Assembly (NCBI GenBank): GCA_030682795.1 | Contig: JAUXNJ010000038.1 | Coordinates: 1 to 64,000 of the forward strand | Direction of reading: 5' to 3' | From: Sphingobacteriaceae bacterium | GTDB lineage: Bacteria; Bacteroidota; Bacteroidia; UBA7662 | Length of the DNA stretch: 64,000 bases | Part shown: piece by piece, positions 1 through 64,000 of the stretch | Position numbering within the stretch: position 1 is the stretch's first letter | Layout of the letters: each line of letters starts with the position of its first letter | Position numbers and translations under genes: made by a program | Notes under the pieces: generated by a model | What the model saw: only the letters and a program-made list of their open reading frames with translations | The model's database searches: none | Told to the model about the DNA's origin: nothing

Positions 1-72
1 AGTCAATGCAAAATAATCGGTTAAACCAGCAGGTAGTAAAAGTGGTATGAGCGATTGAAAAGAAGTGTCCAT
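1..72 (-). pseudogene. Transposase N-terminus, ISAon1-like, cut by the left edge
   Basis: Reading the minus strand from an ATG at 72 gives 24 codons without a stop up to the window edge. The peptide contains LLLPAGLTDYFALT. From memory this resembles the start of the small N-region protein of ISAon1-type bacteroidete transposases, which often begins with a LLPEGxLDYFE-like stretch. The rest lies outside the window, so it may be an intact gene rather than a remnant. It would be the only insertion sequence trace here. No terminal inverted repeat could be identified between 73 and 202. The match is short, so confidence is moderate to low. Confidence 0.4.
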
Positions 73-202
73 CAAGCAGTTTATTTATCCCTACAAAGCT
101 CCTCAAATATTTACTCCTCCACAACTTTTGTACTTGGTCCCAAATTAGTTCTTTGAGACAATGTAAAATAAAAAAACGCAACAATTAAGTCACTTAAAAC
201 CG

Positions 203-239
203 AAAAACCCTCTCAAAAATTGCTTCTGAGAGGGTTTTT
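203..239 (-). terminator. Rho-independent terminator of tRNA-Asp
   Basis: A stem ACCCTCTCA (207-215) pairs with TGAGAGGGT (227-235) and is followed on the minus strand by a run of T. It lies 2 bp past the tRNA 3' end, so it should end the tRNA transcript. A-rich and T-rich flanks would let it act in both directions. Confidence 0.8.
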
Positions 240-240
240 G

Positions 241-314
241 CGGTCCGGACGGGACTCGAACCCGCGACCCCATGCGTGACAGGCATGTATTCTAACCAAC
301 TGAACTACCGAACC
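241..314 (-). tRNA. tRNA-Asp (GUC)
   Basis: The minus strand folds into a standard cloverleaf of 74 nt. The acceptor stem pairs GGTTCGG with CCGGACC with one G-U pair, and the discriminator base is G. The T-arm contains GGTTCGAGTCC. The anticodon loop carries GTC, which reads Asp codons. CCA is not encoded. A promoter sits just upstream and a terminator directly downstream, so it looks like a single-gene transcript. Confidence 0.95.
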
Positions 315-327
315 GTGATTATGGCTG

Positions 328-357
328 CAAAGATACGGGGCTTTTGCACTTGCGCAA
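328..357 (-). promoter_or_regulatory. Promoter of tRNA-Asp
   Basis: On the minus strand TATCTTTG (335-328) matches the bacteroidete -7 element TAnnTTTG exactly. A TTG (357-355) lies 19 nt upstream, within the usual spacing for the -33 element. The tRNA 5' end is 13 nt downstream of the -7 element. Confidence 0.7.
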
Positions 358-470
358 TAGTTGTATTAAAAAAATGTTGCGTCAAAGGCACAAATAGACC
401 TGTTTTTGCCCGTATGCTTGTTTTAAGCCTTTCTATTTAAATGAATTAGCATGGCGGTTGCCGGCAAAAA

Positions 471-1007
471 TTATTTTCGTAACGATGCCCTTACTTCAAA
501 CGTCGGCAGTATTTCAAGCCGCGTATCAGAGGTTAAAAGCTGCCTGGTGGTGGCCTGCACGCGCAAACTCACACTTTCTTTCACGATGTATTCTTTGTAA
601 TTGGTCTCCAAATCGGTGGTCAATAGCAGGCTGCGGGTACCATTTTCGGGGATGTCGGTAGCCCAAGCAATTTCCCTTTCCGCCAAACCATCGGCGCTCA
701 TATAAATACGGATGCTGCGGAGAAAATCGAAGGTGGTCTGATTCGGACTTTTGATTTTTAGCTCCAATTGTTTCATTTTAATGTCCCGCACCAAAGCAGG
801 TGTGGTTTGGTTGGCTTCAAAAGTGCCCCCACTATTGGTGGTGAGGTCGGGAGCCAGAATGTTGATGGGCAAATTGATGCCGGTGGAGGAGGGGATTACG
901 GTTTCAGCATTGAATGCATAGGTGAATGTTACACCTTTGTTTTCTTTACTGCAGCTTGAAAACAGCATGGCAACCATCCATACTAGTGTAATTGAAAGTA
1001 CTCTCAT
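471..1007 (-). CDS. Putative lipoprotein of unknown function
   Basis: A 178-aa protein starts with a lipoprotein signal peptide: a hydrophobic stretch followed by LFSSC, with Cys at about residue 19 as the lipidation site. The mature part looks beta-rich and has no motif I recognise. Its ATG overlaps the stop of the upstream histidine kinase gene (ATGA), so the two are probably co-transcribed and translationally coupled. A role linked to that sensor is possible but is only inferred from position. Confidence 0.75.
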   Translation of the reverse strand: MRVLSITLVWMVAMLFSSCSKENKGVTFTYAFNAETVIPSSTGINLPINILAPDLTTNSGGTFEANQTTPALVRDIKMKQLELKIKSPNQTTFDFLRSIRIYMSADGLAEREIAWATDIPENGTRSLLLTTDLETNYKEYIVKESVSLRVQATTRQLLTSDTRLEILPTFEVRASLRK

Positions 1008-2188
1008 TGGTTTTTAAAGTTGATGGTGATTACGGTGCCTTTCCCTATTTCGCTGTGAATTGCTATTTGCCCTTGGTGGCGCTCCACGAAGTCTTTAACG
1101 AGTAAAAGCCCAATGCCTGTGCCTTTTTCGTTATTGGTGCCGATACTGGTGTAACGTTGCTCCCAGTTGAAGAGCTTGTGGAGTTGTGCTTCTGTCATGC
1201 CCACACCTTGGTCGGTGATTTTGAGCTGCCATCGGTCACTACCTAAGGTGCTGGTGCACACTAAAATCTCTGAATTTTCTGAAAATTTAATGGCATTGCC
1301 GATAAGGTTTCGGAAAATGAATTTGATCATTTCGGCATCGCCAACCACTTTGTTTATTTCGAGCGAGATTTTTAATGTGAGTTTTTTCTTGGCCAGCATG
1401 GCAGCATACAACTCCTGAATGTCGTTAGTAACGGATGTGAAGTCGATTGACTCCACCTTTAAACCACTGCGATCGTCAATATTTTTGGCCCAGTTCAAGA
1501 TGTTTTCTACCAAATCACCGGTTCTATGAGCAACTTTTTCGATTTCAACCGCGGCTTGAGTAATCTCTTCTATTCCCATATCGTCTTCAGTCATGTAGCC
1601 AGCAAGCAGGGCTAAACTTTTTAGTGGGCCCTTTACATCATGCGCAATCACCGAAAGCAAGCGGTTGCGGGTTTCCATACTGCGCTGGAGTTCGAAATTA
1701 CGGATACGGAGCTCCATCAACTTAATCACCTGATTGGCCAATATTTGTAAGGCGAACCGCTGGTGTTCATTGAGTTTTTTGGGCTTGCTATCGATAACGC
1801 ACAAGGTGCCTAAGCGATAGCCATCTTGGGTTTCCAAGGGCATGCCAGCGTAAAAACGAATGCGAGGGTCGTCGAGCACCAACGGATTATCGAAAAAGCG
1901 GTGGTCTTCATGGGTATCCTGCACCTCCATAATTTTATCATCGTGGATGGCATGGGCGCAAAAGGCAATATCGCGCTCCGTTTCGTCGGCATCCAAACCT
2001 ATTTTGGCTTTGAACCATTGTCTAGATTCATCAATCAATGAAATTAAACTGATTTCAGACTCGCAAATTTTAGAAGCTAGAGCAACGATCTCGTCAAACT
2101 CAATTTCTTCTGCTGAATCTAAAATCTCAAAATCCCTGAGGGTTTGAAGTCTTTGCGCTTCATTATCAGGCTTTGGGGCCACTACCAT
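1004..2188 (-). CDS. GAF-domain sensor histidine kinase
   Basis: This 394-aa protein has an N-terminal GAF domain (about residues 25-160) and a HisKA dimerisation helix with the phospho-acceptor His in VIAHDVKGP (about residue 183). A C-terminal HATPase_c domain shows an N-box (NLIGNAIKFS), a G1 box (DQGVGM) and a G2 box (GTGIGLLLVKDFV). No transmembrane segment is seen, so it is probably cytoplasmic and senses a small ligand or redox state. The reading frame extends to a TTG at 2209, but I chose the ATG at 2188. No response regulator gene lies next to it. The downstream lipoprotein gene overlaps by 4 bp. Confidence 0.9.
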   Translation of the reverse strand: MVVAPKPDNEAQRLQTLRDFEILDSAEEIEFDEIVALASKICESEISLISLIDESRQWFKAKIGLDADETERDIAFCAHAIHDDKIMEVQDTHEDHRFFDNPLVLDDPRIRFYAGMPLETQDGYRLGTLCVIDSKPKKLNEHQRFALQILANQVIKLMELRIRNFELQRSMETRNRLLSVIAHDVKGPLKSLALLAGYMTEDDMGIEEITQAAVEIEKVAHRTGDLVENILNWAKNIDDRSGLKVESIDFTSVTNDIQELYAAMLAKKKLTLKISLEINKVVGDAEMIKFIFRNLIGNAIKFSENSEILVCTSTLGSDRWQLKITDQGVGMTEAQLHKLFNWEQRYTSIGTNNEKGTGIGLLLVKDFVERHQGQIAIHSEIGKGTVITINFKNQ

Positions 2189-2314
2189 GTGCTTTTCTTT
2201 AATTATCAAAAGTAAAATATTTAGATCAAAAAATCGATTTTATGTGAATTCTACAAATCGAATGTCGTTTGAACCCTTCTTCAAAAGTGGTGTTACAAAT
2301 GCACCACCGATTCT

Positions 2315-3499
2315 ATGAACGAGAAAAAACTACTCTTGGTTCTTGCCGCCATCCAATTTACCAACATCCTCGATTTTATGATCATGATGCCATTGGGCCC
2401 GCAGCTCATGCGTATTTTTGATATCAGTCCCGCTCAATTCAGTGCCCTCGTATCGGCCTACACCTTTAGTGCTGGCGTGGTAGGCTTTGCGGCTGCCTTT
2501 TTTATAGACCGATTTGAGCGCAAATCGATGCTCAAATGGGTGTATGCTGGTTTTATTTTGGGCACCTTTGCCTGCGCTTTGTCGCCGGGCTATGGCTGGC
2601 TACTAGCCAGTCGTGTGCTCACCGGCGCTTTTGGGGGCATGCTAGGTGCCTTGGTGCTGAGTGTAGTTGGCGATACCATTCCTCTCGAACGCCGTGCGGC
2701 TGCCATGGGTAAAATCATGGCGGCATTTAGTGCTGCTTCGGTGCTCGGGGTGCCCTTTAGTCTATATATCGCTTCTATCACCAATTGGCACGCGCCTTTT
2801 TTCATTCTGGCTATCATAGGTATCGGCATTTGGTTCGGCATCCGCTATTATGTGCCTGATTTAAAACATACACCTACGCTAAGCGGCAAACCCATGCGCC
2901 CCATGGAAATCATCCGAACCGTAATTGAACAACGTAATTTGCGAATCGCCTTGCTACTGATGATGGTAATGATGCTGGGCAATTTTACCATCACACCCTT
3001 TATCAGTCCATACATGGTAGCCAATGTGGGTTTTTCAGAGCGCGAACTTACTTACATTTACCTGGCTGGCGGCTTTATCACCTTGTTCAGCTCTCCTTGG
3101 GTGGGACGTTTGTCGGACAAATATGGTCCCGCTAAAGTGTTTACGGTTTTTGTATTCATCTCCCTTTTACCAATTGCCATCATCACCAATTTACAAGCCA
3201 CGCCGATTCCCATCGTGCTGCTGGTCACCACTTCGTATTTTGTAGTAAGCGGAGGTCGCATGATTCCCGCCCAAACCATGATAACTTCGGCCGTGAAGCC
3301 AGAAATGCGGGGCAGTTTTATGAGCCTCAACAGTTCTGTGCAACAATTGGCTACGGCGGCGGCGGCGTTTATTGCGGGACTCATCATGGTACGTAACCCC
3401 GACGGTACCCTCTCGAACTACAGTTACGTGGGTTTTTTATCGATGACACTGTGCTTGCTGAGTATTTTAGTAGCCCGCCGCGTAAAAGCTGTTTCATGA
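2315..3499 (+). CDS. MFS transporter, drug/metabolite exporter type
   Basis: This 394-aa, strongly hydrophobic protein has about 12 membrane segments. The loop after helix 2 carries the MFS signature variant DRFERK. Length and motifs fit the DHA1-like efflux permeases (AraJ/PbuE type), which export small molecules with the proton gradient. The substrate cannot be told from the sequence. The gene is divergent from the histidine kinase, with about 126 bp between starts. It converges on the next minus-strand gene, with a hairpin starting just after its stop. Confidence 0.85.
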   Translation: MNEKKLLLVLAAIQFTNILDFMIMMPLGPQLMRIFDISPAQFSALVSAYTFSAGVVGFAAAFFIDRFERKSMLKWVYAGFILGTFACALSPGYGWLLASRVLTGAFGGMLGALVLSVVGDTIPLERRAAAMGKIMAAFSAASVLGVPFSLYIASITNWHAPFFILAIIGIGIWFGIRYYVPDLKHTPTLSGKPMRPMEIIRTVIEQRNLRIALLLMMVMMLGNFTITPFISPYMVANVGFSERELTYIYLAGGFITLFSSPWVGRLSDKYGPAKVFTVFVFISLLPIAIITNLQATPIPIVLLVTTSYFVVSGGRMIPAQTMITSAVKPEMRGSFMSLNSSVQQLATAAAAFIAGLIMVRNPDGTLSNYSYVGFLSMTLCLLSILVARRVKAVS

Positions 3500-3520
3500 A
3501 AAAACGCCCCGAAGGGCGTT
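3497..3520 (-). terminator. Terminator with TTCG tetraloop
   Basis: The stem AACGCCC (3503-3509) and GGGCGTT (3514-3520) closes a 4-nt loop, which reads TTCG on the minus strand. The T-run follows the stem only in the minus direction, so it serves the minus-strand gene ending at 3548. It starts just after the MFS stop codon and may also slow transcription from the plus side. Confidence 0.75.
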
Positions 3521-3547
3521 GTAATAGGCGGAACCGGAAAGTTGATT

Positions 3548-4687
3548 TTAATTTTGGGTGAAAGACTGCCCCTTGTTTTTGGCGTTGAAGCCGAAAGAGA
3601 GTCCAAATCGCGCACCGTTGTTCGAAGGGATGAAGTAACCATTTACGGGGAGGTTCATATGGCCCGACTTAAATGTGCGACCGAAGGCGATGATGAAGCC
3701 ACTGGTAAGACCAGGTAAACCACGGCTATCTAAGCGGTTATAAATGATTGCTCCCGCAGGCGCTACTTCATTATTGCCGATATCGTAGAGTTTACCTGTT
3801 GCATCCTTGGCCCATTCCCTGCTTTTAACAAAGCTAATCGTTGGTCCAAAGGCAATTTCCCAGCCCTTATAATTGTCGCGAAAACCGTTCATGATGGTTA
3901 AACTTGGGATAAATAATTGTTGGTCAATGCCAGTAATCATAGGGATAAACTCAAATAAAGCCTGATAGCGTCCTTCATTGAGGTACTGCTTTTCGAATTG
4001 ATAGCCAAATTGAAACATCATCGGGAAGGCTTCGTAGCCGCCTGTTGAGCGGCTTTCACCCAATCGCTCAGCACTGGTGCCAGTAAATACTGTAAATCCC
4101 ATGCGTGGACCATCGCTCGCCAAGCGGTATTCTGTTGGATTATTGATGAGGTTGTCGAAGTCATATTGTTTGGTTAGCTTCCGCTTTACATCAGCAGTTA
4201 CCGGTATTTCGAAAAACTCCTTTAGGGTGATACTCACCATTTCCGGGACTTCTTTAGGGATGTTAAGGTATTGCCGGATGATGGAACGCTCAATTTGTTC
4301 GGCCTGCACATTGATGAGGCGAAAATGGGTGATAATCATGTCACCAGCTAGTTCCACGCTTCCACTGAGGATGTAATCGAGATTGAGCACTTTGCCTACG
4401 CCACTCAAACAAATAGCACCATAACAGCCAGTGATGTTGAGTTGATTTTTTTCAATGAGGTACTCTAAGTCGTAACGATCGATGAGTCGGTATTGCGCTG
4501 TTTTTTCAAGTTCTACGCGTACCAGGTTGCCCATTTGTACTGGGTCGAAATTTAATCCTTTGGTATCGATATGTAAAACAGCGGCGAGGGGTGCAGTAGC
4601 TTTGGTAGAGCTTTGTGCAAAGGCAGTTGGGTTTCCAGTCAACGCGGTTAAGCCAATGAACAGGAGGGTGTAGATGTTAGATTTCAT
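3548..4687 (-). CDS. Secreted protein with CsgG-like N-terminal domain
   Basis: The protein (379 aa from the ATG at 4687) begins with a signal peptide ending near AFAQ. Residues about 30-170 resemble the CsgG/DUF2380-type fold found in periplasmic and outer membrane proteins: an ANTP-like strand, then a pair of Cys in GCYGAICLSGVGKVL and a YILSGSV strand. The C-terminal half has alternating Gly/aromatic strands and ends like an outer membrane or surface protein. The reading frame runs upstream to 4813, but that extension has no signal sequence, so the start at 4687 is better. The exact role is unknown. Confidence 0.7.
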   Translation of the reverse strand: MKSNIYTLLFIGLTALTGNPTAFAQSSTKATAPLAAVLHIDTKGLNFDPVQMGNLVRVELEKTAQYRLIDRYDLEYLIEKNQLNITGCYGAICLSGVGKVLNLDYILSGSVELAGDMIITHFRLINVQAEQIERSIIRQYLNIPKEVPEMVSITLKEFFEIPVTADVKRKLTKQYDFDNLINNPTEYRLASDGPRMGFTVFTGTSAERLGESRSTGGYEAFPMMFQFGYQFEKQYLNEGRYQALFEFIPMITGIDQQLFIPSLTIMNGFRDNYKGWEIAFGPTISFVKSREWAKDATGKLYDIGNNEVAPAGAIIYNRLDSRGLPGLTSGFIIAFGRTFKSGHMNLPVNGYFIPSNNGARFGLSFGFNAKNKGQSFTQN

Positions 4688-4847
4688 TTTGAGTGAATTT
4701 GGTATTGCAAGGTTCGAGACTTTGATGCAAGCCGTAAAATCGACTTTTGCGTCAATACCCTGGTAATTGGTGCAGCGTGCTAAATTTGGGTTAATTGTGC
4801 CCGAGCGCAGCATCTATTTGGCTAGATTTGCTACAACAGTTTTAAGT

Positions 4848-4866
4848 ATTTGCATTTTTTGCAAAT
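4848..4866. promoter_or_regulatory. Inverted repeat upstream of HTH regulator
   Basis: ATTTGCA and TGCAAAT form a perfect 7-bp inverted repeat around five T. It ends 32 bp before the start of the HTH regulator gene at 4899. The position suits an autoregulatory operator, but this is inferred only from symmetry and location. Confidence 0.35.
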
Positions 4867-4898
4867 TCCATCTTAACTTGTGGTTTAAATCATAAAAA

Positions 4899-5867
4899 AT
4901 GAGTCAGCGCCCAAACTACCAAATGCTCTTTATGGAGAAAATAAAGGGACTGTTATCGCCGCAGCAGGCTCTGGCCGATGTGTTGGCCGATTTGTTGTCG
5001 GTGAGTAAAGATAGCGCTTACCGCCGCATCCGCTGCGAAACCGATTTGACCTTAGAAGAGGTACTGGTGATTTGCGAACATTTCCGAATAACGTTTGAGT
5101 CGCTGAGCAATCCCAATGCCGTTACCTTTCAGTTTAAGCAGCTGAAGCCTGAAATTGCCAGTTTTCGCGATTACCTTACCAATATGCTGGGGGACTTGCA
5201 GCGGATTAAGAGCTTTGAAAATGCCGAAATCATTTATGCAGCTGAAGACATCCCTGTTTTTCACCATTTTCCTTTCCCCTTGTTGTCGTCTTTTAAGACC
5301 TACTACTGGATGCGCTCTATTATGAATGTGAAGGCATTTGAGGGAACACGCTTTAATTATGGCTTGATTGATGAAGATGTGTTAGAGCTCGGTCGGCAAA
5401 TCCATAAAACTTATTTGAGTATTCCATCGGCTGAAATATGGACCGATGAAACCATCTCAAGTACCCTCAATCAAATTGAATACTACTGGGAGGCTGGCTT
5501 GTTCGAAAATGCCGATGTGGGCAGGGCTGTATGCGATGAGTTTATTGCAGAATTACGTGGCATTCAAAATCTTTGTGAAATCGGCAGTAAACAGCATGTG
5601 GGCTTTCGTTTTTACCACAACGACATTATGATTGGCAACAATTGTATCCTGATCAAGGCTGGTACCACGCGCTTTTGCTATTTGAGTCACCACAGCTTTA
5701 ATTTTATGCTTACCACCGACTTTGCTTTTTCGGGAGAAACCGAAAGTTGGCTCGAAAACATGATGAAACGCTCTATGCTAATCAGTGGGGTATCAGAAAA
5801 ACAACGCAATATTTTCTTCTCACAATTGATAAAAAGAGTGGAAGATGTGAGGGAAGAAATGCGATAA
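4899..5867 (+). CDS. HTH-type transcriptional regulator, bacteroidete family
   Basis: This 322-aa protein has an N-terminal XRE-like helix-turn-helix at about residues 20-65, with LSVSKDSAYRRIRCETDL in the position of the recognition helices. The long C-terminal region is alpha-helical and has no catalytic motif I can name. Proteins with this architecture recur in Bacteroidota as stand-alone DNA-binding regulators of unknown target. A 19-bp inverted repeat just upstream could be its own operator. It is monocistronic by layout. Confidence 0.75.
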   Translation: MSQRPNYQMLFMEKIKGLLSPQQALADVLADLLSVSKDSAYRRIRCETDLTLEEVLVICEHFRITFESLSNPNAVTFQFKQLKPEIASFRDYLTNMLGDLQRIKSFENAEIIYAAEDIPVFHHFPFPLLSSFKTYYWMRSIMNVKAFEGTRFNYGLIDEDVLELGRQIHKTYLSIPSAEIWTDETISSTLNQIEYYWEAGLFENADVGRAVCDEFIAELRGIQNLCEIGSKQHVGFRFYHNDIMIGNNCILIKAGTTRFCYLSHHSFNFMLTTDFAFSGETESWLENMMKRSMLISGVSEKQRNIFFSQLIKRVEDVREEMR

Positions 5868-5955
5868 GAGGCCCAGGAAGCATTAAATGCAGCTGCGCTT
5901 CTATTCGTTGTGGCTTATATTTGAGAAGCTTAATGCTAAGCTCATAATAAATGCC

Positions 5956-5963
5956 TACTTTTG
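5956..5963 (+). promoter_or_regulatory. Promoter -7 element of typA
   Basis: TACTTTTG matches the bacteroidete -7 consensus TAnnTTTG exactly. It lies 15 nt before the typA ATG, predicting a leader of about 10 nt. A 6-bp hairpin (AGCTTA, ATGC loop, TAAGCT, 5927-5942) lies just upstream of it. Confidence 0.65.
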
Positions 5964-5978
5964 CAGCGATTTTAGAAT

Positions 5979-7772
5979 ATGCAAGCTTTAAGAAACATTG
6001 CGATCATCGCACACGTTGACCACGGCAAAACGACCTTGGTTGACAAGATCCTCCACCAAACCAATTTGTTCAAAGAACACGAAGAAGTAGGCGACCTCAT
6101 CCTCGACAGCAATGACCTGGAACGTGAGCGTGGCATCACCATCTTCTCGAAAAACGTTTCGGTACAGTACAAAGACGTAAAAATCAACATCATCGATACC
6201 CCGGGTCACAGTGACTTTGGCGGAGAAGTAGAGCGGGTGTTGAAAATGGCCGACGGTGTATTGTTACTGGTAGATGCTTTCGAAGGCCCCATGCCGCAAA
6301 CCCGTTTTGTGTTGCAGAAAGCCTTGGCGCTTGGCTTGCATCCCATTGTAGTTATTAATAAGGTAGATAAAGAAAACTGCAGACCCGATGAGGTACACGA
6401 TGCGGTTTTCGAATTGTTCTTTAACCTCAACGCCACCGAAGAGCAGTTGGATTTTCCAACCATATATGGTTCTTCGAAGCAAGGCTGGATGGGCACCGAT
6501 TGGAAAACCCCTACCACCGATTTTACTGCTTTGTTGGATGCTATTTTGGAGCATGTACCTTCTCCCACAAAATTTGAAGGCACGCCGCAAATGCAAATCA
6601 CTTCACTTGACTTCAGCAGTTTCGTAGGCCGTATTGCCATTGGCAAGGTGGCTCGTGGCACCCTTACCGAAGGCATGAATGTGACCTTGGTGAAGAACGA
6701 CGGGGGCAAAGCCCGCGCCAAAATCAAAGAATTGTATACTTTCTTGGGCTTGGGCCGCATACGCGCTACCCAAGTACATGCAGGTGATATTTGTGCGGTG
6801 GTTGGTTTGGAAGACTTCCAAATTGGTGATACCATTGCCGATTACGAAAATCCAGAAGGATTGGCACCGATTAAGGTCGACGAGCCTACCATGAGCATGA
6901 TGTTCACCATCAACAACTCGCCCTTTTTTGGTAAAGAAGGCAAGTTTGTGACTTCCCGTCACTTGCGCGACCGTCTTTTCAAAGAAACGGAGAAGAACTT
7001 GGCGTTGAAAGTCGAAATTACCGATTCAGCTGATAGCTATTTGGTGTACGGTCGCGGCATCCTCCATTTGTCGGTGTTGATCGAGACCATGCGTCGCGAA
7101 GGATATGAACTGCAAGTGGGCCAGCCAGCAGTATTGATCAAGGAAATTGACGGTGTGAAGCACGAGCCTATCGAACATTTGGTGGTAGACGTACCTGAGC
7201 ATTTGTCGGGCAAAGTAATTGAGCAAGCTACCCAACGTAAAGGTGAAATGCAGGTGATGGAGCCAAAGGGCGATATGATTCACCTCGAATTCAACATTCC
7301 ATCACGTGGCTTGATTGGCTTGCGTTCAAATTTATTGACAGCTACCCAGGGTGAGGCCATCATGTCGCACCGCTTTGTGGCCTATGAGCCATTTAAAGGA
7401 CCAATTCCTGGTCGTATCAACGGTTCTTTGGTGTCGATGGATACGGGTATGACCACGGGTTATAGCATCGATAAGCTGCAAGACCGCGGTATTTTCTTCG
7501 TAGATCCGAACGAGGAAATTTACGAAGGCCAGGTAATCGGCGAAAACAACCGTCCAGCCGACTTGGTAATTAACCTCGTAAAAGGCAAGCAGTTGAACAA
7601 CATGCGTGCCTCGGGCAAGGACGACAGCATGCGCATCGCTCCCAAGAAACTTTTCTCTTTGGAAGAAGCCATGGAATACATCCAAGACGACGAATACATC
7701 GAAATTACCCCTAAGTCGATGCGTCTGCGTAAAATCTTCTTGAAAGAACACGACCGCAAGCGCAAAGGCTAA
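5979..7772 (+). CDS. typA: Translational GTPase TypA/BipA
   Basis: This 597-aa protein has the usual length of TypA/BipA. The G domain (about residues 1-195) carries AHVDHGKTTL (G1), RERGITIF (G2), DTPGHSDFG (G3) and NKVD (G4). It is followed by a beta-barrel domain 2, EF-G-like domains and the TypA-specific C-terminal domain. TypA binds 70S ribosomes and supports ribosome assembly and growth at low temperature or under stress. It is followed after one base by a small membrane protein gene, so the two are co-transcribed. A clear -7 promoter element precedes it. Confidence 0.97.
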   Translation: MQALRNIAIIAHVDHGKTTLVDKILHQTNLFKEHEEVGDLILDSNDLERERGITIFSKNVSVQYKDVKINIIDTPGHSDFGGEVERVLKMADGVLLLVDAFEGPMPQTRFVLQKALALGLHPIVVINKVDKENCRPDEVHDAVFELFFNLNATEEQLDFPTIYGSSKQGWMGTDWKTPTTDFTALLDAILEHVPSPTKFEGTPQMQITSLDFSSFVGRIAIGKVARGTLTEGMNVTLVKNDGGKARAKIKELYTFLGLGRIRATQVHAGDICAVVGLEDFQIGDTIADYENPEGLAPIKVDEPTMSMMFTINNSPFFGKEGKFVTSRHLRDRLFKETEKNLALKVEITDSADSYLVYGRGILHLSVLIETMRREGYELQVGQPAVLIKEIDGVKHEPIEHLVVDVPEHLSGKVIEQATQRKGEMQVMEPKGDMIHLEFNIPSRGLIGLRSNLLTATQGEAIMSHRFVAYEPFKGPIPGRINGSLVSMDTGMTTGYSIDKLQDRGIFFVDPNEEIYEGQVIGENNRPADLVINLVKGKQLNNMRASGKDDSMRIAPKKLFSLEEAMEYIQDDEYIEITPKSMRLRKIFLKEHDRKRKG

Positions 7773-7773
7773 G

Positions 7774-8274
7774 ATGGCAAAACAAAAAAGCGATACTTTC
7801 CAACTACTGAGCAACGAATGGGCAGTGCCTTATTGGTTGCTCGGTGTTGGTGCGCTTTTATTGGGCATGTTGAGCTACTTGGTGCAGTTGTATGCACCCG
7901 CGCAAACAGGCCTTTTTAACAATATCATGTTTTTGGTATTGCTGGTGCTTTTGAGCATCTTTTATAAGAAGTTATACATTACCAAGGTAGAGGTACGGCT
8001 AACGCCTGAAAGCATGGAAGTGCGTTACCTCAAATTGGTGCTGCCAACGCGTAAAAGCTTTGCCTTGGAAGAGGTTACCGGGCTGGGAGTGGAGCGAACT
8101 GAAGCCATCAAGGGCTTGGTAAGTGTGCCCGAAAAAAACTGGATTTTGATTAAACTTGGGAAGAAAAAGGTTTACTTCTACGAGCAAGAGGGTCACAACA
8201 ATGTCAAAGGTTTGTTAAATCTGCTTAGAAATAGTTGTCCAGATGCCGAGCGCCTCGAAAACATCCTAAAATAA
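7774..8274 (+). CDS. Small membrane protein of unknown function
   Basis: This 166-aa protein has two hydrophobic segments (about residues 18-37 and 45-62) followed by a soluble beta-rich domain of about 100 residues. The layout resembles bacterial PH-like membrane proteins, but I cannot name a family. It starts one base after the typA stop, so translation is likely coupled. The next gene follows after 25 bp, and all three may be one operon. Confidence 0.7.
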   Translation: MAKQKSDTFQLLSNEWAVPYWLLGVGALLLGMLSYLVQLYAPAQTGLFNNIMFLVLLVLLSIFYKKLYITKVEVRLTPESMEVRYLKLVLPTRKSFALEEVTGLGVERTEAIKGLVSVPEKNWILIKLGKKKVYFYEQEGHNNVKGLLNLLRNSCPDAERLENILK

Positions 8275-8299
8275 TCGTTTTTCTGTTGTTTATTTGAGG

Positions 8300-9742
8300 A
8301 TGCGATTGTTGTGTTTGCTTTGGTTTATTATTGCTACGGTCTTTTACACTAGACCGGTAGTTGCACAACACAGTTTAGCACATGCAGCAAGTTCTTTTAG
8401 CGGATTGCATGGCGCTGCGGTGAATCCAGCGCAGCTCAGTTTTAATCAAAGGCCGTGGGGCATTCATTTACCAGCTGCAGGGGCTAACTTTCAAAACAAC
8501 AGCTTGGTAGTCGACCGCATCAATTTGCTGGCTTTAGCTTTTGGTCGTACCTACAGCTTTGAAGTAGATAATGCCTTGAATAGGGCCTCCAACGCCCAAG
8601 CAGAAGTGTTTTTAAGGGCGAATTTTGATAATCCGCTGGACCTTCGTTTGCAAAATTGGGTGATGGGACTTGGAGGCTTTATACAGTCGGGCCGCCACGC
8701 CTTTGGCCTCAGTGCAGGGGCGAGGTCGTTTTTGGAGTTGAGTCGCATAAGTTCAGCCATGGCTACACAATTGTACGAGGGCCTGAGATTTGATAGCTTA
8801 TTGAACCAGCAAATTAGTTCGCCTGGACTCCGCTTGAATTTAATGGGTTTCTCAGAAACGAATTTGACCTGGTCCTATCGTATTTTAGACAAGCGTACCA
8901 AGGCTGCTTCCGTGGGCGTGACAGCCAAATTGATGAATGTGCAGCAAAGTGCGCACCTGGCTTTAGAGCAATTCGATTATACGGTAAGTAGTGTTTCTGA
9001 TACTTTTCTAATAAATAATTTGGTAGGCACCTATGGACGAGCTGTAGGCACAAGGGGTATTTTATCTGGAGGAGGTTTGGCTTTTGATTTGGGCTTTACG
9101 TATGTGAAGGTAGATGAAGAAGCTGCAGCTAATCGTAACACTTCCAGGGGCATCGATTGTTTTCAATTTCGGGGCTTCAAATTGAAGAAGATAGCCCCGC
9201 CGCCTATGCATTATTGGAAGTTGGGCATTTCTTTGCTAGATGTAGGATTGATGCGGGTAAATAGCTTTGATTTTTTAATGGCGGGTCAAAATGTGCCCAT
9301 TGGCTTACGGGAACAGCTGTTTAATTTTTCGGAGGATCCTTTTGATGCTACTTTGGTGGATAGGGTGGATGGTTTTGGCTTATTGGTGCCTACAAATAAT
9401 TATACGGTTGGTGCTCCTACCGCATTGAGCGTGCAATTTGATTATCAGGTGCTCCCTCAGTTTTTTGTGAATGCCAGTTGGATGCAGCGCATGCCGATGT
9501 TCGGACAATACCGTTTAGGCCGTATCAATCAATTGATGGTTGCGCCGCGACTTCAAACATTTTGGGCCGAAATTGGCTTGCCTTTGAGTTTAATAGAATA
9601 TCGTTACCCCCAGGTGGGTTTGTCAGCCCGCCTGGGGCCGGTAAGTTTTGGTACCGACCGTCTGGGCGAATTGTTTGGCTTGAAGCGGGTTCGAGGACTT
9701 GACGCCTATGTGTCGGTAGATTTGTTCAGGTTCTGGCGCTGA
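8300..9742 (+). CDS. DUF5723-type outer membrane protein
   Basis: This 480-aa protein has a signal peptide ending near VVAQ. After cleavage comes the block LAHAASSFSGLHGAAVNPAQ, typical of the PorV-like/DUF5723 bacteroidete outer membrane family, in which an N-terminal plug is followed by a FadL-like beta-barrel. The rest shows alternating strands consistent with a barrel. A TTG two codons upstream (8294) is a possible but weaker start. Function is unknown; related proteins in the phylum are often linked to gliding or secretion. Its end overlaps the convergent cmk gene by 17 bp. Confidence 0.75.
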   Translation: MRLLCLLWFIIATVFYTRPVVAQHSLAHAASSFSGLHGAAVNPAQLSFNQRPWGIHLPAAGANFQNNSLVVDRINLLALAFGRTYSFEVDNALNRASNAQAEVFLRANFDNPLDLRLQNWVMGLGGFIQSGRHAFGLSAGARSFLELSRISSAMATQLYEGLRFDSLLNQQISSPGLRLNLMGFSETNLTWSYRILDKRTKAASVGVTAKLMNVQQSAHLALEQFDYTVSSVSDTFLINNLVGTYGRAVGTRGILSGGGLAFDLGFTYVKVDEEAAANRNTSRGIDCFQFRGFKLKKIAPPPMHYWKLGISLLDVGLMRVNSFDFLMAGQNVPIGLREQLFNFSEDPFDATLVDRVDGFGLLVPTNNYTVGAPTALSVQFDYQVLPQFFVNASWMQRMPMFGQYRLGRINQLMVAPRLQTFWAEIGLPLSLIEYRYPQVGLSARLGPVSFGTDRLGELFGLKRVRGLDAYVSVDLFRFWR

Positions 9743-10412
9743 GTAGGTTTTTGACCCAAATAATCACCTTATCTAATTGTTCTTGCTCGCTCAAGTAACT
9801 GTTGTCGAGTACTCTGGCGTCTGTCGCTTGCCGCAAGGGGTTTTCTTCCCGGGTACTGTCAATGCGGTCGCGCTCCTTTAGGTTCTCTATCACCTCGTCC
9901 ATGCTCCACTTTTCGCCTTTGGCTTGGAGTTCAGCAAATCGGCGTTTGGCGCGCACCAAAGGGTCAGCTGTCATGAATATTTTTAATTCGGCCTCTGGAA
10001 AAACATGCGTGCCAATATCCCGGCCATCCATCACAATCGATTTGTTGATAGCTGCCTTTCGTTGCAATGCTACCATGGCGGTGCGAACGGCTTTGATGGT
10101 GGCTACAGGACTTACCAAGTCTGATACGGGTTTCGAACGAATCTCATCTTCAACCATACGCTCATTGAGGTAGGTTTCGTTGCGGCGATGTTCTGGATTG
10201 TATTCGAAATGAATGTGAATAGCCTCCAATGCCTTTTCTATAGCGTCGTTATCCGCCAAACCAATTTGTTGTTCAATAAAATAGAGGGTAACGGCTCGAT
10301 ACATGGCCCCAGAATCAACATAAGCGAAGCCAAAACGGGCGGCCAGGGCTTTCGCCAAAGTGCTTTTTCCACAAGATGAATAGCCGTCGATGGCGATAAT
10401 GATCGGTTTCAC
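9726..10412 (-). CDS. cmk: Cytidylate kinase
   Basis: This kinase transfers phosphate from ATP to CMP or dCMP in pyrimidine salvage. The P-loop GYSSCGKSTLAKALA lies near the N-terminus, followed by YVDSGAMYRA, VMDGRDIG and the lid region with DRIDSTREENPL, all typical of Cmk. I chose the GTG at 10412, which gives 229 aa, the normal length. An upstream in-frame ATG at 10457 would add 15 residues unlike the family. A TACTTTTG promoter element ends 4 nt before the GTG and lies inside that longer frame, so the mRNA is likely leaderless. The gene converges on the DUF5723 gene with a 17-bp overlap. Confidence 0.93.
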   Translation of the reverse strand: MKPIIIAIDGYSSCGKSTLAKALAARFGFAYVDSGAMYRAVTLYFIEQQIGLADNDAIEKALEAIHIHFEYNPEHRRNETYLNERMVEDEIRSKPVSDLVSPVATIKAVRTAMVALQRKAAINKSIVMDGRDIGTHVFPEAELKIFMTADPLVRAKRRFAELQAKGEKWSMDEVIENLKERDRIDSTREENPLRQATDARVLDNSYLSEQEQLDKVIIWVKNLLSART

Positions 10413-10416
10413 GCTG

Positions 10417-10424
10417 CAAAAGTA
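10417..10424 (-). promoter_or_regulatory. Promoter -7 element of cmk, leaderless
   Basis: The minus strand reads TACTTTTG, an exact TAnnTTTG match, ending 4 nt before the GTG start. Transcription would begin at or next to the start codon. Confidence 0.6.
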
Positions 10425-10498
10425 GCCAATTATGGGACTTCTTCTTATATAAAGCATTGAAGGCTTGCGTAAATGACGGCTATCCCATAAATTAAGTG

Positions 10499-10506
10499 TA
10501 TCTTTG
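10499..10506 (+). promoter_or_regulatory. Promoter -7 element of the DEAD-box helicase gene
   Basis: TATCTTTG matches TAnnTTTG exactly. The expected start of transcription is near 10512-10514, giving a leader of about 35 nt before the helicase ATG. That leader contains a short ORF. Confidence 0.65.
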
Positions 10507-10513
10507 CGGTTTC

Positions 10514-10534
10514 ATGGAGGATTTAATCTCCTGA
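10514..10534 (+). CDS. Possible leaderless upstream ORF (6 codons)
   Basis: An ATG lies 7 nt after the promoter element, where transcription is expected to start, and opens a frame of six codons (MEDLIS) ending in TGA. The stop is 13 nt before the helicase ATG. The same bases can form an imperfect hairpin between GGAGGATT and AATCTCC. It may regulate helicase translation or be chance. Confidence 0.25.
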   Translation: MEDLIS

Positions 10535-10547
10535 GTATTAGTATTAC

Positions 10548-12314
10548 ATGTCATCATTTGAGAGTTTAGGATTACGGCCAGAATTATTGTCGGCCATCAA
10601 CGAGTTAGGATTTACAGCACCCACACCCATTCAAGAGCAGGCCATTCCGGTTTTGTTGAGCGGAACCAAGGATTTTGTAGGTCTAGCACAAACCGGTACA
10701 GGTAAAACTGCGGCATTTGGCTTGCCCGCTGTTCACTTGATCGATGAGAGTAAAAGAGAAGTACAAGTTTTGGTTTTGAGTCCTACCCGCGAATTGTGTT
10801 TGCAAATCACGGCCGACTTAAAAACCTTCAGCAAAAATGTGCGTGGATTTAACGTTACGGCCGTTTACGGTGGTAGCAGCATCCAGCAGCAGATTCGCGA
10901 ACTCAAAGGCGGACCACAAATTGTGGCTGCAACGCCAGGTCGTTTGATCGACTTGATCGACCGCAAGGCCATCCAACTCAGTACTGTGAAGTATGTGGTA
11001 TTGGATGAGGCCGACGAGATGCTCAACATGGGCTTCCGTGACGATTTGGATTATATTTTACAAAACACCACCTCTCGCGAGGCTACCTGGTTGTTTTCAG
11101 CTACCATGCCGCAGGGCGTGCGTCAGATTGCGAGTAATTACATGACCAATCCCGCTGAAATTTCAGTAGGACAGCGCAATGCTTCGGCAGCGAACATTTC
11201 GCACCAGTATTTTCAGCTGAATGCCTCTAGCAAGTTTGAAGCCTTGAAGCGTTTGGTAGATTACAACCCAGGCATGTACGGTATTATTTTTACCCGTACC
11301 AAAGCAGAAGCGCAGGATACCACCGAGCGTTTGTTGCGCGAGGGATACGATATTGAGGCTTTGCATGGCGATTTATCGCAGCAGCAGCGCGACAAAGTAA
11401 TGGCACGTTTCCGTGAAAAGACCTTGCAGCTGCTTATTGCTACCGACGTGGCAGCACGTGGTATCGACGTAACGGGCATCACCCACGTTATTAACTACAC
11501 TTTGCCAGATGATCCAGAGGTGTATACGCACCGTGCTGGACGTACAGCGCGTGCTGGTAAATCAGGCATTTGTATGTCGCTGGTTACGAGTCGTGAAATG
11601 AGCCGCATCCGTCAAATCGAGAAGATGATCAAAGCGCCCATTGAGCGTGCTGACATTCCTGATGGACATGATGTGACCGAAAAGCAATTCATCCACTTTC
11701 TCGACAAAATTGTGAATGCAGAAGTGAATGCCGTGGATTACGAGCGCTTTTTGCCCATGATCGAAGAGAAATTCAGTGAGATTTCGAAGGAAGATTTGGT
11801 GAAAAAGATCGCTTCTTTAGAGTTTGAGCGCTTTTTGAAGTACTACCGCAATGCTACCAATTTGAATATTCAAGACAAAGGTGGCAAGGTAAGGGGTATG
11901 GACAGCGTTGGTGGCGGCGAAGAACGTCAGTCATACGGCGGGGGCAGCAATTACACCAAATTGTTCATCAACTTGGGTATCAAAGACGGCTTTTATAAGG
12001 CGAGCTTCCTCCAATTTATCCTCGACAATTCGGGCTTGAAAAAAGCAGATTTGGGTCGGGTGGACATTGGTGAAACCCGCAGTTATTTAGAAGTTGAGAA
12101 TGGTTTAGATAAAAAAATCTCAGAAACTTTCGACGGTGCCCAGTTCCACGGTCGCCGCATTCGGGTGGAGCAAACTACTGGCAATGCTGGTGGTGGTGGT
12201 TATGCCCGTGGAGGCAGAGATGGCCGTCCGCCGCGTCATGGTGTGAGCAATGTGCCACAGCACAGCAGCGAGCACGGTCGCCGAGATCGCAAGCCGTATC
12301 GCAGTCGCTCTTAA
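10548..12314 (+). CDS. DEAD-box RNA helicase, CsdA/DeaD type
   Basis: This 588-aa ATP-dependent RNA helicase acts in ribosome assembly and mRNA turnover. The RecA-like core carries the Q motif (FTAPTPIQEQAI), motif I AQTGTGKT, PTREL, TPGR, DEAD (in VLDEADEML), SAT, and the motif VI variant HRAGRTARAG. After about residue 460 comes a DbpA-like RNA-binding domain, and the tail is rich in Gly and Arg (GGGGYARGGRDGRPPR), a non-specific RNA-binding extension. The family is cold-induced in many bacteria. The gene stands alone between its own promoter and a strong terminator. Confidence 0.93.
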   Translation: MSSFESLGLRPELLSAINELGFTAPTPIQEQAIPVLLSGTKDFVGLAQTGTGKTAAFGLPAVHLIDESKREVQVLVLSPTRELCLQITADLKTFSKNVRGFNVTAVYGGSSIQQQIRELKGGPQIVAATPGRLIDLIDRKAIQLSTVKYVVLDEADEMLNMGFRDDLDYILQNTTSREATWLFSATMPQGVRQIASNYMTNPAEISVGQRNASAANISHQYFQLNASSKFEALKRLVDYNPGMYGIIFTRTKAEAQDTTERLLREGYDIEALHGDLSQQQRDKVMARFREKTLQLLIATDVAARGIDVTGITHVINYTLPDDPEVYTHRAGRTARAGKSGICMSLVTSREMSRIRQIEKMIKAPIERADIPDGHDVTEKQFIHFLDKIVNAEVNAVDYERFLPMIEEKFSEISKEDLVKKIASLEFERFLKYYRNATNLNIQDKGGKVRGMDSVGGGEERQSYGGGSNYTKLFINLGIKDGFYKASFLQFILDNSGLKKADLGRVDIGETRSYLEVENGLDKKISETFDGAQFHGRRIRVEQTTGNAGGGGYARGGRDGRPPRHGVSNVPQHSSEHGRRDRKPYRSRS

Positions 12315-12330
12315 GCTTCGGTGCAAAACA

Positions 12331-12365
12331 AAAAAGCCTGTATGACATTCATACAGGCTTTTTTT
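12331..12365. terminator. Bidirectional terminator
   Basis: A long stem pairs AAGCCTGTATGA (12334-12345) with TCATACAGGCTT (12349-12360), with A5 before and T7 after. It serves both the helicase gene (plus) and the convergent iron-sulfur gene (minus). Confidence 0.9.
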
Positions 12366-12381
12366 ATAGAGTGAAGTTAGC

Positions 12382-12720
12382 TTAAATGGCAAACGAAGTG
12401 CCGCAACCACAAGTACTGCTGGCGTTAGGGTTTTCGAAAATGAAACCTCGGTTGTCGAGGCCTGTGCCAAAATCGAGCTTCACACCCTGTAAATACAAGG
12501 CCTGACCTTTGTTTACAGCTACTTTAAGGGCATCAAATTGTAAAATATAGTCGTTTTCTTCAGCTGCGGTTTGATCCAAAATGTAGGTCAATCCTGAGCA
12601 GCCACCGCCTTTCACCCCAATGCGAATCATTTGTCCAGCTTCAAAAGTGGTGCTTAAACGCTGCAATTCTGCCAAAGCAGCTGGGGTAATGTCGATGAGG
12701 TGTTCTGTTGTCGTTTCCAT
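12382..12720 (-). CDS. A-type iron-sulfur carrier (IscA/ErpA/SufA family)
   Basis: This 112-aa protein of the HesB/IscA family carries nascent Fe-S clusters to target proteins. The three conserved cysteines are present: one in GGGCSGL (about residue 41) and two in the CGCG tail motif. I used the ATG at 12720; an in-frame GTG two codons upstream is less likely. No other isc or suf gene is in the window. It ends against a shared bidirectional terminator. Confidence 0.93.
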   Translation of the reverse strand: METTTEHLIDITPAALAELQRLSTTFEAGQMIRIGVKGGGCSGLTYILDQTAAEENDYILQFDALKVAVNKGQALYLQGVKLDFGTGLDNRGFIFENPNASSTCGCGTSFAI

Positions 12721-12799
12721 ATGCACAGCTTACAAAATGTAAAAATAAGGCATTAGGTTCATTTTACGTTAAAATCATCTACTTGGTAAAGCGATTCCT

Positions 12800-12807
12800 T
12801 ATTTTTG
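12800..12807 (+). promoter_or_regulatory. Promoter -7 element upstream of 12812 gene
   Basis: TATTTTTG matches TAnnTTTG exactly and ends 4 nt before the ATG at 12812, so the transcript would be leaderless or nearly so. The intervening GGAG could also be read as a Shine-Dalgarno site, but it is too close to the ATG to work well. Confidence 0.5.
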
Positions 12808-12811
12808 GGAG

Positions 12812-13354
12812 ATGGAACAAATGATTGTTGAATTGGTGATTTATGGCCTTTTGTGGCTGATAGTAATAAGTGGCTTGGCCTACACCGCGAGTAAGTTGAT
12901 TCGCAGTCACTGGGCATCCCGCAAGCAAAGTCAGCTGCTGCAGCATCAATTAGAAGTGAAAAAGCATTTAGTGCCGTACCAATTGCAAGCAGCCGAGCGC
13001 TTGGTGCTGTTGGTGGAGCGCATTCGTCCCGAAGGACTGGTCAACCGCATGGCTGCCGGAGAAAGCACGGCGGCTGGACTCCAACTGGCCATGTTGGCCC
13101 AAATTCGGATGGAAATGGAGCATAACCTCGCGCAACAGGTTTATGTACAAGCGCGGGTATGGCAAGCGGTAATAGCCGCTCGCGACGAGGTTTTGGGCAT
13201 CATCCACCGAGCTGCGGCACAAACCCCGCCCAACGAGGCTGCCATTCAATTTAGCAGAAACCTCTTTCAAGTTTTGCAGCAGCAACCGCTAACAGCTTGC
13301 GATCAAGCCATTCAAAGCTTGCGCAACGAAATTCAACAGCTGCAGCATGATTAA
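12812..13354 (+). CDS. Membrane-anchored helical protein of unknown function
   Basis: This 180-aa protein has one N-terminal transmembrane segment (about residues 6-28), followed by a basic stretch and a mostly helical cytoplasmic domain rich in Gln, Leu and Ala. The layout matches a family found across Bacteroidota with no assigned function. Its end overlaps the next gene by 8 bp, so it belongs to an operon with the two 5'-nucleotidase halves. No catalytic motif is visible. Confidence 0.7.
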   Translation: MEQMIVELVIYGLLWLIVISGLAYTASKLIRSHWASRKQSQLLQHQLEVKKHLVPYQLQAAERLVLLVERIRPEGLVNRMAAGESTAAGLQLAMLAQIRMEMEHNLAQQVYVQARVWQAVIAARDEVLGIIHRAAAQTPPNEAAIQFSRNLFQVLQQQPLTACDQAIQSLRNEIQQLQHD

Positions 13355-14084
13355 GCAGCTTTTTTTAATCATAGGTCTTGGCGGGCTATTAGGCTGCAGC
13401 CCCAGTTTGCGGCCTGTGGGTTTCACAAGTCAACAGTATGTGATGCAGGCCGATAGTCTTGGCGCAGATGCTACCATGCTCGAGCTGATTGCACCCTTTA
13501 GAGCTGAGCTCGAAAGTCAAGTGCTGGAAGTGGTGGGCGTAAGTGCGGAGCAATTGCAAAAAGGGCTTCCCGAATCTGCTTTGGGCAATTTGCTGGCTGA
13601 TCTTGCTTTAAAAGCTGGACGCATGGAGTTTGGAGCCGGCGACTTGGCCATGCTCAATTACGGTGGCATTCGGGCGGCTTTGCCCGCAGATACCATCCGA
13701 CGTGGGCATGTAATGGAGATGCTTCCTTTTGCCAATATGTTGCAATTGGTGCGCATGGATGGGATGTTGTTGCAGACCTTTCTCGACCATTGGGCCGCTA
13801 AAGGTGGAACACCCATGGCAGGTGTGCGCTTTGGCATTGTTGATGGTAAAGCAGTGGAGGTGTTGATAAATGGTAAGCCTCTGGTTACAAGTGATATGTA
13901 TGCGGTGATTATGCCAGATTATGTGGCCAATGGAGGAGATGGCTGTGGCTTTTTAAGCGAGGCCATATCGCATCAATTGGGTAGCCAGTTGCTTCTCGAA
14001 GTGGCTATGATTGGACTCAAGGAGATTTATTTGCAAGAAGGCATCATCCAAGCAAAAAAAGATGGCAGAATATACAAACGATAG
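13347..14084 (+). CDS. 5'-nucleotidase C-terminal (substrate-binding) domain lipoprotein
   Basis: This 245-aa protein matches only the C-terminal domain of UshA-like 5'-nucleotidases, which binds the nucleoside part of the substrate. Key features are LNYGGIRAALPAD, a GHVMEMLPFANML block and the late motif NGGDGCGFL. The N-terminus is a lipoprotein signal peptide with LLGCSP (Cys at about residue 16), so the domain would be membrane-anchored through the Sec/Lgt route. The catalytic metallophosphoesterase half is the next gene, overlapping by 23 bp. In most bacteria both domains are one chain with the catalytic part first; here they are split and the order is reversed. Confidence 0.9.
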   Translation: MIKQLFLIIGLGGLLGCSPSLRPVGFTSQQYVMQADSLGADATMLELIAPFRAELESQVLEVVGVSAEQLQKGLPESALGNLLADLALKAGRMEFGAGDLAMLNYGGIRAALPADTIRRGHVMEMLPFANMLQLVRMDGMLLQTFLDHWAAKGGTPMAGVRFGIVDGKAVEVLINGKPLVTSDMYAVIMPDYVANGGDGCGFLSEAISHQLGSQLLLEVAMIGLKEIYLQEGIIQAKKDGRIYKR

Positions 14085-14988
14085 ACGCAGTTTCGTAAAA
14101 CAAGTGGCTGTGATGGCCGGGGTAGCAGGTTCTGGCTTGTTGCCTATGGCCTTACAGGCAGCCAACCGCACGGTCATTACCATCCTCCATACCAACGATA
14201 CCCACAGCAGGATAGACCCATACACAGACGGTCCGCATGCCGGCAAAGGTGGTGTTGCGGCCCGTCGGAAGCTTATTGAAAGCATCCGAAAAGAGCAACC
14301 GCATGTATTGCTATTTGATGCAGGCGATGTATTTCAAGGCACGCCTTACTTTAACTTTTTCAAAGGAGCCTTGGAGATGCGGGCCATGCAATTAATGGGC
14401 TACGATGCCGCTACAATGGGCAATCACGACTTCGACGAAGGCATTGAAAATTTTGATAAACAGCTACAGCATGTGCGCTTTCCTTTTTTAGTGGCGAATT
14501 ACGACTTTAGTCAGACTGTCTTAGCTGGGAAAATTGAACCTTACCGGGTTTTTGAACGTGGTGGCATCCGAATTGGGGTATTTGGACTGGGCATCAACCC
14601 GCAAGGACTTATTCCCGATGCACATTTTGGAAAGACGGTTTTTGAAGACCCCTATACGGCTGCAGTACGTACGACTGCCCTTTTAAAACAAAAAGAGAAG
14701 TGTCAGGTAGTGATTTGTTTGTCGCACCTTGGTTACCGTTATCAAGATGGCCGACCGAGTGATTGCCGCTTGGCGGAAACGGTTTCAGGCATAGACCTGA
14801 TCTTAGGTGGACATACGCACACCTTTTTATCAACACCCGAGCTCATTGTAGGTCCAAATGGTGGAAAAACTTTGGTTGCTCAAGTAGGTCATAGCGGCTT
14901 GGTTTTGGGACGCATTGACTTGGTTTGTGACCGTAAAAAAGGGCGAATTGATTGGACTTCAACGCCGCTAGATATAAAGGAAAGTTAG
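14062..14988 (+). CDS. 5'-nucleotidase catalytic metallophosphoesterase, Tat signal
   Basis: This 308-aa protein holds the dinuclear metal phosphoesterase domain of 5'-nucleotidases: LHTNDTHSR, FDAGDVFQGTPY, MGNHDFDEG, LSHLGY and GGHTHTF are all present. Near the N-terminus DRRSFVKQVAVMAG is a twin-arginine signal followed by a hydrophobic stretch ending near LQAA, so export would be by the Tat system in folded form. The ATG at 14062 places RR in the right position; an upstream in-frame start at 14011 would bury it. It overlaps the substrate-domain gene by 23 bp. Together the two probably release phosphate from extracytoplasmic nucleotides. Confidence 0.92.
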   Translation: MAEYTNDRRSFVKQVAVMAGVAGSGLLPMALQAANRTVITILHTNDTHSRIDPYTDGPHAGKGGVAARRKLIESIRKEQPHVLLFDAGDVFQGTPYFNFFKGALEMRAMQLMGYDAATMGNHDFDEGIENFDKQLQHVRFPFLVANYDFSQTVLAGKIEPYRVFERGGIRIGVFGLGINPQGLIPDAHFGKTVFEDPYTAAVRTTALLKQKEKCQVVICLSHLGYRYQDGRPSDCRLAETVSGIDLILGGHTHTFLSTPELIVGPNGGKTLVAQVGHSGLVLGRIDLVCDRKKGRIDWTSTPLDIKES

Positions 14989-15325
14989 TACCTAAATGCA
15001 ACAAATAGGCCTGCTTTTCGTAGTACTTGCATAGGCTTTTGGTTTTCAACGTTTTGCTGTTAATAAATCGTTACCAAATAGTTAAAGTTTTTATAACTTA
15101 TTTACTTTCAATTAGTTGTGAAAAAGTAATGAAATGCAAGTGCTAGATGAAAAAGTTTTAATAAAAAAATTCACAGATAAAAATTGCGCAAAAGAAGTGC
15201 TATTCAGGTCTTTGACCCGCCAAAGTGTTAATACCATACAACTTCATTTTTTCTACAACTATTTTTATACCATCTTCGACCTCCCCACACCGAAATGGGG
15301 AAGTAAAAAATAAGAGGACTAGCCT
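14989..15325. other. AT-rich gap upstream of dnaA
   Basis: This 337-bp gap is AT-rich, especially 15055-15185. It holds a hairpin pairing CTTTG with CAAAG near 15211-15226, and another pairing CCCCA with TGGGG near 15284-15301 just before dnaA. No TTATCCACA-type DnaA box or close variant array is visible, and no tRNA or ORF. The dnaA promoter should lie here, but I see no exact TAnnTTTG. Confidence 0.5.
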
Positions 15326-16756
15326 ATGGAGCGGACGATGGAAACGATTTGGAGCAACTGTTTGTCGATCATCAAAGACAACGTGAACCCGCAAAGTTTT
15401 AAAACCTGGTTTGAACCTATCAAGCCTGTAAGATTGCGTGAGAACGTATTGACAATTCAGGTGCCTAGTCAGTTTTTCTATGAGTGGCTCGAGGAGCATT
15501 ATGTGAATTTGCTGCATAAAACGGTGAAGCGTGAGCTTGGCAGTGAAGGGCGTCTCGAGTACAGCATTGTGATGGACAATCAGGGTAATGAAAAGTCACC
15601 CTACACCATCAATGTACCGGGTTCGCAAGCCAGAAATAAAAACCCTGATTTGGCAGTAGCGGTGAATATCGGCGCCTCTATTAAAAATCCTTTCATCATT
15701 CCTGGCCTCAAAAAAATCAATGTTGATTCTCAATTGAATCAGCGCTACACCTTTGACAATTACGTTGAAGGCGATTGTAATCGTTTGGCGCGTAGCGCAG
15801 GTATGGCCGTGGCAGCAAAGCCAGGAGGCACCTCTTTTAATCCTTTAATGATTTATGGTAATGTAGGATTGGGTAAAAGTCATTTGGTACAAGCCATCGG
15901 CAACCAAATCAAATCTAATTTTCCTAACAAAACCGTTTTATACGTAACAGCTGAAAAGTTTACCCAGCAGTTTATCGATTCGCTCAAAAATAACTCTGCG
16001 AACGATTTTGTGAATTTCTACCAATTAATGGATGTACTCATTTTAGATGACGTTCACAATTTGGCTAATAAAGAAAAAACGCAAGATGTATTCTTCCATA
16101 TTTTCAATCACCTACATCAAACGGGTAAGCAGCTCATTTTAACGAGCGACCGTGCTCCTAAAGACATCAAAGGGATGGAAGAACGGTTGTTGTCGCGCTT
16201 CAAGTGGGGCTTGAGCACCGATTTACAAATGCCTGATTTTGAAACCCGTGTGGCTATTTTGGAGATGAAGATGTATGCCGACGGAATCGATTTGCCGAGG
16301 GAAGTAGTAGAATTTATTGCGCACAACATCAGTTCTAGCATTCGGGAGCTTGAAGGGGCACTTACTTCGCTGCTGGCCTACACCACGCTGAGCAAAAAAA
16401 TGCCGGATTTGGATTTGGCCAAAATGGTGATGCGGAACTTCGTCAAAAACGTAAGTCTCGAAATTTCCATTGAATCGATTCAATCGTTGGTATGTGAATT
16501 TTTCGATTTGAATGTAGATCTCCTGAAAGCCAAAACGCGCAAGCGCGAAGTGGTTCAAGCCCGTCAGATCTCTATGTATTTTGCTAAGAAGCTGACGAAG
16601 AATAGCTTGAAGACCATTGGCGAGTACTTTGGTGGGCGAGATCACTCCACTGTAATCCACAGTTGCCAAACCGTTGAGGACCTCATGGAGACCGATCGAC
16701 GCTTTAAAGGCTACGTGGAAGAAATTCAGAAGAAAATTAAGATCAGTACCGTGTAA
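15326..16756 (+). CDS. dnaA: Chromosomal replication initiator DnaA
   Basis: This 476-aa protein shows the four DnaA domains. The N-terminal interaction domain occupies about residues 5-80, followed by a linker. The AAA+ domain has Walker A YGNVGLGKSH (about residue 175) and Walker B ILDDVHNL. The C-terminal DNA-binding domain carries the signature GGRDHSTVIHSC. It opens the replication origin and also regulates transcription. An alternative ATG lies 4 codons downstream. The gene is followed by hisS and hutH on the same strand, not by dnaN. Confidence 0.97.
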   Translation: MERTMETIWSNCLSIIKDNVNPQSFKTWFEPIKPVRLRENVLTIQVPSQFFYEWLEEHYVNLLHKTVKRELGSEGRLEYSIVMDNQGNEKSPYTINVPGSQARNKNPDLAVAVNIGASIKNPFIIPGLKKINVDSQLNQRYTFDNYVEGDCNRLARSAGMAVAAKPGGTSFNPLMIYGNVGLGKSHLVQAIGNQIKSNFPNKTVLYVTAEKFTQQFIDSLKNNSANDFVNFYQLMDVLILDDVHNLANKEKTQDVFFHIFNHLHQTGKQLILTSDRAPKDIKGMEERLLSRFKWGLSTDLQMPDFETRVAILEMKMYADGIDLPREVVEFIAHNISSSIRELEGALTSLLAYTTLSKKMPDLDLAKMVMRNFVKNVSLEISIESIQSLVCEFFDLNVDLLKAKTRKREVVQARQISMYFAKKLTKNSLKTIGEYFGGRDHSTVIHSCQTVEDLMETDRRFKGYVEEIQKKIKISTV

Positions 16757-16779
16757 TTTTGTCCGGACAAACTCACCGG

Positions 16780-18156
16780 ATGGCAACTATAAAACCAAGC
16801 CTGGCCAGGGGAACCCGCGACTTCGGTCCCGACCTCATGGCTAAACGCAAATACATTTTCGGCATCATTGAGTCGGTGTTTAGGCTCTACGGCTATCAGC
16901 CGCTCGAAACACCGGCCATGGAAAGCCTGCAAACCCTCACTGGCAAGTATGGGGAAGAGGGTGACCGACTGATTTTTAAGATCCTGAACTCAGGCGACTA
17001 TTTTAAAGATATTCAATCTACACAGCTGGATGAAGCCGTGGCCACGCAGTCACGCTCCCTCACACCGTTGATTTCTGAGAAAGCCTTACGTTACGACTTA
17101 ACTGTTCCGCTGGCACGTTATGTGGCCATGAACCGCGGTCAGCTCAATCTTCCCTTTAAACGCTACCAAATACAGCCGGTATGGCGTGCTGATCGTCCCC
17201 AAAAGGGCCGTTACCGCGAGTTTTACCAATGTGATGTGGATGTGATAGGCTCGGCCTCTTTGTTTAACGAAGCGGAGCTGATTGCCATTTATGTGACAGT
17301 TTTTCAGCAACTCGGCTTCAAAGCTTTTACCGTGCGCATTAATAACCGCAAATTTTTCGCGGGATTGGCGGCCTATGTTGGTTTGGCAGAGCAAGTAGGT
17401 AGTTTTGTAGTCACCCTCGACAAGCTCGATAAAATTGGTGCGGAAGCTGTGGAGCAAGAATTACTTGCTCTTGGCGCCAAAGCCAAGGAGTTAGCGGAAG
17501 TATTGACTTTATTGCAGCTCAAAGAGCGGGCGGCGTTGGTAAAGGGACTTGAAGGTTTTTCGGCAGACGCGGGCGTGGCTTTAGGTCTGCAAGAAATGCA
17601 GCAACTTTTTGCGCATTTAGAACTGCTTGGACTATCGCAAGCCCATGTGGCCTTCGATTTAACTTTGGCGCGTGGGCTTGATTATTACACGGGTACCATT
17701 ATGGAAGTGGTTACCCATGAAGTAGCCATGGGCAGCATTGGTGGTGGCGGACGTTACGACAACCTCACTGGTATTTTTGGGGTTGATGGCCTTACTGGCG
17801 TGGGCGTATCCTTTGGAGCAGAGCGTATATTAGATGTGATGGAGCAACTTAGTCTGTTCCCCGATACGGTGGTGCAGTCCAGTAAAATCCTGCTCTTTAC
17901 CTTCTCTGAAAAGGAAATGCCTTATGCCATTCAGCTTCTCAAAACCTTGCGAACTGCAGGCATTGCTGCCGAATGGTATGCTGAAGGCGGCAAGATGAAA
18001 AAGGCTTTCACCTACGCAGAAGGCAAGCACATTCCATACCTCGCTATTTTAGGAGAGGATGAAGTGCAGCAACAAACAATTAGCTTAAAAAACATCCAAA
18101 CAGGCGAGCAAAGGAGTGTTAGACACAATGCGCTGCTTGATTTGCTTAAAGATTAA
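16780..18156 (+). CDS. hisS: Histidyl-tRNA synthetase
   Basis: This 458-aa class II synthetase charges tRNA-His. Motif 2 is seen around PVWRADRPQKGRYREFYQCD, the histidine-binding motif as LARGLDYYTGTI, and motif 3 in GVSFGAERILDV. The C-terminal anticodon-binding domain covers about the last 90 residues. I took the ATG at 16780; the frame extends to a TTG at 16759. A 5-bp hairpin (TCCGG with CCGGA, 16762-16780) reaches into the start codon and could affect initiation. The gene is 23 bp after dnaA and 2 bp before hutH, so the three may share a transcript. Confidence 0.96.
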   Translation: MATIKPSLARGTRDFGPDLMAKRKYIFGIIESVFRLYGYQPLETPAMESLQTLTGKYGEEGDRLIFKILNSGDYFKDIQSTQLDEAVATQSRSLTPLISEKALRYDLTVPLARYVAMNRGQLNLPFKRYQIQPVWRADRPQKGRYREFYQCDVDVIGSASLFNEAELIAIYVTVFQQLGFKAFTVRINNRKFFAGLAAYVGLAEQVGSFVVTLDKLDKIGAEAVEQELLALGAKAKELAEVLTLLQLKERAALVKGLEGFSADAGVALGLQEMQQLFAHLELLGLSQAHVAFDLTLARGLDYYTGTIMEVVTHEVAMGSIGGGGRYDNLTGIFGVDGLTGVGVSFGAERILDVMEQLSLFPDTVVQSSKILLFTFSEKEMPYAIQLLKTLRTAGIAAEWYAEGGKMKKAFTYAEGKHIPYLAILGEDEVQQQTISLKNIQTGEQRSVRHNALLDLLKD

Positions 18157-18158
18157 CC

Positions 18159-19634
18159 ATGTTTACCATCAACCAACAGCTGTCGCTGCAGGCGCTTAAG
18201 CCACTCATGCAGGCTGGCAACCAAATTCAGTTAGCACCCGAAGCCGTTCAGCGCATCCAAAAAGGTAAAAAGTACCTCGACGATAAATTGGCTGGCAGTG
18301 ATGCGTTGTTTTATGGAATAAATACGGGCTTTGGCGCATTGTGCAACATCGGTATCTCCAAAAGTGAGCTCAACACCCTGCAGCACAACCTCATTCGGTC
18401 GCATGCGTGCGGCATGGGAGAGGAAGTGCCTGCTGAAATCGTGCGCTTGATGCTCCTGCTGAAGGTGCAGTCGCTGGCCTTCGGTCATTCAGGCGTAGCA
18501 CTTGAAACAGTGCAGCGACTGATAGATTTTTACAACATGGATATTTTGCCAGTGGTGTACCAACAGGGCTCTTTAGGTGCATCTGGCGACTTAGCCCCAT
18601 TAGCACATTTGAGTTTGCCATTGATAGGAGAAGGGGAGGTGATTTATGCAGGTAAAAGACAATCGACTTCCTTGCTTTTTGAGGCCTTAGGATGGAAATC
18701 CCTGCAATTGCAAGCCAAAGAAGGCTTGGCACTGCTTAACGGCACCCAGTTTATGAGTGCTTATGGGGTGCATGCCTTGCTAAAATCGTCGGATATGCTC
18801 AACAAGGCCGATTTTATTGCGGCAGCGTCCTTGGATGCCTTTGATGGGCGATTGGAGCCGTTTCACCCAGCCATCCATGCCGTGAGGCCACATCCTGGTC
18901 AAATGAAGGTAGCCGATAATGTTTGTGAATTTCTGGAAGGAAGTGCCTTACAGGCGCAAGTCAAAACATCTGTGCAAGATCCTTACTCTTTTCGTTGCAT
19001 TCCACAAGTGCATGGGGCTACGCGTGATGTATGGGACTTTGTAGCTGCGGTTTTTGAGCGCGAAATTAATTCGGTAAGCGATAATCCAAATATTTTCCCG
19101 GAACTCGACCTAATCATCAGTGGAGGAAATTTTCACGGCCAGCCACTGGCCATGGCGCTCGATCAGTTGGCCATTGCTTTGTCAGAAATAGGCTCTATTA
19201 GTGAGCGTCGAATTTTTCAATTGATTTCAGGAACTCGTGGATTACCGCCTTTTTTAACGGCCAACTCAGGGCTCAACTCGGGCTTTATGATTCCGCAGTA
19301 TACCGCTGCTTCGATTGCTTCTCAGAATAAGCAATTGGCGGTGCCAGCGAGCATCGACAGCATCACTTCATCGAATGGACAAGAAGATCACGTGAGTATG
19401 GGCGCCAATGCAGCTACCAAGCTATACCGACTGTTAGAGAATGTGCAGCGGATTTTGAGCATCGAATGGATGAATGCCTGTCAGGCCCTAGACTTTAGAA
19501 CCGCAAAAAGTTCTCCGCGTATCGAAGCTGCCAAAGCCGACTACCGAAAAGTAGTGGCGCATTTAGATGGTGATCGTTATTTGCATGAGGACATGCTGAA
19601 GAGCGAAACTTTTATAGCTGATTGGAAGTGGTGA
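18159..19634 (+). CDS. hutH: Histidine ammonia-lyase
   Basis: This 491-aa enzyme converts L-histidine to urocanate and ammonia. The Ala-Ser-Gly triad that forms the MIO cofactor is at about residues 141-143 in GSLGASGDLAPLAH. The substrate region LQHNLIRSHACGMG and the closing GTRGLPPFLT fit HutH better than the tyrosine lyases of flexirubin pathways, though that distinction is not certain by eye. It begins 2 bp after hisS, so it is probably co-translated with it. No hutU, hutI or hutG is present. Its last 23 bp overlap the convergent lgt gene. Confidence 0.9.
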   Translation: MFTINQQLSLQALKPLMQAGNQIQLAPEAVQRIQKGKKYLDDKLAGSDALFYGINTGFGALCNIGISKSELNTLQHNLIRSHACGMGEEVPAEIVRLMLLLKVQSLAFGHSGVALETVQRLIDFYNMDILPVVYQQGSLGASGDLAPLAHLSLPLIGEGEVIYAGKRQSTSLLFEALGWKSLQLQAKEGLALLNGTQFMSAYGVHALLKSSDMLNKADFIAAASLDAFDGRLEPFHPAIHAVRPHPGQMKVADNVCEFLEGSALQAQVKTSVQDPYSFRCIPQVHGATRDVWDFVAAVFEREINSVSDNPNIFPELDLIISGGNFHGQPLAMALDQLAIALSEIGSISERRIFQLISGTRGLPPFLTANSGLNSGFMIPQYTAASIASQNKQLAVPASIDSITSSNGQEDHVSMGANAATKLYRLLENVQRILSIEWMNACQALDFRTAKSSPRIEAAKADYRKVVAHLDGDRYLHEDMLKSETFIADWKW

Positions 19635-20409
19635 CTTGACCACTCCTCCAAATCAAATAGATACCCAAGGCAATCAACGGCAAGCTCAACAGCTGCCCCA
19701 TATTGAGTTGCATGCTCTTTTCAAACTCTACTTGCACATCTTTGATAAATTCGATTACAAATCGGAAACCAAAAATTAAGATGAGGAAGGTGCCAAATAG
19801 TCTTCCTGCATACGCGCCTGCTTGCTGCTTCCAATACATAGTATACAGGATGCCAAAGGAGATAAGGTAAAAAATGGCCTCGTACAATTGACTTGGGTGG
19901 CGGGCAAAGTCTTCTCCTAAGCGCTCAAATACAAATCCCCATGGCAAATCAGTTGGGGCACCTACAATTTCAGAATTCATCAAATTACCCAAACGAATGA
20001 GCGTGGCTGCCAGTGCTACCACAATCACCAAACGATCAGTGACCCAAAAAAAGCCAGTTTCTTTAAATTTCCGGCCGTAAAGATAATTAGCGAGTAAGAT
20101 GCCAATTACGGCGCCATGGCTCGCTAGTCCACCTTCCCAAATTTTGAGGATTTCAATGGGATTAGCTAAGTAGTAAGCAGGTTCGTAAAACAGGCAGTGA
20201 CCAATTCGAGCGCCTAAGATGGTACCTGCACCAACGTAAATCGAAAGGCTATCGAGCAGGGTGAGGGATTTTTTTTCTTTTTTGAATATGCGTTCGAGGA
20301 TATAATAGCCGAATACAAAGCCCGACATAAAAAGTAAACCGTACCAGCGAACGGGTAAAAAATCAGGAAAAATCTCAGGATTAACGTTCCAGTGAATCTG
20401 CAGCAGCAT
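19612..20409 (-). CDS. lgt: Prolipoprotein diacylglyceryl transferase
   Basis: This 265-aa inner membrane enzyme moves diacylglycerol from phosphatidylglycerol to the lipobox cysteine of prelipoproteins. It has about seven membrane segments. Conserved elements include the HGA motif in GGLASHGAVIG, a signature around RLGNLMNSEIVGAPT and RHPSQLYEA. It would act on the many lipoproteins in this window. It converges on hutH with a 23-bp overlap. Confidence 0.95.
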   Translation of the reverse strand: MLLQIHWNVNPEIFPDFLPVRWYGLLFMSGFVFGYYILERIFKKEKKSLTLLDSLSIYVGAGTILGARIGHCLFYEPAYYLANPIEILKIWEGGLASHGAVIGILLANYLYGRKFKETGFFWVTDRLVIVVALAATLIRLGNLMNSEIVGAPTDLPWGFVFERLGEDFARHPSQLYEAIFYLISFGILYTMYWKQQAGAYAGRLFGTFLILIFGFRFVIEFIKDVQVEFEKSMQLNMGQLLSLPLIALGIYLIWRSGQVTTSNQL

Positions 20410-20533
20410 AATCGAATTTGCTGCTAAGGTATAAAAGGTTCTGTGTTTCTTACGAATTAGAGTTAAAAAAGAGCTTCAAGAAAATGGAGCTTTTTGTCGC
20501 AAAGTGTAAAGCATCTTATACACGTCTTGTTGT

Positions 20534-20541
20534 TATCTTTG
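20534..20541 (+). promoter_or_regulatory. Promoter -7 element of T9SS cargo gene
   Basis: TATCTTTG is an exact TAnnTTTG match 21 nt before the ATG at 20563. An AAAGGA stretch close to the ATG may help ribosome binding. Confidence 0.6.
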
Positions 20542-20562
20542 TCAAACCAAAAAAAAAGGAAT

Positions 20563-22089
20563 ATGAAAAAGTTTATTTTCTCATCCATCATGCTCTGCCT
20601 TACTTTTCAATTAAGTATGGCAGCCGAAAAGCCTTTCGTAAAAAAAAGGAATGACTCTCAAACGACGAAGCATGTAGAAGCTCGTAAAAAGCAATTAATG
20701 CCCGTGCTACAGCTTGCTGCTGCTAATCAGCGAATAAGCAACGTTACCCCTGATTCGGTTACGCTTTATGAGTACAACAATGGAAACTGGGATTTGGCCT
20801 TCACTGCTAAGCTTACCTACCACACATCGGGTGCTATTTCTGGACTGTTGTTGTATTTGCCACCGCCATTGTCCTTGCCTATTGGTAACTATGTGATTAC
20901 CTATAATGCGGCAGGTAAATTAACGTCTTTGCAGCAAAACATTTTTCTGCCTACCCCATCTGTAGAATTTAAAATCGAGCAGCGGTATGATGCCAATCAG
21001 AACTTAGTATCTGTAAGGTATTTTGAAAATATGAATGGCAGCTTGGTGTTGAGTTCTGGTGATTCGGCTACCTATACTTACAGCGGTGGTGCATTGGTAG
21101 GTGTAGAAACAAGTTATTATGACGATTTTCTGAGCAGCTGGCAGAAGTCATCACGGTATACAAATATGCAGTTTAATGCCCAAAGTCATGTTACAGGAGT
21201 TAGAATGCAGTTTTGGGATGACTTTTCTAATCAGTGGTCCACTGAAATTTTGCAATATAGTGGTGTAGAATGGGGGCTAGGGTTTCCGGGCCTGAACTAT
21301 TTGACTGGAATAGAAGAAATAAAAGCAAGCGATTTGTTCGCAATCCAAATTGTTCCTGATTACTTGCCTGTTACATCACCAACGGCCTACATGGAAGTGG
21401 CAGTGATTGGTACTGTTTTGGATACCTTGTCACGTGCTAGTTCAACAATTACTTCGGGTAGAGTTTCGCGTATTACCACTGAAACTTACACTTCTGGAAG
21501 CTGGTTGCAGGATTACAGATCGAATTACACTTATGACGCCAATAACCGTATCGTTATGGTGGTGGAGCAAGGCTACAATGGTCTTACTTGGGAAGATGAT
21601 TATAAGTATGAGTGGACCTTCAATGCTCAAAATAGCTTAACTAAACAAGAAGAGTGGTTTAACAACGGTACGTCACTTCAAATTGGTTACGGTCAAGCCT
21701 ACGAGTACCTCTACATGGCCAATAATTTCCCTTTTCAAATTATCGATAAGTACTACGACAGCTTTTTAATGAGCTATGTGAATTCAGAAAAGCGAGTTTA
21801 TAATTTTGGGTCATTTAATACTGGAGTTGCAGAATTAAAAGCCTCATCTTTGGAAGTGTATCCAAATCCAGTTCAAGACGTGCTTAAGGTGCGCTTCAAG
21901 TCCGAAACTACAGGTATGGCAACCCTCAAGGTGTTGAATGTACAAGGACAAGCCGTTTACATGCAGGAAATAGCCGTTTTTGATGGAGAAAATACCACTC
22001 AAATTCCTTTTCAGGAAATGACAGCTGGAATTTATTTACTCAAGGTAGAAACCGCAGGAAAGAGCCAAGTGATTCGCATTGTCAAATAA
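20563..22089 (+). CDS. Secreted repeat-like protein with T9SS sorting domain
   Basis: The start at 20563 gives 508 aa with a signal peptide ending near LSMAAEK. The body contains recurring blocks such as TYNAAGKLTSLQQN, SVRYFENMNGS and NRIVMVVEQGYNG, which resemble the loose YD/RHS-like or DUF4595-type repeats of bacteroidete secreted proteins. The last about 80 residues form a type A T9SS C-terminal domain: VYPNPVQDVL, then GQAVY, MTAGIYLLKV and a basic end. It should cross the outer membrane by T9SS and be anchored or released. Function is unknown. It has its own promoter and terminator. Confidence 0.8.
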   Translation: MKKFIFSSIMLCLTFQLSMAAEKPFVKKRNDSQTTKHVEARKKQLMPVLQLAAANQRISNVTPDSVTLYEYNNGNWDLAFTAKLTYHTSGAISGLLLYLPPPLSLPIGNYVITYNAAGKLTSLQQNIFLPTPSVEFKIEQRYDANQNLVSVRYFENMNGSLVLSSGDSATYTYSGGALVGVETSYYDDFLSSWQKSSRYTNMQFNAQSHVTGVRMQFWDDFSNQWSTEILQYSGVEWGLGFPGLNYLTGIEEIKASDLFAIQIVPDYLPVTSPTAYMEVAVIGTVLDTLSRASSTITSGRVSRITTETYTSGSWLQDYRSNYTYDANNRIVMVVEQGYNGLTWEDDYKYEWTFNAQNSLTKQEEWFNNGTSLQIGYGQAYEYLYMANNFPFQIIDKYYDSFLMSYVNSEKRVYNFGSFNTGVAELKASSLEVYPNPVQDVLKVRFKSETTGMATLKVLNVQGQAVYMQEIAVFDGENTTQIPFQEMTAGIYLLKVETAGKSQVIRIVK

Positions 22090-22113
22090 GTGCTGCTCAC
22101 GAAATATGAATGC

Positions 22114-22140
22114 AACCGCCTCCATCTTGGAGGCGGTTTT
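22114..22140 (+). terminator. Rho-independent terminator
   Basis: AACCGCCTCCA (22114-22124) pairs with TGGAGGCGGTT (22128-22138) and is followed by T. It lies 24 bp after the T9SS cargo gene. Confidence 0.9.
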
Positions 22141-22498
22141 GTATTTTATGTGTGGTTTCGTAGTACCGCATTTTATTCTTTTAGACAAAATTTTAGCTCA
22201 TCCCTACTTTACTACAGTTCTTAGAGCGTTTTATTAATTAGTAAATGGCCGATTTCTTATTGGCATATACGAAGCAGTGGAGAACGCTGAAAGGGATGTG
22301 AAGCCTTCACTCTGAGTATGGTTAAGAAAGCATTTGCAGTCGTTTACGAACGTTTGCAATACCGCTTTAGCGAGCACAGCCTAAAGCGTTAGACACCTCC
22401 TGCCCAACCTATACGTATAGGTTACGCCACCAACTTCAGCCATCATAGCCACATAGGATAAATGGCACATTGGGCTTAAAGCTACTTTTACAGGACTG
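22141..22498. other. Gene-free convergent gap with dense inverted repeats
   Basis: This 358-bp stretch lies between two convergent genes and has no plausible ORF. Its middle holds a hairpin GTGAA/TTCAC (22297-22309), a hairpin TTGCA-gt-CGTT/AACG-tt-TGCAA with loop TACG (22334-22359), a perfect 8-bp stem CGCTTTAG/CTAAAGCG (22363-22388) and an 18-bp perfect palindrome AACCTATACGTATAGGTT (22406-22423). AACGCT (22282-22287) can also pair with AGCGTT (22385-22390), excluding part of the third stem. It could be a small RNA, a repeat element or a transposon relic. Confidence 0.5.
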
Positions 22499-23815
22499 TT
22501 ATTTTTCTACCAATACATCTTCCTTATCATCCACCAATAAGTTTAACAGGCCAGCTACCAACATGCTTGCGCCACCAATTATTAATGCCATGATCGCTTC
22601 ATTATTGAATAAGTTTTTGAGGATAAATCCTAAAATGCCCGCAGCTACTATTTGCGGAATCACAATGAAAAAATTGAAAACGCCCATGTAATAGCCCATT
22701 TTATTGGCTGGTAATGCCCCAGATAGCATGGCATAGGGTATCGAGAGTATGCTTGCCCAAGCTACACCAACGCCTATCATCGACACCAGCAACATCATAG
22801 GATTACTCACAAAATAAATAGAGAACAAACCAGCCGCACCACAGCTTAATGCAAATAAATGGGTGCCTTTTCGAGTAATTTTACTACTCAACCAAGGGAG
22901 TCCAAGTGCTGCAAAAGCTGCTATACCATTGTACATAGCGAAACAGATCCCTACCCAGCCTGCGCCTTCGTTATATAAAACACTGGTGGTATCGGAGGTG
23001 CCGTAAACATGACTGGTTACTGCTGATGTGGTATAAATCCACATGGCAAAAAGGGCAAACCAGCTGAAAAATTGCACAAAGGCTAGTTGTACCATGGTTT
23101 TAGGCATCTTAAAAATACCGGTGAAAGCCTCTGCCAAGCCTTGCCACATGCCAATCGCAGCATTTTCTTTTCGAAAGGCGTCTAAATCTTCTGGTGGATA
23201 CTCTTTGGTCTTCACTACCGTCCAAATAACCGCACTTAAGAAGGCAACAGCGCCTATGTAAAAACTCCATTTCACCGAATCGGGAATCACGCCCGGTGCG
23301 GCAGTGTTCGATACATTAAACACATTGGAAAAGATCCATGGTAAACTGGATGCCACAACCGCACCTATGCCTATAAAAAAGCTTTGCATAGCAAACCCTT
23401 TGGTGCGTTGAGAAGCTGGCAACATATCACCTACAAAGGCCCTGAATGGTTCCATGCTGATGTTGATTGAAGCGTCCATGATCCACAACATACCAGCAGC
23501 CATCCACAAGGCCACAGAATTGGGCATAAAAATAAGTGCTATGGAGGCCAGGATAGCACCCAGTAAGAAAAACGGACGTCGTCTTCCCCAGCGAGGATGC
23601 CAAGTGCGATCACTTAAATAGCCAATGATGGGTTGAACCAAAAGGCCAGTTACAGGTGCTGCAAGCCATAAAATGGGAAGCTGATCTTTATCAGCTCCCA
23701 AGGTTTCAAAAATTCGGCTGACATTCGCATTTTGAAGGGCGAACCCAAATTGTATGCCTAAAAATCCGAAACTCATATTCCAGATTTGCCAAAACGATAA
23801 CTTTTTCTTTTCCAT
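22499..23815 (-). CDS. MFS sugar symporter, maltose/glucoside type
   Basis: This 438-aa protein has about 12 membrane segments and begins FWQIWNMSFGFLGIQFGFALQ (split here only by the reader), a start typical of the bacteroidete GPH/SLC45-like sugar:cation symporters. The loop YLSDRTWHPRWGRRRPFF after helix 2 is also typical. Such genes often sit in maltose or maltodextrin clusters, and two alpha-glucan hydrolases lie 2-6 kb away on the same strand, which supports uptake of maltose-like sugars. The frame extends to 23884, but the ATG at 23815 fits the family start. Confidence 0.85.
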   Translation of the reverse strand: MEKKKLSFWQIWNMSFGFLGIQFGFALQNANVSRIFETLGADKDQLPILWLAAPVTGLLVQPIIGYLSDRTWHPRWGRRRPFFLLGAILASIALIFMPNSVALWMAAGMLWIMDASINISMEPFRAFVGDMLPASQRTKGFAMQSFFIGIGAVVASSLPWIFSNVFNVSNTAAPGVIPDSVKWSFYIGAVAFLSAVIWTVVKTKEYPPEDLDAFRKENAAIGMWQGLAEAFTGIFKMPKTMVQLAFVQFFSWFALFAMWIYTTSAVTSHVYGTSDTTSVLYNEGAGWVGICFAMYNGIAAFAALGLPWLSSKITRKGTHLFALSCGAAGLFSIYFVSNPMMLLVSMIGVGVAWASILSIPYAMLSGALPANKMGYYMGVFNFFIVIPQIVAAGILGFILKNLFNNEAIMALIIGGASMLVAGLLNLLVDDKEDVLVEK

Positions 23816-23959
23816 GGAAAGGTAAACTGAGAAATGCTTTCCAATATGCATAAATCTAGAAGAATCACCATGCATTTTTGACACTAATTTTAAAGTCTTT
23901 TATGATTTTTTATTAACCCATTCTGCCTTTTTAGACGTTATTTTGAGGTGTTAACGCCG

Positions 23960-25843
23960 ATGAGACTCTTTTTTCTTTTGCCGCTGATTTTAGTATTGCT
24001 TGCATCATGTAGCGATAAGTCCTGCACCAGTGCCTTAATCCCCGTGGAAGACTTTTTTAAGAATCCTGATAAGGCTTATTATAAACTCTCGCCAGACGGC
24101 ATGCAATTGAGTTATCTAGCTCCTTATGAGTCGCGTATGAATGTTTTTGTTCGTAACCTAGCAACAGATTCGGTGCGTCAGTTAACCTATATCACTGATA
24201 GAGACATTGTGCAGTATGGCTGGGCAGGCAACAACAGCATCTACTTTTTGAAAGATATTGATGGAGACGAGAATTATTATCTGTCAATCATCCATTTAAA
24301 AGATGGACTTGTGCGGGAAATGACTCGCTTTAACGGAGTACGTACTGAAATAGTAGATGAGCTGAACTTTGATGAGGAGGAGATGCTGCTTTCGCTAAAT
24401 CGGCGGAATCCTCAGATTTTTGATGTGTATCGCTTGCATTTATCGACTGGCGAGTTAAGCTTGGAACTGGAGAATCCTGGAAATTATTCGAGTTTTTTAA
24501 CAGATGAAACAGGACTCATCAGGTTAGTAACCACAACCGATGGGACCAATAACGGTTTTTTGTACCGTGCAGCCAAGGAAGAAGGCTTCAAAAACGTATT
24601 GGAGGTGGATTTCAAAAATTCTTTTCAACCGGTTGCCTTTGTTGCGGGCAGTAGCCATTTGGTATATGCCTTGTCGAATTTGAATCGGGATAAAACTGCA
24701 GCCGTTTTATACGATTTAACCGCCGGAAAGGAAGTGGAGGTGATTTTTGAGCACCCCAAGTTTGATGCTGATTGGCTGATCATGTCGGAGAAGACTAAAA
24801 AGCCCCTCATGGTACATTATACCGATTGGAAAAGTAGGTACCACTTTTTAGATGAACGGGTGAAATCCCTTCATAATTTACTTCGTAAGACAATTCCAGA
24901 AGATGAAATAACCTTTACGGGGGCCGATGAGTCAGAAAACAAAGTGATTGTGCGCACCTTTTCGGATAAGACGATGGGTGCTTATTATCTTTTTAATACC
25001 CAAAGCGAGGAGTTGGAATTGTTAGCAGAAGTAAGTCCTTGGTTAGATAAAAAGCAGATGGCCGCTGTTCAGCCTATCCAATACCTCTCCAGAGATGGTC
25101 TTCAGATTCATGGTTACCTAACCATCCCGAACGGCTTGGATCCCAAAAACTTGCCCGTGGTGGTGATGCCACATGGTGGGCCTTGGATGCGTGATGTATG
25201 GCGATTTGATCGAAATGTACAGTTTTTAGCCAATCGCGGCTACGCAGTTTTTCAAATGAATTTTAGAGGATCTACTGGCTATGGGCGCGCCTTTTGGGAA
25301 GCAAGCTTCAAACAGTGGGGCAAAAACATGCAAAACGACATTACCGATGGCGTACAGTATTTAATTGATCAAGGGATTGCAAATCCAAAGCGGATTGCCA
25401 TTTATGGCTCTAGCTATGGAGGTTATGCGGTTTTGGCAGGATTGGCTTTTACGCCAGACTTGTATGCTTGTGGAATCGATTATGTAGGGGTTTCCAATTT
25501 ATTTACGCTCATGCAAACCATCCCACCTTATTGGGAGCCTGGAAGGCAAATGTTTTACGAAATGATTGGGCATCCGCAGTCCGACAGCATGCATTATGTA
25601 CAGGCATCTCCCATATTTCATGCTGACAAAATTAAAGTACCACTTATGGTGGTGCAGGGAGCCATGGATCCTAGGGTTAAAAAGTCGGAAGCCGATCAAA
25701 TTGTGGAAGCACTGGCTGCGCGTGGGGTAGAAGTAGATTACATTTTACGCGAAGACGAGGGCCACGGATTTTACAAGCAAGAAAATCGAATAGCCCTGTA
25801 CGAGGCCATCGAGGTTTTCCTGTCGCGTCATTTAACTCAATAA
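23960..25843 (+). CDS. S9 family prolyl oligopeptidase-like lipoprotein
   Basis: This 627-aa serine peptidase has an N-terminal lipoprotein signal (VLLASCSDK), a beta-propeller region (about residues 40-360) and a C-terminal alpha/beta hydrolase domain. The nucleophile is in YGSSYGGYA, the Asp in GAMDPRV and the His in DEGHGF. It probably degrades peptides in the periplasm. I chose the ATG at 23960 over a GTG four codons upstream. It sits between the sugar symporter and GH31 genes on the opposite strand and overlaps GH31 by 7 bp at the 3' end. Confidence 0.92.
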   Translation: MRLFFLLPLILVLLASCSDKSCTSALIPVEDFFKNPDKAYYKLSPDGMQLSYLAPYESRMNVFVRNLATDSVRQLTYITDRDIVQYGWAGNNSIYFLKDIDGDENYYLSIIHLKDGLVREMTRFNGVRTEIVDELNFDEEEMLLSLNRRNPQIFDVYRLHLSTGELSLELENPGNYSSFLTDETGLIRLVTTTDGTNNGFLYRAAKEEGFKNVLEVDFKNSFQPVAFVAGSSHLVYALSNLNRDKTAAVLYDLTAGKEVEVIFEHPKFDADWLIMSEKTKKPLMVHYTDWKSRYHFLDERVKSLHNLLRKTIPEDEITFTGADESENKVIVRTFSDKTMGAYYLFNTQSEELELLAEVSPWLDKKQMAAVQPIQYLSRDGLQIHGYLTIPNGLDPKNLPVVVMPHGGPWMRDVWRFDRNVQFLANRGYAVFQMNFRGSTGYGRAFWEASFKQWGKNMQNDITDGVQYLIDQGIANPKRIAIYGSSYGGYAVLAGLAFTPDLYACGIDYVGVSNLFTLMQTIPPYWEPGRQMFYEMIGHPQSDSMHYVQASPIFHADKIKVPLMVVQGAMDPRVKKSEADQIVEALAARGVEVDYILREDEGHGFYKQENRIALYEAIEVFLSRHLTQ

Positions 25844-28254
25844 CTTATTTCAATAGCTTCGCTTTGGTAGGCGAATTCGATGAACGGCACGTTGAGGTGC
25901 TGCCAAGGATGCGAGGTATTGGTGAAGAATGGGTCGAAATTGCTTATCGGCGCTATAAACTGCACGTTTTCTTTGCCTGCTGTATAGGCAATGTGCTGGA
26001 TATTTGGTGTGAGGCTCTCTATGCCATGAAAATAGATGCGTATTTTTTGATAGGCCACCTTAAAGTCACCTTGTTGGTGGCTAATGATTAGCGTTCTTTC
26101 TGTTCCTAAATGGGTAATTAAACGCTCACAATAACCTCCGAGAAGCTGGTCATAGCTGGTGCCATCATCTTCATACCAATTTTGAACGCTGGTGGTGTTT
26201 CCGGCGAAAAGGTGTAGATCGAGTGTATCTGAGGCAACCTCATCGATGTGCTGCCCAGGAAGGTGCATAGGAAGTACGGCTCCGGCCTTAACAAATACGG
26301 GCAATACCTCCTGACCGGTTTCAACCATATGTACCTGATTACCCGTGTACAATTGACCATGGTAGAAGTCGTACCAGTTACCTTCTGGTAGGTACACTTT
26401 TTGAATCGGCATCCAGGAATTGACTGCCGCCACGAGTACAGATGGGCCAAAAAGGTATTGATGACCCCAGGCACGATTGTAAATTTCTACATCATGCGGA
26501 TAGGCGAATGCCAAGCTTCGTGCAATAGGCAGTCCGTTTTTGGCACTTTCGTGAAATGCAGTGTAGAGATAAGGCATCAAACGATACCGCAAACGAATGA
26601 AATTGCGACTGATTTCCTCTGCCTCTTCGCCATAGGACCAAGGCTCTGAATCGCGACTGTTGATCATGGTGTGGCCCCGAAAAAGAGGAGAAAATGCACC
26701 AATCTGCATCCAACGCGTAAATAATTTTGGATTTGCCTCTCCAACAAAACCACCGATATCCACCCCAGTAAAACTCAGTCCTGCTAAACCCATACTCAAC
26801 ATCAAACGAACGCCTAACAGCATGTGGTCGTCAGAGGCAGAATTGTCGCCGGTCCAGCTGGCGGCGAACCGCTGACTGCCGCTGAAGCCTGCGCGACTTA
26901 GGATAAACGCCCGTTCGTTGGGTAGTAGTTGCTGCACGCCCTCAGCTGTAGCACGCGCCATTTGCATACCATATACATTGTGAGCCTTGCGATGGGTGGC
27001 ACGATGTCCATCGAATTCAAACTCAAGGAGATCGGGCAGCTTTTTGCCCCAGGTAACGGGCTCATTCATATCATTCCAGAAACCACTTATACCTATATCA
27101 ACCAGTGATTTGAACTGTTCTCCCCACCAAAGGCGTGTTTTTGCAGCTGTGAAATCAGGAAAATGACAGGTGCCAGGCCAAACTTCGCCGCTATAATAGC
27201 TGCCATCTGGGTATTTTACAAATAAATCAGCGGCCTTGGCCGTTTCATAAGCGTGGTAGCCCTGCTCCACCTTCACTCCTGGGTCTATGATCACCACAAC
27301 CCTAAAGTTCATTTCCTTTAAGGCCTGCACAAAGGCAGCTGGATCAGGGAATTCCTTGTTATTCCAGGTGAAAAGTTTGTATTGATCCATGTAATGGATG
27401 TCGAGATAGATGACATCGCAAGGGATTTGTTTTTCACGAAAAGTACGGGCTACGTTGAGTACTTCTTTGTCTGGATAGTAGCTGTAGCGACATTGCTGAT
27501 ACCCCAAACTCCATTTGGGTGGGAGCGAAGGGGTACCCGTTAGCCAGGTATAAGCCATTACTGTTTCGGCCACATCGCCAGCTTTGATTAGGTAATAATC
27601 AAGTGCTCCATCAGGTATTTGAAAATAGCTGAAGCGATCGTTAGAGGCACCAAAGTTGAAAACGCTTCGATAGGTATTGTCTAAAAAAATGCCATATACC
27701 TTGCTTTTTGTGATTCCCATATAAAAGGGAGTACTCATGTACAAAGGATCCTCCTCCTCTCCATAGGCAAAAGCGTCGGTATTCCAATGTTCATACCATT
27801 TACCACGGCGGTCAAGATGGCCCGTTTTTTCGCCTAAACCAATGAAACGCTCATCTGCTTGTAGGGCTTTGTAGTTGTACCACTCATGACCAATACGACT
27901 GATACCAAAGGAGGGGTCATCTGCATTCACCAAAGTGCCGTCGAGGTCGTACAGGGTAAAACGAATTGGAGACCGGTTAATGTGCAGGCGAAGTTTGGCA
28001 GTAGTGATTTGCCAGCCTGCTTCGTTTTGAATTATTTCAAAGGAAGTGTTGGTTGGCCGTGCAATTACCGCATATGAAAAATCCTCCCACTCTTGTTGCC
28101 TATCAATGGCTCTAATGCGGATTATGTCGTCGCGGAAGATGCTCAGCTGTATCTTTGTTTCAGTGGTTTCAAATAGTAATATTTGTCCATTTTGTTCAAA
28201 ATAGATGCATTCTCCCAAGGATTGGTTAAAATGATCTTGGCCTTTGTATGTCAT
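25837..28254 (-). CDS. GH31 alpha-glucosidase
   Basis: This 805-aa glycoside hydrolase of family 31 removes glucose from the non-reducing ends of alpha-glucans. The nucleophile Asp is in GFWNDMNEP (about residue 395), and the acid/base Asp is in the SWTGDNSASD region. The N-terminal galactose-mutarotase-like beta-sandwich and C-terminal beta domains are present by length. No signal peptide is visible, so it is likely cytoplasmic. It lies 42 bp downstream of the GH13 gene, so the pair is probably an operon for use of starch or maltodextrin breakdown products. Confidence 0.93.
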   Translation of the reverse strand: MTYKGQDHFNQSLGECIYFEQNGQILLFETTETKIQLSIFRDDIIRIRAIDRQQEWEDFSYAVIARPTNTSFEIIQNEAGWQITTAKLRLHINRSPIRFTLYDLDGTLVNADDPSFGISRIGHEWYNYKALQADERFIGLGEKTGHLDRRGKWYEHWNTDAFAYGEEEDPLYMSTPFYMGITKSKVYGIFLDNTYRSVFNFGASNDRFSYFQIPDGALDYYLIKAGDVAETVMAYTWLTGTPSLPPKWSLGYQQCRYSYYPDKEVLNVARTFREKQIPCDVIYLDIHYMDQYKLFTWNNKEFPDPAAFVQALKEMNFRVVVIIDPGVKVEQGYHAYETAKAADLFVKYPDGSYYSGEVWPGTCHFPDFTAAKTRLWWGEQFKSLVDIGISGFWNDMNEPVTWGKKLPDLLEFEFDGHRATHRKAHNVYGMQMARATAEGVQQLLPNERAFILSRAGFSGSQRFAASWTGDNSASDDHMLLGVRLMLSMGLAGLSFTGVDIGGFVGEANPKLFTRWMQIGAFSPLFRGHTMINSRDSEPWSYGEEAEEISRNFIRLRYRLMPYLYTAFHESAKNGLPIARSLAFAYPHDVEIYNRAWGHQYLFGPSVLVAAVNSWMPIQKVYLPEGNWYDFYHGQLYTGNQVHMVETGQEVLPVFVKAGAVLPMHLPGQHIDEVASDTLDLHLFAGNTTSVQNWYEDDGTSYDQLLGGYCERLITHLGTERTLIISHQQGDFKVAYQKIRIYFHGIESLTPNIQHIAYTAGKENVQFIAPISNFDPFFTNTSHPWQHLNVPFIEFAYQSEAIEISY

Positions 28255-28296
28255 TATATAAAAATAAGGGCAAGCCCCGGAAGCTGCCTAAGTTGT

Positions 28297-29652
28297 TTAG
28301 CTCAGTTGAGCCGCTTTCAAAATATAGTAATTAAAACCAAGAACATTCAGATTTTGATACAGATTCATCCCTCTTCCGCTCAGTAGGTCTAGCATAGTTT
28401 TACCCTGTAGAACTTCAGGTAATTGAAAGTTTACCAAGTCTTTACGAATGTTCACGATAACAAAGATGGCCGCATCTCCACTGCCACGTTGGTAGGCAAT
28501 GATATCGGGATTAGCTGTTTCAAAGAAAGTGATTTCATCTCCCAAAACCGCAGCTTCTTGATTTCTTACCGTCAGTAATTGTTTGTAAGCATCTCGCATA
28601 AAGCCGTTGCTTAACCAGTCTATATTACTTTTTTCAAAGAGATTCATTTTTTGCGGATGCCCCACCTCTTGACCGTTGTACAAAAGTGGAATGCTTGGCA
28701 GATAGGTGGAAGCAACAAAGGCTGCCAGGCTACCTTCTCTGGTTTTGAATAGATTCACGGGCACATCGTCCCAGGAAGTTTCATCATGATTGGTGGTAAA
28801 ACGCAAAATTTTATTGCCAGCGGGTACTTTGGCGGTTTCAGTAGTGGCCAAAGCAGGCAGGCTAACTGCAGATGCTCCCGCAAAAAGTTTTTTCATATGA
28901 TGATATACTTCCCAACCATACGTGAAGTCGAAGCCTATTTCATGAAACTCCGTCCCGGCAGCTTCAGCCAGCATGATAATGGGTTTGATTTTTCGGATGT
29001 TAGCAATGCTATTTTTCCAAAAGTTATTGGGTACCATATAGGCCACATCACACCGATAACCGTCAATGTCGAATTCCTTTACCCAATACTCCATCACCTT
29101 GGCCATTTCGGCGGGTACGGCAGCATTTTCATAGTTTAAATCGGCCACATCCGACCAGTCATCTACAGGGGGTATGATTTCTCCCGCTTCGTTTTTGGTG
29201 TACCAATCGGGGTGCTCCGTGATCCATTTGTTGTCCCAAGCAGTATGATTAGCCACCAAATCGATGAGAATATGCAGTCCTTTTTCGTGGCAAGCATTCA
29301 CCAGTGCTTTAAAATCGGCCTTGGTGCCAAATTCAGGATTCACATCGTAAAAATCCTGCACGGCATAGGGCGATCCAAAAGTGCCTTTGCGGTTTTCAAC
29401 ACCAACGGGGTGGATGGGCATGAGCCACAATGTATTCACGCCAAGCTCCTTGAGCTTATCGAGTTGTGGGATGATGGCTTGGAAGGTGCCTTCCGGTGTA
29501 AAATTGCGGACGTATATTTCGTAAAGGACTACTTTTTCGATTTCTGGGGCGGGAATGCTCACTTTGTCGGGGCTTGAATTTTCTTTGGATGGACCATTAC
29601 AGCTGCATAGCGCGATGATCGCGAGCATGGTCAGCGTATAAAGCTTTTTCAT
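28297..29652 (-). CDS. GH13 alpha-amylase family lipoprotein
   Basis: This 451-aa protein has a lipoprotein signal (ALCSCNG, with Cys at about residue 19) and a GH13 barrel. Region I is seen in LIDLVANHTAWDN. The nucleophile Asp is in DGYRCDVAYM (about residue 202), the acid Glu in MLAEAAG (about 227) and the third Asp in TNHDETSW (about 289). It would cut alpha-1,4-glucans outside the cytoplasm, feeding the MFS symporter and GH31 enzyme. It precedes GH31 in the same operon. Confidence 0.93.
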   Translation of the reverse strand: MKKLYTLTMLAIIALCSCNGPSKENSSPDKVSIPAPEIEKVVLYEIYVRNFTPEGTFQAIIPQLDKLKELGVNTLWLMPIHPVGVENRKGTFGSPYAVQDFYDVNPEFGTKADFKALVNACHEKGLHILIDLVANHTAWDNKWITEHPDWYTKNEAGEIIPPVDDWSDVADLNYENAAVPAEMAKVMEYWVKEFDIDGYRCDVAYMVPNNFWKNSIANIRKIKPIIMLAEAAGTEFHEIGFDFTYGWEVYHHMKKLFAGASAVSLPALATTETAKVPAGNKILRFTTNHDETSWDDVPVNLFKTREGSLAAFVASTYLPSIPLLYNGQEVGHPQKMNLFEKSNIDWLSNGFMRDAYKQLLTVRNQEAAVLGDEITFFETANPDIIAYQRGSGDAAIFVIVNIRKDLVNFQLPEVLQGKTMLDLLSGRGMNLYQNLNVLGFNYYILKAAQLS

Positions 29653-29762
29653 GGAATGAGATTGAAGCGCTAAATCTACATTTCGAAGTTGATTTGCACA
29701 AATAATCTGACAGAGAATTGGATTTTATGGCAAAAACAAGCCGTTTTTGAGTCAAAATTTTT

Positions 29763-30794
29763 TCATAATGCTAACAAATTGCAGCCTCTTACATCGCTGT
29801 GGTCAAATCTTCCCAAAACTTCAAAGGTATTTTCGTTTGATTTTCGACCCAAATCTTGTGTTTGGATAAAGGCGCAGCTATCGATATTGGCTAGATCGAT
29901 GATGTTTAAACCACCAGTCCGACCAGCTTCCAAATACCTGAAAGGGTCGTTGGTGTCGCGCACGAGCACTTTCATCCAGGGGGCTTCTTTGTACAGGCCT
30001 TGTCCCTGAGAATAGGCTTGCGACAGTAATTCCGTCATGCCGTATTCACTGTGAATGCGCGTGACGCCTAATCCCGAACACAACAGGCTATGTAATTCTT
30101 CACGAATCAACTCCTTGCGTCGGCCTTTCATTCCGCCTGTTTCCATTACCACATCTTCTGCTGCTAATTTCAGCATGCGTTTTTCAGCCAAATCTAAAAG
30201 AGCGAAGCTTACACCAAGAAGTAATACCTTTTTGCCGGCATGCTTGGCCTGCTGATATTTTTGGCAGAGGGCTTCGTGATTGTGGAGAAAAAAGCCACTT
30301 TCAGAGTGACCCGACCGGCGAATGAGCAAATCTACCATGTGAATGAGGCTGGAGCCTTCGCGTTCCAAGTAGGCGGGGAGCAGCGCTAGAATCACCCAAT
30401 TACTAGTTTCACCATAAGCCCTTTCAAAAAGTTGCACGCAAACTTGTTCATATAATTGGCTATGGTGCACAAAATGCCGACTTTTTTCCATGCCGGTGGT
30501 GCCGCTGCTGCTAAAAACCAGGCTGGCTTCAAAGTCATGACTTTTCACCGCGTGGCTTTTAAAAAAGGAGATGGGCAAGTGAGGGATGTCCTCAAGGCGT
30601 TCTATCTTGCCGGCATCTCGCCTCAAAGCCTGCAAGTAAGCCTTGTAAACAGCATTGGTTTCTGCCTGAAAATGAAATAATTGTATGGCAAATGCTTCAT
30701 CAAATCCAGACTCGTTTGTACAGATATGTGCAAAGCGCTTATGGAACTGTTGCGACTGTAACGTAGCTTGGGTGGTGGATAAAGGGTTAGGCAT
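29763..30794 (-). CDS. LuxE-like acyl-protein synthetase
   Basis: This 343-aa protein resembles LuxE, which activates fatty acids with ATP and moves them to a protein cysteine. The ANL-type phosphate loop is seen as FSSSGTTGMEKSRH, and HSEYGMTELLSQAY matches a core motif of the superfamily. No luxC, luxD or luciferase genes are nearby, so a light-related role is unlikely. Bacteroidota often carry such orphans annotated as acyl transferases. A TAATTTTG promoter element lies 5 nt before the ATG. It is divergent from the lipoprotein gene at 30876. Confidence 0.8.
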   Translation of the reverse strand: MPNPLSTTQATLQSQQFHKRFAHICTNESGFDEAFAIQLFHFQAETNAVYKAYLQALRRDAGKIERLEDIPHLPISFFKSHAVKSHDFEASLVFSSSGTTGMEKSRHFVHHSQLYEQVCVQLFERAYGETSNWVILALLPAYLEREGSSLIHMVDLLIRRSGHSESGFFLHNHEALCQKYQQAKHAGKKVLLLGVSFALLDLAEKRMLKLAAEDVVMETGGMKGRRKELIREELHSLLCSGLGVTRIHSEYGMTELLSQAYSQGQGLYKEAPWMKVLVRDTNDPFRYLEAGRTGGLNIIDLANIDSCAFIQTQDLGRKSNENTFEVLGRFDHSDVRGCNLLAL

Positions 30795-30799
30795 TTTGG

Positions 30800-30807
30800 C
30801 AAAATTA
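30800..30807 (-). promoter_or_regulatory. Promoter -7 element of the LuxE-like gene, near-leaderless
   Basis: The minus strand reads TAATTTTG, an exact TAnnTTTG match, ending 5 nt before the ATG at 30794. Confidence 0.5.
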
Positions 30808-30862
30808 CGAGCTTGGGGACCATGCGCACAACTTTAGATGCAGAAATACGTTGATTCTTCGG

Positions 30863-30870
30863 TATTTTTG
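30863..30870 (+). promoter_or_regulatory. Promoter -7 element of 30876 gene, near-leaderless
   Basis: TATTTTTG is an exact TAnnTTTG match ending 5 nt before the ATG at 30876. The divergent LuxE-like gene has its own promoter element about 55 bp away. Confidence 0.5.
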
Positions 30871-30875
30871 TACTT

Positions 30876-31337
30876 ATGCGCAGCATCATGCTTCTGTTAA
30901 TGGTTTGCTTGATTGGTTTAACGGCCTGTCAGCCCATTCGTTTTTTCGACGAAACGCCCTTAATTGAGTTTGTAGGCGTAGAACCCGGATTGGTACGTGA
31001 AGGGGTTGATTCGCTGGTTCTAATCTTTAGTTTTAAAGATGGGGATGGAGATTTGGGGTTAGAACAAGGGGATACCACTAACGATATTACTGTTGTAGAC
31101 CGCCGTAATGGAGAACCGAATTTCGGAGACATCGAGTACCCATACCGTTTGCCTTTCATTACCCCGCCCGGTCAAAGCAAGCAAATTTCAGGTGAAGTGC
31201 GCTTAACCATCCAAAATACTTTCCGCAGGCCAGGTTTGGTGCAGGATACTGCCTATTATCACATCCAAATAAGAGATCGAAAGAACAGATTCAGCAATAA
31301 GATTGTAAGCACTCCCGTTGTCATCATTGCCCCTTAA
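30876..31337 (+). CDS. Conserved bacteroidete lipoprotein
   Basis: This 153-aa protein has a lipoprotein signal peptide ending GLTACQ (Cys at about residue 18). The mature part contains LIFSFKDGDGDLG, an Asp/Gly-rich turn that could bind calcium, and then a beta-sandwich-like pattern. Its family is widespread in Bacteroidota but has no known function. It is 9 bp upstream of porQ on the same strand, so co-transcription and a link to outer membrane secretion are possible. Confidence 0.75.
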   Translation: MRSIMLLLMVCLIGLTACQPIRFFDETPLIEFVGVEPGLVREGVDSLVLIFSFKDGDGDLGLEQGDTTNDITVVDRRNGEPNFGDIEYPYRLPFITPPGQSKQISGEVRLTIQNTFRRPGLVQDTAYYHIQIRDRKNRFSNKIVSTPVVIIAP

Positions 31338-31346
31338 AATTTAGTT

Positions 31347-32405
31347 TTGAATATAAATAAACGCATTCTACTCAGTTTTTGGCTAGTAATCTTGCTGGCG
31401 CAATCAGCTTTGGCACAAATTGGTGGACTGAGTACGTATAATTTCTTGAAATTAACTCCTTCAGCACGGGTAACAGCTTTGGGAGGCTCGGCCCTGGCTA
31501 CGCACGACAATGATGTGAATTTGGCGTATTTTAATCCTGCCATGCTGAACCAAGAAATGCACCAGCGCATCGGCATGAGCATTGTGAATTATGTGGCTGA
31601 CATTAATTATGGCAATGTAAGTTTCGCGCATCACCACAGCGACCGCGTGGGGACTTTTGGCGGGGCAGTTTCTTACATCAATTACGGAAAATTTGATCAA
31701 ACCGACCCTGCTGGCAATGTAACTGGTACCTTTAATGCCAATGAATTGGCCTTGCAACTTGGCTGGGGCAAAGAAATTAACCCCAGAATGCGCACAGGGG
31801 CTAATTTGAAATACATTGGCTCTTTTCTTGAATCTTACAGCTCACATGGGGTAGCCGTGGATATGTCGGCCATGTACGTAGATACCGCAAATCGCATTAC
31901 TGCAGCGTTCATGGTGCGTAATTTTGGAACGCAACTTACTACTTACGAACGGGAGGGGCTGCGGTCAGCCTTGCCCTTGGATGTACAGTTGGCGTTTACG
32001 AATCGATTAAAATATGTGCCTTTTCGTTGGGGACTGGTTTTCCACAATTTGCACAACTGGCGCTTGCGCTATAATGACCCTTCGGATGTATACTACCGAC
32101 AACGTGTGCTTTTGAATGATGGTGAGCAGCAAGTAGAGCAGGGGAATCCCTATGTAGATGAGTTCTTTCGCCACATGATTCTGAATGGCGAGTTGTTGTT
32201 GTCTAAAAATTTCCACTTGCGCTTTGGTTATAACCACCAAAGACGCCGTGAATTGTTGATTCCTACAAGATTCGGGGCCAGTGGCTTTTCCTGGGGATTT
32301 GGCATTCAGGTGAAGCGTTTTAGGTTTGATTATGGCAGTGGTGCCCTTACTTTGGCAGGCACATCCAACAACTTTAGCATCACCACCAATTTGGGTGATT
32401 GGTAA
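31347..32405 (+). CDS. porQ: T9SS-associated outer membrane protein PorQ
   Basis: This 352-aa protein has a signal peptide (LLSFWLVILLAQSALAQ) followed by the PorQ/PorV plug motif LTPSARVTALGGSALA and NLAYFNPAML, then a FadL-like beta-barrel. PorQ works with PorU, PorV and PorZ in the attachment of T9SS cargo to the cell surface. The only upstream start in frame is a TTG at 31347, since the next ATG is too late to keep the signal peptide. A TAnnTTTG match overlaps that TTG, so the start may need checking. It follows a lipoprotein gene by 9 bp. Confidence 0.85.
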   Translation: MNINKRILLSFWLVILLAQSALAQIGGLSTYNFLKLTPSARVTALGGSALATHDNDVNLAYFNPAMLNQEMHQRIGMSIVNYVADINYGNVSFAHHHSDRVGTFGGAVSYINYGKFDQTDPAGNVTGTFNANELALQLGWGKEINPRMRTGANLKYIGSFLESYSSHGVAVDMSAMYVDTANRITAAFMVRNFGTQLTTYEREGLRSALPLDVQLAFTNRLKYVPFRWGLVFHNLHNWRLRYNDPSDVYYRQRVLLNDGEQQVEQGNPYVDEFFRHMILNGELLLSKNFHLRFGYNHQRRRELLIPTRFGASGFSWGFGIQVKRFRFDYGSGALTLAGTSNNFSITTNLGDW

Positions 32406-32436
32406 TAAAAAAGCCCGAAGCAATTGCCCCGGGCTT
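32405..32436 (-). terminator. Terminator of the fad operon
   Basis: AAGCCCG (32411-32417) pairs with CGGGCTT (32430-32436). On the minus strand the stem is followed by six T, so it ends the beta-oxidation operon whose last gene stops at 32458. It also lies just past the porQ stop. Confidence 0.8.
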
Positions 32437-32457
32437 AGCGTAAAACCTTAATTACTA

Positions 32458-34260
32458 TTAAGCAAAAGGATATTGATTAGCATCAAGCAATTTTGCTGCA
32501 ATGCTTCTGCGGATGTTTTTAAGATTTTCGGGTGCCACCTTGGTGAAACGCTTCAATCCCAACAACATCATGCGTTGTTCATCGCCTTCAGCGAAGGCAT
32601 ATATGGCTTCTTTGCCAGCTTTATTGCAAATTTCAGCTGCTTTGTGTAAGAAATTCACAGTCATTTCATAACGCTCCTTACAAGCTTCTTCACCAATTTT
32701 TCCGGCAAGTTTTTCGGTTTTGAGGATTGCCGACTCTAGGGCATATACCTGAATGGTCATGTCGGCGAGACTCATCAATACTTCCTGCTCATCGGCCAAT
32801 TTGGTCTGGAATTTTTGCACTGCAGCTCCGGCAACCATCAAGGTGGCCTTTTTGAGATTGGCTAGCACCTTTTTCTCTTGTGCGAGGTAGCTGGTGTCTT
32901 CTTCTGCCCCAAAATCAGGAATGTCCATCAGCTCTTGCGCTACTTTCATGGCTGGCCCAATGAGGTCGAGTTCGCCTTTCATGGCCTTCCGGAGCAGCAT
33001 ATCTACGGTGAGCATGCGGTTGATTTCGTTGGTTCCTTCGTAAATGCGACTGATGCGCGCATCGCGGTAGGCTGCCTCCATAGGCGCATCGGCAGAATAT
33101 CCCATGCCACCATAAATTTGTACACCTTCATCTGCTACAAAGGCCATGGCTTCTGAGGCGAGTACTTTGATGATGGCACATTCCACAGCATATTCTTCGA
33201 TGCCTTTGAGTTTGGCTTCGGCCTCAGGCTTTCCAGCAGCAAGCAAACGGTTTTGGTTGTCTTCAATGTCCTGACCAGCACGGTACAAAGCAGCATCTGC
33301 TACATAGGCCATGGTGGCCATGTCGGCTATTTTTTGTTGGATGGCTCCGAAAGTACCGATAGTTTTACCGAATTGCTTGCGTTCATTGGCATACTGTACT
33401 GCAAAGCCGATTACCTTGAATGCCGCACCCACTACCGCTGCACCTAGTTTGATGCGACCAGCGTTGAGTACATTTACAGCGATTTTAAAGCCACCATCAC
33501 GCTCTCCGAGCATATTTTCTACTGGTACTTTTACTTTATCGTAGAAAACCTGGCGGGTAGAGGAGGACTTGAGGCCGAGTTTGTGCTCTTCTTCATTCAA
33601 GCTCAAACCAGTTACCTCATCTTTGTGAAACACAAAACCTGTGATGTTTTTATCATCTTCAATGCGTGCAAAAACGATGAACACATCTGCAAAACCGGCG
33701 TTGGAAATCCAGATTTTTTGGCCTGTAATTTCGTAATGCTTTCCATCTGGGGTAAGCACGGCTTTTGTCTTGCCTGAATTGGCATCTGAACCAGCATCTG
33801 GCTCAGTAAGGTTGTAGCAGGCAATCCATTCGCCACTGGCCACTTTAGCCAAATATTTTTCACGAATGGCTTCGCTGCCGTAATACTGTATGGGCAAGGT
33901 GCCGATGCCAGTGTGCGCACCAAAGGCAGTAGCCAGCGAGCCTGTCATGCTGCTGATTTCTTCGCAAATAAGCATGGAGGTATTGAAGCCCATGCCCATA
34001 CCGCCATAATTTTGTGGTACGCTGATGCCGAGCAATCCCATTTCGCCAGCTTTTTTCATCAAGCTTTCTACCAGGGCATAGTCGCCTTTTTCGAAACGAG
34101 GTAGATGTGGGAACACTTCGGTTTTCATGAAGTCCTTGGTGGCCTCAAACATCATGAGTTGTTCTTCGCTAAAATCTTCGCGGATGAAGATATTGGCGGC
34201 GGTGGTTTCCTTTACCAGGAATTCGCCTCCGCGGAGTTGTTTTTTGGTGGTGGTTTCCAT
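32458..34260 (-). CDS. Acyl-CoA dehydrogenase
   Basis: This 600-aa flavoprotein carries out the first step of fatty acid beta-oxidation. The FAD-binding signature CYNLTEPDAGSDANS and the catalytic Glu in IYEGTNEINRM are present. A C-terminal extension of about 180 residues beyond the core makes it longer than typical 380-aa enzymes, as in the very-long-chain and bacteroidete forms. It is the last gene of the MarR-fad operon, 17 bp after the thiolase gene. Confidence 0.94.
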   Translation of the reverse strand: METTTKKQLRGGEFLVKETTAANIFIREDFSEEQLMMFEATKDFMKTEVFPHLPRFEKGDYALVESLMKKAGEMGLLGISVPQNYGGMGMGFNTSMLICEEISSMTGSLATAFGAHTGIGTLPIQYYGSEAIREKYLAKVASGEWIACYNLTEPDAGSDANSGKTKAVLTPDGKHYEITGQKIWISNAGFADVFIVFARIEDDKNITGFVFHKDEVTGLSLNEEEHKLGLKSSSTRQVFYDKVKVPVENMLGERDGGFKIAVNVLNAGRIKLGAAVVGAAFKVIGFAVQYANERKQFGKTIGTFGAIQQKIADMATMAYVADAALYRAGQDIEDNQNRLLAAGKPEAEAKLKGIEEYAVECAIIKVLASEAMAFVADEGVQIYGGMGYSADAPMEAAYRDARISRIYEGTNEINRMLTVDMLLRKAMKGELDLIGPAMKVAQELMDIPDFGAEEDTSYLAQEKKVLANLKKATLMVAGAAVQKFQTKLADEQEVLMSLADMTIQVYALESAILKTEKLAGKIGEEACKERYEMTVNFLHKAAEICNKAGKEAIYAFAEGDEQRMMLLGLKRFTKVAPENLKNIRRSIAAKLLDANQYPFA

Positions 34261-34277
34261 AAGCGTGTCTTTAAATT

Positions 34278-35450
34278 TTATAATAATTCATAAATGCCTG
34301 CTACGCCTTGGCCGCCGCCTACACAAGCGGTTACCATGCCGTATTTTTGATTTCGGCGACGCATTTCGTTGAAGAGCTGCACCGATAGTTTGGCACCGGA
34401 GCAACCAAGGGGGTGGCCTAAGGCAATGGCTCCGCCGTTTACGTTGATGCGACTAGGATCGAGGTCAAGTTCTTTGATCACGGCCAGTGATTGTGCTGCA
34501 AAAGCTTCGTTGAGCTCAATTTGGTCAATGTCGCTTTGCTTCAACCCTGCTTTTTTGAGGGCGAGGGGAATGGCGGCAACCGGACCAATGCCCATATATC
34601 GGGGGTCAACGCCCTGGGTAGCATAGCTGAGCATGCGGGCAATGGGCTTTAAACCGAGCTCATTCACCATTTTTTCGGACATCACCATCACAAAAGATGC
34701 GCCATCGGAGGTCTGAGACGAATTTCCAGCAGTTACCGAGCCACCCGCTGCAAATACAGGCTTGAGCTTGGCCAATGCTTCTAAAGAAGTTTCTTGGCGC
34801 GGTCCTTCGTCGGTGTCTACCACATAGGTGCGACTGCACTTTTTCATTTTTTCATCTACATACACTTCTTCGACGGTAATGGGCACAATTTCATCTTTGA
34901 ATTTGCCAGAGGCAATGGCGGAAAGGGCTTTTTCGTGCGACTTCAACGAAAATTCGTCTTGTGCAGCCCGACTGATGCCATATTTGCCAGCTACTTGTTC
35001 GGCCGTGAGGCCCATGCTGGTATAATAATCGCCGTGCGTACTGGAGATTTTATAGTTCAAGGCCGTTTTCCAGCCCATTACCGGTACCAAACTCATTGAT
35101 TCGGTACCACCTGCGATGATACAATCGGCCATGCCGGCATGAATGCGGGTAGCAGCAATGGCAATGGCTTCTAAACCAGAGCCGCAATAACGATTGATGA
35201 CCATGCCAGGCACATTGATAGGCAAGGAAAGCAGGGAGATGATGCGGCCCATTTGCATGCCTTGTTCGGCTTCGGGTACGGCGTTGCCTACTATGAGGTC
35301 GTCGACGCGGGCGGGGTCGAGACTGGGAATAGAGCCCACCAGGTGTTTGATCACGTCAGCGGCTAAATCATCGGGACGGGTAAATCTGAATCCGCCCTTG
35401 CTGGCTTTGCCAACGGCGGTGCGATAACCGGCTACAATATATGCGTTCAT
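34278..35450 (-). CDS. fadA: Acetyl-CoA acyltransferase (3-ketoacyl-CoA thiolase)
   Basis: This 390-aa thiolase cleaves 3-ketoacyl-CoA to acetyl-CoA and a shortened acyl-CoA. The active-site Cys is in [11 protein letters not shown] (about residue 88). The catalytic His is in [12 protein letters not shown] and the second Cys in [10 protein letters not shown]. Length is normal. It lies 10 bp after the hydroxyacyl-CoA dehydrogenase gene in a tight operon. Confidence 0.95.
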
Positions 35451-35460
35451 GTTTTTGCTT

Positions 35461-37863
35461 TTAGTTACGGAGTGGACGTCCTGTTTTTAATACTGATTGA
35501 ATGCGTTCGAGGGTCTTCTTTTCACCAAGCAGCGATAAAAAAGCTTCTCTTTCGAGGTCGAGTAAATATTGTTCGCTGACTTCTTGTGGGGCGGTTAAAT
35601 CTCCGCCGCAGATGACATAGGCCAATTTTTGAGCGATTTTTTGGTCGTGTTCGCTGATGTAATTGCCCATCACCATGCCGTTGATGCCAGCTAAAAAGAG
35701 GGCCATGCCGCCACGGCCTTGCACCAGGATGTCGTTGCGTTGCTGAGGCATGGTGTAACCAGCTTCTGCCAATTCAACGGCCAAACGCTTGGCGTCTGCG
35801 AGGTGGTTGCGCTCGTTTACCGAGATGCGGTCGCCGCGACGCAAATAGCCCATATCTAAGGCTTCATAAGCCGAAGTAGCTACCTTGGCTGTGGCAATAT
35901 TCATGAAGGCTTGTTGCAAAGGGTTATAGGCAACATCGCCTTGGCGAACGGCATCTGCCACACGTAGCGCCATTTCTTTGGTACCGCCACCGCCGGGAAT
36001 CACACCCACGCCTACTTCTACCAAACCAATGTAGGTTTCAGCGGCAGCTTGAATGGCATCGGCATGCAGCGAAAGCTCGCAACCGCCGCCCAAGGTAAGG
36101 CCTTTGGGCGCTACCACTACCGGAATGCTTGAATACCGAGCGCGCATGGTAAATTTTTGGAAGGCACGGATGGCGAAGTCGAGTTCGTCATACTCTTGTT
36201 CAACGGCCAGCATAAAGACCATACCTAAGTTGGCACCTGCTGAGAAGGTAGCCGAATCGTTGGCAACCACCACAGCGCGGTAGTTTTGCTCGGCTAAATC
36301 TACCGCCTTGTTGAAGCCGGCAATGACTTCGCTGCCGATGCTGTTCATTTTGGTATGGAATTCTACGTTTAATACGCCATCTCCAATGTCGAATACGGAG
36401 GTGCCGCTGTTTTTCCAAACTACATTCGAGCCACGTAATACGTCTAGCGCAATGATTTTTTCAGCACCGGGAATGACTTTGTAGCTAGCAGAGGCTTTGT
36501 CGTAAAATAACTTCTGACCGTTTTCTACCTTGTAAAAGGTGGTATGACCAGCTGCAAGCATGTCGGTTACCCATGCTGCAGGCGGCTGGCCGTACATGGT
36601 CATTAAGTTCACCATGTCTTTTACGCCAACGGCATCCCAAGTTGCATAAGGACCCATTTCCCAGCCAAATCCGGCCATCATGGCGTCGTCGATGCGGTAA
36701 ATTTCGTCCGCAATTTCAGGAATGCGGTGAGATACGTATTTAAAGAGATGGATGAAGTTGAGGCGGAAGAATTCACCAGCCTTATCAGGCATCTGCACCA
36801 GCATTTTGAGGCGCTTGCGGAGGTTGTCTTCGGCCTTAATAGGGTCGAGCAGGGGGAATTTTACCTTTTCCTGTGGCCCGTATTCCATGGTTTGGAGGTT
36901 GAGCGAAAGGATTTCCTTCTTGCCTGCGTCGTTTTTGGATTTTTTGTAGAAGCCTTGACCGCTTTTATCACCAAGCCAATTGTTTTCTACCAGTTTCGTA
37001 AGGAAGGCTGGCTGGGCAAAAAGGGCTTTGGATTCATCATCTGGACAATTTTCAGCTACGCCTTGCGCCACTTTAACTAAGGTATCAATGCCTACTACGT
37101 CGCAGGTACGGAAGGTGGCCGATTTCGGGCGACCAATGAGGGGACCAGAAAGTTTGTCGATGGCCTCTACGCTGAGTCCTAGTTTTTCGATACTATTAAA
37201 GAGGGCCATGATGCCGAATACACCTACGCGGTTGGCAATGAAGGCAGGGGTGTCTTTGGCATGTACCGTGGTTTTACCGAGGAATTTGCTGCCGTAGTCC
37301 ATTAAGAAATCTATGATTTCAGGATCGGTATCAGGGCCTGGAATGATCTCGAGCAATTTTAAGTAGCGGGGTGGATTGAAAAAGTGGGTGCCACAGAAAT
37401 GCTTACGGAAGTCTTCAGAGCGACCAGCATTCATCATATGAATGGGAATGCCTGAAGTATTCGAAGTAATAAGCGTTCCAGCCTTGCGAAACTGCTCTAC
37501 TTTTTCAAATACGATTTGTTTGATTTTGATGTTTTCTACCACCACTTCCATGATCCAATCTGTGTTGGCGATTCGGTGCAGATCGTCGTCGAAATTGCCG
37601 GTTTGAATGCGGCTGGCGAAGCTTTTGTGGTAAAGCGGGGCTGGATTGCTTTTGATGGCAGTTTGAAGGGCGTCGTTTACCAGGCGATTGCGTACGCTTT
37701 TATCCTCCAGGGTTTTGCCAGCAGCTTTTTCTTTGTCGTTTAGTTCGCGCGGGACCATGTCGAGCAGCAGTACTTGTACGCCAATATTGGCGAAATGACA
37801 AGCAATGCGGGAGCCCATGATGCCCGAACCTAAAATGGTGACGTGTTTAATGAGTCGTTTCAT
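35461..37863 (-). CDS. 3-hydroxyacyl-CoA dehydrogenase / enoyl-CoA hydratase fusion
   Basis: This 800-aa two-domain enzyme performs the middle two steps of beta-oxidation. The N-terminal NAD-binding domain begins VTILGSGIMGSRIA and contains GTHFFNPPRYLKLLEI with the catalytic His. The C-terminal crotonase domain (about residues 470-650) has FSAGANLGMVF and GGGCELSLHADA. The dehydrogenase comes first, the reverse of E. coli FadB but usual in Bacteroidota. The ATG at 37863 fits the family; the longer frame to 37908 lies inside marR. It overlaps the MarR gene by 17 bp. Confidence 0.93.
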   Translation of the reverse strand: MKRLIKHVTILGSGIMGSRIACHFANIGVQVLLLDMVPRELNDKEKAAGKTLEDKSVRNRLVNDALQTAIKSNPAPLYHKSFASRIQTGNFDDDLHRIANTDWIMEVVVENIKIKQIVFEKVEQFRKAGTLITSNTSGIPIHMMNAGRSEDFRKHFCGTHFFNPPRYLKLLEIIPGPDTDPEIIDFLMDYGSKFLGKTTVHAKDTPAFIANRVGVFGIMALFNSIEKLGLSVEAIDKLSGPLIGRPKSATFRTCDVVGIDTLVKVAQGVAENCPDDESKALFAQPAFLTKLVENNWLGDKSGQGFYKKSKNDAGKKEILSLNLQTMEYGPQEKVKFPLLDPIKAEDNLRKRLKMLVQMPDKAGEFFRLNFIHLFKYVSHRIPEIADEIYRIDDAMMAGFGWEMGPYATWDAVGVKDMVNLMTMYGQPPAAWVTDMLAAGHTTFYKVENGQKLFYDKASASYKVIPGAEKIIALDVLRGSNVVWKNSGTSVFDIGDGVLNVEFHTKMNSIGSEVIAGFNKAVDLAEQNYRAVVVANDSATFSAGANLGMVFMLAVEQEYDELDFAIRAFQKFTMRARYSSIPVVVAPKGLTLGGGCELSLHADAIQAAAETYIGLVEVGVGVIPGGGGTKEMALRVADAVRQGDVAYNPLQQAFMNIATAKVATSAYEALDMGYLRRGDRISVNERNHLADAKRLAVELAEAGYTMPQQRNDILVQGRGGMALFLAGINGMVMGNYISEHDQKIAQKLAYVICGGDLTAPQEVSEQYLLDLEREAFLSLLGEKKTLERIQSVLKTGRPLRN

Positions 37864-38323
37864 TCGTAACGGTTTGAGTGGATGTGTCGAAAATGTGATT
37901 GTTCGCAATGAGTTCGTTGATGGTATCGATGACCCTAAAAAAGGCGGCTAAGTCTTGTGGGCTGGTTTTGGTTTGCACCACCTTATTAAACTGAATGACC
38001 TTTTCTTTAGCTACTTCGCGGGCCTCTAAACCTGCATCGGTGAGGTAAATTTTTACAGCTCGGCGATCGTTCCTGTTGTAGCGGCGCCTTTCTATCCAGC
38101 CGCGCTCCTCTATATTATTGAGGATGCGTGTCATACTGCTGGCCTCCATCCCTAAAAGGGGGGCTAGCTGCGTTACCTGGGTGCCATCTTCGTCTATGTG
38201 TAGCAGGGTGAAGGCGGCAGAGACGTTCAAATCGTAATGTTCGGCCTCGGCATTGTACATCCTGGCGATGTTGAGCCAAGTGATTTTGGTGTCGAAGCAA
38301 ACCGTTCTTTTCTTTTGCGTCAT
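37847..38323 (-). CDS. MarR family regulator of the fad operon
   Basis: This 158-aa winged-helix protein contains the MarR core: LAPLLGMEASSMTRILNNIEE is the helix-turn-helix (20 residues plus one), followed by the wing RRRYNRNDRRAVKIYLT. It is the first gene of the beta-oxidation operon and overlaps the second. A 19-bp perfect palindrome lies 31 bp upstream of its ATG, so it probably represses its own operon and is released by acyl-CoA or fatty acids. The frame extends to a TTG at 38371, which would place the start inside the operator, so the ATG at 38323 is preferred. Confidence 0.85.
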   Translation of the reverse strand: MTQKKRTVCFDTKITWLNIARMYNAEAEHYDLNVSAAFTLLHIDEDGTQVTQLAPLLGMEASSMTRILNNIEERGWIERRRYNRNDRRAVKIYLTDAGLEAREVAKEKVIQFNKVVQTKTSPQDLAAFFRVIDTINELIANNHIFDTSTQTVTNETTH

Positions 38324-38353
38324 GATATTCAATTCGATGACCAATATACTATG

Positions 38354-38372
38354 CTTGCATATTATATGCAAG
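38354..38372. promoter_or_regulatory. Palindromic operator for MarR
   Basis: CTTGCATATTATATGCAAG consists of 8-bp arms with perfect symmetry around a 3-bp centre. It begins 31 bp upstream of the marR ATG, in the expected promoter zone. Size and symmetry fit MarR operators. The cognate regulator is inferred from position. Confidence 0.65.
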
Positions 38373-38407
38373 TCAAATAGAATAAAATTAGAAGAAAGGC
38401 TTGGCCA

Positions 38408-38445
38408 TTATCTCAAATTGCGCAAAGGTTATCTCAAATTGCGCA
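38408..38445 (+). repeat. Two 17-bp direct repeats, 21 bp apart
   Basis: TTATCTCAAATTGCGCA occurs perfectly at 38408-38424 and 38429-38445. The centre-to-centre distance of 21 bp is two helical turns, so both copies face the same side of the DNA. They lie in the gap between divergent marR and the lipoprotein gene at 38511, about 66 bp upstream of the latter. An AACAA/TTGTT inverted repeat follows at 38450-38462. This looks like a paired binding site for a regulator. Confidence 0.75.
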
Positions 38446-38510
38446 TTATAACAAATATTGTTGTTCGATTGAAAAGTGCTTTTTAAATTCGGATTATTAA
38501 ACCTAACAGC

Positions 38511-39284
38511 ATGAAAAAGATGAACTTAACGCACATGAAAGTGGCAAGGGCATTGGGATGGAATGTTGAAGCTACGTTTTTAAACTATTTAGCCAACTTG
38601 GTAAGATTTTACTTCTGGGGGCTAGATGCCTTTAGGGTATTTAGTAGATGGACCCCTAGATTGGGATTGAATTGCTGCTTCATTATTGGAAGTTTGGTGT
38701 TTATTAGTTGTCAAAAGTCAGAGAATCAAATGACGGTAATACAGGGAGAGCTCGCGGAATTAGGATCCTTTGAAACTATAAAAGTAAAAGGCCTAAGATT
38801 AGCACTTTATAAAAGCTCATCTCAATCAATTTTCCCAACACCTGATTTAAAAGTGGCTGAGTTTACAACTGATGAAAATGGACAGTTTTATTTCGTAACT
38901 AGGCTAGATGCCTATTTTGGAATGTACTATATTAAGCTTTTAGATGCGCCAACTGGCTTTTATGCCTTAGATAATTCCAGACGATTGACATCTAGTGTAT
39001 TCAATTTATTTCAATTGAATATGAATCGTGAAGCCTGGCTGAAGCTTATCCTGAATAATCAAGGCGGAGGGGAGTTCGATTACTTTGTTTTTTCAATAAA
39101 CGGAATACCTTATACTCACACTGGAGGAGGAAGACCGTCAGTAATTCAAAAAGTCCCTTCTTTAGATACTTGTAAAATCCCTTTTCTGGATTATCGTACA
39201 AATCCAGAAACTATTAGCTTTTTTAAGATAATCGTAGTTCCGAACGATACTACGGAATTCGAAATAGACTTACGACGGCCATAG
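38511..39284 (+). CDS. Lipoprotein of unknown function with long N-terminus
   Basis: This 257-aa frame contains a lipobox (LVFISCQK, Cys at residue 67) preceded by a hydrophobic stretch, but about 50 further residues precede that. Such a long n-region is unusual, so translation may begin downstream at a non-ATG codon. The mature part looks like a CarboxypepD_reg or prealbumin-like fold: LAEFT-like strands, DENGQFYFVT and a TEFEIDL end. Base composition is visibly more AT-rich than the fad operon. It precedes the giant secreted gene by 76 bp on the same strand. Confidence 0.6.
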   Translation: MKKMNLTHMKVARALGWNVEATFLNYLANLVRFYFWGLDAFRVFSRWTPRLGLNCCFIIGSLVFISCQKSENQMTVIQGELAELGSFETIKVKGLRLALYKSSSQSIFPTPDLKVAEFTTDENGQFYFVTRLDAYFGMYYIKLLDAPTGFYALDNSRRLTSSVFNLFQLNMNREAWLKLILNNQGGGEFDYFVFSINGIPYTHTGGGRPSVIQKVPSLDTCKIPFLDYRTNPETISFFKIIVVPNDTTEFEIDLRRP

Positions 39285-39296
39285 TCAAAAATGAAA

Positions 39297-39318
39297 CAGC
39301 CCCATGGGGGTGGGGCTG
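39297..39318 (+). terminator. GC-rich hairpin between lipoprotein and giant gene
   Basis: CAGCCCCA (39297-39304) pairs perfectly with TGGGGCTG (39311-39318). No T-run follows, so it is not a classic terminator. It may attenuate or stabilise mRNA between the two genes. Confidence 0.35.
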
Positions 39319-39360
39319 CGCACAACAATGGATCCATGTTTCACTCCAAATCCATACATC

Positions 39361-42300
39361 ATGTTTTACAAATTTACACAATTGGCAGTTATATGCAGCA
39401 TGGTGCTGTGTATGTGCCTCGGGTCAAGCGCTCAGACACCGCTTGCGCAACAACACATTGATCGTTACAGCTTGTTGCAACCATTTGTGCCAGAAGGCAT
39501 TTTGATTGATCGCAGTCCACTGAGCTTGCTTCGAAATCGGGATGGATTAGATCCTGATAAATTTAGCTTAAACCAGTTGGATACAGCTGATTTTTCACTC
39601 TTTCGCGATTATTATCGCTTATTTTATCATGCCAGTTATCAAGCAAATCGATTTCCGCTCATTCCTGATACTTTATCAGATATGGCCGAGCGCCAGGCTT
39701 ATGGGGCTACTTATGGCCTGCCTGCTTTACAGCGAGAGAAGGAATTTGATTTAATCATTGCAGCAATGCGTTTTCAATACCGTGAAATTGCCGAAAACGC
39801 TTTAGATTGTTTTTATGTGTATTACGATCAGCCGATTGATAAGTACAGATTAGGCATAGGAAACATCGCCATCTATGACACTGTATGGTTAGATAATACC
39901 GGTGCGTCATACACGATTGTAAATTCATCACATTCATTAAACACCCAACAGGCACTAGCCCATTGGTCGGTTATTCGCGATTTTTTTATGTTTACTGCGG
40001 ATCAATCAACCGCCTATGTATATCCAGGTCAACCTATGCGAGTAAAATTTCCGAGCGAATTGTTTTTTGGAAGTTTGGTGGGTGTCACTTTGCAAATTGA
40101 TTTTGAAGATGGTATAGGGTTCCGCACTATAACTCCAGGAAGTACTTATTTGGTTAATTATCTTCAAGGAGGCACTAAATATATTAAAGCCCGATTATTA
40201 AACGCCGATGGTGGGATTATGACCAACCAAAGCGCAGTTGCTACTGTAAAGGTTGGTATTATGCGTATTGGTCCACCAAGTTCGATTTTGTTCAGTAATA
40301 CTTCTGGCTGTCAAATTTTAGCTTCAACCCCCGATGGTTTTGGCGCTGCCTTTATTAAGTTGAGTCCGATGAATAACAATCAACTTAGAAAGCCTTACGT
40401 GTTGGTAGAGGGCATTGAAACCGAGTCGTATGTTAAAGGAAACAACATACTTGTTCCCGGCAATAATTTGGGATTTGGTGATTTATCATGGCAACAAATC
40501 AGCTCAGGAATATTTGGACCTGGAATGGAGCATTTAGAACCTTTAACAGATTTTGTTGATTCCTTAGGTAAGTTAGGTTATGATTTTGTATTTGTTGATT
40601 TCTTAACCAATAGGGCAACTATTGAATCCAATGCTAAAGCCTTAGCCAGCCTTATTTCTCAGTTAAATGCTCAACTTGAACTAAATGGATCTACTGAGCA
40701 ATTGGAAATAATTGGTGCAAGTATGGGGGGATTAATTGCGCGGGTAGCCTTGCGGGAGTTAGAATTAAATGGATGCTGTCACAACGTTAAGCTATTCACT
40801 ACTTTCTCCACTCCACATCTTGGCGCAAATATTCCGCTAGCCTTTCAGCAAAGTATGAAAGACATGATTTCAAGGTATAATTTCCTTGGAAATATGGACG
40901 AACTGCAGAATCAATACCATTCAATTTTGAATTCACCGGCAGCTCGGCAGCTTTTGGTTTATCACGCTGAAGTTGGTGCGGAGACCGAAAGGGCGGCCTT
41001 TCATCAGTATTTGCAAAGAATTGGGCATCCTATGGAGGCACGGAAGTTGGCAATAACTAACGGTAGTATTGTAGGTGATATTCAGCGTTCAGATGTTCCA
41101 CTTTCATCACCATTCTTAACTCCCGGTTCTCAATTGTTATTATTTACAGCAGAGATTTGGGTGCCAACTTCTTTCCCATTACCTCTAAATCAAAGGTCGT
41201 ATAGACAAGCAGGTTCGAATGGAATGTTTTTGGTAAGATCAGAAGGATTTATTTTACCTCACTCACCAGGCACAGCTTCAAATCAATTGTATTACAAAGG
41301 AGGGAAGTCTATTCACTCTAATTTGAATGACGTCTTCCAGGCCCATTTGAAATATTCAATATCTGCATATAAGTTTTTTATAAAAGCTAAGGCAATTACT
41401 ATTGCGGCAATGACAAATCCAGCAGCTGCTGCTGTTATTATTGCTTCAGGAGCTGTGAAATTAGCAATCTTCTCTGCGGGTGTTAATCAGTCGTTGTTGA
41501 ATGGATTTAATTCTAACATTTCTGACAATCAAGCTGGGTCTGTATTGCTACATGCCAATTTTCCTAGTCTTGGAGTGGATTATGCCCCTGGTGACTTTGC
41601 AGGTTCTGTGAATGACTTGAAAAATGGCTTTATTACGAAACGGCAATTTTCATTAGTTCATACTTTTGTCCCTAGTGTAAGCTCTGTAGATTTTAATTTA
41701 GATTTATTCAGTTCGTTGATTTCTGTAAGTCAAAATCCATCCAATGTTTATTCAAGTTTTGAGGGTGTGATTAGTGGGAAATCAGGCCCTGATTTATCAA
41801 ATATAAATACTCGGCATGTTTCGGTATTACCAAGCTTATTAGAGCCAGTTTATTTAAACCAATTAACAACGAGAAGTTCACACATTAGTTCTTTAGGTGT
41901 TTTAACTTCAGATTTGACAGTAGGTAAGCCTATCGCACCTCGTATCGAAACAAATATCCTCAATTCCGACGTCGAAATCTATAACTGGACAATTGCGAAT
42001 AATGCTAAGTTGAACGTAAACGCTTTTGCGAATCTCAATTATGGGCATTCAGCGCCAGGGGTACCATTAAATATGACCCCTCGCCCTAATTCACATTTTA
42101 TCACCAAAACAACCACCTATGATTGTGACTCCGTACATGTAACGGTGCAAGGCGGAGGCACTTTTGAATTGGGTGAAATTACACCAGGTAACCGGATGAC
42201 TGCAGCGGTTCATTTCAGAAAGGCATCTACCTTAACGCTTTTGCCTGGAGCCATGCTCAAAGTCAATAATTTCAGCACGCTGATCATGGAAGCAGGGTCA

Positions 42301-44388
42301 ACGCTTATTGTTCATCCAGGAGCATCGATCCAATTGTTAGGCGATTCAGCCATTTTGGAAATCCAAGGCGATGTGGTCCTCTTAGATCAGGCAATGTTCA
42401 GTTTCTCAGGTGGAGGTTTTCTGCGTGTAAATCAAGGCACACTTAATGCGCCTACGGGAGGGTGGTCTATGGGACAAAATAGTCGCATTCAGTTATTAGG
42501 TGCGAGTAGAGCTGATCTGCTTGCTGAAGTAATTGGGGAATGGCTCATCGGTCAACCCAACGGCTTGGTTAAAATAACAAATGGACAAGTTTTCCTTCGT
42601 CAAAATGCCCGTATGAACTTCCATTCAAGCGTTGAGCTTTATCAAGTACTGCTCACCGGAAATACAAATGCACGGCATGGCGGTTTGGTGCTTCATGGCC
42701 AGCCATCAGTTGCCATAAACAAAGTGGAAGTTAGAAATGCTGCCAAAGGCATCACTGCCTATTTGTTGAGCCAGCAAAATGGGTTAACCTTAAATGAGGT
42801 GGTACTGAACCACAACCTTATCGGTCTCGAAACGCATGGCAGGGCGGTAAATTTGTTTAATGCAAGGGGCAGTTTTAATGGTACTTTTTGGAAGGCCTTA
42901 GATGTTGAAGGTTTTAGCAGGGTGAGAGACTGCAGAATTACGCAAAATTTTAGGGGCATTGACGTAATGGGACAGCATGGTGCCAGACTTGACATCATGA
43001 ATTCAACACTTGATAGTAACAATATAGCTGTATTCAGTTTCGGCAATATGCAATTGAGGGCTTTTTGCTCGTCCTTCAGTTCGAATTTTAGAGGATTTTA
43101 TTGTGGTAATACCCAGGTCCTCATTGGAGGTCAGGCCCAAAATCGATTCCGCAATAACGATGTTGCTATTTATTTGGAGGAAGTTGACAACTTATATATT
43201 CACAAGGGAGAGAATGACTTTACCGGCAGTAATTGGTACATCACAGGCATGTTCTCCGGTATAGCCAATAACTATCTGCATATGATTCCGAATGTAAATG
43301 GCTATTTTTTAAACATACAGGATAACAAAATGCCTTTGGTAGCTCAGCAATTACCGATTGATTTGTTAGATTATGATGGTTTCCCAGTCTTGCCGCATAA
43401 TTGGACATTTGTTTCCACTGTTCCAACGGCATGCGTGCGTACCAATGGTGCTTCCTTTGAAACGCATGTGATTAGTAATTTGGCGTCTCCACTCCATGTG
43501 TATGTGAACGGCCAACTCCAAACACTTGGAAGCGCACTTTTAGACGCTTTGGCTTTAGTAAGTACAGATGAAATAGTTGTAAATCCCAATGACTTAGTGG
43601 CTTTGGGAAAATTCAATGAGATTTTTACTTCTTTGAGGGGGCAGAACATTGAAGTTTATACGGATGCCGAACTACTCGTGCTGGACATTGCCTTATCTCG
43701 AATGATAGAGGCCTTGAGTAATGCCTATCGATTTAACTTAATTCAAGCCGCACGTGCAAACAAATTTTATCCATTATCTAACGAAATAAATGGAGTGGTT
43801 ACTGAATTAGCGTATCGCATTCAAAATGCTTCGCAATTGTTTTTACAAGATGAGCGTGCGCTAAAAATGAAGTTAGCCCATGTATATCGTACTGGTGAAT
43901 ATTACGACAAAGCCATGACTGCATTAAGCGACATCATAAGCACGACCGACCTGGGTTCAGATTTAAGAACACAGGCCGAGTATTGGCTGTGTGTATGTGC
44001 AGCGGAATCGGAGTTAATCAGTGGAGAAATCAGTGCTCTTGATTTTGAGGCAAGAAGAGCACCTTGTTTGATGTTGATTCCGGAAATGCGCCGTCCAGCA
44101 AAGTCCTGGAACCCATTTACCATTCAGCAGCAATTGCAAGAAGTACCAGTTGTAGTGCTTTATCCGAATCCGTCAGTAGGAGCAGTACGCCTTAAGCAAA
44201 CGGCCGACAATGGAGCAGCGCGTGTTACAGTGGTAAGCATGGATGGCAAAGTGCTGCATAATTTGAGCTGGCCAAGCGCATATGAAGAATTGGTATTGGA
44301 GCGAGAGACACTGCCCGCTGGCGTTTATGTTGTGAAAATTGAATTTGAAAACTCAAAAGTAAGCAGGGTTCGTTGGACCATACTGTAA
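39361..44388 (+). CDS. Giant secreted alpha/beta hydrolase with beta-helix and T9SS domain
   Basis: This 1675-aa protein has a signal peptide ending near GSSAQ. Residues about 340-520 form an alpha/beta hydrolase of PGAP1/lipase type with the nucleophile elbow GASMGGLIAR (Ser about residue 454) and FSTPHLGA. A middle region of about 500 residues is unassigned. Residues about 890-1330 show the short repeating strands of a right-handed parallel beta-helix. The end is a T9SS type A sorting domain (VLYPNPSVGAVRL and LPAGVYVVKI). It is probably a cell-surface esterase or lipase with an adhesive or glycan-binding stalk. The frame begins at 39304, but the ATG at 39361 gives a proper signal peptide. 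Confidence 0.75.
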   Translation: MFYKFTQLAVICSMVLCMCLGSSAQTPLAQQHIDRYSLLQPFVPEGILIDRSPLSLLRNRDGLDPDKFSLNQLDTADFSLFRDYYRLFYHASYQANRFPLIPDTLSDMAERQAYGATYGLPALQREKEFDLIIAAMRFQYREIAENALDCFYVYYDQPIDKYRLGIGNIAIYDTVWLDNTGASYTIVNSSHSLNTQQALAHWSVIRDFFMFTADQSTAYVYPGQPMRVKFPSELFFGSLVGVTLQIDFEDGIGFRTITPGSTYLVNYLQGGTKYIKARLLNADGGIMTNQSAVATVKVGIMRIGPPSSILFSNTSGCQILASTPDGFGAAFIKLSPMNNNQLRKPYVLVEGIETESYVKGNNILVPGNNLGFGDLSWQQISSGIFGPGMEHLEPLTDFVDSLGKLGYDFVFVDFLTNRATIESNAKALASLISQLNAQLELNGSTEQLEIIGASMGGLIARVALRELELNGCCHNVKLFTTFSTPHLGANIPLAFQQSMKDMISRYNFLGNMDELQNQYHSILNSPAARQLLVYHAEVGAETERAAFHQYLQRIGHPMEARKLAITNGSIVGDIQRSDVPLSSPFLTPGSQLLLFTAEIWVPTSFPLPLNQRSYRQAGSNGMFLVRSEGFILPHSPGTASNQLYYKGGKSIHSNLNDVFQAHLKYSISAYKFFIKAKAITIAAMTNPAAAAVIIASGAVKLAIFSAGVNQSLLNGFNSNISDNQAGSVLLHANFPSLGVDYAPGDFAGSVNDLKNGFITKRQFSLVHTFVPSVSSVDFNLDLFSSLISVSQNPSNVYSSFEGVISGKSGPDLSNINTRHVSVLPSLLEPVYLNQLTTRSSHISSLGVLTSDLTVGKPIAPRIETNILNSDVEIYNWTIANNAKLNVNAFANLNYGHSAPGVPLNMTPRPNSHFITKTTTYDCDSVHVTVQGGGTFELGEITPGNRMTAAVHFRKASTLTLLPGAMLKVNNFSTLIMEAGSTLIVHPGASIQLLGDSAILEIQGDVVLLDQAMFSFSGGGFLRVNQGTLNAPTGGWSMGQNSRIQLLGASRADLLAEVIGEWLIGQPNGLVKITNGQVFLRQNARMNFHSSVELYQVLLTGNTNARHGGLVLHGQPSVAINKVEVRNAAKGITAYLLSQQNGLTLNEVVLNHNLIGLETHGRAVNLFNARGSFNGTFWKALDVEGFSRVRDCRITQNFRGIDVMGQHGARLDIMNSTLDSNNIAVFSFGNMQLRAFCSSFSSNFRGFYCGNTQVLIGGQAQNRFRNNDVAIYLEEVDNLYIHKGENDFTGSNWYITGMFSGIANNYLHMIPNVNGYFLNIQDNKMPLVAQQLPIDLLDYDGFPVLPHNWTFVSTVPTACVRTNGASFETHVISNLASPLHVYVNGQLQTLGSALLDALALVSTDEIVVNPNDLVALGKFNEIFTSLRGQNIEVYTDAELLVLDIALSRMIEALSNAYRFNLIQAARANKFYPLSNEINGVVTELAYRIQNASQLFLQDERALKMKLAHVYRTGEYYDKAMTALSDIISTTDLGSDLRTQAEYWLCVCAAESELISGEISALDFEARRAPCLMLIPEMRRPAKSWNPFTIQQQLQEVPVVVLYPNPSVGAVRLKQTADNGAARVTVVSMDGKVLHNLSWPSAYEELVLERETLPAGVYVVKIEFENSKVSRVRWTIL

Positions 44389-44395
44389 AAAAGAA

Positions 44396-44430
44396 GGGCC
44401 GTCTAACAAAAATAGACGGCCCTTTTCTTT
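44396..44430. terminator. Bidirectional terminator
   Basis: GGGCCGTCTA (44396-44405) pairs with TAGACGGCCC (44413-44422), followed by TTTTCTTT; the opposite strand also has a T-rich tail. It ends the giant gene and the convergent small gene. Confidence 0.9.
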
Positions 44431-44443
44431 GAATATGTGCTGT

Positions 44444-44710
44444 TCAGAGTCTAAAAACTTCCTTTATAACATCTTGATGAGAGTTGCCGAAATTGGCTAA
44501 ACACCATGTAAGCAGGAGGGTTCTTTCGCCGGGACTGATCCATTTCAAACCCTTTTGAAGTTCTTTTCGAAACAGCTCCTTGTCGAAGCTCACCTTGGTT
44601 AATACCTGTTGAACAAAACCTAACATCTGTTTCATATGCAAATTTTTTGGTTCTCGTACGAAGCTAATCAAACGCGCTGAAACCGCCAACTGATATTTGA
44701 AGATGTTCAA
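44444..44710 (-). CDS. Small conserved protein of unknown function
   Basis: This 88-aa protein has no signal peptide. It is helical and basic with KQMLGFVQQVLTKVSFDKEL and GLKWISPGERTLLLTWCLA. From memory, similar small proteins occur in other Bacteroidota, but I cannot name a family. The start is a TTG at 44710; the next ATG (44635) would remove the part that seems conserved. A perfect DnaA-box sequence sits 4 bp upstream of that TTG. It has its own terminator shared with the convergent giant gene. Confidence 0.5.
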   Translation of the reverse strand: MNIFKYQLAVSARLISFVREPKNLHMKQMLGFVQQVLTKVSFDKELFRKELQKGLKWISPGERTLLLTWCLANFGNSHQDVIKEVFRL

Positions 44711-44713
44711 AAC

Positions 44714-44722
44714 TTATCCACA
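44714..44722 (+). promoter_or_regulatory. Single perfect DnaA box
   Basis: TTATCCACA is identical to the E. coli high-affinity DnaA box. Only one copy is seen in the gap between the divergent small gene (44710) and the T9SS gene (44805). It overlaps the probable promoter of the small gene. A single 9-mer can occur by chance. Confidence 0.35.
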
Positions 44723-44780
44723 TCCCGCTTCTTAACGCAAGCTTAACGAAAGAGATAGGGTTAAAATCCTGATTTCGTAT

Positions 44781-44788
44781 TACTTTTG
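44781..44788 (+). promoter_or_regulatory. Promoter -7 element of T9SS cargo gene
   Basis: TACTTTTG matches TAnnTTTG exactly, 16 nt before the ATG at 44805. Confidence 0.65.
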
Positions 44789-44804
44789 CGCCATAATCAA
44801 TAAA

Positions 44805-46970
44805 ATGATGAGAAAATTACTTTTGATGATGGTGACTGTGTTGTTGGCTTACAACGCGCAGGCTCAAACCTACCCTTTGGTTTCAATTGATTCCATTCAG
44901 TACATACACCCAGACACTCTTTTACTGGGTAAGACTTTGTCTCCGAAATTAGGAGACACTGTACGTGTGCGTGGTCTGGTAATCTTTAATCCAAGATTTC
45001 ATGCCCTCAGCGCCAATTTTAAAGGTTCTTACCTGGTCGATACCAATGCATTGGCGACTAATAATTGGAAGGGGCTTTTGATTCGTCTCCCAGCTATTGC
45101 TGACTCTTCGGCGACCAATTTCTTTAATAATTTTCAACCCGGCAACATTGTAGAATGTACTGGCAGGGTGAGTGAGTTCCAAGATGCTAGTCCAATATCT
45201 GGTGAAACACAATTAGATTTGATTCCGGTGGCTACACAGGTAATTGGGTTTGGTACGCCGCCTGCACCTAAGCCTGTGCAGATAAATACATTCATGCAAT
45301 TTGACCCGAACGACCCTGCTGTTCCTCAAAAAATACAGAAAACAACGGGAGAGCAATATGAAGGTATGTATGTTGAAATTCCAAATGTTTTTGTTACTGG
45401 GGTAAGCACTTTTGGAGGTGGTAGAGTAAGCTGGTTGGTTAGAGATGCTTCGGGTTCAGAAATGAACGTTCGCGACGTTTCACAGTTTTTCCGACCTCCT
45501 TTCATTTCTTCAACCGCCTCTAATCCTCCGAATCCTTTTGCACCAGTTTTTGTGCAGCAGGGTAAGGCTTTTGCTTACATCAGAGGTGTGATTACAGAAA
45601 CAAATTTTGGCACCTTGTATCCACGCTATGAGATTGTGCCTTTATTGGCAACCGATTTAGGTCCAGTTACCGCGGCTCCACCATTTGCAAATGCCATTGT
45701 TCTTAATCCTGCCGTTCCTTCCACAGGAACAAGTGTAACTGTTGGAGCACGTATCGAAGATTTGGATGGTTCGGTGAGCAGCGCAAAGTTGTTTTATGCA
45801 GTAGGTATATCCAATACAGTATATGATTCAGTAACCATGACCATTGCTGCGGTAGATTCTTTTGTTGGTACCATTCCAGGTGCTGCACTTACGCAAAATG
45901 GCGCATATGTGAAGTACTTTATCAAGGCCACTGATAACGACAACAATGTTTCAATTACTCCAGACACATCCTTTACTTTTTCTGTTTTTAGAATTGTCAA
46001 TGGTGGAATCAATAAAGTAGAGCAATTACAAGAAACGCCTTATCCAAGTGGCCGCTCTATCTATGATGGCGCTGTACTCGATAATTTGAATATTCGTGGC
46101 CGCATCATGTCCACTTTGTCAACCAACGATTACAGCCGTATTGTTTTCCAAGATGGAAGGACTCCGTGGTCAGGTATCATGTTGCGTCCTGACAACTTTG
46201 GCACAACAGATATTGATATTCGCCAAAGGGGTGATAGCATCCAGATAACGAAAGCATTGGTGGTTGAAGATTTTGGTATCACAACTTTGGAGGTAAGGGC
46301 GTACAATTTTATTGGTACAGGAACCCCTTATGCACCTGTAAATGTGCCTATCGATTCTATCATTGCTCGCCGATATGCTTTCACAGAAGGTTATGAATCG
46401 ATGTTACTGCAGTTTAATGATGTTTTTGTGGTTAATCAAAATCCGGATGCCCCAAGTAATTTCGGTGAATTTTCCATCTACCCGGATTCTACGGCCACTG
46501 CAGGTCTTCGTGTAAGGGGAGGTGTAGCTCTTTCCAGTCCTGACCTCGGCCAAAACTTTAATGTTGATTCTTTGACCGCTGGTCAAAAATTGAATTTTAT
46601 TCGTGGAATTCTAACCTTCAATTTTGGTAATTGGAAAATACAGCCAAGAAATAGAAGCGATGTTTTTGGTTTCACTGCTGGGGGTTCTAATTCATCAGTT
46701 GCTGAAATGCTTACGAATGCCAGGGTAAACAAGCTCTATCCTAATCCAAACAATGGTAGCTTCAAAGTAGAGCTTGTATTAGAACGTCCCGAAACAATTG
46801 AGTTGGGTGTGTACGATTTGAATGGTAGGTTGTTGTTTAGCCAGCGAGTTGCAGGTAATGCTGGTACCGAGCTTATCAATATCGATCAGCAACAACTTCC
46901 CGCTGGTATGTATATGCTGCGTTTAAGTGGCGTTAATAGTCTGCAAAACAGCAGATTCATTGTCCGCTAA
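44805..46970 (+). CDS. Secreted DUF5689-like protein with T9SS sorting domain
   Basis: This 721-aa protein starts with a signal peptide ending near AQAQ; an ATG one codon on (44808) is an equal alternative. The body contains OB-fold-like stretches such as LGDTVRVRGLVIF, VECTGRVSEF and AFAYIRGVIT, as in bacteroidete DUF5689 or nuclease-associated secreted proteins, and an Ig-like segment (VTVGARIEDLDGSV). The last about 80 residues are a T9SS type A domain (KLYPNPNNGSFKVEL and LPAGMYMLRL). It has its own promoter and terminator. No catalytic site is seen. Confidence 0.75.
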   Translation: MMRKLLLMMVTVLLAYNAQAQTYPLVSIDSIQYIHPDTLLLGKTLSPKLGDTVRVRGLVIFNPRFHALSANFKGSYLVDTNALATNNWKGLLIRLPAIADSSATNFFNNFQPGNIVECTGRVSEFQDASPISGETQLDLIPVATQVIGFGTPPAPKPVQINTFMQFDPNDPAVPQKIQKTTGEQYEGMYVEIPNVFVTGVSTFGGGRVSWLVRDASGSEMNVRDVSQFFRPPFISSTASNPPNPFAPVFVQQGKAFAYIRGVITETNFGTLYPRYEIVPLLATDLGPVTAAPPFANAIVLNPAVPSTGTSVTVGARIEDLDGSVSSAKLFYAVGISNTVYDSVTMTIAAVDSFVGTIPGAALTQNGAYVKYFIKATDNDNNVSITPDTSFTFSVFRIVNGGINKVEQLQETPYPSGRSIYDGAVLDNLNIRGRIMSTLSTNDYSRIVFQDGRTPWSGIMLRPDNFGTTDIDIRQRGDSIQITKALVVEDFGITTLEVRAYNFIGTGTPYAPVNVPIDSIIARRYAFTEGYESMLLQFNDVFVVNQNPDAPSNFGEFSIYPDSTATAGLRVRGGVALSSPDLGQNFNVDSLTAGQKLNFIRGILTFNFGNWKIQPRNRSDVFGFTAGGSNSSVAEMLTNARVNKLYPNPNNGSFKVELVLERPETIELGVYDLNGRLLFSQRVAGNAGTELINIDQQQLPAGMYMLRLSGVNSLQNSRFIVR

Positions 46971-46992
46971 AAAAAGTTGATAAATATTTTTG

Positions 46993-47030
46993 AACGAAGG
47001 CTACCTTTTGGTGGCCTTCGTTGTTTATTT
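46993..47030 (+). terminator. Rho-independent terminator
   Basis: AACGAAGGCTACC (46993-47005) pairs with GGTGGCCTTCGTT (47010-47022) around a TTTT loop with one G-T pair, followed by GTTTATTT. Confidence 0.9.
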
Positions 47031-47107
47031 AGCAGAATGAACTAATCGGCGACTAAATAAGGTTTAGAGGATTAGTTGTGACAATTAAACGACAGTGCGG
47101 CGGGAAA

Positions 47108-47173
47108 ATTGACAAGAAAATCGTTAATTTAGCCTGTGTATAAACGAGCTGTCAGCAAAACATTGACAAGAAA
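47108..47173 (+). repeat. Two 12-bp direct repeats upstream of clpC
   Basis: ATTGACAAGAAA occurs at 47108-47119 and again at 47162-47173, a distance of 54 bp. The second copy lies directly before the GGAATATG start region of clpC. TAATTTAG between them is one base off the TAnnTTTG -7 consensus, so the copies flank the likely promoter. Confidence 0.4.
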
Positions 47174-47178
47174 GGAAT

Positions 47179-49728
47179 ATGATGGACGCTAAATTTTCAC
47201 CCAAAGTAAAGGATGTGATTTCTTACAGCAAGGAAGAAGCCATTCGTTTGGGCCATGATTACATTGATCCCTGCCATTTGCTGCTGGGGTTGATTAGGGA
47301 GGGAGATGGTCAGGCCATCAAAACGCTCAAAAGTTTGGGTGTTGACTTAACTCGTTTAAAGAAGTCTATTGAAGATGCCATCAAAGGTACCGCCACCTCG
47401 AATGTGGTGAATGCCGAGAACATCCCTTTGACTAAACAGGCTGAAAAAATCTTAAAAATCACTTTTTTAGAAGCTAAAATCTTTAAAAGTGAGCTGATTG
47501 GTACAGTGCATTTACTGCTTTCGATTTTGAGGGAGGAAGATAGTTTGGCCACCCGCATCCTCGAAAAATTTGACATTACCTATGAGGTGGTGAAGGAAGA
47601 GATGGATGCGATGATTGAAGGGCGAGACAAAGTAGAGCCCCCTAAAGCTTCTTACGAAGACACCTTTTCGGATGACGATAAAAAGTCGTTTGAGCAGCCG
47701 CGCAAATCAGGCACTACCAAAAGCCGCACCCCGGTACTCGATAATTTTGGTCGGGACTTATCGCAATTGGCCGATGAAGGTAAATTAGATCCGATCATTG
47801 GTAGGGATTCAGAAATTGAGCGGGTTTCACAGATTTTAAGTCGCCGTAAAAAGAACAATCCCATCCTCATTGGTGAACCTGGCGTGGGTAAAACTGCCAT
47901 TGCTGAGGGTTTGGCTTTACGCATCCACCAAAAAAAGGTGTCGCGCGTGCTGTTCAACAAACGCATCGTTACGCTGGATCTGTCTTCTTTAGTGGCCGGT
48001 ACCAAATACCGCGGTCAGTTTGAAGAGCGCATGAAAGCTGTGATGGGCGAGTTAGAGAAGAGTCCTGATGTGATTTTGTTCATCGATGAAATCCATACCT
48101 TAGTAGGTGCTGGTGGTGCGAGTGGTTCCTTAGATGCGAGCAATATGTTCAAACCGGCTTTGGCTAGGGGAGAAGTGCAGTGCATTGGAGCAACTACCTT
48201 AAACGAATACCGTCAATACATTGAAAAGGATGGAGCCCTTGATCGTCGTTTCCAAAAAGTGATGGTTGAACCACCTTCCGGGGCCGAAACCGTACAGATT
48301 TTGAACAACATCAAGTCGAAGTACGAAGACCATCACAATGTGATTTATACCGATGAGGCCATTGAGGCTTGCGTAAAGTTAACCGAGCGCTACATCACCG
48401 ATCGTTTTTTGCCAGACAAAGCCATCGATGCTTTGGATGAAGCCGGAGCGAGGGTGCACATCACCAATATCAATGTGCCGCAAATTATTTTGGATTTGGA
48501 AGCTCAAATTGAAGAAATAAAAGAGCACAAAAACAAAGTAGTTAAAAGCCAGAAATACGAAGAAGCAGCCCGTTTACGGGATACAGAAAAACGTTTGTTA
48601 GAGGATTTGGATAAAGCCAAAAACGAATGGGAAGCTGAATCCAAACTGAAGCGCTACAGCGTTAATGACCAAAACATCGCTGAGGTAGTGGCCATGATGT
48701 CGGGTGTGCCGGTAACGCGCATCGCCCAGGCCGAAAGCGAGCGCCTCACTAATATGGGTGTGGAGTTGAAAGGCAAAGTAATTGGCCAAGACAAAGCGGT
48801 TGAAGCCATCAGCAAAGCCATTCAGCGTACCAGGGCAGGTTTAAAAGACCCTAAAAAGCCCATTGGTTCCTTCATATTTTTGGGCCCAACAGGTGTAGGT
48901 AAAACCGAGTTGGCCAAAGAACTGGCGCGTTTCCTCTTTGATTCTGAAGATGCCTTGATTCGGGTGGATATGAGTGAGTACATGGAGAAATTCAGTGTAT
49001 CGCGCTTGGTAGGAGCGCCTCCGGGCTATGTAGGTTATGAAGAGGGCGGTCAGCTTACTGAAAAAGTGCGTCGCAAGCCGTACTCTGTGGTATTGCTTGA
49101 TGAAATAGAAAAAGCTCACCCTGACATTTTCAATTTGCTCTTGCAGGTATTAGACGATGGACAGTTGACAGATGGTTTAGGCCGCAAGGTGGATTTCAAA
49201 AACACCATCATCATTCTTACTTCAAATATCGGTTCGCGTCAGTTGAAAGATTTTGGTACGGGTGTGGGCTTTACAACGCCAACCAAAACCAAGTCGCAAG
49301 ACGAAGAATCACGTTCAGTGATTCAGAATGCTTTGAAAAAGACTTTTTCACCAGAGTTTTTGAACCGTATTGATGATGTGATTGTGTTTAATTCTTTGCA
49401 AAAAGAAGACATCTTCAAAATCATCGACATCGCAATCAAGGATGTATTCAAGCGGATCGAAGATCTTGGTTACAAGCTTGAGATCACTGAAAAAGCCAAA
49501 AACTTCATTGCAGAAAAAGGCTTTGACCCGCAGTTTGGTGCCCGTCCTTTAAAGCGTGCCATTCAAAAATACGTAGAGGATACGGTTGCTGAAAAAATCA
49601 TCAGCGGGGCAGTAAAAGAGGGTGAAAAGCTCTTGGTAGATTTGAATGCAGAAAATGAGATTGAGGTAACCACTGCCAAAAAGACTAAAAAATTGAAAGA
49701 TGCGCCTTCCGAAGAAGAAGGTGCTTAA
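47179..49728 (+). CDS. clpC: ATP-dependent Clp protease ATPase subunit ClpC
   Basis: This 849-aa Hsp100 unfoldase feeds proteins to ClpP. Two Clp_N repeats occupy about residues 1-145. AAA module 1 has Walker A GEPGVGKTA (about residue 232). A UVR-like middle segment (EEAARLRDTEKRLLED) marks it as ClpC rather than ClpA or ClpB. AAA module 2 has GPTGVGKTE (about residue 569). The loop GTGVGF matches the ClpP-binding tripeptide position. A second ATG follows one codon on. The adaptor gene clpS lies 8 kb downstream; clpP is not in the window. Confidence 0.96.
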   Translation: MMDAKFSPKVKDVISYSKEEAIRLGHDYIDPCHLLLGLIREGDGQAIKTLKSLGVDLTRLKKSIEDAIKGTATSNVVNAENIPLTKQAEKILKITFLEAKIFKSELIGTVHLLLSILREEDSLATRILEKFDITYEVVKEEMDAMIEGRDKVEPPKASYEDTFSDDDKKSFEQPRKSGTTKSRTPVLDNFGRDLSQLADEGKLDPIIGRDSEIERVSQILSRRKKNNPILIGEPGVGKTAIAEGLALRIHQKKVSRVLFNKRIVTLDLSSLVAGTKYRGQFEERMKAVMGELEKSPDVILFIDEIHTLVGAGGASGSLDASNMFKPALARGEVQCIGATTLNEYRQYIEKDGALDRRFQKVMVEPPSGAETVQILNNIKSKYEDHHNVIYTDEAIEACVKLTERYITDRFLPDKAIDALDEAGARVHITNINVPQIILDLEAQIEEIKEHKNKVVKSQKYEEAARLRDTEKRLLEDLDKAKNEWEAESKLKRYSVNDQNIAEVVAMMSGVPVTRIAQAESERLTNMGVELKGKVIGQDKAVEAISKAIQRTRAGLKDPKKPIGSFIFLGPTGVGKTELAKELARFLFDSEDALIRVDMSEYMEKFSVSRLVGAPPGYVGYEEGGQLTEKVRRKPYSVVLLDEIEKAHPDIFNLLLQVLDDGQLTDGLGRKVDFKNTIIILTSNIGSRQLKDFGTGVGFTTPTKTKSQDEESRSVIQNALKKTFSPEFLNRIDDVIVFNSLQKEDIFKIIDIAIKDVFKRIEDLGYKLEITEKAKNFIAEKGFDPQFGARPLKRAIQKYVEDTVAEKIISGAVKEGEKLLVDLNAENEIEVTTAKKTKKLKDAPSEEEGA

Positions 49729-49733
49729 TAAAG

Positions 49734-49759
49734 AAAGCTGGCGAAAGCCGGCTTTTTTT
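49734..49759 (+). terminator. Rho-independent terminator of clpC
   Basis: AAAGCTGGC (49734-49742) pairs with GCCGGCTTT (49747-49755) around a GAAA loop and is followed by T7. Confidence 0.92.
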
Positions 49760-49846
49760 ATACCCAATTGAGTCCTTTTTTCTACAATGGGGCTTTTCGT
49801 GTACGGCACTGTGTAATATGAGGCGATGCTTCCGTATTTTAGCGAC

Positions 49847-51052
49847 ATGAACAGCATTCTCTTCGACGACCAGCAATCCGAGCAATTACTGCCGTTTACG
49901 TTTACACGTCCTGTTGGAACTTTTTTAGTAGGCATCTGGACCATCCGCGAAAAATGGGAATCTGTATTAGGCCGTTCTGTGAGTTTTAAGCCGTATCGCG
50001 CTTATTTGACGGCAAAATACCCAACGCATATCGGTCACGATAACCAATACATCAATGGCGCAGCATTGCCGGATTCTGCTTTGGTTACGGCCATAGGGGC
50101 TTTGGGCATGCAACAGTTTATAAGTAAAGCAGGCAGGGTACTAGCCGTTCGCTCGGCTGTAGCGGTGGAAAAGTTCGAAGAAGCTGCTTTACAGGCGAGT
50201 GGCTTTCAAGGATTGGAATATCCTGCTGAGGTGCGCATGTTACATTATCCTGAAGATGTATTTCGGATGAATGGGGCAGAAATCAAGCAAGATTTTGAAA
50301 TCATTACACGCGGCCGGGTTTCGGCGGACTGCGACGATACCAACAGACTCATTGCCCGGGAGCAAATTTTCATTGAAGCAGGTGCCAAATTATGCTGTGC
50401 TACCATAAACGCAAGTGCTGGGCCTGTTTACATTGCCGCTGATGCCGAAATCATGGAAGGTGCCACCATCAAAGGTCCTTTCTTTTTAGGCCAACACAGT
50501 ACCATTAAAATGGGCGCAAAGATCTATGGAGATACCAGTATAGGTCCGCATTGCAAAGTAGGTGGCGAAGTGAGTAATTCGGTGATCTTGGGTTATTCAA
50601 ACAAAGGTCATGATGGTTTTATGGGCAATTCGGTGATAGGTGAGTGGTGCAATTGGGGGGCAGATACCAATAATTCAAACCTCAAAAACAACTATGAAAT
50701 CGTGAAGTTGTGGGACCATGTTACGGGCAGGTTCCGTTCCACTGGACTTCAATTTGCGGGTCTTATGATGGCCGATCACGCTAAAACTGGCATCAACACC
50801 ATGTTTAATACAGGCACGGTTGTGGGTGTGGGGGCTAATGTATTTGGTGCAGGCTTTCCTCGTAATTTTTTGCCATCCTTTGCATGGGGTGGTGCACAGG
50901 GGATAGAGACTTTCCGCTTTAATAAATTTGTACAAACCGCCGAAAAGGTAATGGAAAGAAGGGGAGTTGCCTTGGATGAAATAGAAATGGCCATCTTACA
51001 AGCTGTGTACGACGAAACGTCTTCACAGCGCACATGGGAAAAACAAGCATAG
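49847..51052 (+). CDS. GlmU-like sugar nucleotidyltransferase
   Basis: This 401-aa protein resembles the alternative GlmU-like family of Bacteroidota. A reduced nucleotidyltransferase-like N-terminal half is followed by a left-handed beta-helix of hexapeptide repeats (about residues 175-330, with IAADAEIMEGATIKGP and GAKIYGDTSIGP). The N-terminus reads NSILFDDQQSEQLLPFTFTR and lacks the classic GxGTR loop. It may make UDP-GlcNAc or another activated sugar for the cell wall. I took the ATG at 49847, since a TATTTTAG promoter-like element lies just before it. It starts a run of twelve same-strand genes and is 12 bp before tpiA. Confidence 0.8.
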   Translation: MNSILFDDQQSEQLLPFTFTRPVGTFLVGIWTIREKWESVLGRSVSFKPYRAYLTAKYPTHIGHDNQYINGAALPDSALVTAIGALGMQQFISKAGRVLAVRSAVAVEKFEEAALQASGFQGLEYPAEVRMLHYPEDVFRMNGAEIKQDFEIITRGRVSADCDDTNRLIAREQIFIEAGAKLCCATINASAGPVYIAADAEIMEGATIKGPFFLGQHSTIKMGAKIYGDTSIGPHCKVGGEVSNSVILGYSNKGHDGFMGNSVIGEWCNWGADTNNSNLKNNYEIVKLWDHVTGRFRSTGLQFAGLMMADHAKTGINTMFNTGTVVGVGANVFGAGFPRNFLPSFAWGGAQGIETFRFNKFVQTAEKVMERRGVALDEIEMAILQAVYDETSSQRTWEKQA

Positions 51053-51064
51053 AAAAAAAGACAT

Positions 51065-51832
51065 ATGAAACGTACACGTATAGTTGCTGGTAACTGGAAA
51101 ATGAATAAGGATTTTGAAGCTGGCATGTCGTTGGCTTCTGAAATCATTCCAATGATAGAAAGTGAAGTACATCATGACTTGCTCACGATTTTGTTTCCGC
51201 CTTTTGTGCATATTCATGCCTTGGCGAGCTTGAGTGCAGGGAAAAAAGCTTTTGCCATTGGTGCGCAAGATTGCAGTGCTTTTGGGGCAGGTGCCTATAC
51301 AGGGGAAGTGGCTGCCAGCATGATCAAAAGTGCTGGGGCAGAGTATGTTTTAGTAGGGCACAGCGAACGTCGTCAGTACCACGGCGAAACAGAAGTGATT
51401 TGCCTGGAAAAAATAAAGAGAGCCCTCGAGGCAGGTTTGAAGCCTATTTATTGCATCGGTGAACTCAAGGAGCAAAGGGTAGCTGGTACTTTTGAAGCTG
51501 TGATTATAAATCAGTTGCAAGGTGCTTTACAGGCTTTGAGTACCGCAGAAATGCAGCAGCTTGTACTGGCTTATGAGCCAGTTTGGGCCATTGGAACTGG
51601 TTTAACGGCTAGTCCCGAGCAAGCTCAAGAGGTGCATGCACTTATCCGCAAGTGGTTAGCAGAACAGTTTGGATCTGAAATTGCTGAAAGCACTTCTATT
51701 TTGTATGGTGGATCGGTGAATGCTAGCAATGCCCAAGAGCTTTTTGGCATGCCTGATATTGATGGTGGCTTGGTAGGTGGGGCCTCGTTGAAGTCGCGCG
51801 ATTTTACCGAGATAGCCAAAGCCAATCATTAA
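51065..51832 (+). CDS. tpiA: Triosephosphate isomerase
   Basis: This 255-aa glycolytic enzyme interconverts dihydroxyacetone phosphate and glyceraldehyde 3-phosphate. The catalytic Lys is in AGNWKMNKD, the His in LVGHSERRQ and the Glu in AYEPVWAIGTG; YGGSVNASN binds phosphate. Length is normal. It is 12 bp after the GlmU-like gene and 3 bp before prmA. Confidence 0.97.
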   Translation: MKRTRIVAGNWKMNKDFEAGMSLASEIIPMIESEVHHDLLTILFPPFVHIHALASLSAGKKAFAIGAQDCSAFGAGAYTGEVAASMIKSAGAEYVLVGHSERRQYHGETEVICLEKIKRALEAGLKPIYCIGELKEQRVAGTFEAVIINQLQGALQALSTAEMQQLVLAYEPVWAIGTGLTASPEQAQEVHALIRKWLAEQFGSEIAESTSILYGGSVNASNAQELFGMPDIDGGLVGGASLKSRDFTEIAKANH

Positions 51833-51835
51833 GTT

Positions 51836-52660
51836 ATGCAATACTATAGATTTGACATTCGCTTAGAGGAAGATTTCAAAGAAATTTTGCTTGCTGAGCT
51901 GGGCGAATTGGCTTTTGAGGCATTTGATGATTCAGAAGCCCGCATCCTTACTGCTTGGGTGCAAAAAGCCTTGCATGACGCACAGGGCTTGGCTGAAATT
52001 TTAGAGCGGTACGAGGGCCACATCATTGAGGTGAAAGGTCCTGTAGAGGAAGAAGAACGCAATTGGAATGAGCTTTGGGAATCGCAGTACGAGCCTGTGG
52101 TAATCGACGATTTTGTGCATATTCGTGCGCCTTTTCATCCGCACCAGGAAGGCTTTAGATTTGAATTGGAGATTGAGCCCAAGATGTCGTTTGGCACCGG
52201 GCACCACGGAACTACTGCTGGTATGGTGCGCATGATGCAACAAATTGATATGCGGCAGAAACGAGTGCTTGATATGGGCAGCGGCACGGGCATTTTGGGT
52301 ATAGTAGCCATGAAGCTTGGTGCCAAAGCCGTACATGCCATTGATATTGAAGCCTGGGCTGTGGAAAATGCCATTGAAAATGCCAAGCGCAATGCTGTTG
52401 AGATGGAAGTTGAGCTCGGTACGGCTTTGCACATGACGGGTACTTACGATGTCATTTTGGCGAATATTAACCGCAACATCATTTTACAAGATATTGCACG
52501 CTATGCTGTGCATTGCACGGCTGGTGCCGCTTTGTTGTGCAGCGGTTTTTATATCGAGGATGTGGATATGATTCGCGAAGGTGCTGCGTTAAATAACTTT
52601 AAGTTTGAGCGTGAAAGCAACGAAAATAACTGGGCCACCGTCTTATTTACTAAACTTTAG
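51836..52660 (+). CDS. prmA: Ribosomal protein L11 methyltransferase
   Basis: This 274-aa enzyme trimethylates ribosomal protein L11. The SAM-binding motif LDMGSGTGILGIVAMKLGA is clear (about residues 143-161), followed by ILANINRNII, the usual substrate motif. An N-terminal L11-recognition domain of about 100 residues is present. It is 3 bp after tpiA and 1 bp before the next gene, so translation is probably coupled. Confidence 0.93.
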   Translation: MQYYRFDIRLEEDFKEILLAELGELAFEAFDDSEARILTAWVQKALHDAQGLAEILERYEGHIIEVKGPVEEEERNWNELWESQYEPVVIDDFVHIRAPFHPHQEGFRFELEIEPKMSFGTGHHGTTAGMVRMMQQIDMRQKRVLDMGSGTGILGIVAMKLGAKAVHAIDIEAWAVENAIENAKRNAVEMEVELGTALHMTGTYDVILANINRNIILQDIARYAVHCTAGAALLCSGFYIEDVDMIREGAALNNFKFERESNENNWATVLFTKL

Positions 52661-52661
52661 C

Positions 52662-55600
52662 ATGTCGTTGAGATTTTTACTCTTGTTTCCGTTGTTCGCC
52701 TTTTTAGGGTATTCCAATGCTTCCGCACAATCAAATACTTCCTTTTCTAACAATTATGAATTGTTTATTAAGGAGTTAACGGAGCAAATGACGGCAGCGA
52801 AGCGTGACGATTATAAAAAACTTGCCTCCAATTTTAATGATTCGTGGAATAGTGAATACATTGATGCTCAGCGGGATGTGATCATGAAGGCTGCTAATGA
52901 CATGAAGCGCAAGCGCCTGCCGATTTATCCTTATTTTGGTAATTATCTCGAACTGCTTCAAAAATTGAAGGCGGTTGATGTGTCTACCAGACGATTTTAC
53001 GAGTGGCATACTACTTATGCCAAAGTGATGGGACTTAACCAGCGTTCGATTGACCAGTACTTGAAATCGAGCATCGATTTTTTCGGATCTAGCGCGATTT
53101 ATCTCTCTAATGCCATTAAATGGGAGTTTTATGCTCCAGATTATAAATTTGAGTTTGAAGATAATCAGGTGTTTGTGAGCTTGCCAAGCACCGATTTACG
53201 TTGCATGTATTTTAACGACTCCATTGTAATTCGAGGAACGGCAGGTATCTGGTATCTGGTTGACCAACGTTTTGAAGGTCAGGGCGGCGTTATTGATTGG
53301 CAACGTGCTAATTTCCCAACAGACTCGATTTATGCCAATTTAAATACCTATCAATTGAATCTGAAGCAATTTCAGATGGCGGCCGATTCAGTGAGCTTCT
53401 ACAATAAAAATTTGGGTCGATTTATTCCAGGTCGATTGCAAGATAAGTGCACTGCAAATCTCACCACCGAAAACATTAGCTATCCTCGTTTTGCTTCCTA
53501 TGAAGGGGAGTTGGTACTCAAGGATATCTTTAAAAACGTGACCATTCGAGGGAAATATGCATTGAATGGCAATCGTTATTTAGCTGTTGGAACAAGGGAA
53601 GAACCGGCGGAGGTTTTTATTTATAAGAACGACACAACAACCGTTAAGGCCACCTCTCGCCAGTTTGCTATTCGTAAAACGGAGATTTTTTCGGATAATG
53701 CGGAGGTGAATGTGCTGCTTAAAAAAGACAGCATTTACCATCCTGGTATTGCCATGCGTTTTACCACGGCCGATCGCAAACTCCTTTTGTTTTTGGAGCC
53801 CGGCTCCATCAACAAAATCCCTTTTTCGAATTCTTACCACCAATTGGATACTTATTGTGAGGTGATGAGTTGGAAAATTGATGATCCTTACATCGAATTT
53901 AAGATGCAAACCGGCTTGAGTGAGGCCATTGCCGTTTTTACGTCGAAAGACTATTTTGACCAACGAGAATACATGGCCGCTCAAGGTTATGCTACTTACA
54001 ATCCATTGGTGCGTCTTTTTCAATATGGCCGTCAAACAGGGGAGAATTATTTTCCTGCCGAAGGTTTTGCTGCTTTTATGAAGTTGCCCTTAAATTCGGT
54101 GCGCCAGTTGCTTATTGATTTGGCAAACCAAGGCTTTATCTATTACGATAGGGAGCAAGAAGAAGTGACCTTGCTCAAAAAGCTATACCACTACAACAAT
54201 GCCAGTGCGGGTCGCATCGACTATGATGTAATCAAATTTGTGTCAAAGACGAATTTGGAGAGCAATGCCATGTTGAATATTTCCACCCGTGAATTACAAA
54301 TTAATGGCGTAAATGTGGTAATCATGAGCGATACGCATACTGTTTTTGCGGTGCCACGGGAGCGAAAAATGCTAATCACCAAAAATCGAGGAATTGAATT
54401 TGCGGGGCATGTGCATGTAGGAACCCTCGACTTTTATGGAGAGGGCTTTACTTTTGATTACGACAATTTCAAAATAAAAATGCAGGAGGTCGATTCGTTA
54501 CGTTTTCAGGTTATGACGGGCGAAATTGATCCAAGAGGACAGCCGGTTTTGGCGCGCATACAGAATGCTTTGGAGAACATTACCGGGACTTTATACATCG
54601 ATGACCCTCGCAATAAATCGAGCCGCAGCCCCCTCTACCGTTACCCTTATTTTGAGAGTTTAGAAGAGTCCTATGTTTATTACGACCGGCCGAATATCCA
54701 AAATGGTGCTTACAAGCGTGATATTTTCTATTTTAAGGTAGAGCCATTTGTGTTAGATAGTCTCGATTTTGCAGGTTCAACGAGCCGTTTACAGTTGAAT
54801 GGCACCTTGGTGTCGGGTATTTTCCCCGACTTTAAAGAAAAATTACGCTTTCAAGATGACCTATCATTGGGCTTCGCCACTTTTACACCTGAGGCAGGTT
54901 ATCCGACCTATGGGGGAAAAGGCACTTACTACAACAACATCACTTTAGATAAACAAGGTCTACACGGCTATGGTAAGTTGCAGTACCTCACTTCCATGAG
55001 TGAGTCTAATAACTTTGTTTTTAGGCCTGAAAACACTTCTGCCCAACTCGACAAATTCAATATTAAAAAAGGCAGCTATCAGGCTACTTCTTATCCTACT
55101 TTAAAAGGAGAGAATGTAGGGATGTTGTGGAAGGCGAAATCCGATTCCATGCTGGTATATCGGGGCCCTGCTCCCTTTGAAGTATACGATGGGGTAGCTC
55201 TTTTTGAAGGTGATCTGACCTATACGCCTGAGCAGTTGTATGCCAACGGCACTATTTTGTATGGCCGTGATAAGATCATAAGTCGCACCTTTGCGCTAGA
55301 GCAACAAAAAGCCAGCTCTGAACAGTTGCGCCTAGAAATCGCTTCCAACACACCTAATTTATTGGCCTTAAAAACCGACGATTTGGAGGGTGAGGTAGAC
55401 TTCACTAAGCGCTATGGTACTTTTCGCAACCGCACCGGAGAAACCAAGGTGGAACTGCCTTACAACGAATACAGCGCCAGATTACAGGATTTGGAGTGGG
55501 ATCTGAGAAATAATAAATTGGTATTGGGTGCTATCAAAGATTTGAAAGCGCCTAAAACCACCTTCCGTTCAGAGCACCCTGGGATGGATGGCTTTAATTT

Positions 55601-57071
55601 CAAAGCGGCCTATGGGGCCATGGATCTGAACATTTTTGATTTAGATCTTAGAGGCATTCCTGAGATGCGGACTGCTGATGCCATTGTATTGCCCGACAGT
55701 GGCAAGGCCTTGGTAACCAAGGAGGCCAGGATGATGCCTTTGAAAAATGCCCGATTGGTATTTGATTCGCTCAAACAAGAGCATCAGGTATATCGTGCTA
55801 GTGTAGATGTGTTAGGTCGGAAACGTTATGAAGCAGAAGGTGTATATGATTATGTCAACAGTAACAAACAAAAGCAAGCCATTTTCTTGGACATCATTCG
55901 GCCGAATATCAACGGCATTACGGTAGCAAGCGGCACCATTTCGCCCGATTCAAGTTTTATGCTCAATCCTGGTTTTGGATTTAGTGGAGGTGTAGCAGTT
56001 ACGAGTGCAAAAAAGGCCGTTACTTTCAATGGATTGGTGCGCTTAACCGAATTGCCAGATACAATCCGCCATAGTCCATTTCGATTTAATAGCGACTTTG
56101 ATCCGCAGGAAACCTTCATCAGAGTTCCAGAGTTCAAAGATGATTTAAATCGCAAAATGTTTGCAGGTCTGATGCTGAATCAGGCAACTTGGCAAATTTA
56201 TGCCGCATTTGGGGGTTCTAAAATGGCCAGTCAAGATTCGGTGCTCTTGGAAACAGCAGGAGTGGTGCGTTTTACAGAGCGAACAAAAGTTTATGAAATC
56301 GGTCCTGAAAAGTTAATCTTAGAGGGCGAGGGCATTGGCAATTCGTTAATTCTTAATCCTGCTTCTGAAAAGGTTACAGCCCGCGGCAAAATCAGGTTGG
56401 GATTTGATAAAGATGATATCCGTTTTATGAGTGGCGGGGAAATCAACCATAAATACCTGGAAGGCAAGACTGATTTATTACTCAGTGTACTTATCGACGC
56501 CCTTATTCCAGACGATGCTTTGAAAATCTTTTACAATCAATTGGTAGATTATTCTTTTGGTGCTGAGGATGTGAATAATGACCAGGATTATGTTAAAATA
56601 GCCTTTAGAAATATGCTAACGGGGAAATCAGCTGAGCGTGTTCTAACTTCCATGGATAATTTCGGAACCATCCCTACTACAGAGGGCACCGATTATGTAT
56701 TTGTACTTAGTAACCTTGATTTAAGCTGGGATGGTGATACCCGCTCTTTCCGTTCGAAGGAGACGATTGGTTTGGCAAATATGAATGGAGAAACAGTAGG
56801 GAAGCGTCTCAATGGCATATTTGAAATACAAATTTTACCGACCGGACGAACTTTTAACCTATTAATCGAGCCTAGTGCTGGGGTTTATTTCTTTTTTAAT
56901 TACCGCAATAACCGCATTTATCCGGTGTCAAGTATGATGGAATTTAATGAGGCTACGAAAAAAGGTTTGGGTAAGAAGAAGAAAAAAGGCGTAGATAATA
57001 AAGTGTCGATGGGAATTACTCAGAACCGCGACAGATTGGTAACGCGGCATTCAAATTGGTTAGGAGAATAG
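52662..57071 (+). CDS. Giant conserved secreted protein of unknown function
   Basis: This 1469-aa protein starts with a signal peptide ending near NASAQ. An N-terminal helical segment (about residues 25-150) is followed by a very long beta-rich body made of layered strands with no enzyme motif. Around residues 470-520 there is a winged-helix-like patch (FMKLPLNSVRQLLIDLANQG). Several stretches resemble the stacked strands of OstA/LptA-type lipid-transport folds, but I cannot confirm this. The C-terminus ends with a Lys-rich linker (GKKKKKG) and no T9SS domain. It begins one base after prmA, and plsY begins directly after its stop, which suggests an envelope role in a coupled operon. Confidence 0.7.
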   Translation: MSLRFLLLFPLFAFLGYSNASAQSNTSFSNNYELFIKELTEQMTAAKRDDYKKLASNFNDSWNSEYIDAQRDVIMKAANDMKRKRLPIYPYFGNYLELLQKLKAVDVSTRRFYEWHTTYAKVMGLNQRSIDQYLKSSIDFFGSSAIYLSNAIKWEFYAPDYKFEFEDNQVFVSLPSTDLRCMYFNDSIVIRGTAGIWYLVDQRFEGQGGVIDWQRANFPTDSIYANLNTYQLNLKQFQMAADSVSFYNKNLGRFIPGRLQDKCTANLTTENISYPRFASYEGELVLKDIFKNVTIRGKYALNGNRYLAVGTREEPAEVFIYKNDTTTVKATSRQFAIRKTEIFSDNAEVNVLLKKDSIYHPGIAMRFTTADRKLLLFLEPGSINKIPFSNSYHQLDTYCEVMSWKIDDPYIEFKMQTGLSEAIAVFTSKDYFDQREYMAAQGYATYNPLVRLFQYGRQTGENYFPAEGFAAFMKLPLNSVRQLLIDLANQGFIYYDREQEEVTLLKKLYHYNNASAGRIDYDVIKFVSKTNLESNAMLNISTRELQINGVNVVIMSDTHTVFAVPRERKMLITKNRGIEFAGHVHVGTLDFYGEGFTFDYDNFKIKMQEVDSLRFQVMTGEIDPRGQPVLARIQNALENITGTLYIDDPRNKSSRSPLYRYPYFESLEESYVYYDRPNIQNGAYKRDIFYFKVEPFVLDSLDFAGSTSRLQLNGTLVSGIFPDFKEKLRFQDDLSLGFATFTPEAGYPTYGGKGTYYNNITLDKQGLHGYGKLQYLTSMSESNNFVFRPENTSAQLDKFNIKKGSYQATSYPTLKGENVGMLWKAKSDSMLVYRGPAPFEVYDGVALFEGDLTYTPEQLYANGTILYGRDKIISRTFALEQQKASSEQLRLEIASNTPNLLALKTDDLEGEVDFTKRYGTFRNRTGETKVELPYNEYSARLQDLEWDLRNNKLVLGAIKDLKAPKTTFRSEHPGMDGFNFKAAYGAMDLNIFDLDLRGIPEMRTADAIVLPDSGKALVTKEARMMPLKNARLVFDSLKQEHQVYRASVDVLGRKRYEAEGVYDYVNSNKQKQAIFLDIIRPNINGITVASGTISPDSSFMLNPGFGFSGGVAVTSAKKAVTFNGLVRLTELPDTIRHSPFRFNSDFDPQETFIRVPEFKDDLNRKMFAGLMLNQATWQIYAAFGGSKMASQDSVLLETAGVVRFTERTKVYEIGPEKLILEGEGIGNSLILNPASEKVTARGKIRLGFDKDDIRFMSGGEINHKYLEGKTDLLLSVLIDALIPDDALKIFYNQLVDYSFGAEDVNNDQDYVKIAFRNMLTGKSAERVLTSMDNFGTIPTTEGTDYVFVLSNLDLSWDGDTRSFRSKETIGLANMNGETVGKRLNGIFEIQILPTGRTFNLLIEPSAGVYFFFNYRNNRIYPVSSMMEFNEATKKGLGKKKKKGVDNKVSMGITQNRDRLVTRHSNWLGE

Positions 57072-57722
57072 ATGATTATATTCGATCCAGCCATATTGCC
57101 CTTGTATGTAATGGCCTATTTGCTAGGTTCTATTCCCACAGCTGTGTGGACAGGTAAGTTGTTTTATGGCATCGATGTACGTGAGCACGGCAGTCACAAT
57201 GCTGGCGCTACCAATACCTATCGTGTTTTGGGTGGTAAAGCAGCTGTTCCAGTGCTATTGGTCGATATTCTAAAAGGCTTTACTGCTACTTCACTCATTC
57301 ATTTATATCCTGAGCTTTTGGAACGTGATACAAGCAGCTTTGTATTGGTTAAGATTTTTTGCGGCTCTTTAGCCATTTTAGGGCATTTATTTCCGCTTTT
57401 TGCTGGATTTAGAGGCGGTAAAGGCGTGGCCACCATGTTCGGCATGATCATCGGTCTACATCCAGCTGCGGCTGGCATTAGTTTTTTGATTTTTCTGCTT
57501 ACTTATGGAGTCTGGAGTTATGTGTCGTTAGGTAGCATATTGGCTTCTTTTGCTTTTATTTTAGCTGTGGTACTAGTGTTTAAAGACGATAGAACAGCTT
57601 TGGTTGTTTTTGCGTTACTGCAATTTGGATTAATTTTATTCACCCATCGAAAGAATATTGAAAGACTGAAATCAGGCAATGAAAAAACAATTCGAATATT
57701 CTCGTCAAAACGGAGCCTTTGA
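57072..57722 (+). CDS. plsY: Glycerol-3-phosphate acyltransferase PlsY
   Basis: This 216-aa membrane enzyme transfers an acyl group from acyl-phosphate to glycerol-3-phosphate, the first step of phospholipid synthesis. Motifs GSIPTAVW, SHNAGATNTYRVLG and GHLFPLFAGFRGGKGVAT match PlsY, with about five membrane segments. Its ATG directly follows the stop of the giant gene. Its last 44 bp overlap clpS in another frame. Confidence 0.95.
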   Translation: MIIFDPAILPLYVMAYLLGSIPTAVWTGKLFYGIDVREHGSHNAGATNTYRVLGGKAAVPVLLVDILKGFTATSLIHLYPELLERDTSSFVLVKIFCGSLAILGHLFPLFAGFRGGKGVATMFGMIIGLHPAAAGISFLIFLLTYGVWSYVSLGSILASFAFILAVVLVFKDDRTALVVFALLQFGLILFTHRKNIERLKSGNEKTIRIFSSKRSL

Positions 57723-58008
57723 GGCGGCTTTGCCTAAAGAATGGCAAGACCAGCAGCATGATGTTTTAGTACTTGAAGAGGAGTCTGAAAGCCTCTCTAT
57801 TGTGCTCTATAACGATGAAGTAAATACATTTGATCATGTTATAATGTGTTTGGTGAAGTATTGCGAACATTCGGTGATTCAAGCCGAGCAATGTGCTTGG
57901 ATTACACATTACAAAGGTAAATGCCAGGTCAAGACTGGTGGTTTTGAGCAATTAAGGCCTCAGTGTGAGGCCCTTTTAGAGCAGGGTTTAAGCGCATTTA
58001 TAGAATAA
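57679..58008 (+). CDS. clpS: ATP-dependent Clp protease adaptor ClpS
   Basis: This 109-aa adaptor recognises N-degron proteins and delivers them to ClpA or ClpC. The core motif LYNDEVNTFDHVIMCL is typical, with Asn-Asp and downstream His in the binding pocket; an N-terminal extension of about 35 residues is flexible. The gene starts inside plsY and overlaps it by 44 bp, which is long for this gene pair. Its likely partner is ClpC, encoded 8 kb upstream. Confidence 0.92.
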   Translation: MKKQFEYSRQNGAFEAALPKEWQDQQHDVLVLEEESESLSIVLYNDEVNTFDHVIMCLVKYCEHSVIQAEQCAWITHYKGKCQVKTGGFEQLRPQCEALLEQGLSAFIE

Positions 58009-58010
58009 AT

Positions 58011-58817
58011 ATGAAAAACATAGGAATGTTGGTTGTGTTCTTACTTTTGGTAAGCGCATGTAAGAAAGTGGCAATCACTGGCCGTAAGCAGGTGACCTTA
58101 ATTAAGGAATCGGAATTGGTAGTGATGAGTGATCAAGAGTATCGCAAGTTTTTAAGCCAAAATAAGGTAATCAAAGGCACCAAGGATGCTGAACGTGTAC
58201 AGCGAATTGGAAAGCAAATTGCAGATGCCGTTGAGCATTATTATCGTAGAAATAAGTTAGACGCGAAAATCAAAGATTTTGCCTGGGAGTTTAATTTGGT
58301 TCAAGATTCTTTGGTAAATGCCTGGTGCATGCCTGGAGGTAAAGTTGTTTTTTATACAGGTATTTTGCCCATTTGCGAAGATGATGATGGTTTGGCTGTG
58401 GTAATGGGTCATGAGGTGGCGCATGCTGTTGCGCAGCACGGCAATGAACGCATGAGTCAGGGTATGATGGCGCAACTCGGTGCTGCTGCCTTATCAGTGG
58501 CTACTACCAGTCAGCCTGAACAAACTCAAAATTTATTTATGCAAGCCTATGGTGCTGGCGCACAATTAGGTGTGCTATTGCCATTTAGTCGTAAGCATGA
58601 AACGGAAGCCGATCGGTTAGGATTGGTTTTCATGGCTATGGCAGGGTTTAATCCCGATAAAGCCCCAGCGTTCTGGGAGCGGATGTCGGCATTGAGCGGA
58701 GGCAAAGAACCTCCAGTTTTTATAAGTTCGCATCCCAATAGCAAAACCAGGGTGGCTGATTTAAAAGCTTATATTCCGGTGGCCAAAAAATACGCAGCTG
58801 AATACGCACAACCTTAA
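58011..58817 (+). CDS. M48 family zinc metallopeptidase, lipoprotein
   Basis: This 268-aa peptidase has a lipoprotein signal (LLVSACKK, Cys at about residue 17). The zinc motif HEVAH lies in VVMGHEVAHAVAQHG, and the third ligand Glu in HETEADRLGL. It resembles BepA/LoiP-like periplasmic proteases that watch over outer membrane protein assembly. It follows clpS by 2 bp. Confidence 0.92.
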   Translation: MKNIGMLVVFLLLVSACKKVAITGRKQVTLIKESELVVMSDQEYRKFLSQNKVIKGTKDAERVQRIGKQIADAVEHYYRRNKLDAKIKDFAWEFNLVQDSLVNAWCMPGGKVVFYTGILPICEDDDGLAVVMGHEVAHAVAQHGNERMSQGMMAQLGAAALSVATTSQPEQTQNLFMQAYGAGAQLGVLLPFSRKHETEADRLGLVFMAMAGFNPDKAPAFWERMSALSGGKEPPVFISSHPNSKTRVADLKAYIPVAKKYAAEYAQP

Positions 58818-58827
58818 AGCCGATAAA

Positions 58828-59187
58828 ATGCCTTATAAAGTATCTGAGCAACCATTTATAGTGCCTACTACCGATGGCAAGTTGATTGAAGAACATTTTG
58901 GTTTGGCGAGCAATGGTCAAGGCCATTTTAGCATTGCCCATATGATTGCTCCGCCAGGCTGGTCAGAGCCGCATCAACAGCCAGCTTTTGACGAGGTAAC
59001 CATTGTAATTCGCGGGCAAAAGCAGTTTGAAATTGAAGGAGAAACGGTGGTATTGGGGGCAGGACAAACAATCCTCATTCACAGAGGTTCACGTGTTCGT
59101 TATAGCAATCCTTTTGAACAAGAAGTAGAATATTGGTCGGTGTGTGTACCCGCCTTTTCCATGGAGGCAGTGAATAGGGAGTCTTAA
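58828..59187 (+). CDS. Cupin domain protein
   Basis: This 119-aa protein is a single cupin barrel: motif 1 appears as EPHQQPAFDEVTIVIRG and motif 2 as ILIHRGSRVRYSNP. Metal ligands are partly conserved (His in motifs 1 and 2). It has no signal peptide and is probably cytoplasmic. Substrate unknown. It is 10 bp after the M48 gene. Confidence 0.8.
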   Translation: MPYKVSEQPFIVPTTDGKLIEEHFGLASNGQGHFSIAHMIAPPGWSEPHQQPAFDEVTIVIRGQKQFEIEGETVVLGAGQTILIHRGSRVRYSNPFEQEVEYWSVCVPAFSMEAVNRES

Positions 59188-59200
59188 TGCCGCGTTACCC

Positions 59201-59731
59201 ATGGCTCAATCATTATTCTTGAACAGGTATTTTTGGTCGCTGCTAACGCTGCTTTTTTTATCCAGTTGCGGTGCGTCTAAAAAGATAAAGCAGCAAGAGC
59301 GGGCCAACAATCAGGTCTTAGTTGAAAAATATACCAAGTATTTGGGGGAGGAGCCATCCACAGAGCATCTGGTTGTTTATAAATTTATTGATGCTTGGTG
59401 GGGAGTGCCCCACCGGTTGGGAGGCAATTCTCAAAAAGGGGTAGACTGCTCCGGTTTTGTGGTGCAGTTTTACAGTCAAGTTTATGGCAAAGAGGTAGCT
59501 CGTACTACCCAGGGACTATACGCTGATGCCAAGCCAGTGCCGTTGGGGAAGCTTAAAACTGGTGACTTGGTATTTTTTGAGCTCAGTTCAGTAGGTAAAA
59601 TTACCCATGTGGGTATTTATTTGCAAAATGGTCGTTTTGTACATGCTTCTACGAGTAAAGGTGTACGCATCGACGATATGGAGGATGTATATTACCGCCA
59701 AAAAAAGAAATACGGAGGTAGATTGCCATGA
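59201..59731 (+). CDS. NlpC/P60 cell wall endopeptidase, lipoprotein
   Basis: This 176-aa protein has a lipoprotein signal (LFLSSCGAS). The NlpC/P60 catalytic Cys is in GVDCSGFVVQFY (about residue 86), the His in ITHVGIYL and the third residue near FVHASTSKG. It probably cuts peptide crosslinks of peptidoglycan in the periplasm. Its end overlaps the sirtuin gene by 4 bp (ATGA). Confidence 0.93.
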   Translation: MAQSLFLNRYFWSLLTLLFLSSCGASKKIKQQERANNQVLVEKYTKYLGEEPSTEHLVVYKFIDAWWGVPHRLGGNSQKGVDCSGFVVQFYSQVYGKEVARTTQGLYADAKPVPLGKLKTGDLVFFELSSVGKITHVGIYLQNGRFVHASTSKGVRIDDMEDVYYRQKKKYGGRLP

Positions 59732-60429
59732 GTAAGCCCTTGTTAGTGGTGTTGACCGGCGCTGGCATCAGTGCGGAAAGCGGATTGGCAACTTTTAGGG
59801 GAGCTGGAGGCTTGTGGGAGGGGCATGATGTGATGGAAGTAGCTTCGATCGAGGGCTGGCAGCGTAATCCAGCTTTAGTGCTTTCGTTTTACAACAGCCG
59901 ACGTGAATCGGCTGCCGCGGCCCAACCCAATGCCGGTCATTTAGCTTTGGTTGCCTTGGAGCAAGATTTTGAGGTGCGCATTATTACCCAAAATGTGGAT
60001 GATTTGCATGAAAGGGCCGGTAGTAGCCAAGTGTTGCATTTACATGGTAAATTGAACGAGCTGCGCTCGGTGCAAAATCCGCACTTGATTACGCCTTACA
60101 CCCAAGATATTCATTTAGGAGATTTGGCGAGTGACGGGAGTCAGCTGCGTCCAAACATTGTATGGTTTGGTGAAGCAGTGCCGCTTATAGAGCAGGCACA
60201 ATTGTGGGTTCAACAAGCAGCTGCCTTTGCCGTGATAGGCACTTCCTTGCAAGTATACCCCGCAGCCGGTTTGCTGTATGCTGCGAGTCATACTATTCCG
60301 AAATTCTTGATTGACCCTAATGCCGTTAGCAGTGCTTCTGTACCAAACTTACAATGGATAGCAGAACCTGCCACATCTGGTGTTGAAAAAATGGCTGAAG
60401 TTTTGCGTAATATCATGGATATTGCATGA
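59728..60429 (+). CDS. Sirtuin-type NAD-dependent protein deacylase without zinc cysteines
   Basis: This 233-aa Sir2-family enzyme removes acyl groups from lysines using NAD. GAGISAESGLATFRG, TQNVDDLHERAG, LHLHGKLNELR and WFGEAVP are present, with the catalytic His in LHLHG. SFYNSRR holds the YxxR pair linked to succinyl or malonyl lysine substrates. The stretch between LHLHG and WFGE, where other sirtuins bind zinc with four Cys, contains no Cys here. GGAGG lies 9 bp before the ATG. It overlaps the NlpC/P60 gene by 4 bp. Confidence 0.9.
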   Translation: MSKPLLVVLTGAGISAESGLATFRGAGGLWEGHDVMEVASIEGWQRNPALVLSFYNSRRESAAAAQPNAGHLALVALEQDFEVRIITQNVDDLHERAGSSQVLHLHGKLNELRSVQNPHLITPYTQDIHLGDLASDGSQLRPNIVWFGEAVPLIEQAQLWVQQAAAFAVIGTSLQVYPAAGLLYAASHTIPKFLIDPNAVSSASVPNLQWIAEPATSGVEKMAEVLRNIMDIA

Positions 60430-60452
60430 TTTAGGCGTAATTTCATAGCCAA

Positions 60453-60923
60453 ATGATACTTACCATTGTTTTTCTGATTTTGCTAGGATTACTACTGCTT
60501 TTCGCGGAGTTGTTTGTAGTTCCAGGCATGACGGTTGTGGGCATTGCTGGCTTGCTTTTTTTGGGAGCTGGCGTATGGTTTACGTACGATGCCTATGGCT
60601 TTTTGGCAGGAAATATCGCCCTCTTTTTAACGGTAGGTGTGAGTGCAGTGGTGCTGATTCGTAGCTTTAGGTCGCGTTTTTGGGAGAAATTCCAGTTGAA
60701 GGATGCCATTGAAAGCAAAGCCAACGACGAGGATGCCAGGGATGAAAATCCGGTGGTAGTGGAAGAAATTGGCCTTGCTTTAAGTGCTCTTCGACCAACA
60801 GGCACCGCACGTTTCGGGAAGCGTATCAGAGAAGTAGAGTGCATTTCAGGCTTTGCTGCTGCGGGTCAATCGATCCGGGTGGTACGTCGTGACGGCAATA
60901 GAATTTATGTTAAAACCAATTGA
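60453..60923 (+). CDS. NfeD family membrane protein
   Basis: This 156-aa protein has two or three N-terminal membrane segments and a C-terminal OB-fold (about residues 95-155; LRPTGTARFGKRIREVECI and GQSIRVVRRDGNRI). Family members work with flotillin-like SPFH proteins in membrane microdomains. It is 7 bp upstream of the flotillin gene, the conserved NfeD-flotillin arrangement. Confidence 0.9.
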   Translation: MILTIVFLILLGLLLLFAELFVVPGMTVVGIAGLLFLGAGVWFTYDAYGFLAGNIALFLTVGVSAVVLIRSFRSRFWEKFQLKDAIESKANDEDARDENPVVVEEIGLALSALRPTGTARFGKRIREVECISGFAAAGQSIRVVRRDGNRIYVKTN

Positions 60924-60930
60924 ATAAAAT

Positions 60931-61917
60931 ATGTCAGAATTAACCTTTTTGTTGTTGGGTATTGGAGGCGTAGTCTTCTTGCTCTTCGTTTTTTTGTATT
61001 TCGTACCGGTCAACCTCTGGATCACAGCGGTTTTCTCTGGTGTAAAAATCAGCATCCTTGATTTAATCTTGATGCGTATCCGTAAAGTGCCACCAAGCAT
61101 CGTGGTAAATGCGCTCATTACCTCCACCAAGGCAGGATTACGCGTATCTGCGAATGAAATTGAAACGCACTATTTGGCCGGTGGACATGTGAACAATGTC
61201 ATTCGTGCGCTTATTTCGGCTGAAAAAGCCAACATTGCCCTCGACTTCAAAGCAGCTACTGCCATCGATTTGGCTGGTCGCGACGTTTTTGAAGCGGTGC
61301 AGATGTCGGTAAATCCCAAGGTTATTGATACCCCTCCGGTAACTGCGGTGGCTAAAGACGGTATTCAGCTCATTGCCAAAGCCCGAGTTACCGTGCGTGC
61401 CAACATCAAACAGTTAGTAGGTGGTGCAGGTGAAGAAACCATTTTGGCTCGTGTAGGCGAAGGTGTTGTATCTTCTATTGGTTCGGCTATCAACCATAAA
61501 GAAGTACTTGAAAATCCAGATCAAATCTCCAAAGTAGTGCTTTCAAAGGGATTAGATGCCGGTACGGCTTTCGAAATTCTTTCGATTGACATTGCTGATG
61601 TTGACGTAGGTAAAAACATTGGTGCGGTACTACAAACCGACCAGGCCGAAGCAGATAAGAAAATTGCACAGGCAAGGGCAGAAGAGCGGCGTGCTATGGC
61701 GGTTGCCTTGGAACAAGAGCATGTAGCCCTGGCGCAGGAGGCTCGTGCGAAAGTAATTGAAGCCGAAGCGCAAATACCTATTGCCATGGCTGAAGCCTTT
61801 AGAAATGGACAGCTGGGTGTGATGGATTACTATCGCATGCAAAATATTAAGTCGGATACCGAGATGCGCGATTCCATTGCCCGTCCCGCTGGCTCTACTA
61901 AATCAAAGAATAGCTAA
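60931..61917 (+). CDS. floA: Flotillin-like protein FloA
   Basis: This 328-aa protein has an N-terminal membrane hairpin, an SPFH domain (about residues 35-200) and a C-terminal helical coil rich in Ala, Glu and Gln, as in FloA/YqfA. It organises functional membrane microdomains and helps proteins assemble there. It forms an operon with NfeD and ends the twelve-gene run, followed by a strong terminator. Confidence 0.93.
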
Positions 61918-61930
61918 AATGTAGCGCATA

Positions 61931-61964
61931 AAAAAACCGGCATTCAAAAAATGCCGGTTTTTTT
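61931..61964. terminator. Bidirectional terminator
   Basis: ACCGGCAT (61936-61943) pairs with ATGCCGGT (61951-61958), flanked by A6 and T7. It ends both the floA run and the convergent gene at 61976. Confidence 0.92.
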
Positions 61965-61975
61965 ATGTTCACTGT

Positions 61976-62614
61976 TTAGTAAGCTAAGAACTCTGTGAGG
62001 TACAAGATGAATTTATCACTGTTGATAATTTCTTTACGCTTGCCAATCCACAATTCAAAATATTTGGCCGAGCTACCATTTTGACCTAAACTCATACTTA
62101 CCATGAAGTTTTCGTTCAAGTGATATTGAAAAAAGCGGGTCTCTCTCTTAACTCTCAAAGTATCACCTTCAATGTAATTGCTGCGGAGCTGCTTTACCTT
62201 TTCGAGTAAATTTTTTGCTTCATTTTCGTCGATGGTGATAAACTGATAGCTGATTTGCGGAAAGCGAGCCGCGTGATACTTAGCTTCGTCCTTACTTCCA
62301 ATCATGCTGCCATGCTCAAAATCTGCATTTTGATCATTGATTGTTTGCGTGGCTGGAATATGGTGTTTTCCGATGATCAAAGTCTTTTTTCCACTTTCCA
62401 AATCTTTAACGGCCACCATTTCAAACGAGGTTTTATCCTTGTTTTGGTTGTAAACCAAGTCTTTGGTCGAGTAACTCATTTTGTCATCATCACCAGATTT
62501 AACCAACATGGTTTTGAGGTAATGATCGGTTACTCGCTGTGCGTTAGCGATTTGTGAAAAACTCATGAGGCTGGCTGTAAGCAGCACTGTAACAGGTATG
62601 ATTCTAACTTTCAT
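61976..62614 (-). CDS. Secreted protein of unknown function
   Basis: This 212-aa protein (from the ATG at 62614) has a signal peptide ending near QIANAQ. The mature part, with FEMVAVKDLESGKKTLIIGKH-type strands (cut short here) and a Lys-rich surface, matches no family I can name. The frame extends to 62653 with two other ATGs, but 62614 gives the best signal peptide. It shares a terminator with floA on the other side. Confidence 0.65.
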   Translation of the reverse strand: MKVRIIPVTVLLTASLMSFSQIANAQRVTDHYLKTMLVKSGDDDKMSYSTKDLVYNQNKDKTSFEMVAVKDLESGKKTLIIGKHHIPATQTINDQNADFEHGSMIGSKDEAKYHAARFPQISYQFITIDENEAKNLLEKVKQLRSNYIEGDTLRVKRETRFFQYHLNENFMVSMSLGQNGSSAKYFELWIGKRKEIINSDKFILYLTEFLAY

Positions 62615-62719
62615 AGGTTTGAAATTTATCATGCAAGCTATTAATTCGAGCATTAAAAACCATGAATTTCGTTTAAAAAAATATGAAGAAGGTTTGAAAT
62701 ACCCGATTTAGGGTAAATG

Positions 62720-64000
62720 TTAGTAAGAATAATAGGAGTAAAACGCTTTCCTGCCATTTTGATCAACACCTTCAATGCTCACTTGTCCACGCATATTTTC
62801 CAGTAAATCGATACATTGTGCAGCCTTGGTAACTTCAATTTTGTTAATGTGCGTGATTACAAAACCTTCTCTTAGCCCTAAACGTCGCACATATCCCTGA
62901 GTAATATTACTAATGCGTATGCCGTGCGATATTTTTAGTTTGTCTTTTTCAAATTTACCTACAGGTTCAAAATCCGCCCCGAGTTTTGCAGAGCTAACGC
63001 TTTCGTTTTTCAACATGTCGAGCGTTCCTTCAATATTGGTAAGTTTGATGTTGATGTTTTTTTGTTTTCCATCCCGAACGTAAACCAGGTTGAGCTGCTC
63101 GCCTGGCCGGTAATAGCTCAATTGCTCATCAAAATTAGCTTTGCTGTTTACTGATATGCCGTTTAATTCAATCACCACATCTCCTTCTCGGATGCCAGCT
63201 TCAATGGCAGGACCGTAACTGGCAACGCTTGAAATGTATACGCCTTTTAGCGAGGCTAATTTTGCTCTTTCTTGAATTTTTGCATCTAAATCAATTACAT
63301 CTGCCCCTAAAAACGCCTTTTGAACAGCGCCAAATTCTTTTAAATCGCGTATTACCTTTTTCACAATATTCGCGGGTATGGCAAAACCATAACCGTTATA
63401 GGCACCAGTACGCGATAAAATGGCTGTGTTTATGCCAACCAAATCTCCTTCAATATTCACCAAGGCTCCTCCCGAATTACCTGGGTTAATGGCTGCATCG
63501 GTTTGGATAAAGCTTTCGATAGGGAACATATTGTTGAGCAGGTTTAGATTGCGGCCCTTGGCACTTACAATGCCTGCAGTGACGGTTGAAGTAAGGTTGA
63601 AGGGATTGCCTACGGCCAGTACCCATTCACCAACCTTGAGCTGATTAGAGTTGGTGAAGGCGATGGTTGGTAGATTTTTTGCCTCAATTTTTAGCAAAGC
63701 CAAGTCTGTGGAAGGATCTGTGCCGATTAATTTGGCTTCATAAGAAGATTTATCTGTGAGAATTACCTCTAGTTTTACAGATTTTTCAACAACGTGGTTA
63801 TTGGTAACAATGTAACCATCATTTGATACGATGACACCTGAGCCAGAATTAATCACCAAGCTTTCTCTTCCTGACCCAAATACATCCCCAAAGAACCAGT
63901 CGTTAAACGAACGTTGTGGCACATTGGCCGTTGTTTTTATATACACTACTGCAGGGGTACTTTTTTCTGATGCCCCTACAAAATTCACCGGATGATCTAC
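62720..64000 (-). CDS. DegP/HtrA-type periplasmic serine protease, cut by the right edge
   Basis: This trypsin-like protease refolds or degrades damaged envelope proteins. The catalytic triad is visible: His in NNHVVE, Asp in STDLALLKIE and Ser in NPGNSGGALV. Two PDZ domains follow: one around GVYISSVASYGPA, a second near the C-terminus around GFVITHINKIEVTKAAQ. The reading frame stays open to the window edge with no convincing start (a GTG at 63988 is in frame), so the signal peptide and real start lie beyond 64000. Confidence 0.93.
   Translation of the reverse strand, partial: VDHPVNFVGASEKSTPAVVYIKTTANVPQRSFNDWFFGDVFGSGRESLVINSGSGVIVSNDGYIVTNNHVVEKSVKLEVILTDKSSYEAKLIGTDPSTDLALLKIEAKNLPTIAFTNSNQLKVGEWVLAVGNPFNLTSTVTAGIVSAKGRNLNLLNNMFPIESFIQTDAAINPGNSGGALVNIEGDLVGINTAILSRTGAYNGYGFAIPANIVKKVIRDLKEFGAVQKAFLGADVIDLDAKIQERAKLASLKGVYISSVASYGPAIEAGIREGDVVIELNGISVNSKANFDEQLSYYRPGEQLNLVYVRDGKQKNINIKLTNIEGTLDMLKNESVSSAKLGADFEPVGKFEKDKLKISHGIRISNITQGYVRRLGLREGFVITHINKIEVTKAAQCIDLLENMRGQVSIEGVDQNGRKAFYSYYSY

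Follow-up and report, generated by a model that had tools for sequence, protein, structure and literature searches.

The window (the whole stretch of 64,000 nucleotides analysed here) carries a tightly packed run of genes on the forward strand, at the center of which lies an open reading frame of 1469 aa with an ATG at 52662 and a TAG stop ending at 57071. The neighbors assigned by HMM are tpiA, prmA, plsY, clpS and a gene for an M48 protease.

51065..51832, + strand: tpiA (HMM match), in the same gene run
51836..52660, + strand: prmA, ribosomal protein L11 methyltransferase (HMM match), directly 5′ of the giant gene
52662..57071, + strand: the giant gene, 1469 aa
57072..57722, + strand: plsY, glycerol-3-phosphate acyltransferase (HMM match), directly 3′ of the giant gene
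57679..58008, + strand: clpS (HMM match), overlapping the end of plsY

As an earlier note on this DNA had described, the ATG of the giant gene is located one base past the end of prmA (52660), and the ATG of plsY (57072-57074) starts at the base right after the giant-gene stop. An alternative in-frame start, TTG, is found 19 codons 5′ of the ATG, within prmA; the ATG is supported by two relatives, L002, whose first ATG falls at the position of the start of the window protein, and L004, which has an ATG there as well. Comparison with a 90%-identical relative gives a dN of 0.066, with dS saturated, and thus indicates purifying selection on the giant gene; together with the conservation across genomes, this rules out a chance open reading frame.

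Phyletic distribution and gene neighborhood

Relatives of the giant protein are present in 309 of the 396 sampled genomes of the class Bacteroidia, and the best relatives listed are nearly full length. A search across the phylum yielded matches in 10 of 247 genomes, all within this class and including the window's own genome, a count of positive genomes from which no share outside the class follows, given that the non-matching genomes are mostly unlisted. Judging by these searches, no member of the family has so far been found outside the class to which the window belongs; the scan of viral contigs produced no relatives. The gene is missing from all 9 genomes of the sister genus g3 and from several sampled families of the class, and accordingly is not essential throughout the class.

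Across 41 loci inspected, which were chosen for diversity and flank length, prmA is found immediately 5′ of the giant gene in 30, and plsY immediately 3′ in at least 17 (17 of the 41 loci in the analysis of open reading frames; with tblastn, 18 of the remaining 40 loci, the counts from the two procedures being slightly unequal). The tpiA cluster was found in 21 of the 41 loci. The neighborhood is thus conserved. The description of the locus as a “coupled envelope operon” is overstated, as neither prmA nor tpiA is an envelope gene. The link to plsY is loose: plsY is absent in 8 of the 18 tested genomes that carry the giant gene and present in 7 of 26 that lack it. This weak co-occurrence rules out plsY as an obligate partner.

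In 10 of the 41 loci, a large protein is encoded within ~3 kb of the giant gene; matches to PD40 and SPOR were obtained for the single member that was scanned. The recurrence of this neighbor, along with the presence of SprA in 308 of the 309 genomes that carry the giant gene (Fisher p 1.5e-6, with the scans for the two genes treated as a single sample of genomes), would be compatible with an accessory role in type IX secretion or the assembly of the outer membrane, in which the protein would serve the complex surface proteins of Bacteroidota as a chaperone or periplasmic scaffold. The association with SprA is not independent evidence, however, because the 10 genomes lacking both genes are clumped in a few families and 77 genomes encode SprA without the giant gene; the overall counts (SprA in 385 of the 396 genomes vs. 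309 for the giant gene) rule out a tight phylogenetic partnership with type IX secretion. Furthermore, no PDB chain matches the giant protein, even though structures of BAM complexes from Bacteroidota are available (PMC12611786 and PMC12578637). Such an accessory role appears quite improbable.

Domain architecture of the giant protein

The regions of the protein, all encoded on the forward strand, are as follows.

52662..52727, + strand: signal peptide, residues 1-22, assigned from the sequence, with putative cleavage before Q23
52731..53126, + strand: N-terminal domain, residues 24-155 (alignment A5), perhaps alpha-helical
53127..54038, + strand: first beta region, residues about 156-459 (antiparallel coevolution ladders)
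54039..54206, + strand: insert resembling a winged helix, residues ~460-515 (PDB profile search and a Pfam scan covering 71 members)
54219..56981, + strand: long, internally repetitive beta region, residues ~520-1440 (profile self-match, antiparallel ladders)
56982..57068, + strand: basic C-terminal tail, residues 1441-1469 (alignments; no sorting domain recognised)

Residues 1-22 resemble a Sec/SPI signal peptide with the pattern ASA|Q, in which Q23 is invariant (alignment A1). According to simple patterns, 128 of the 158 family rows have an AxA-Q-like site, and 4 have a motif resembling a lipobox. In 97 of these rows, an N-terminal segment is hydrophobic enough to reach the threshold, which that of the window protein itself does not; internal TM-like segments occur in 3 rows only, and the window protein has none. 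The giant protein thus is probably exported. The helices of the N-terminal domain appear only in a very low-confidence AlphaFold2 model; the models obtained with two-row alignments are unusable (mean pLDDT 31.7 for residues 24-545 and 27.4 for residues 560-1060). When the N- and C-terminal regions were scanned in the same way as the insert, no consensus family emerged (at most 3 members per family), and PDB profile searches with these regions gave nothing useful. For the C-terminal tail, NCBIfam searches with 20 members produced nothing below E 0.1, and no type IX secretion C-terminal sorting domain was among the NCBIfam families listed for 20 members.

The winged-helix-like patch noticed earlier was recovered by profile methods. 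In the Pfam scan of 71 members, the insert matched TFIIE_alpha in 12, DnaD_N in 10, Fe_dep_repress in 7, FeoC in 6 and IclR in 4 (best E 1.4e-4), among 47 families matched at E 0.1, some of them other than winged helices; the best match of the window member is below the cut-off (19.8 vs. 22.9 bits). The PDB profile search had Transcription Factor E as its best match (E 0.004), and the nine remaining matches were all above 0.05. These profile matches support the identification of the insert as a winged-helix domain, similar to the TFIIE_alpha, DnaD_N, DtxR-type, FeoC, IclR and MarR families. These families are nucleic-acid-binding or regulatory and reside in the cytoplasm or nucleus, whereas the insert of the giant protein is embedded in a protein with an export signal.

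The beta-rich character, also part of the original description, is reflected in coevolution among 157 relatives: 22 antiparallel ladders were detected, against 2 in one control with shuffled columns and 3 in another, whereas parallel ladders (6 vs. 6 and 2 in the same controls) are not in excess, which rules out a parallel beta-solenoid. Of the antiparallel ladders, 20 connect residues no more than 35 apart, and 3 lie outside the beta regions, at 5-17 and 29-38 (signal peptide/N-terminus) and 466-500 (winged helix). The long beta region matches itself at the profile level (E 1.7e-5), and for the first beta region, hhalign aligns profile positions 320-460 with 850-1010 (E 7e-6); the internal repeats are offset by ~90 positions. 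On this evidence, the long region looks like antiparallel beta structure, whose meanders would also fit barrels or arrays of domains.

The motif D-[ST]-[ALVIMT] occurs at 8.2 per 1000 aa in the giant family, a density that may be structural in origin; the corresponding values are 8.0 for TamB, 16.5 for OstA_2 and 3.9 for the AsmA rows, and 2.45 for the PD40/SPOR cluster, 1.2 for cytoplasmic prmA, 0.75 for cytoplasmic tpiA and 0.48 for M48. D-S/T motifs are also found in O-glycosylated non-cytoplasmic proteins (PMC12871550). The abundance of these motifs and the export pattern, as well as the ~90-position repeat offset, which suits domain-sized units, would be in line with an array of separate beta-sandwich domains of the immunoglobulin- or macroglobulin-like kind, which would have no part in lipid handling and would function as an adhesin, a protease trap or a scaffold on the surface or in the periplasm. 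This possibility seems somewhat unlikely: among 20 full-length members, there is no recurrent Pfam match to an immunoglobulin or macroglobulin family (a single InlJ_IG match has E 0.17), and the coevolving strand pairs are mostly near in sequence, which is less typical of Greek-key sandwiches, with the qualification that hairpin pairs are detected most readily and that only pairs up to 300 residues apart were considered.

Relationship to known envelope protein families

The window protein has no Pfam or NCBIfam match reaching the cut-off and no PDB match by sequence, and searches of Pfam and NCBIfam with 20 full-length members, and of PDB with family members, identified no known family, so that membership in one was rejected as far as these searches reach. 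No paper recognisable as treating the family was found among the literature matches listed, and one paper on signature proteins (PMC1887533) may list it. The portrayal of the protein as very large, bearing an export signal and uncharacterised thus stands, and neither a match to a characterised family nor the loss of the neighborhood, the two findings named in advance as speaking against it, materialised.

The suggested kinship with LptA/LptD, AsmA and TamB was not borne out. Pfam searches with 20 members gave no TamB, AsmA, OstA_2 or LptD_2 match, hhalign comparisons of the giant family were weak (E 0.21 with TamB, 0.20 with OstA_2 and 0.075 with AsmA), and the window's genome separately encodes two TamB matches, AsmA, OstA_2 (C26) and LptD_2 (C40), so that detectable homology to these families is ruled out. 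As yardsticks, TamB and AsmA match each other at 4e-4 and TamB and OstA_2 at 0.38, the latter link being likewise undetected; given this and the clipping of the TamB and AsmA rows by locus ends (about 960 and 670 columns), real relationships could be missed.

TamB (PF04357; open frames mostly of 1485-1693 aa) resembles the giant protein in being large and beta-rich, with internal repeats and a similar D-S/T density, but shares with it neither a Pfam match nor profile similarity over the part compared, and has an inner-membrane anchor in place of the signal-peptide pattern and no comparable winged-helix insert. OstA_2/LptA-type proteins (PF13100) also possess internal repeats and are rich in D-S/T, but their frames (507-659 aa) are almost three times shorter and show no profile similarity. 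LptD is a large, beta-rich envelope protein, a character that the giant protein shares without matching the LptD_2 model (PF19838).

The likeness to TamB in size, antiparallel beta structure, repeats and motif density could reflect membership in the AsmA/TamB or LptA superfamily after divergence beyond the reach of sequence methods. We regard such an origin as unlikely in view of the hhalign values of 0.075-0.21, against 4e-4 for TamB and AsmA, obtained on clipped TamB and AsmA rows, and of the signal-peptide pattern. AsmA-like proteins have an N-terminal inner-membrane anchor helix; by simple patterns, the site in the window protein, together with its counterparts in the family, would point to a cleaved signal peptide.

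A possible periplasmic groove or scaffold

The family, its conservation, the winged-helix similarity, the antiparallel excess and the gene order have been established by computation, and the data are compatible with the original proposal of an envelope or lipid-transport component. Our best guess at the function, in which we infer localisation, groove and cargo, is a beta-groove or scaffold without a membrane anchor, placed on the periplasmic side of the outer membrane, where it would carry or shield hydrophobic cargo; we put it forward tentatively, as possible but still doubtful. The protein would be exported by Sec and relieved of its signal peptide, leaving an N-terminal domain and, after it, a long antiparallel beta-meander into which the winged helix is inserted; the latter in the periplasm would act as a docking module rather than as a DNA binder. 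The cargo could be lipid, lipoprotein or unfolded outer-membrane protein, and the mode of action would be like that of TamB or LptA, without detectable kinship to either.

The groove or scaffold is suggested by the wide occurrence of near-full-length relatives, the export pattern, the rarity of internal TM-like segments, the antiparallel ladders, the internal repeats, the motif density shared with TamB and OstA_2, the winged helix, the frequent adjacency of plsY and the PD40/SPOR-type neighbor. Against it stand the lack of lipid-transport homology, the coexistence of TamB, OstA_2, AsmA and LptD in the same genome, the retention of LptD in 8 of the 9 g3 genomes that lack the giant gene, the weak co-occurrence with plsY, the fact that the meanders would also fit barrels or domain arrays, and the ladders outside the beta regions.

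The surface-lipoprotein flippase of Bacteroidota is described in PMC12578637 as still unidentified. In its boldest and rather improbable form, the groove reading predicts a periplasmic bridge of Bacteroidia, an anchor-free beta-groove of ~1500 residues that would move lipids or lipoproteins to the outer membrane alongside TamB and Lpt, with docking through the winged helix; if true, this would be a new kind of protein, known so far from Bacteroidia only. The kept gene order and the single copy in the window's genome make the giant gene simple to delete. A protein so large, present in 78% of the sampled genomes of the class and lacking both a Pfam or NCBIfam family and a sequence relative in PDB, represents a major gap in Bacteroidota envelope biology.

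A conserved giant gene beside prmA

The earlier note had described the ORF at 52662-57071 as encoding an unknown 1469-aa protein, very large, secreted and beta-rich, and that description holds: the product is a real, conserved member of an uncharacterised giant family. The tight spacing that had been reported on both sides of the gene is likewise confirmed by the coordinates:

51836-52660: prmA (HMM scan), upstream of the giant gene, with 1 base between
52662-57071, + strand: giant gene, uninterrupted frame from ATG to TAG, 1469 aa
57072-57722: plsY (HMM scan), starting at the base right after the giant-gene stop
57679-58008: clpS (ClpS by HMM scan)

In HMM scans, the neighbours of the giant gene encode a Clp-type ATPase, a GlmU-like transferase, TIM, PrmA, PlsY, ClpS and an M48 protease. 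A TTG is also present in the giant-gene frame 19 codons upstream, within prmA; the position of the window ATG is that of the first ATG in one related locus (L002) and is also occupied by ATG in another (L004), and a hydrophobic stretch follows it in both.

Across 41 loci (the window and 40 picked for diversity and flank length), prmA immediately precedes the giant gene on the same strand in 30, with called gaps of -68 to 78 bases, and does not adjoin it in 11; plsY is directly downstream in 17 and both neighbours are present in 16, so that the prmA-giant gene-plsY order to which the earlier note drew attention does recur. The respective tblastn counts for the 40 loci without the window are 28, 18 and 16. 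Ten of the 41 loci encode a large protein no more than about 3 kb downstream of the giant gene (L068:1226-6784, minus strand, and nine others; called lengths 468-2285 aa, some truncated at a locus end), with PD40 and SPOR matches in the one member scanned.

Among 20 prmA loci from genomes without the giant gene, prmA is directly followed by clpS in seven (L280-L283, L269, L270 and L285), with both the giant gene and plsY missing from the interval, and by plsY in one locus of family f36. The seven comprise four of the five loci of genus g3, the fifth of which ends at prmA, and three of family f53. Such loci either lost the gene cleanly or retain an ancestral state that lacked it. Of the genomes tested, 10 of 18 carrying the giant gene and 7 of 26 lacking it have plsY (Fisher p 0.07; chosen, related genomes), so the two genes are best described as neighbours rather than proven partners. 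The plsY family (PF02660) had no match in 27 of the 44 tested Bacteroidia genomes, which presumably use another first acyltransferase; none of the nine g3 genomes has a match.

Distribution and selection

The giant gene is present in a single copy in the window's genome and in 12 of 21 genomes of its order, and is missing in 9/9 genomes of g3, a genus of the window's own family. In the class Bacteroidia, a single-sequence query (completeness at least 90) detected it in 310 of 396 genomes and a 20-row profile (completeness at least 95) in 309 of 396, part of the 309 matching the profile incompletely or in pieces. Families f22, f33, f36, f40, f53 and f56, from each of which negative genomes were sampled, contribute none of these 309 positives. 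In a sample of the phylum, 10 of 247 genomes were positive, every one in Bacteroidia. Two close rows of the alignment share 70 and 60% identity with the window protein, the other 17 rows 26-36%. Comparison with a 90%-identical relative gives dN 0.066 with dS saturated, and therefore selection on the gene is purifying. In eight loci of families f17, f49, f61 and f66 (L040-L047), the open frames are longer (1542-1857 aa), several match the profile in pieces and the N-terminal domain match is weak.

The type IX secretion marker SprA is encoded in 385 of 396 class genomes. When the two 396-genome samples are treated as one draw, 308 genomes have both genes, 1 the giant gene alone, 77 SprA alone and 10 neither (Fisher p 1.5e-6); because the eleven SprA-negative genomes are confined to five families, this association is weak evidence of a type IX role.

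Protein anatomy and strand topology

No Pfam or NCBIfam model reaches its cut-off with the window protein. Among 20 full-length members, TFIIE_alpha alone recurs in Pfam (in 4 members, with E 0.013 at best); the smallest Pfam E value is that of Fe_dep_repress in one member (4.2e-4), and the smallest NCBIfam value is 0.12. Against PDB, the window protein as a single sequence retrieves nothing up to E 1, and the family profile yields one match up to E 10, at 0.34, taken as chance. In a Pfam scan of 71 members, a winged-helix-like insert at about residues 460-515 matched TFIIE_alpha (12), DnaD_N (10), Fe_dep_repress (7), FeoC (6) and IclR (4), with a best E of 1.4e-4 and 47 families matched, some of them not winged helices. 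The insert profile has ten PDB matches up to E 1, led by Transcription Factor E (0.004); the remainder, all above 0.05, cover overlapping residues, and most are known as winged-helix regulators. Applied in the same way to the N-terminal region of 46 members and the C-terminal region of 45, the procedure yielded scattered matches, with at most 3 members per family.

By simple patterns, 128 of 158 family rows have an AxA-Q-like cleavage site, 4 a lipobox-like motif and 3 an internal TM-like segment; the N-terminal segment exceeds the hydrophobicity threshold in 97, that of the window protein falling below it. Cysteine columns at P0001 positions 181, 939, 1132 and 1236 of the family alignment, conserved in 65-87% of the 158 rows, may form disulfides; the window protein retains only the cysteine at 181. 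Self-comparison of a 58-sequence profile reveals internal repeats (positions 745-1336 vs 837-1454, E 1.7e-5; 320-460 vs 850-1010, E 7e-6).

Mean-field coevolution was computed in 300-residue windows on 157 of the 158 aligned sequences, the other being excluded for its coverage; at 80% identity their effective number is about 123. Scored for strand ladders, it gave 22 antiparallel and 6 parallel ladders at score 5, vs 2 and 3 antiparallel and 6 and 2 parallel in two column-shuffled controls. Because column shuffling also erases phylogeny, the fairer control is to compare antiparallel with parallel ladders within the unshuffled alignment. Residue separation is at most 35 in 20 of the 22 antiparallel ladders; one of the 22 is internal to the winged helix and two belong to the signal peptide and N-terminus. 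The counts support an antiparallel meander and lend no support to a parallel solenoid. Two AlphaFold2 models have pLDDT of 31.7 and 27.4.

Relation to envelope proteins and proposed role

The window's genome elsewhere contains two TamB, one OstA_2, two AsmA and one LptD_2 matches. Homology of the giant family to Lpt, AsmA or TamB proteins, the comparison suggested in the earlier note, receives no support from sequence: hhalign, which covered three of these families, gave E 0.21 with TamB, 0.20 with OstA_2 and 0.075 with AsmA, the TamB and AsmA rows being cut by locus ends; TamB vs AsmA gave 4e-4. Distant kinship with TamB, AsmA, OstA or LptD is nevertheless possible, given these cut rows, the restriction of hhalign to three families and the failure of TamB vs OstA_2 as well (0.38). 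The lipid-transport role put forward in the earlier note may hold even so.

The motif D-[ST]-[ALVIMT], given in PMC12871550 as the Bacteroidota O-glycosylation motif, occurs 11 times in the window protein (1000 shuffles: mean 4.1, maximum also 11). Per 1000 aa, its density in the giant family is 8.2, vs 1.8 for E-[ST]-x in that family; it is 8.0 in TamB, 16.5 in OstA_2, 3.9 in AsmA and 2.45 in the PD40/SPOR cluster of large proteins near the giant gene, and is low in prmA (1.2), tpiA (0.75) and M48 (0.48). It is found at alignment positions 356, 699, 611 and 976 in 93-99% of rows, the window protein lacking it at 976, and at 242 in 89%. These figures fit an extracytoplasmic place for the protein; a structural cause is possible as well.

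That whole sampled families do without the giant gene speaks against a core function in exporting LPS or assembling barrels. The protein's location, its cargo and its partner are inferred. Most likely, albeit with low confidence, it would act from the periplasm as a beta-groove or scaffold, free of a membrane anchor and sited at the outer membrane, in which the winged helix may serve as a docking module.
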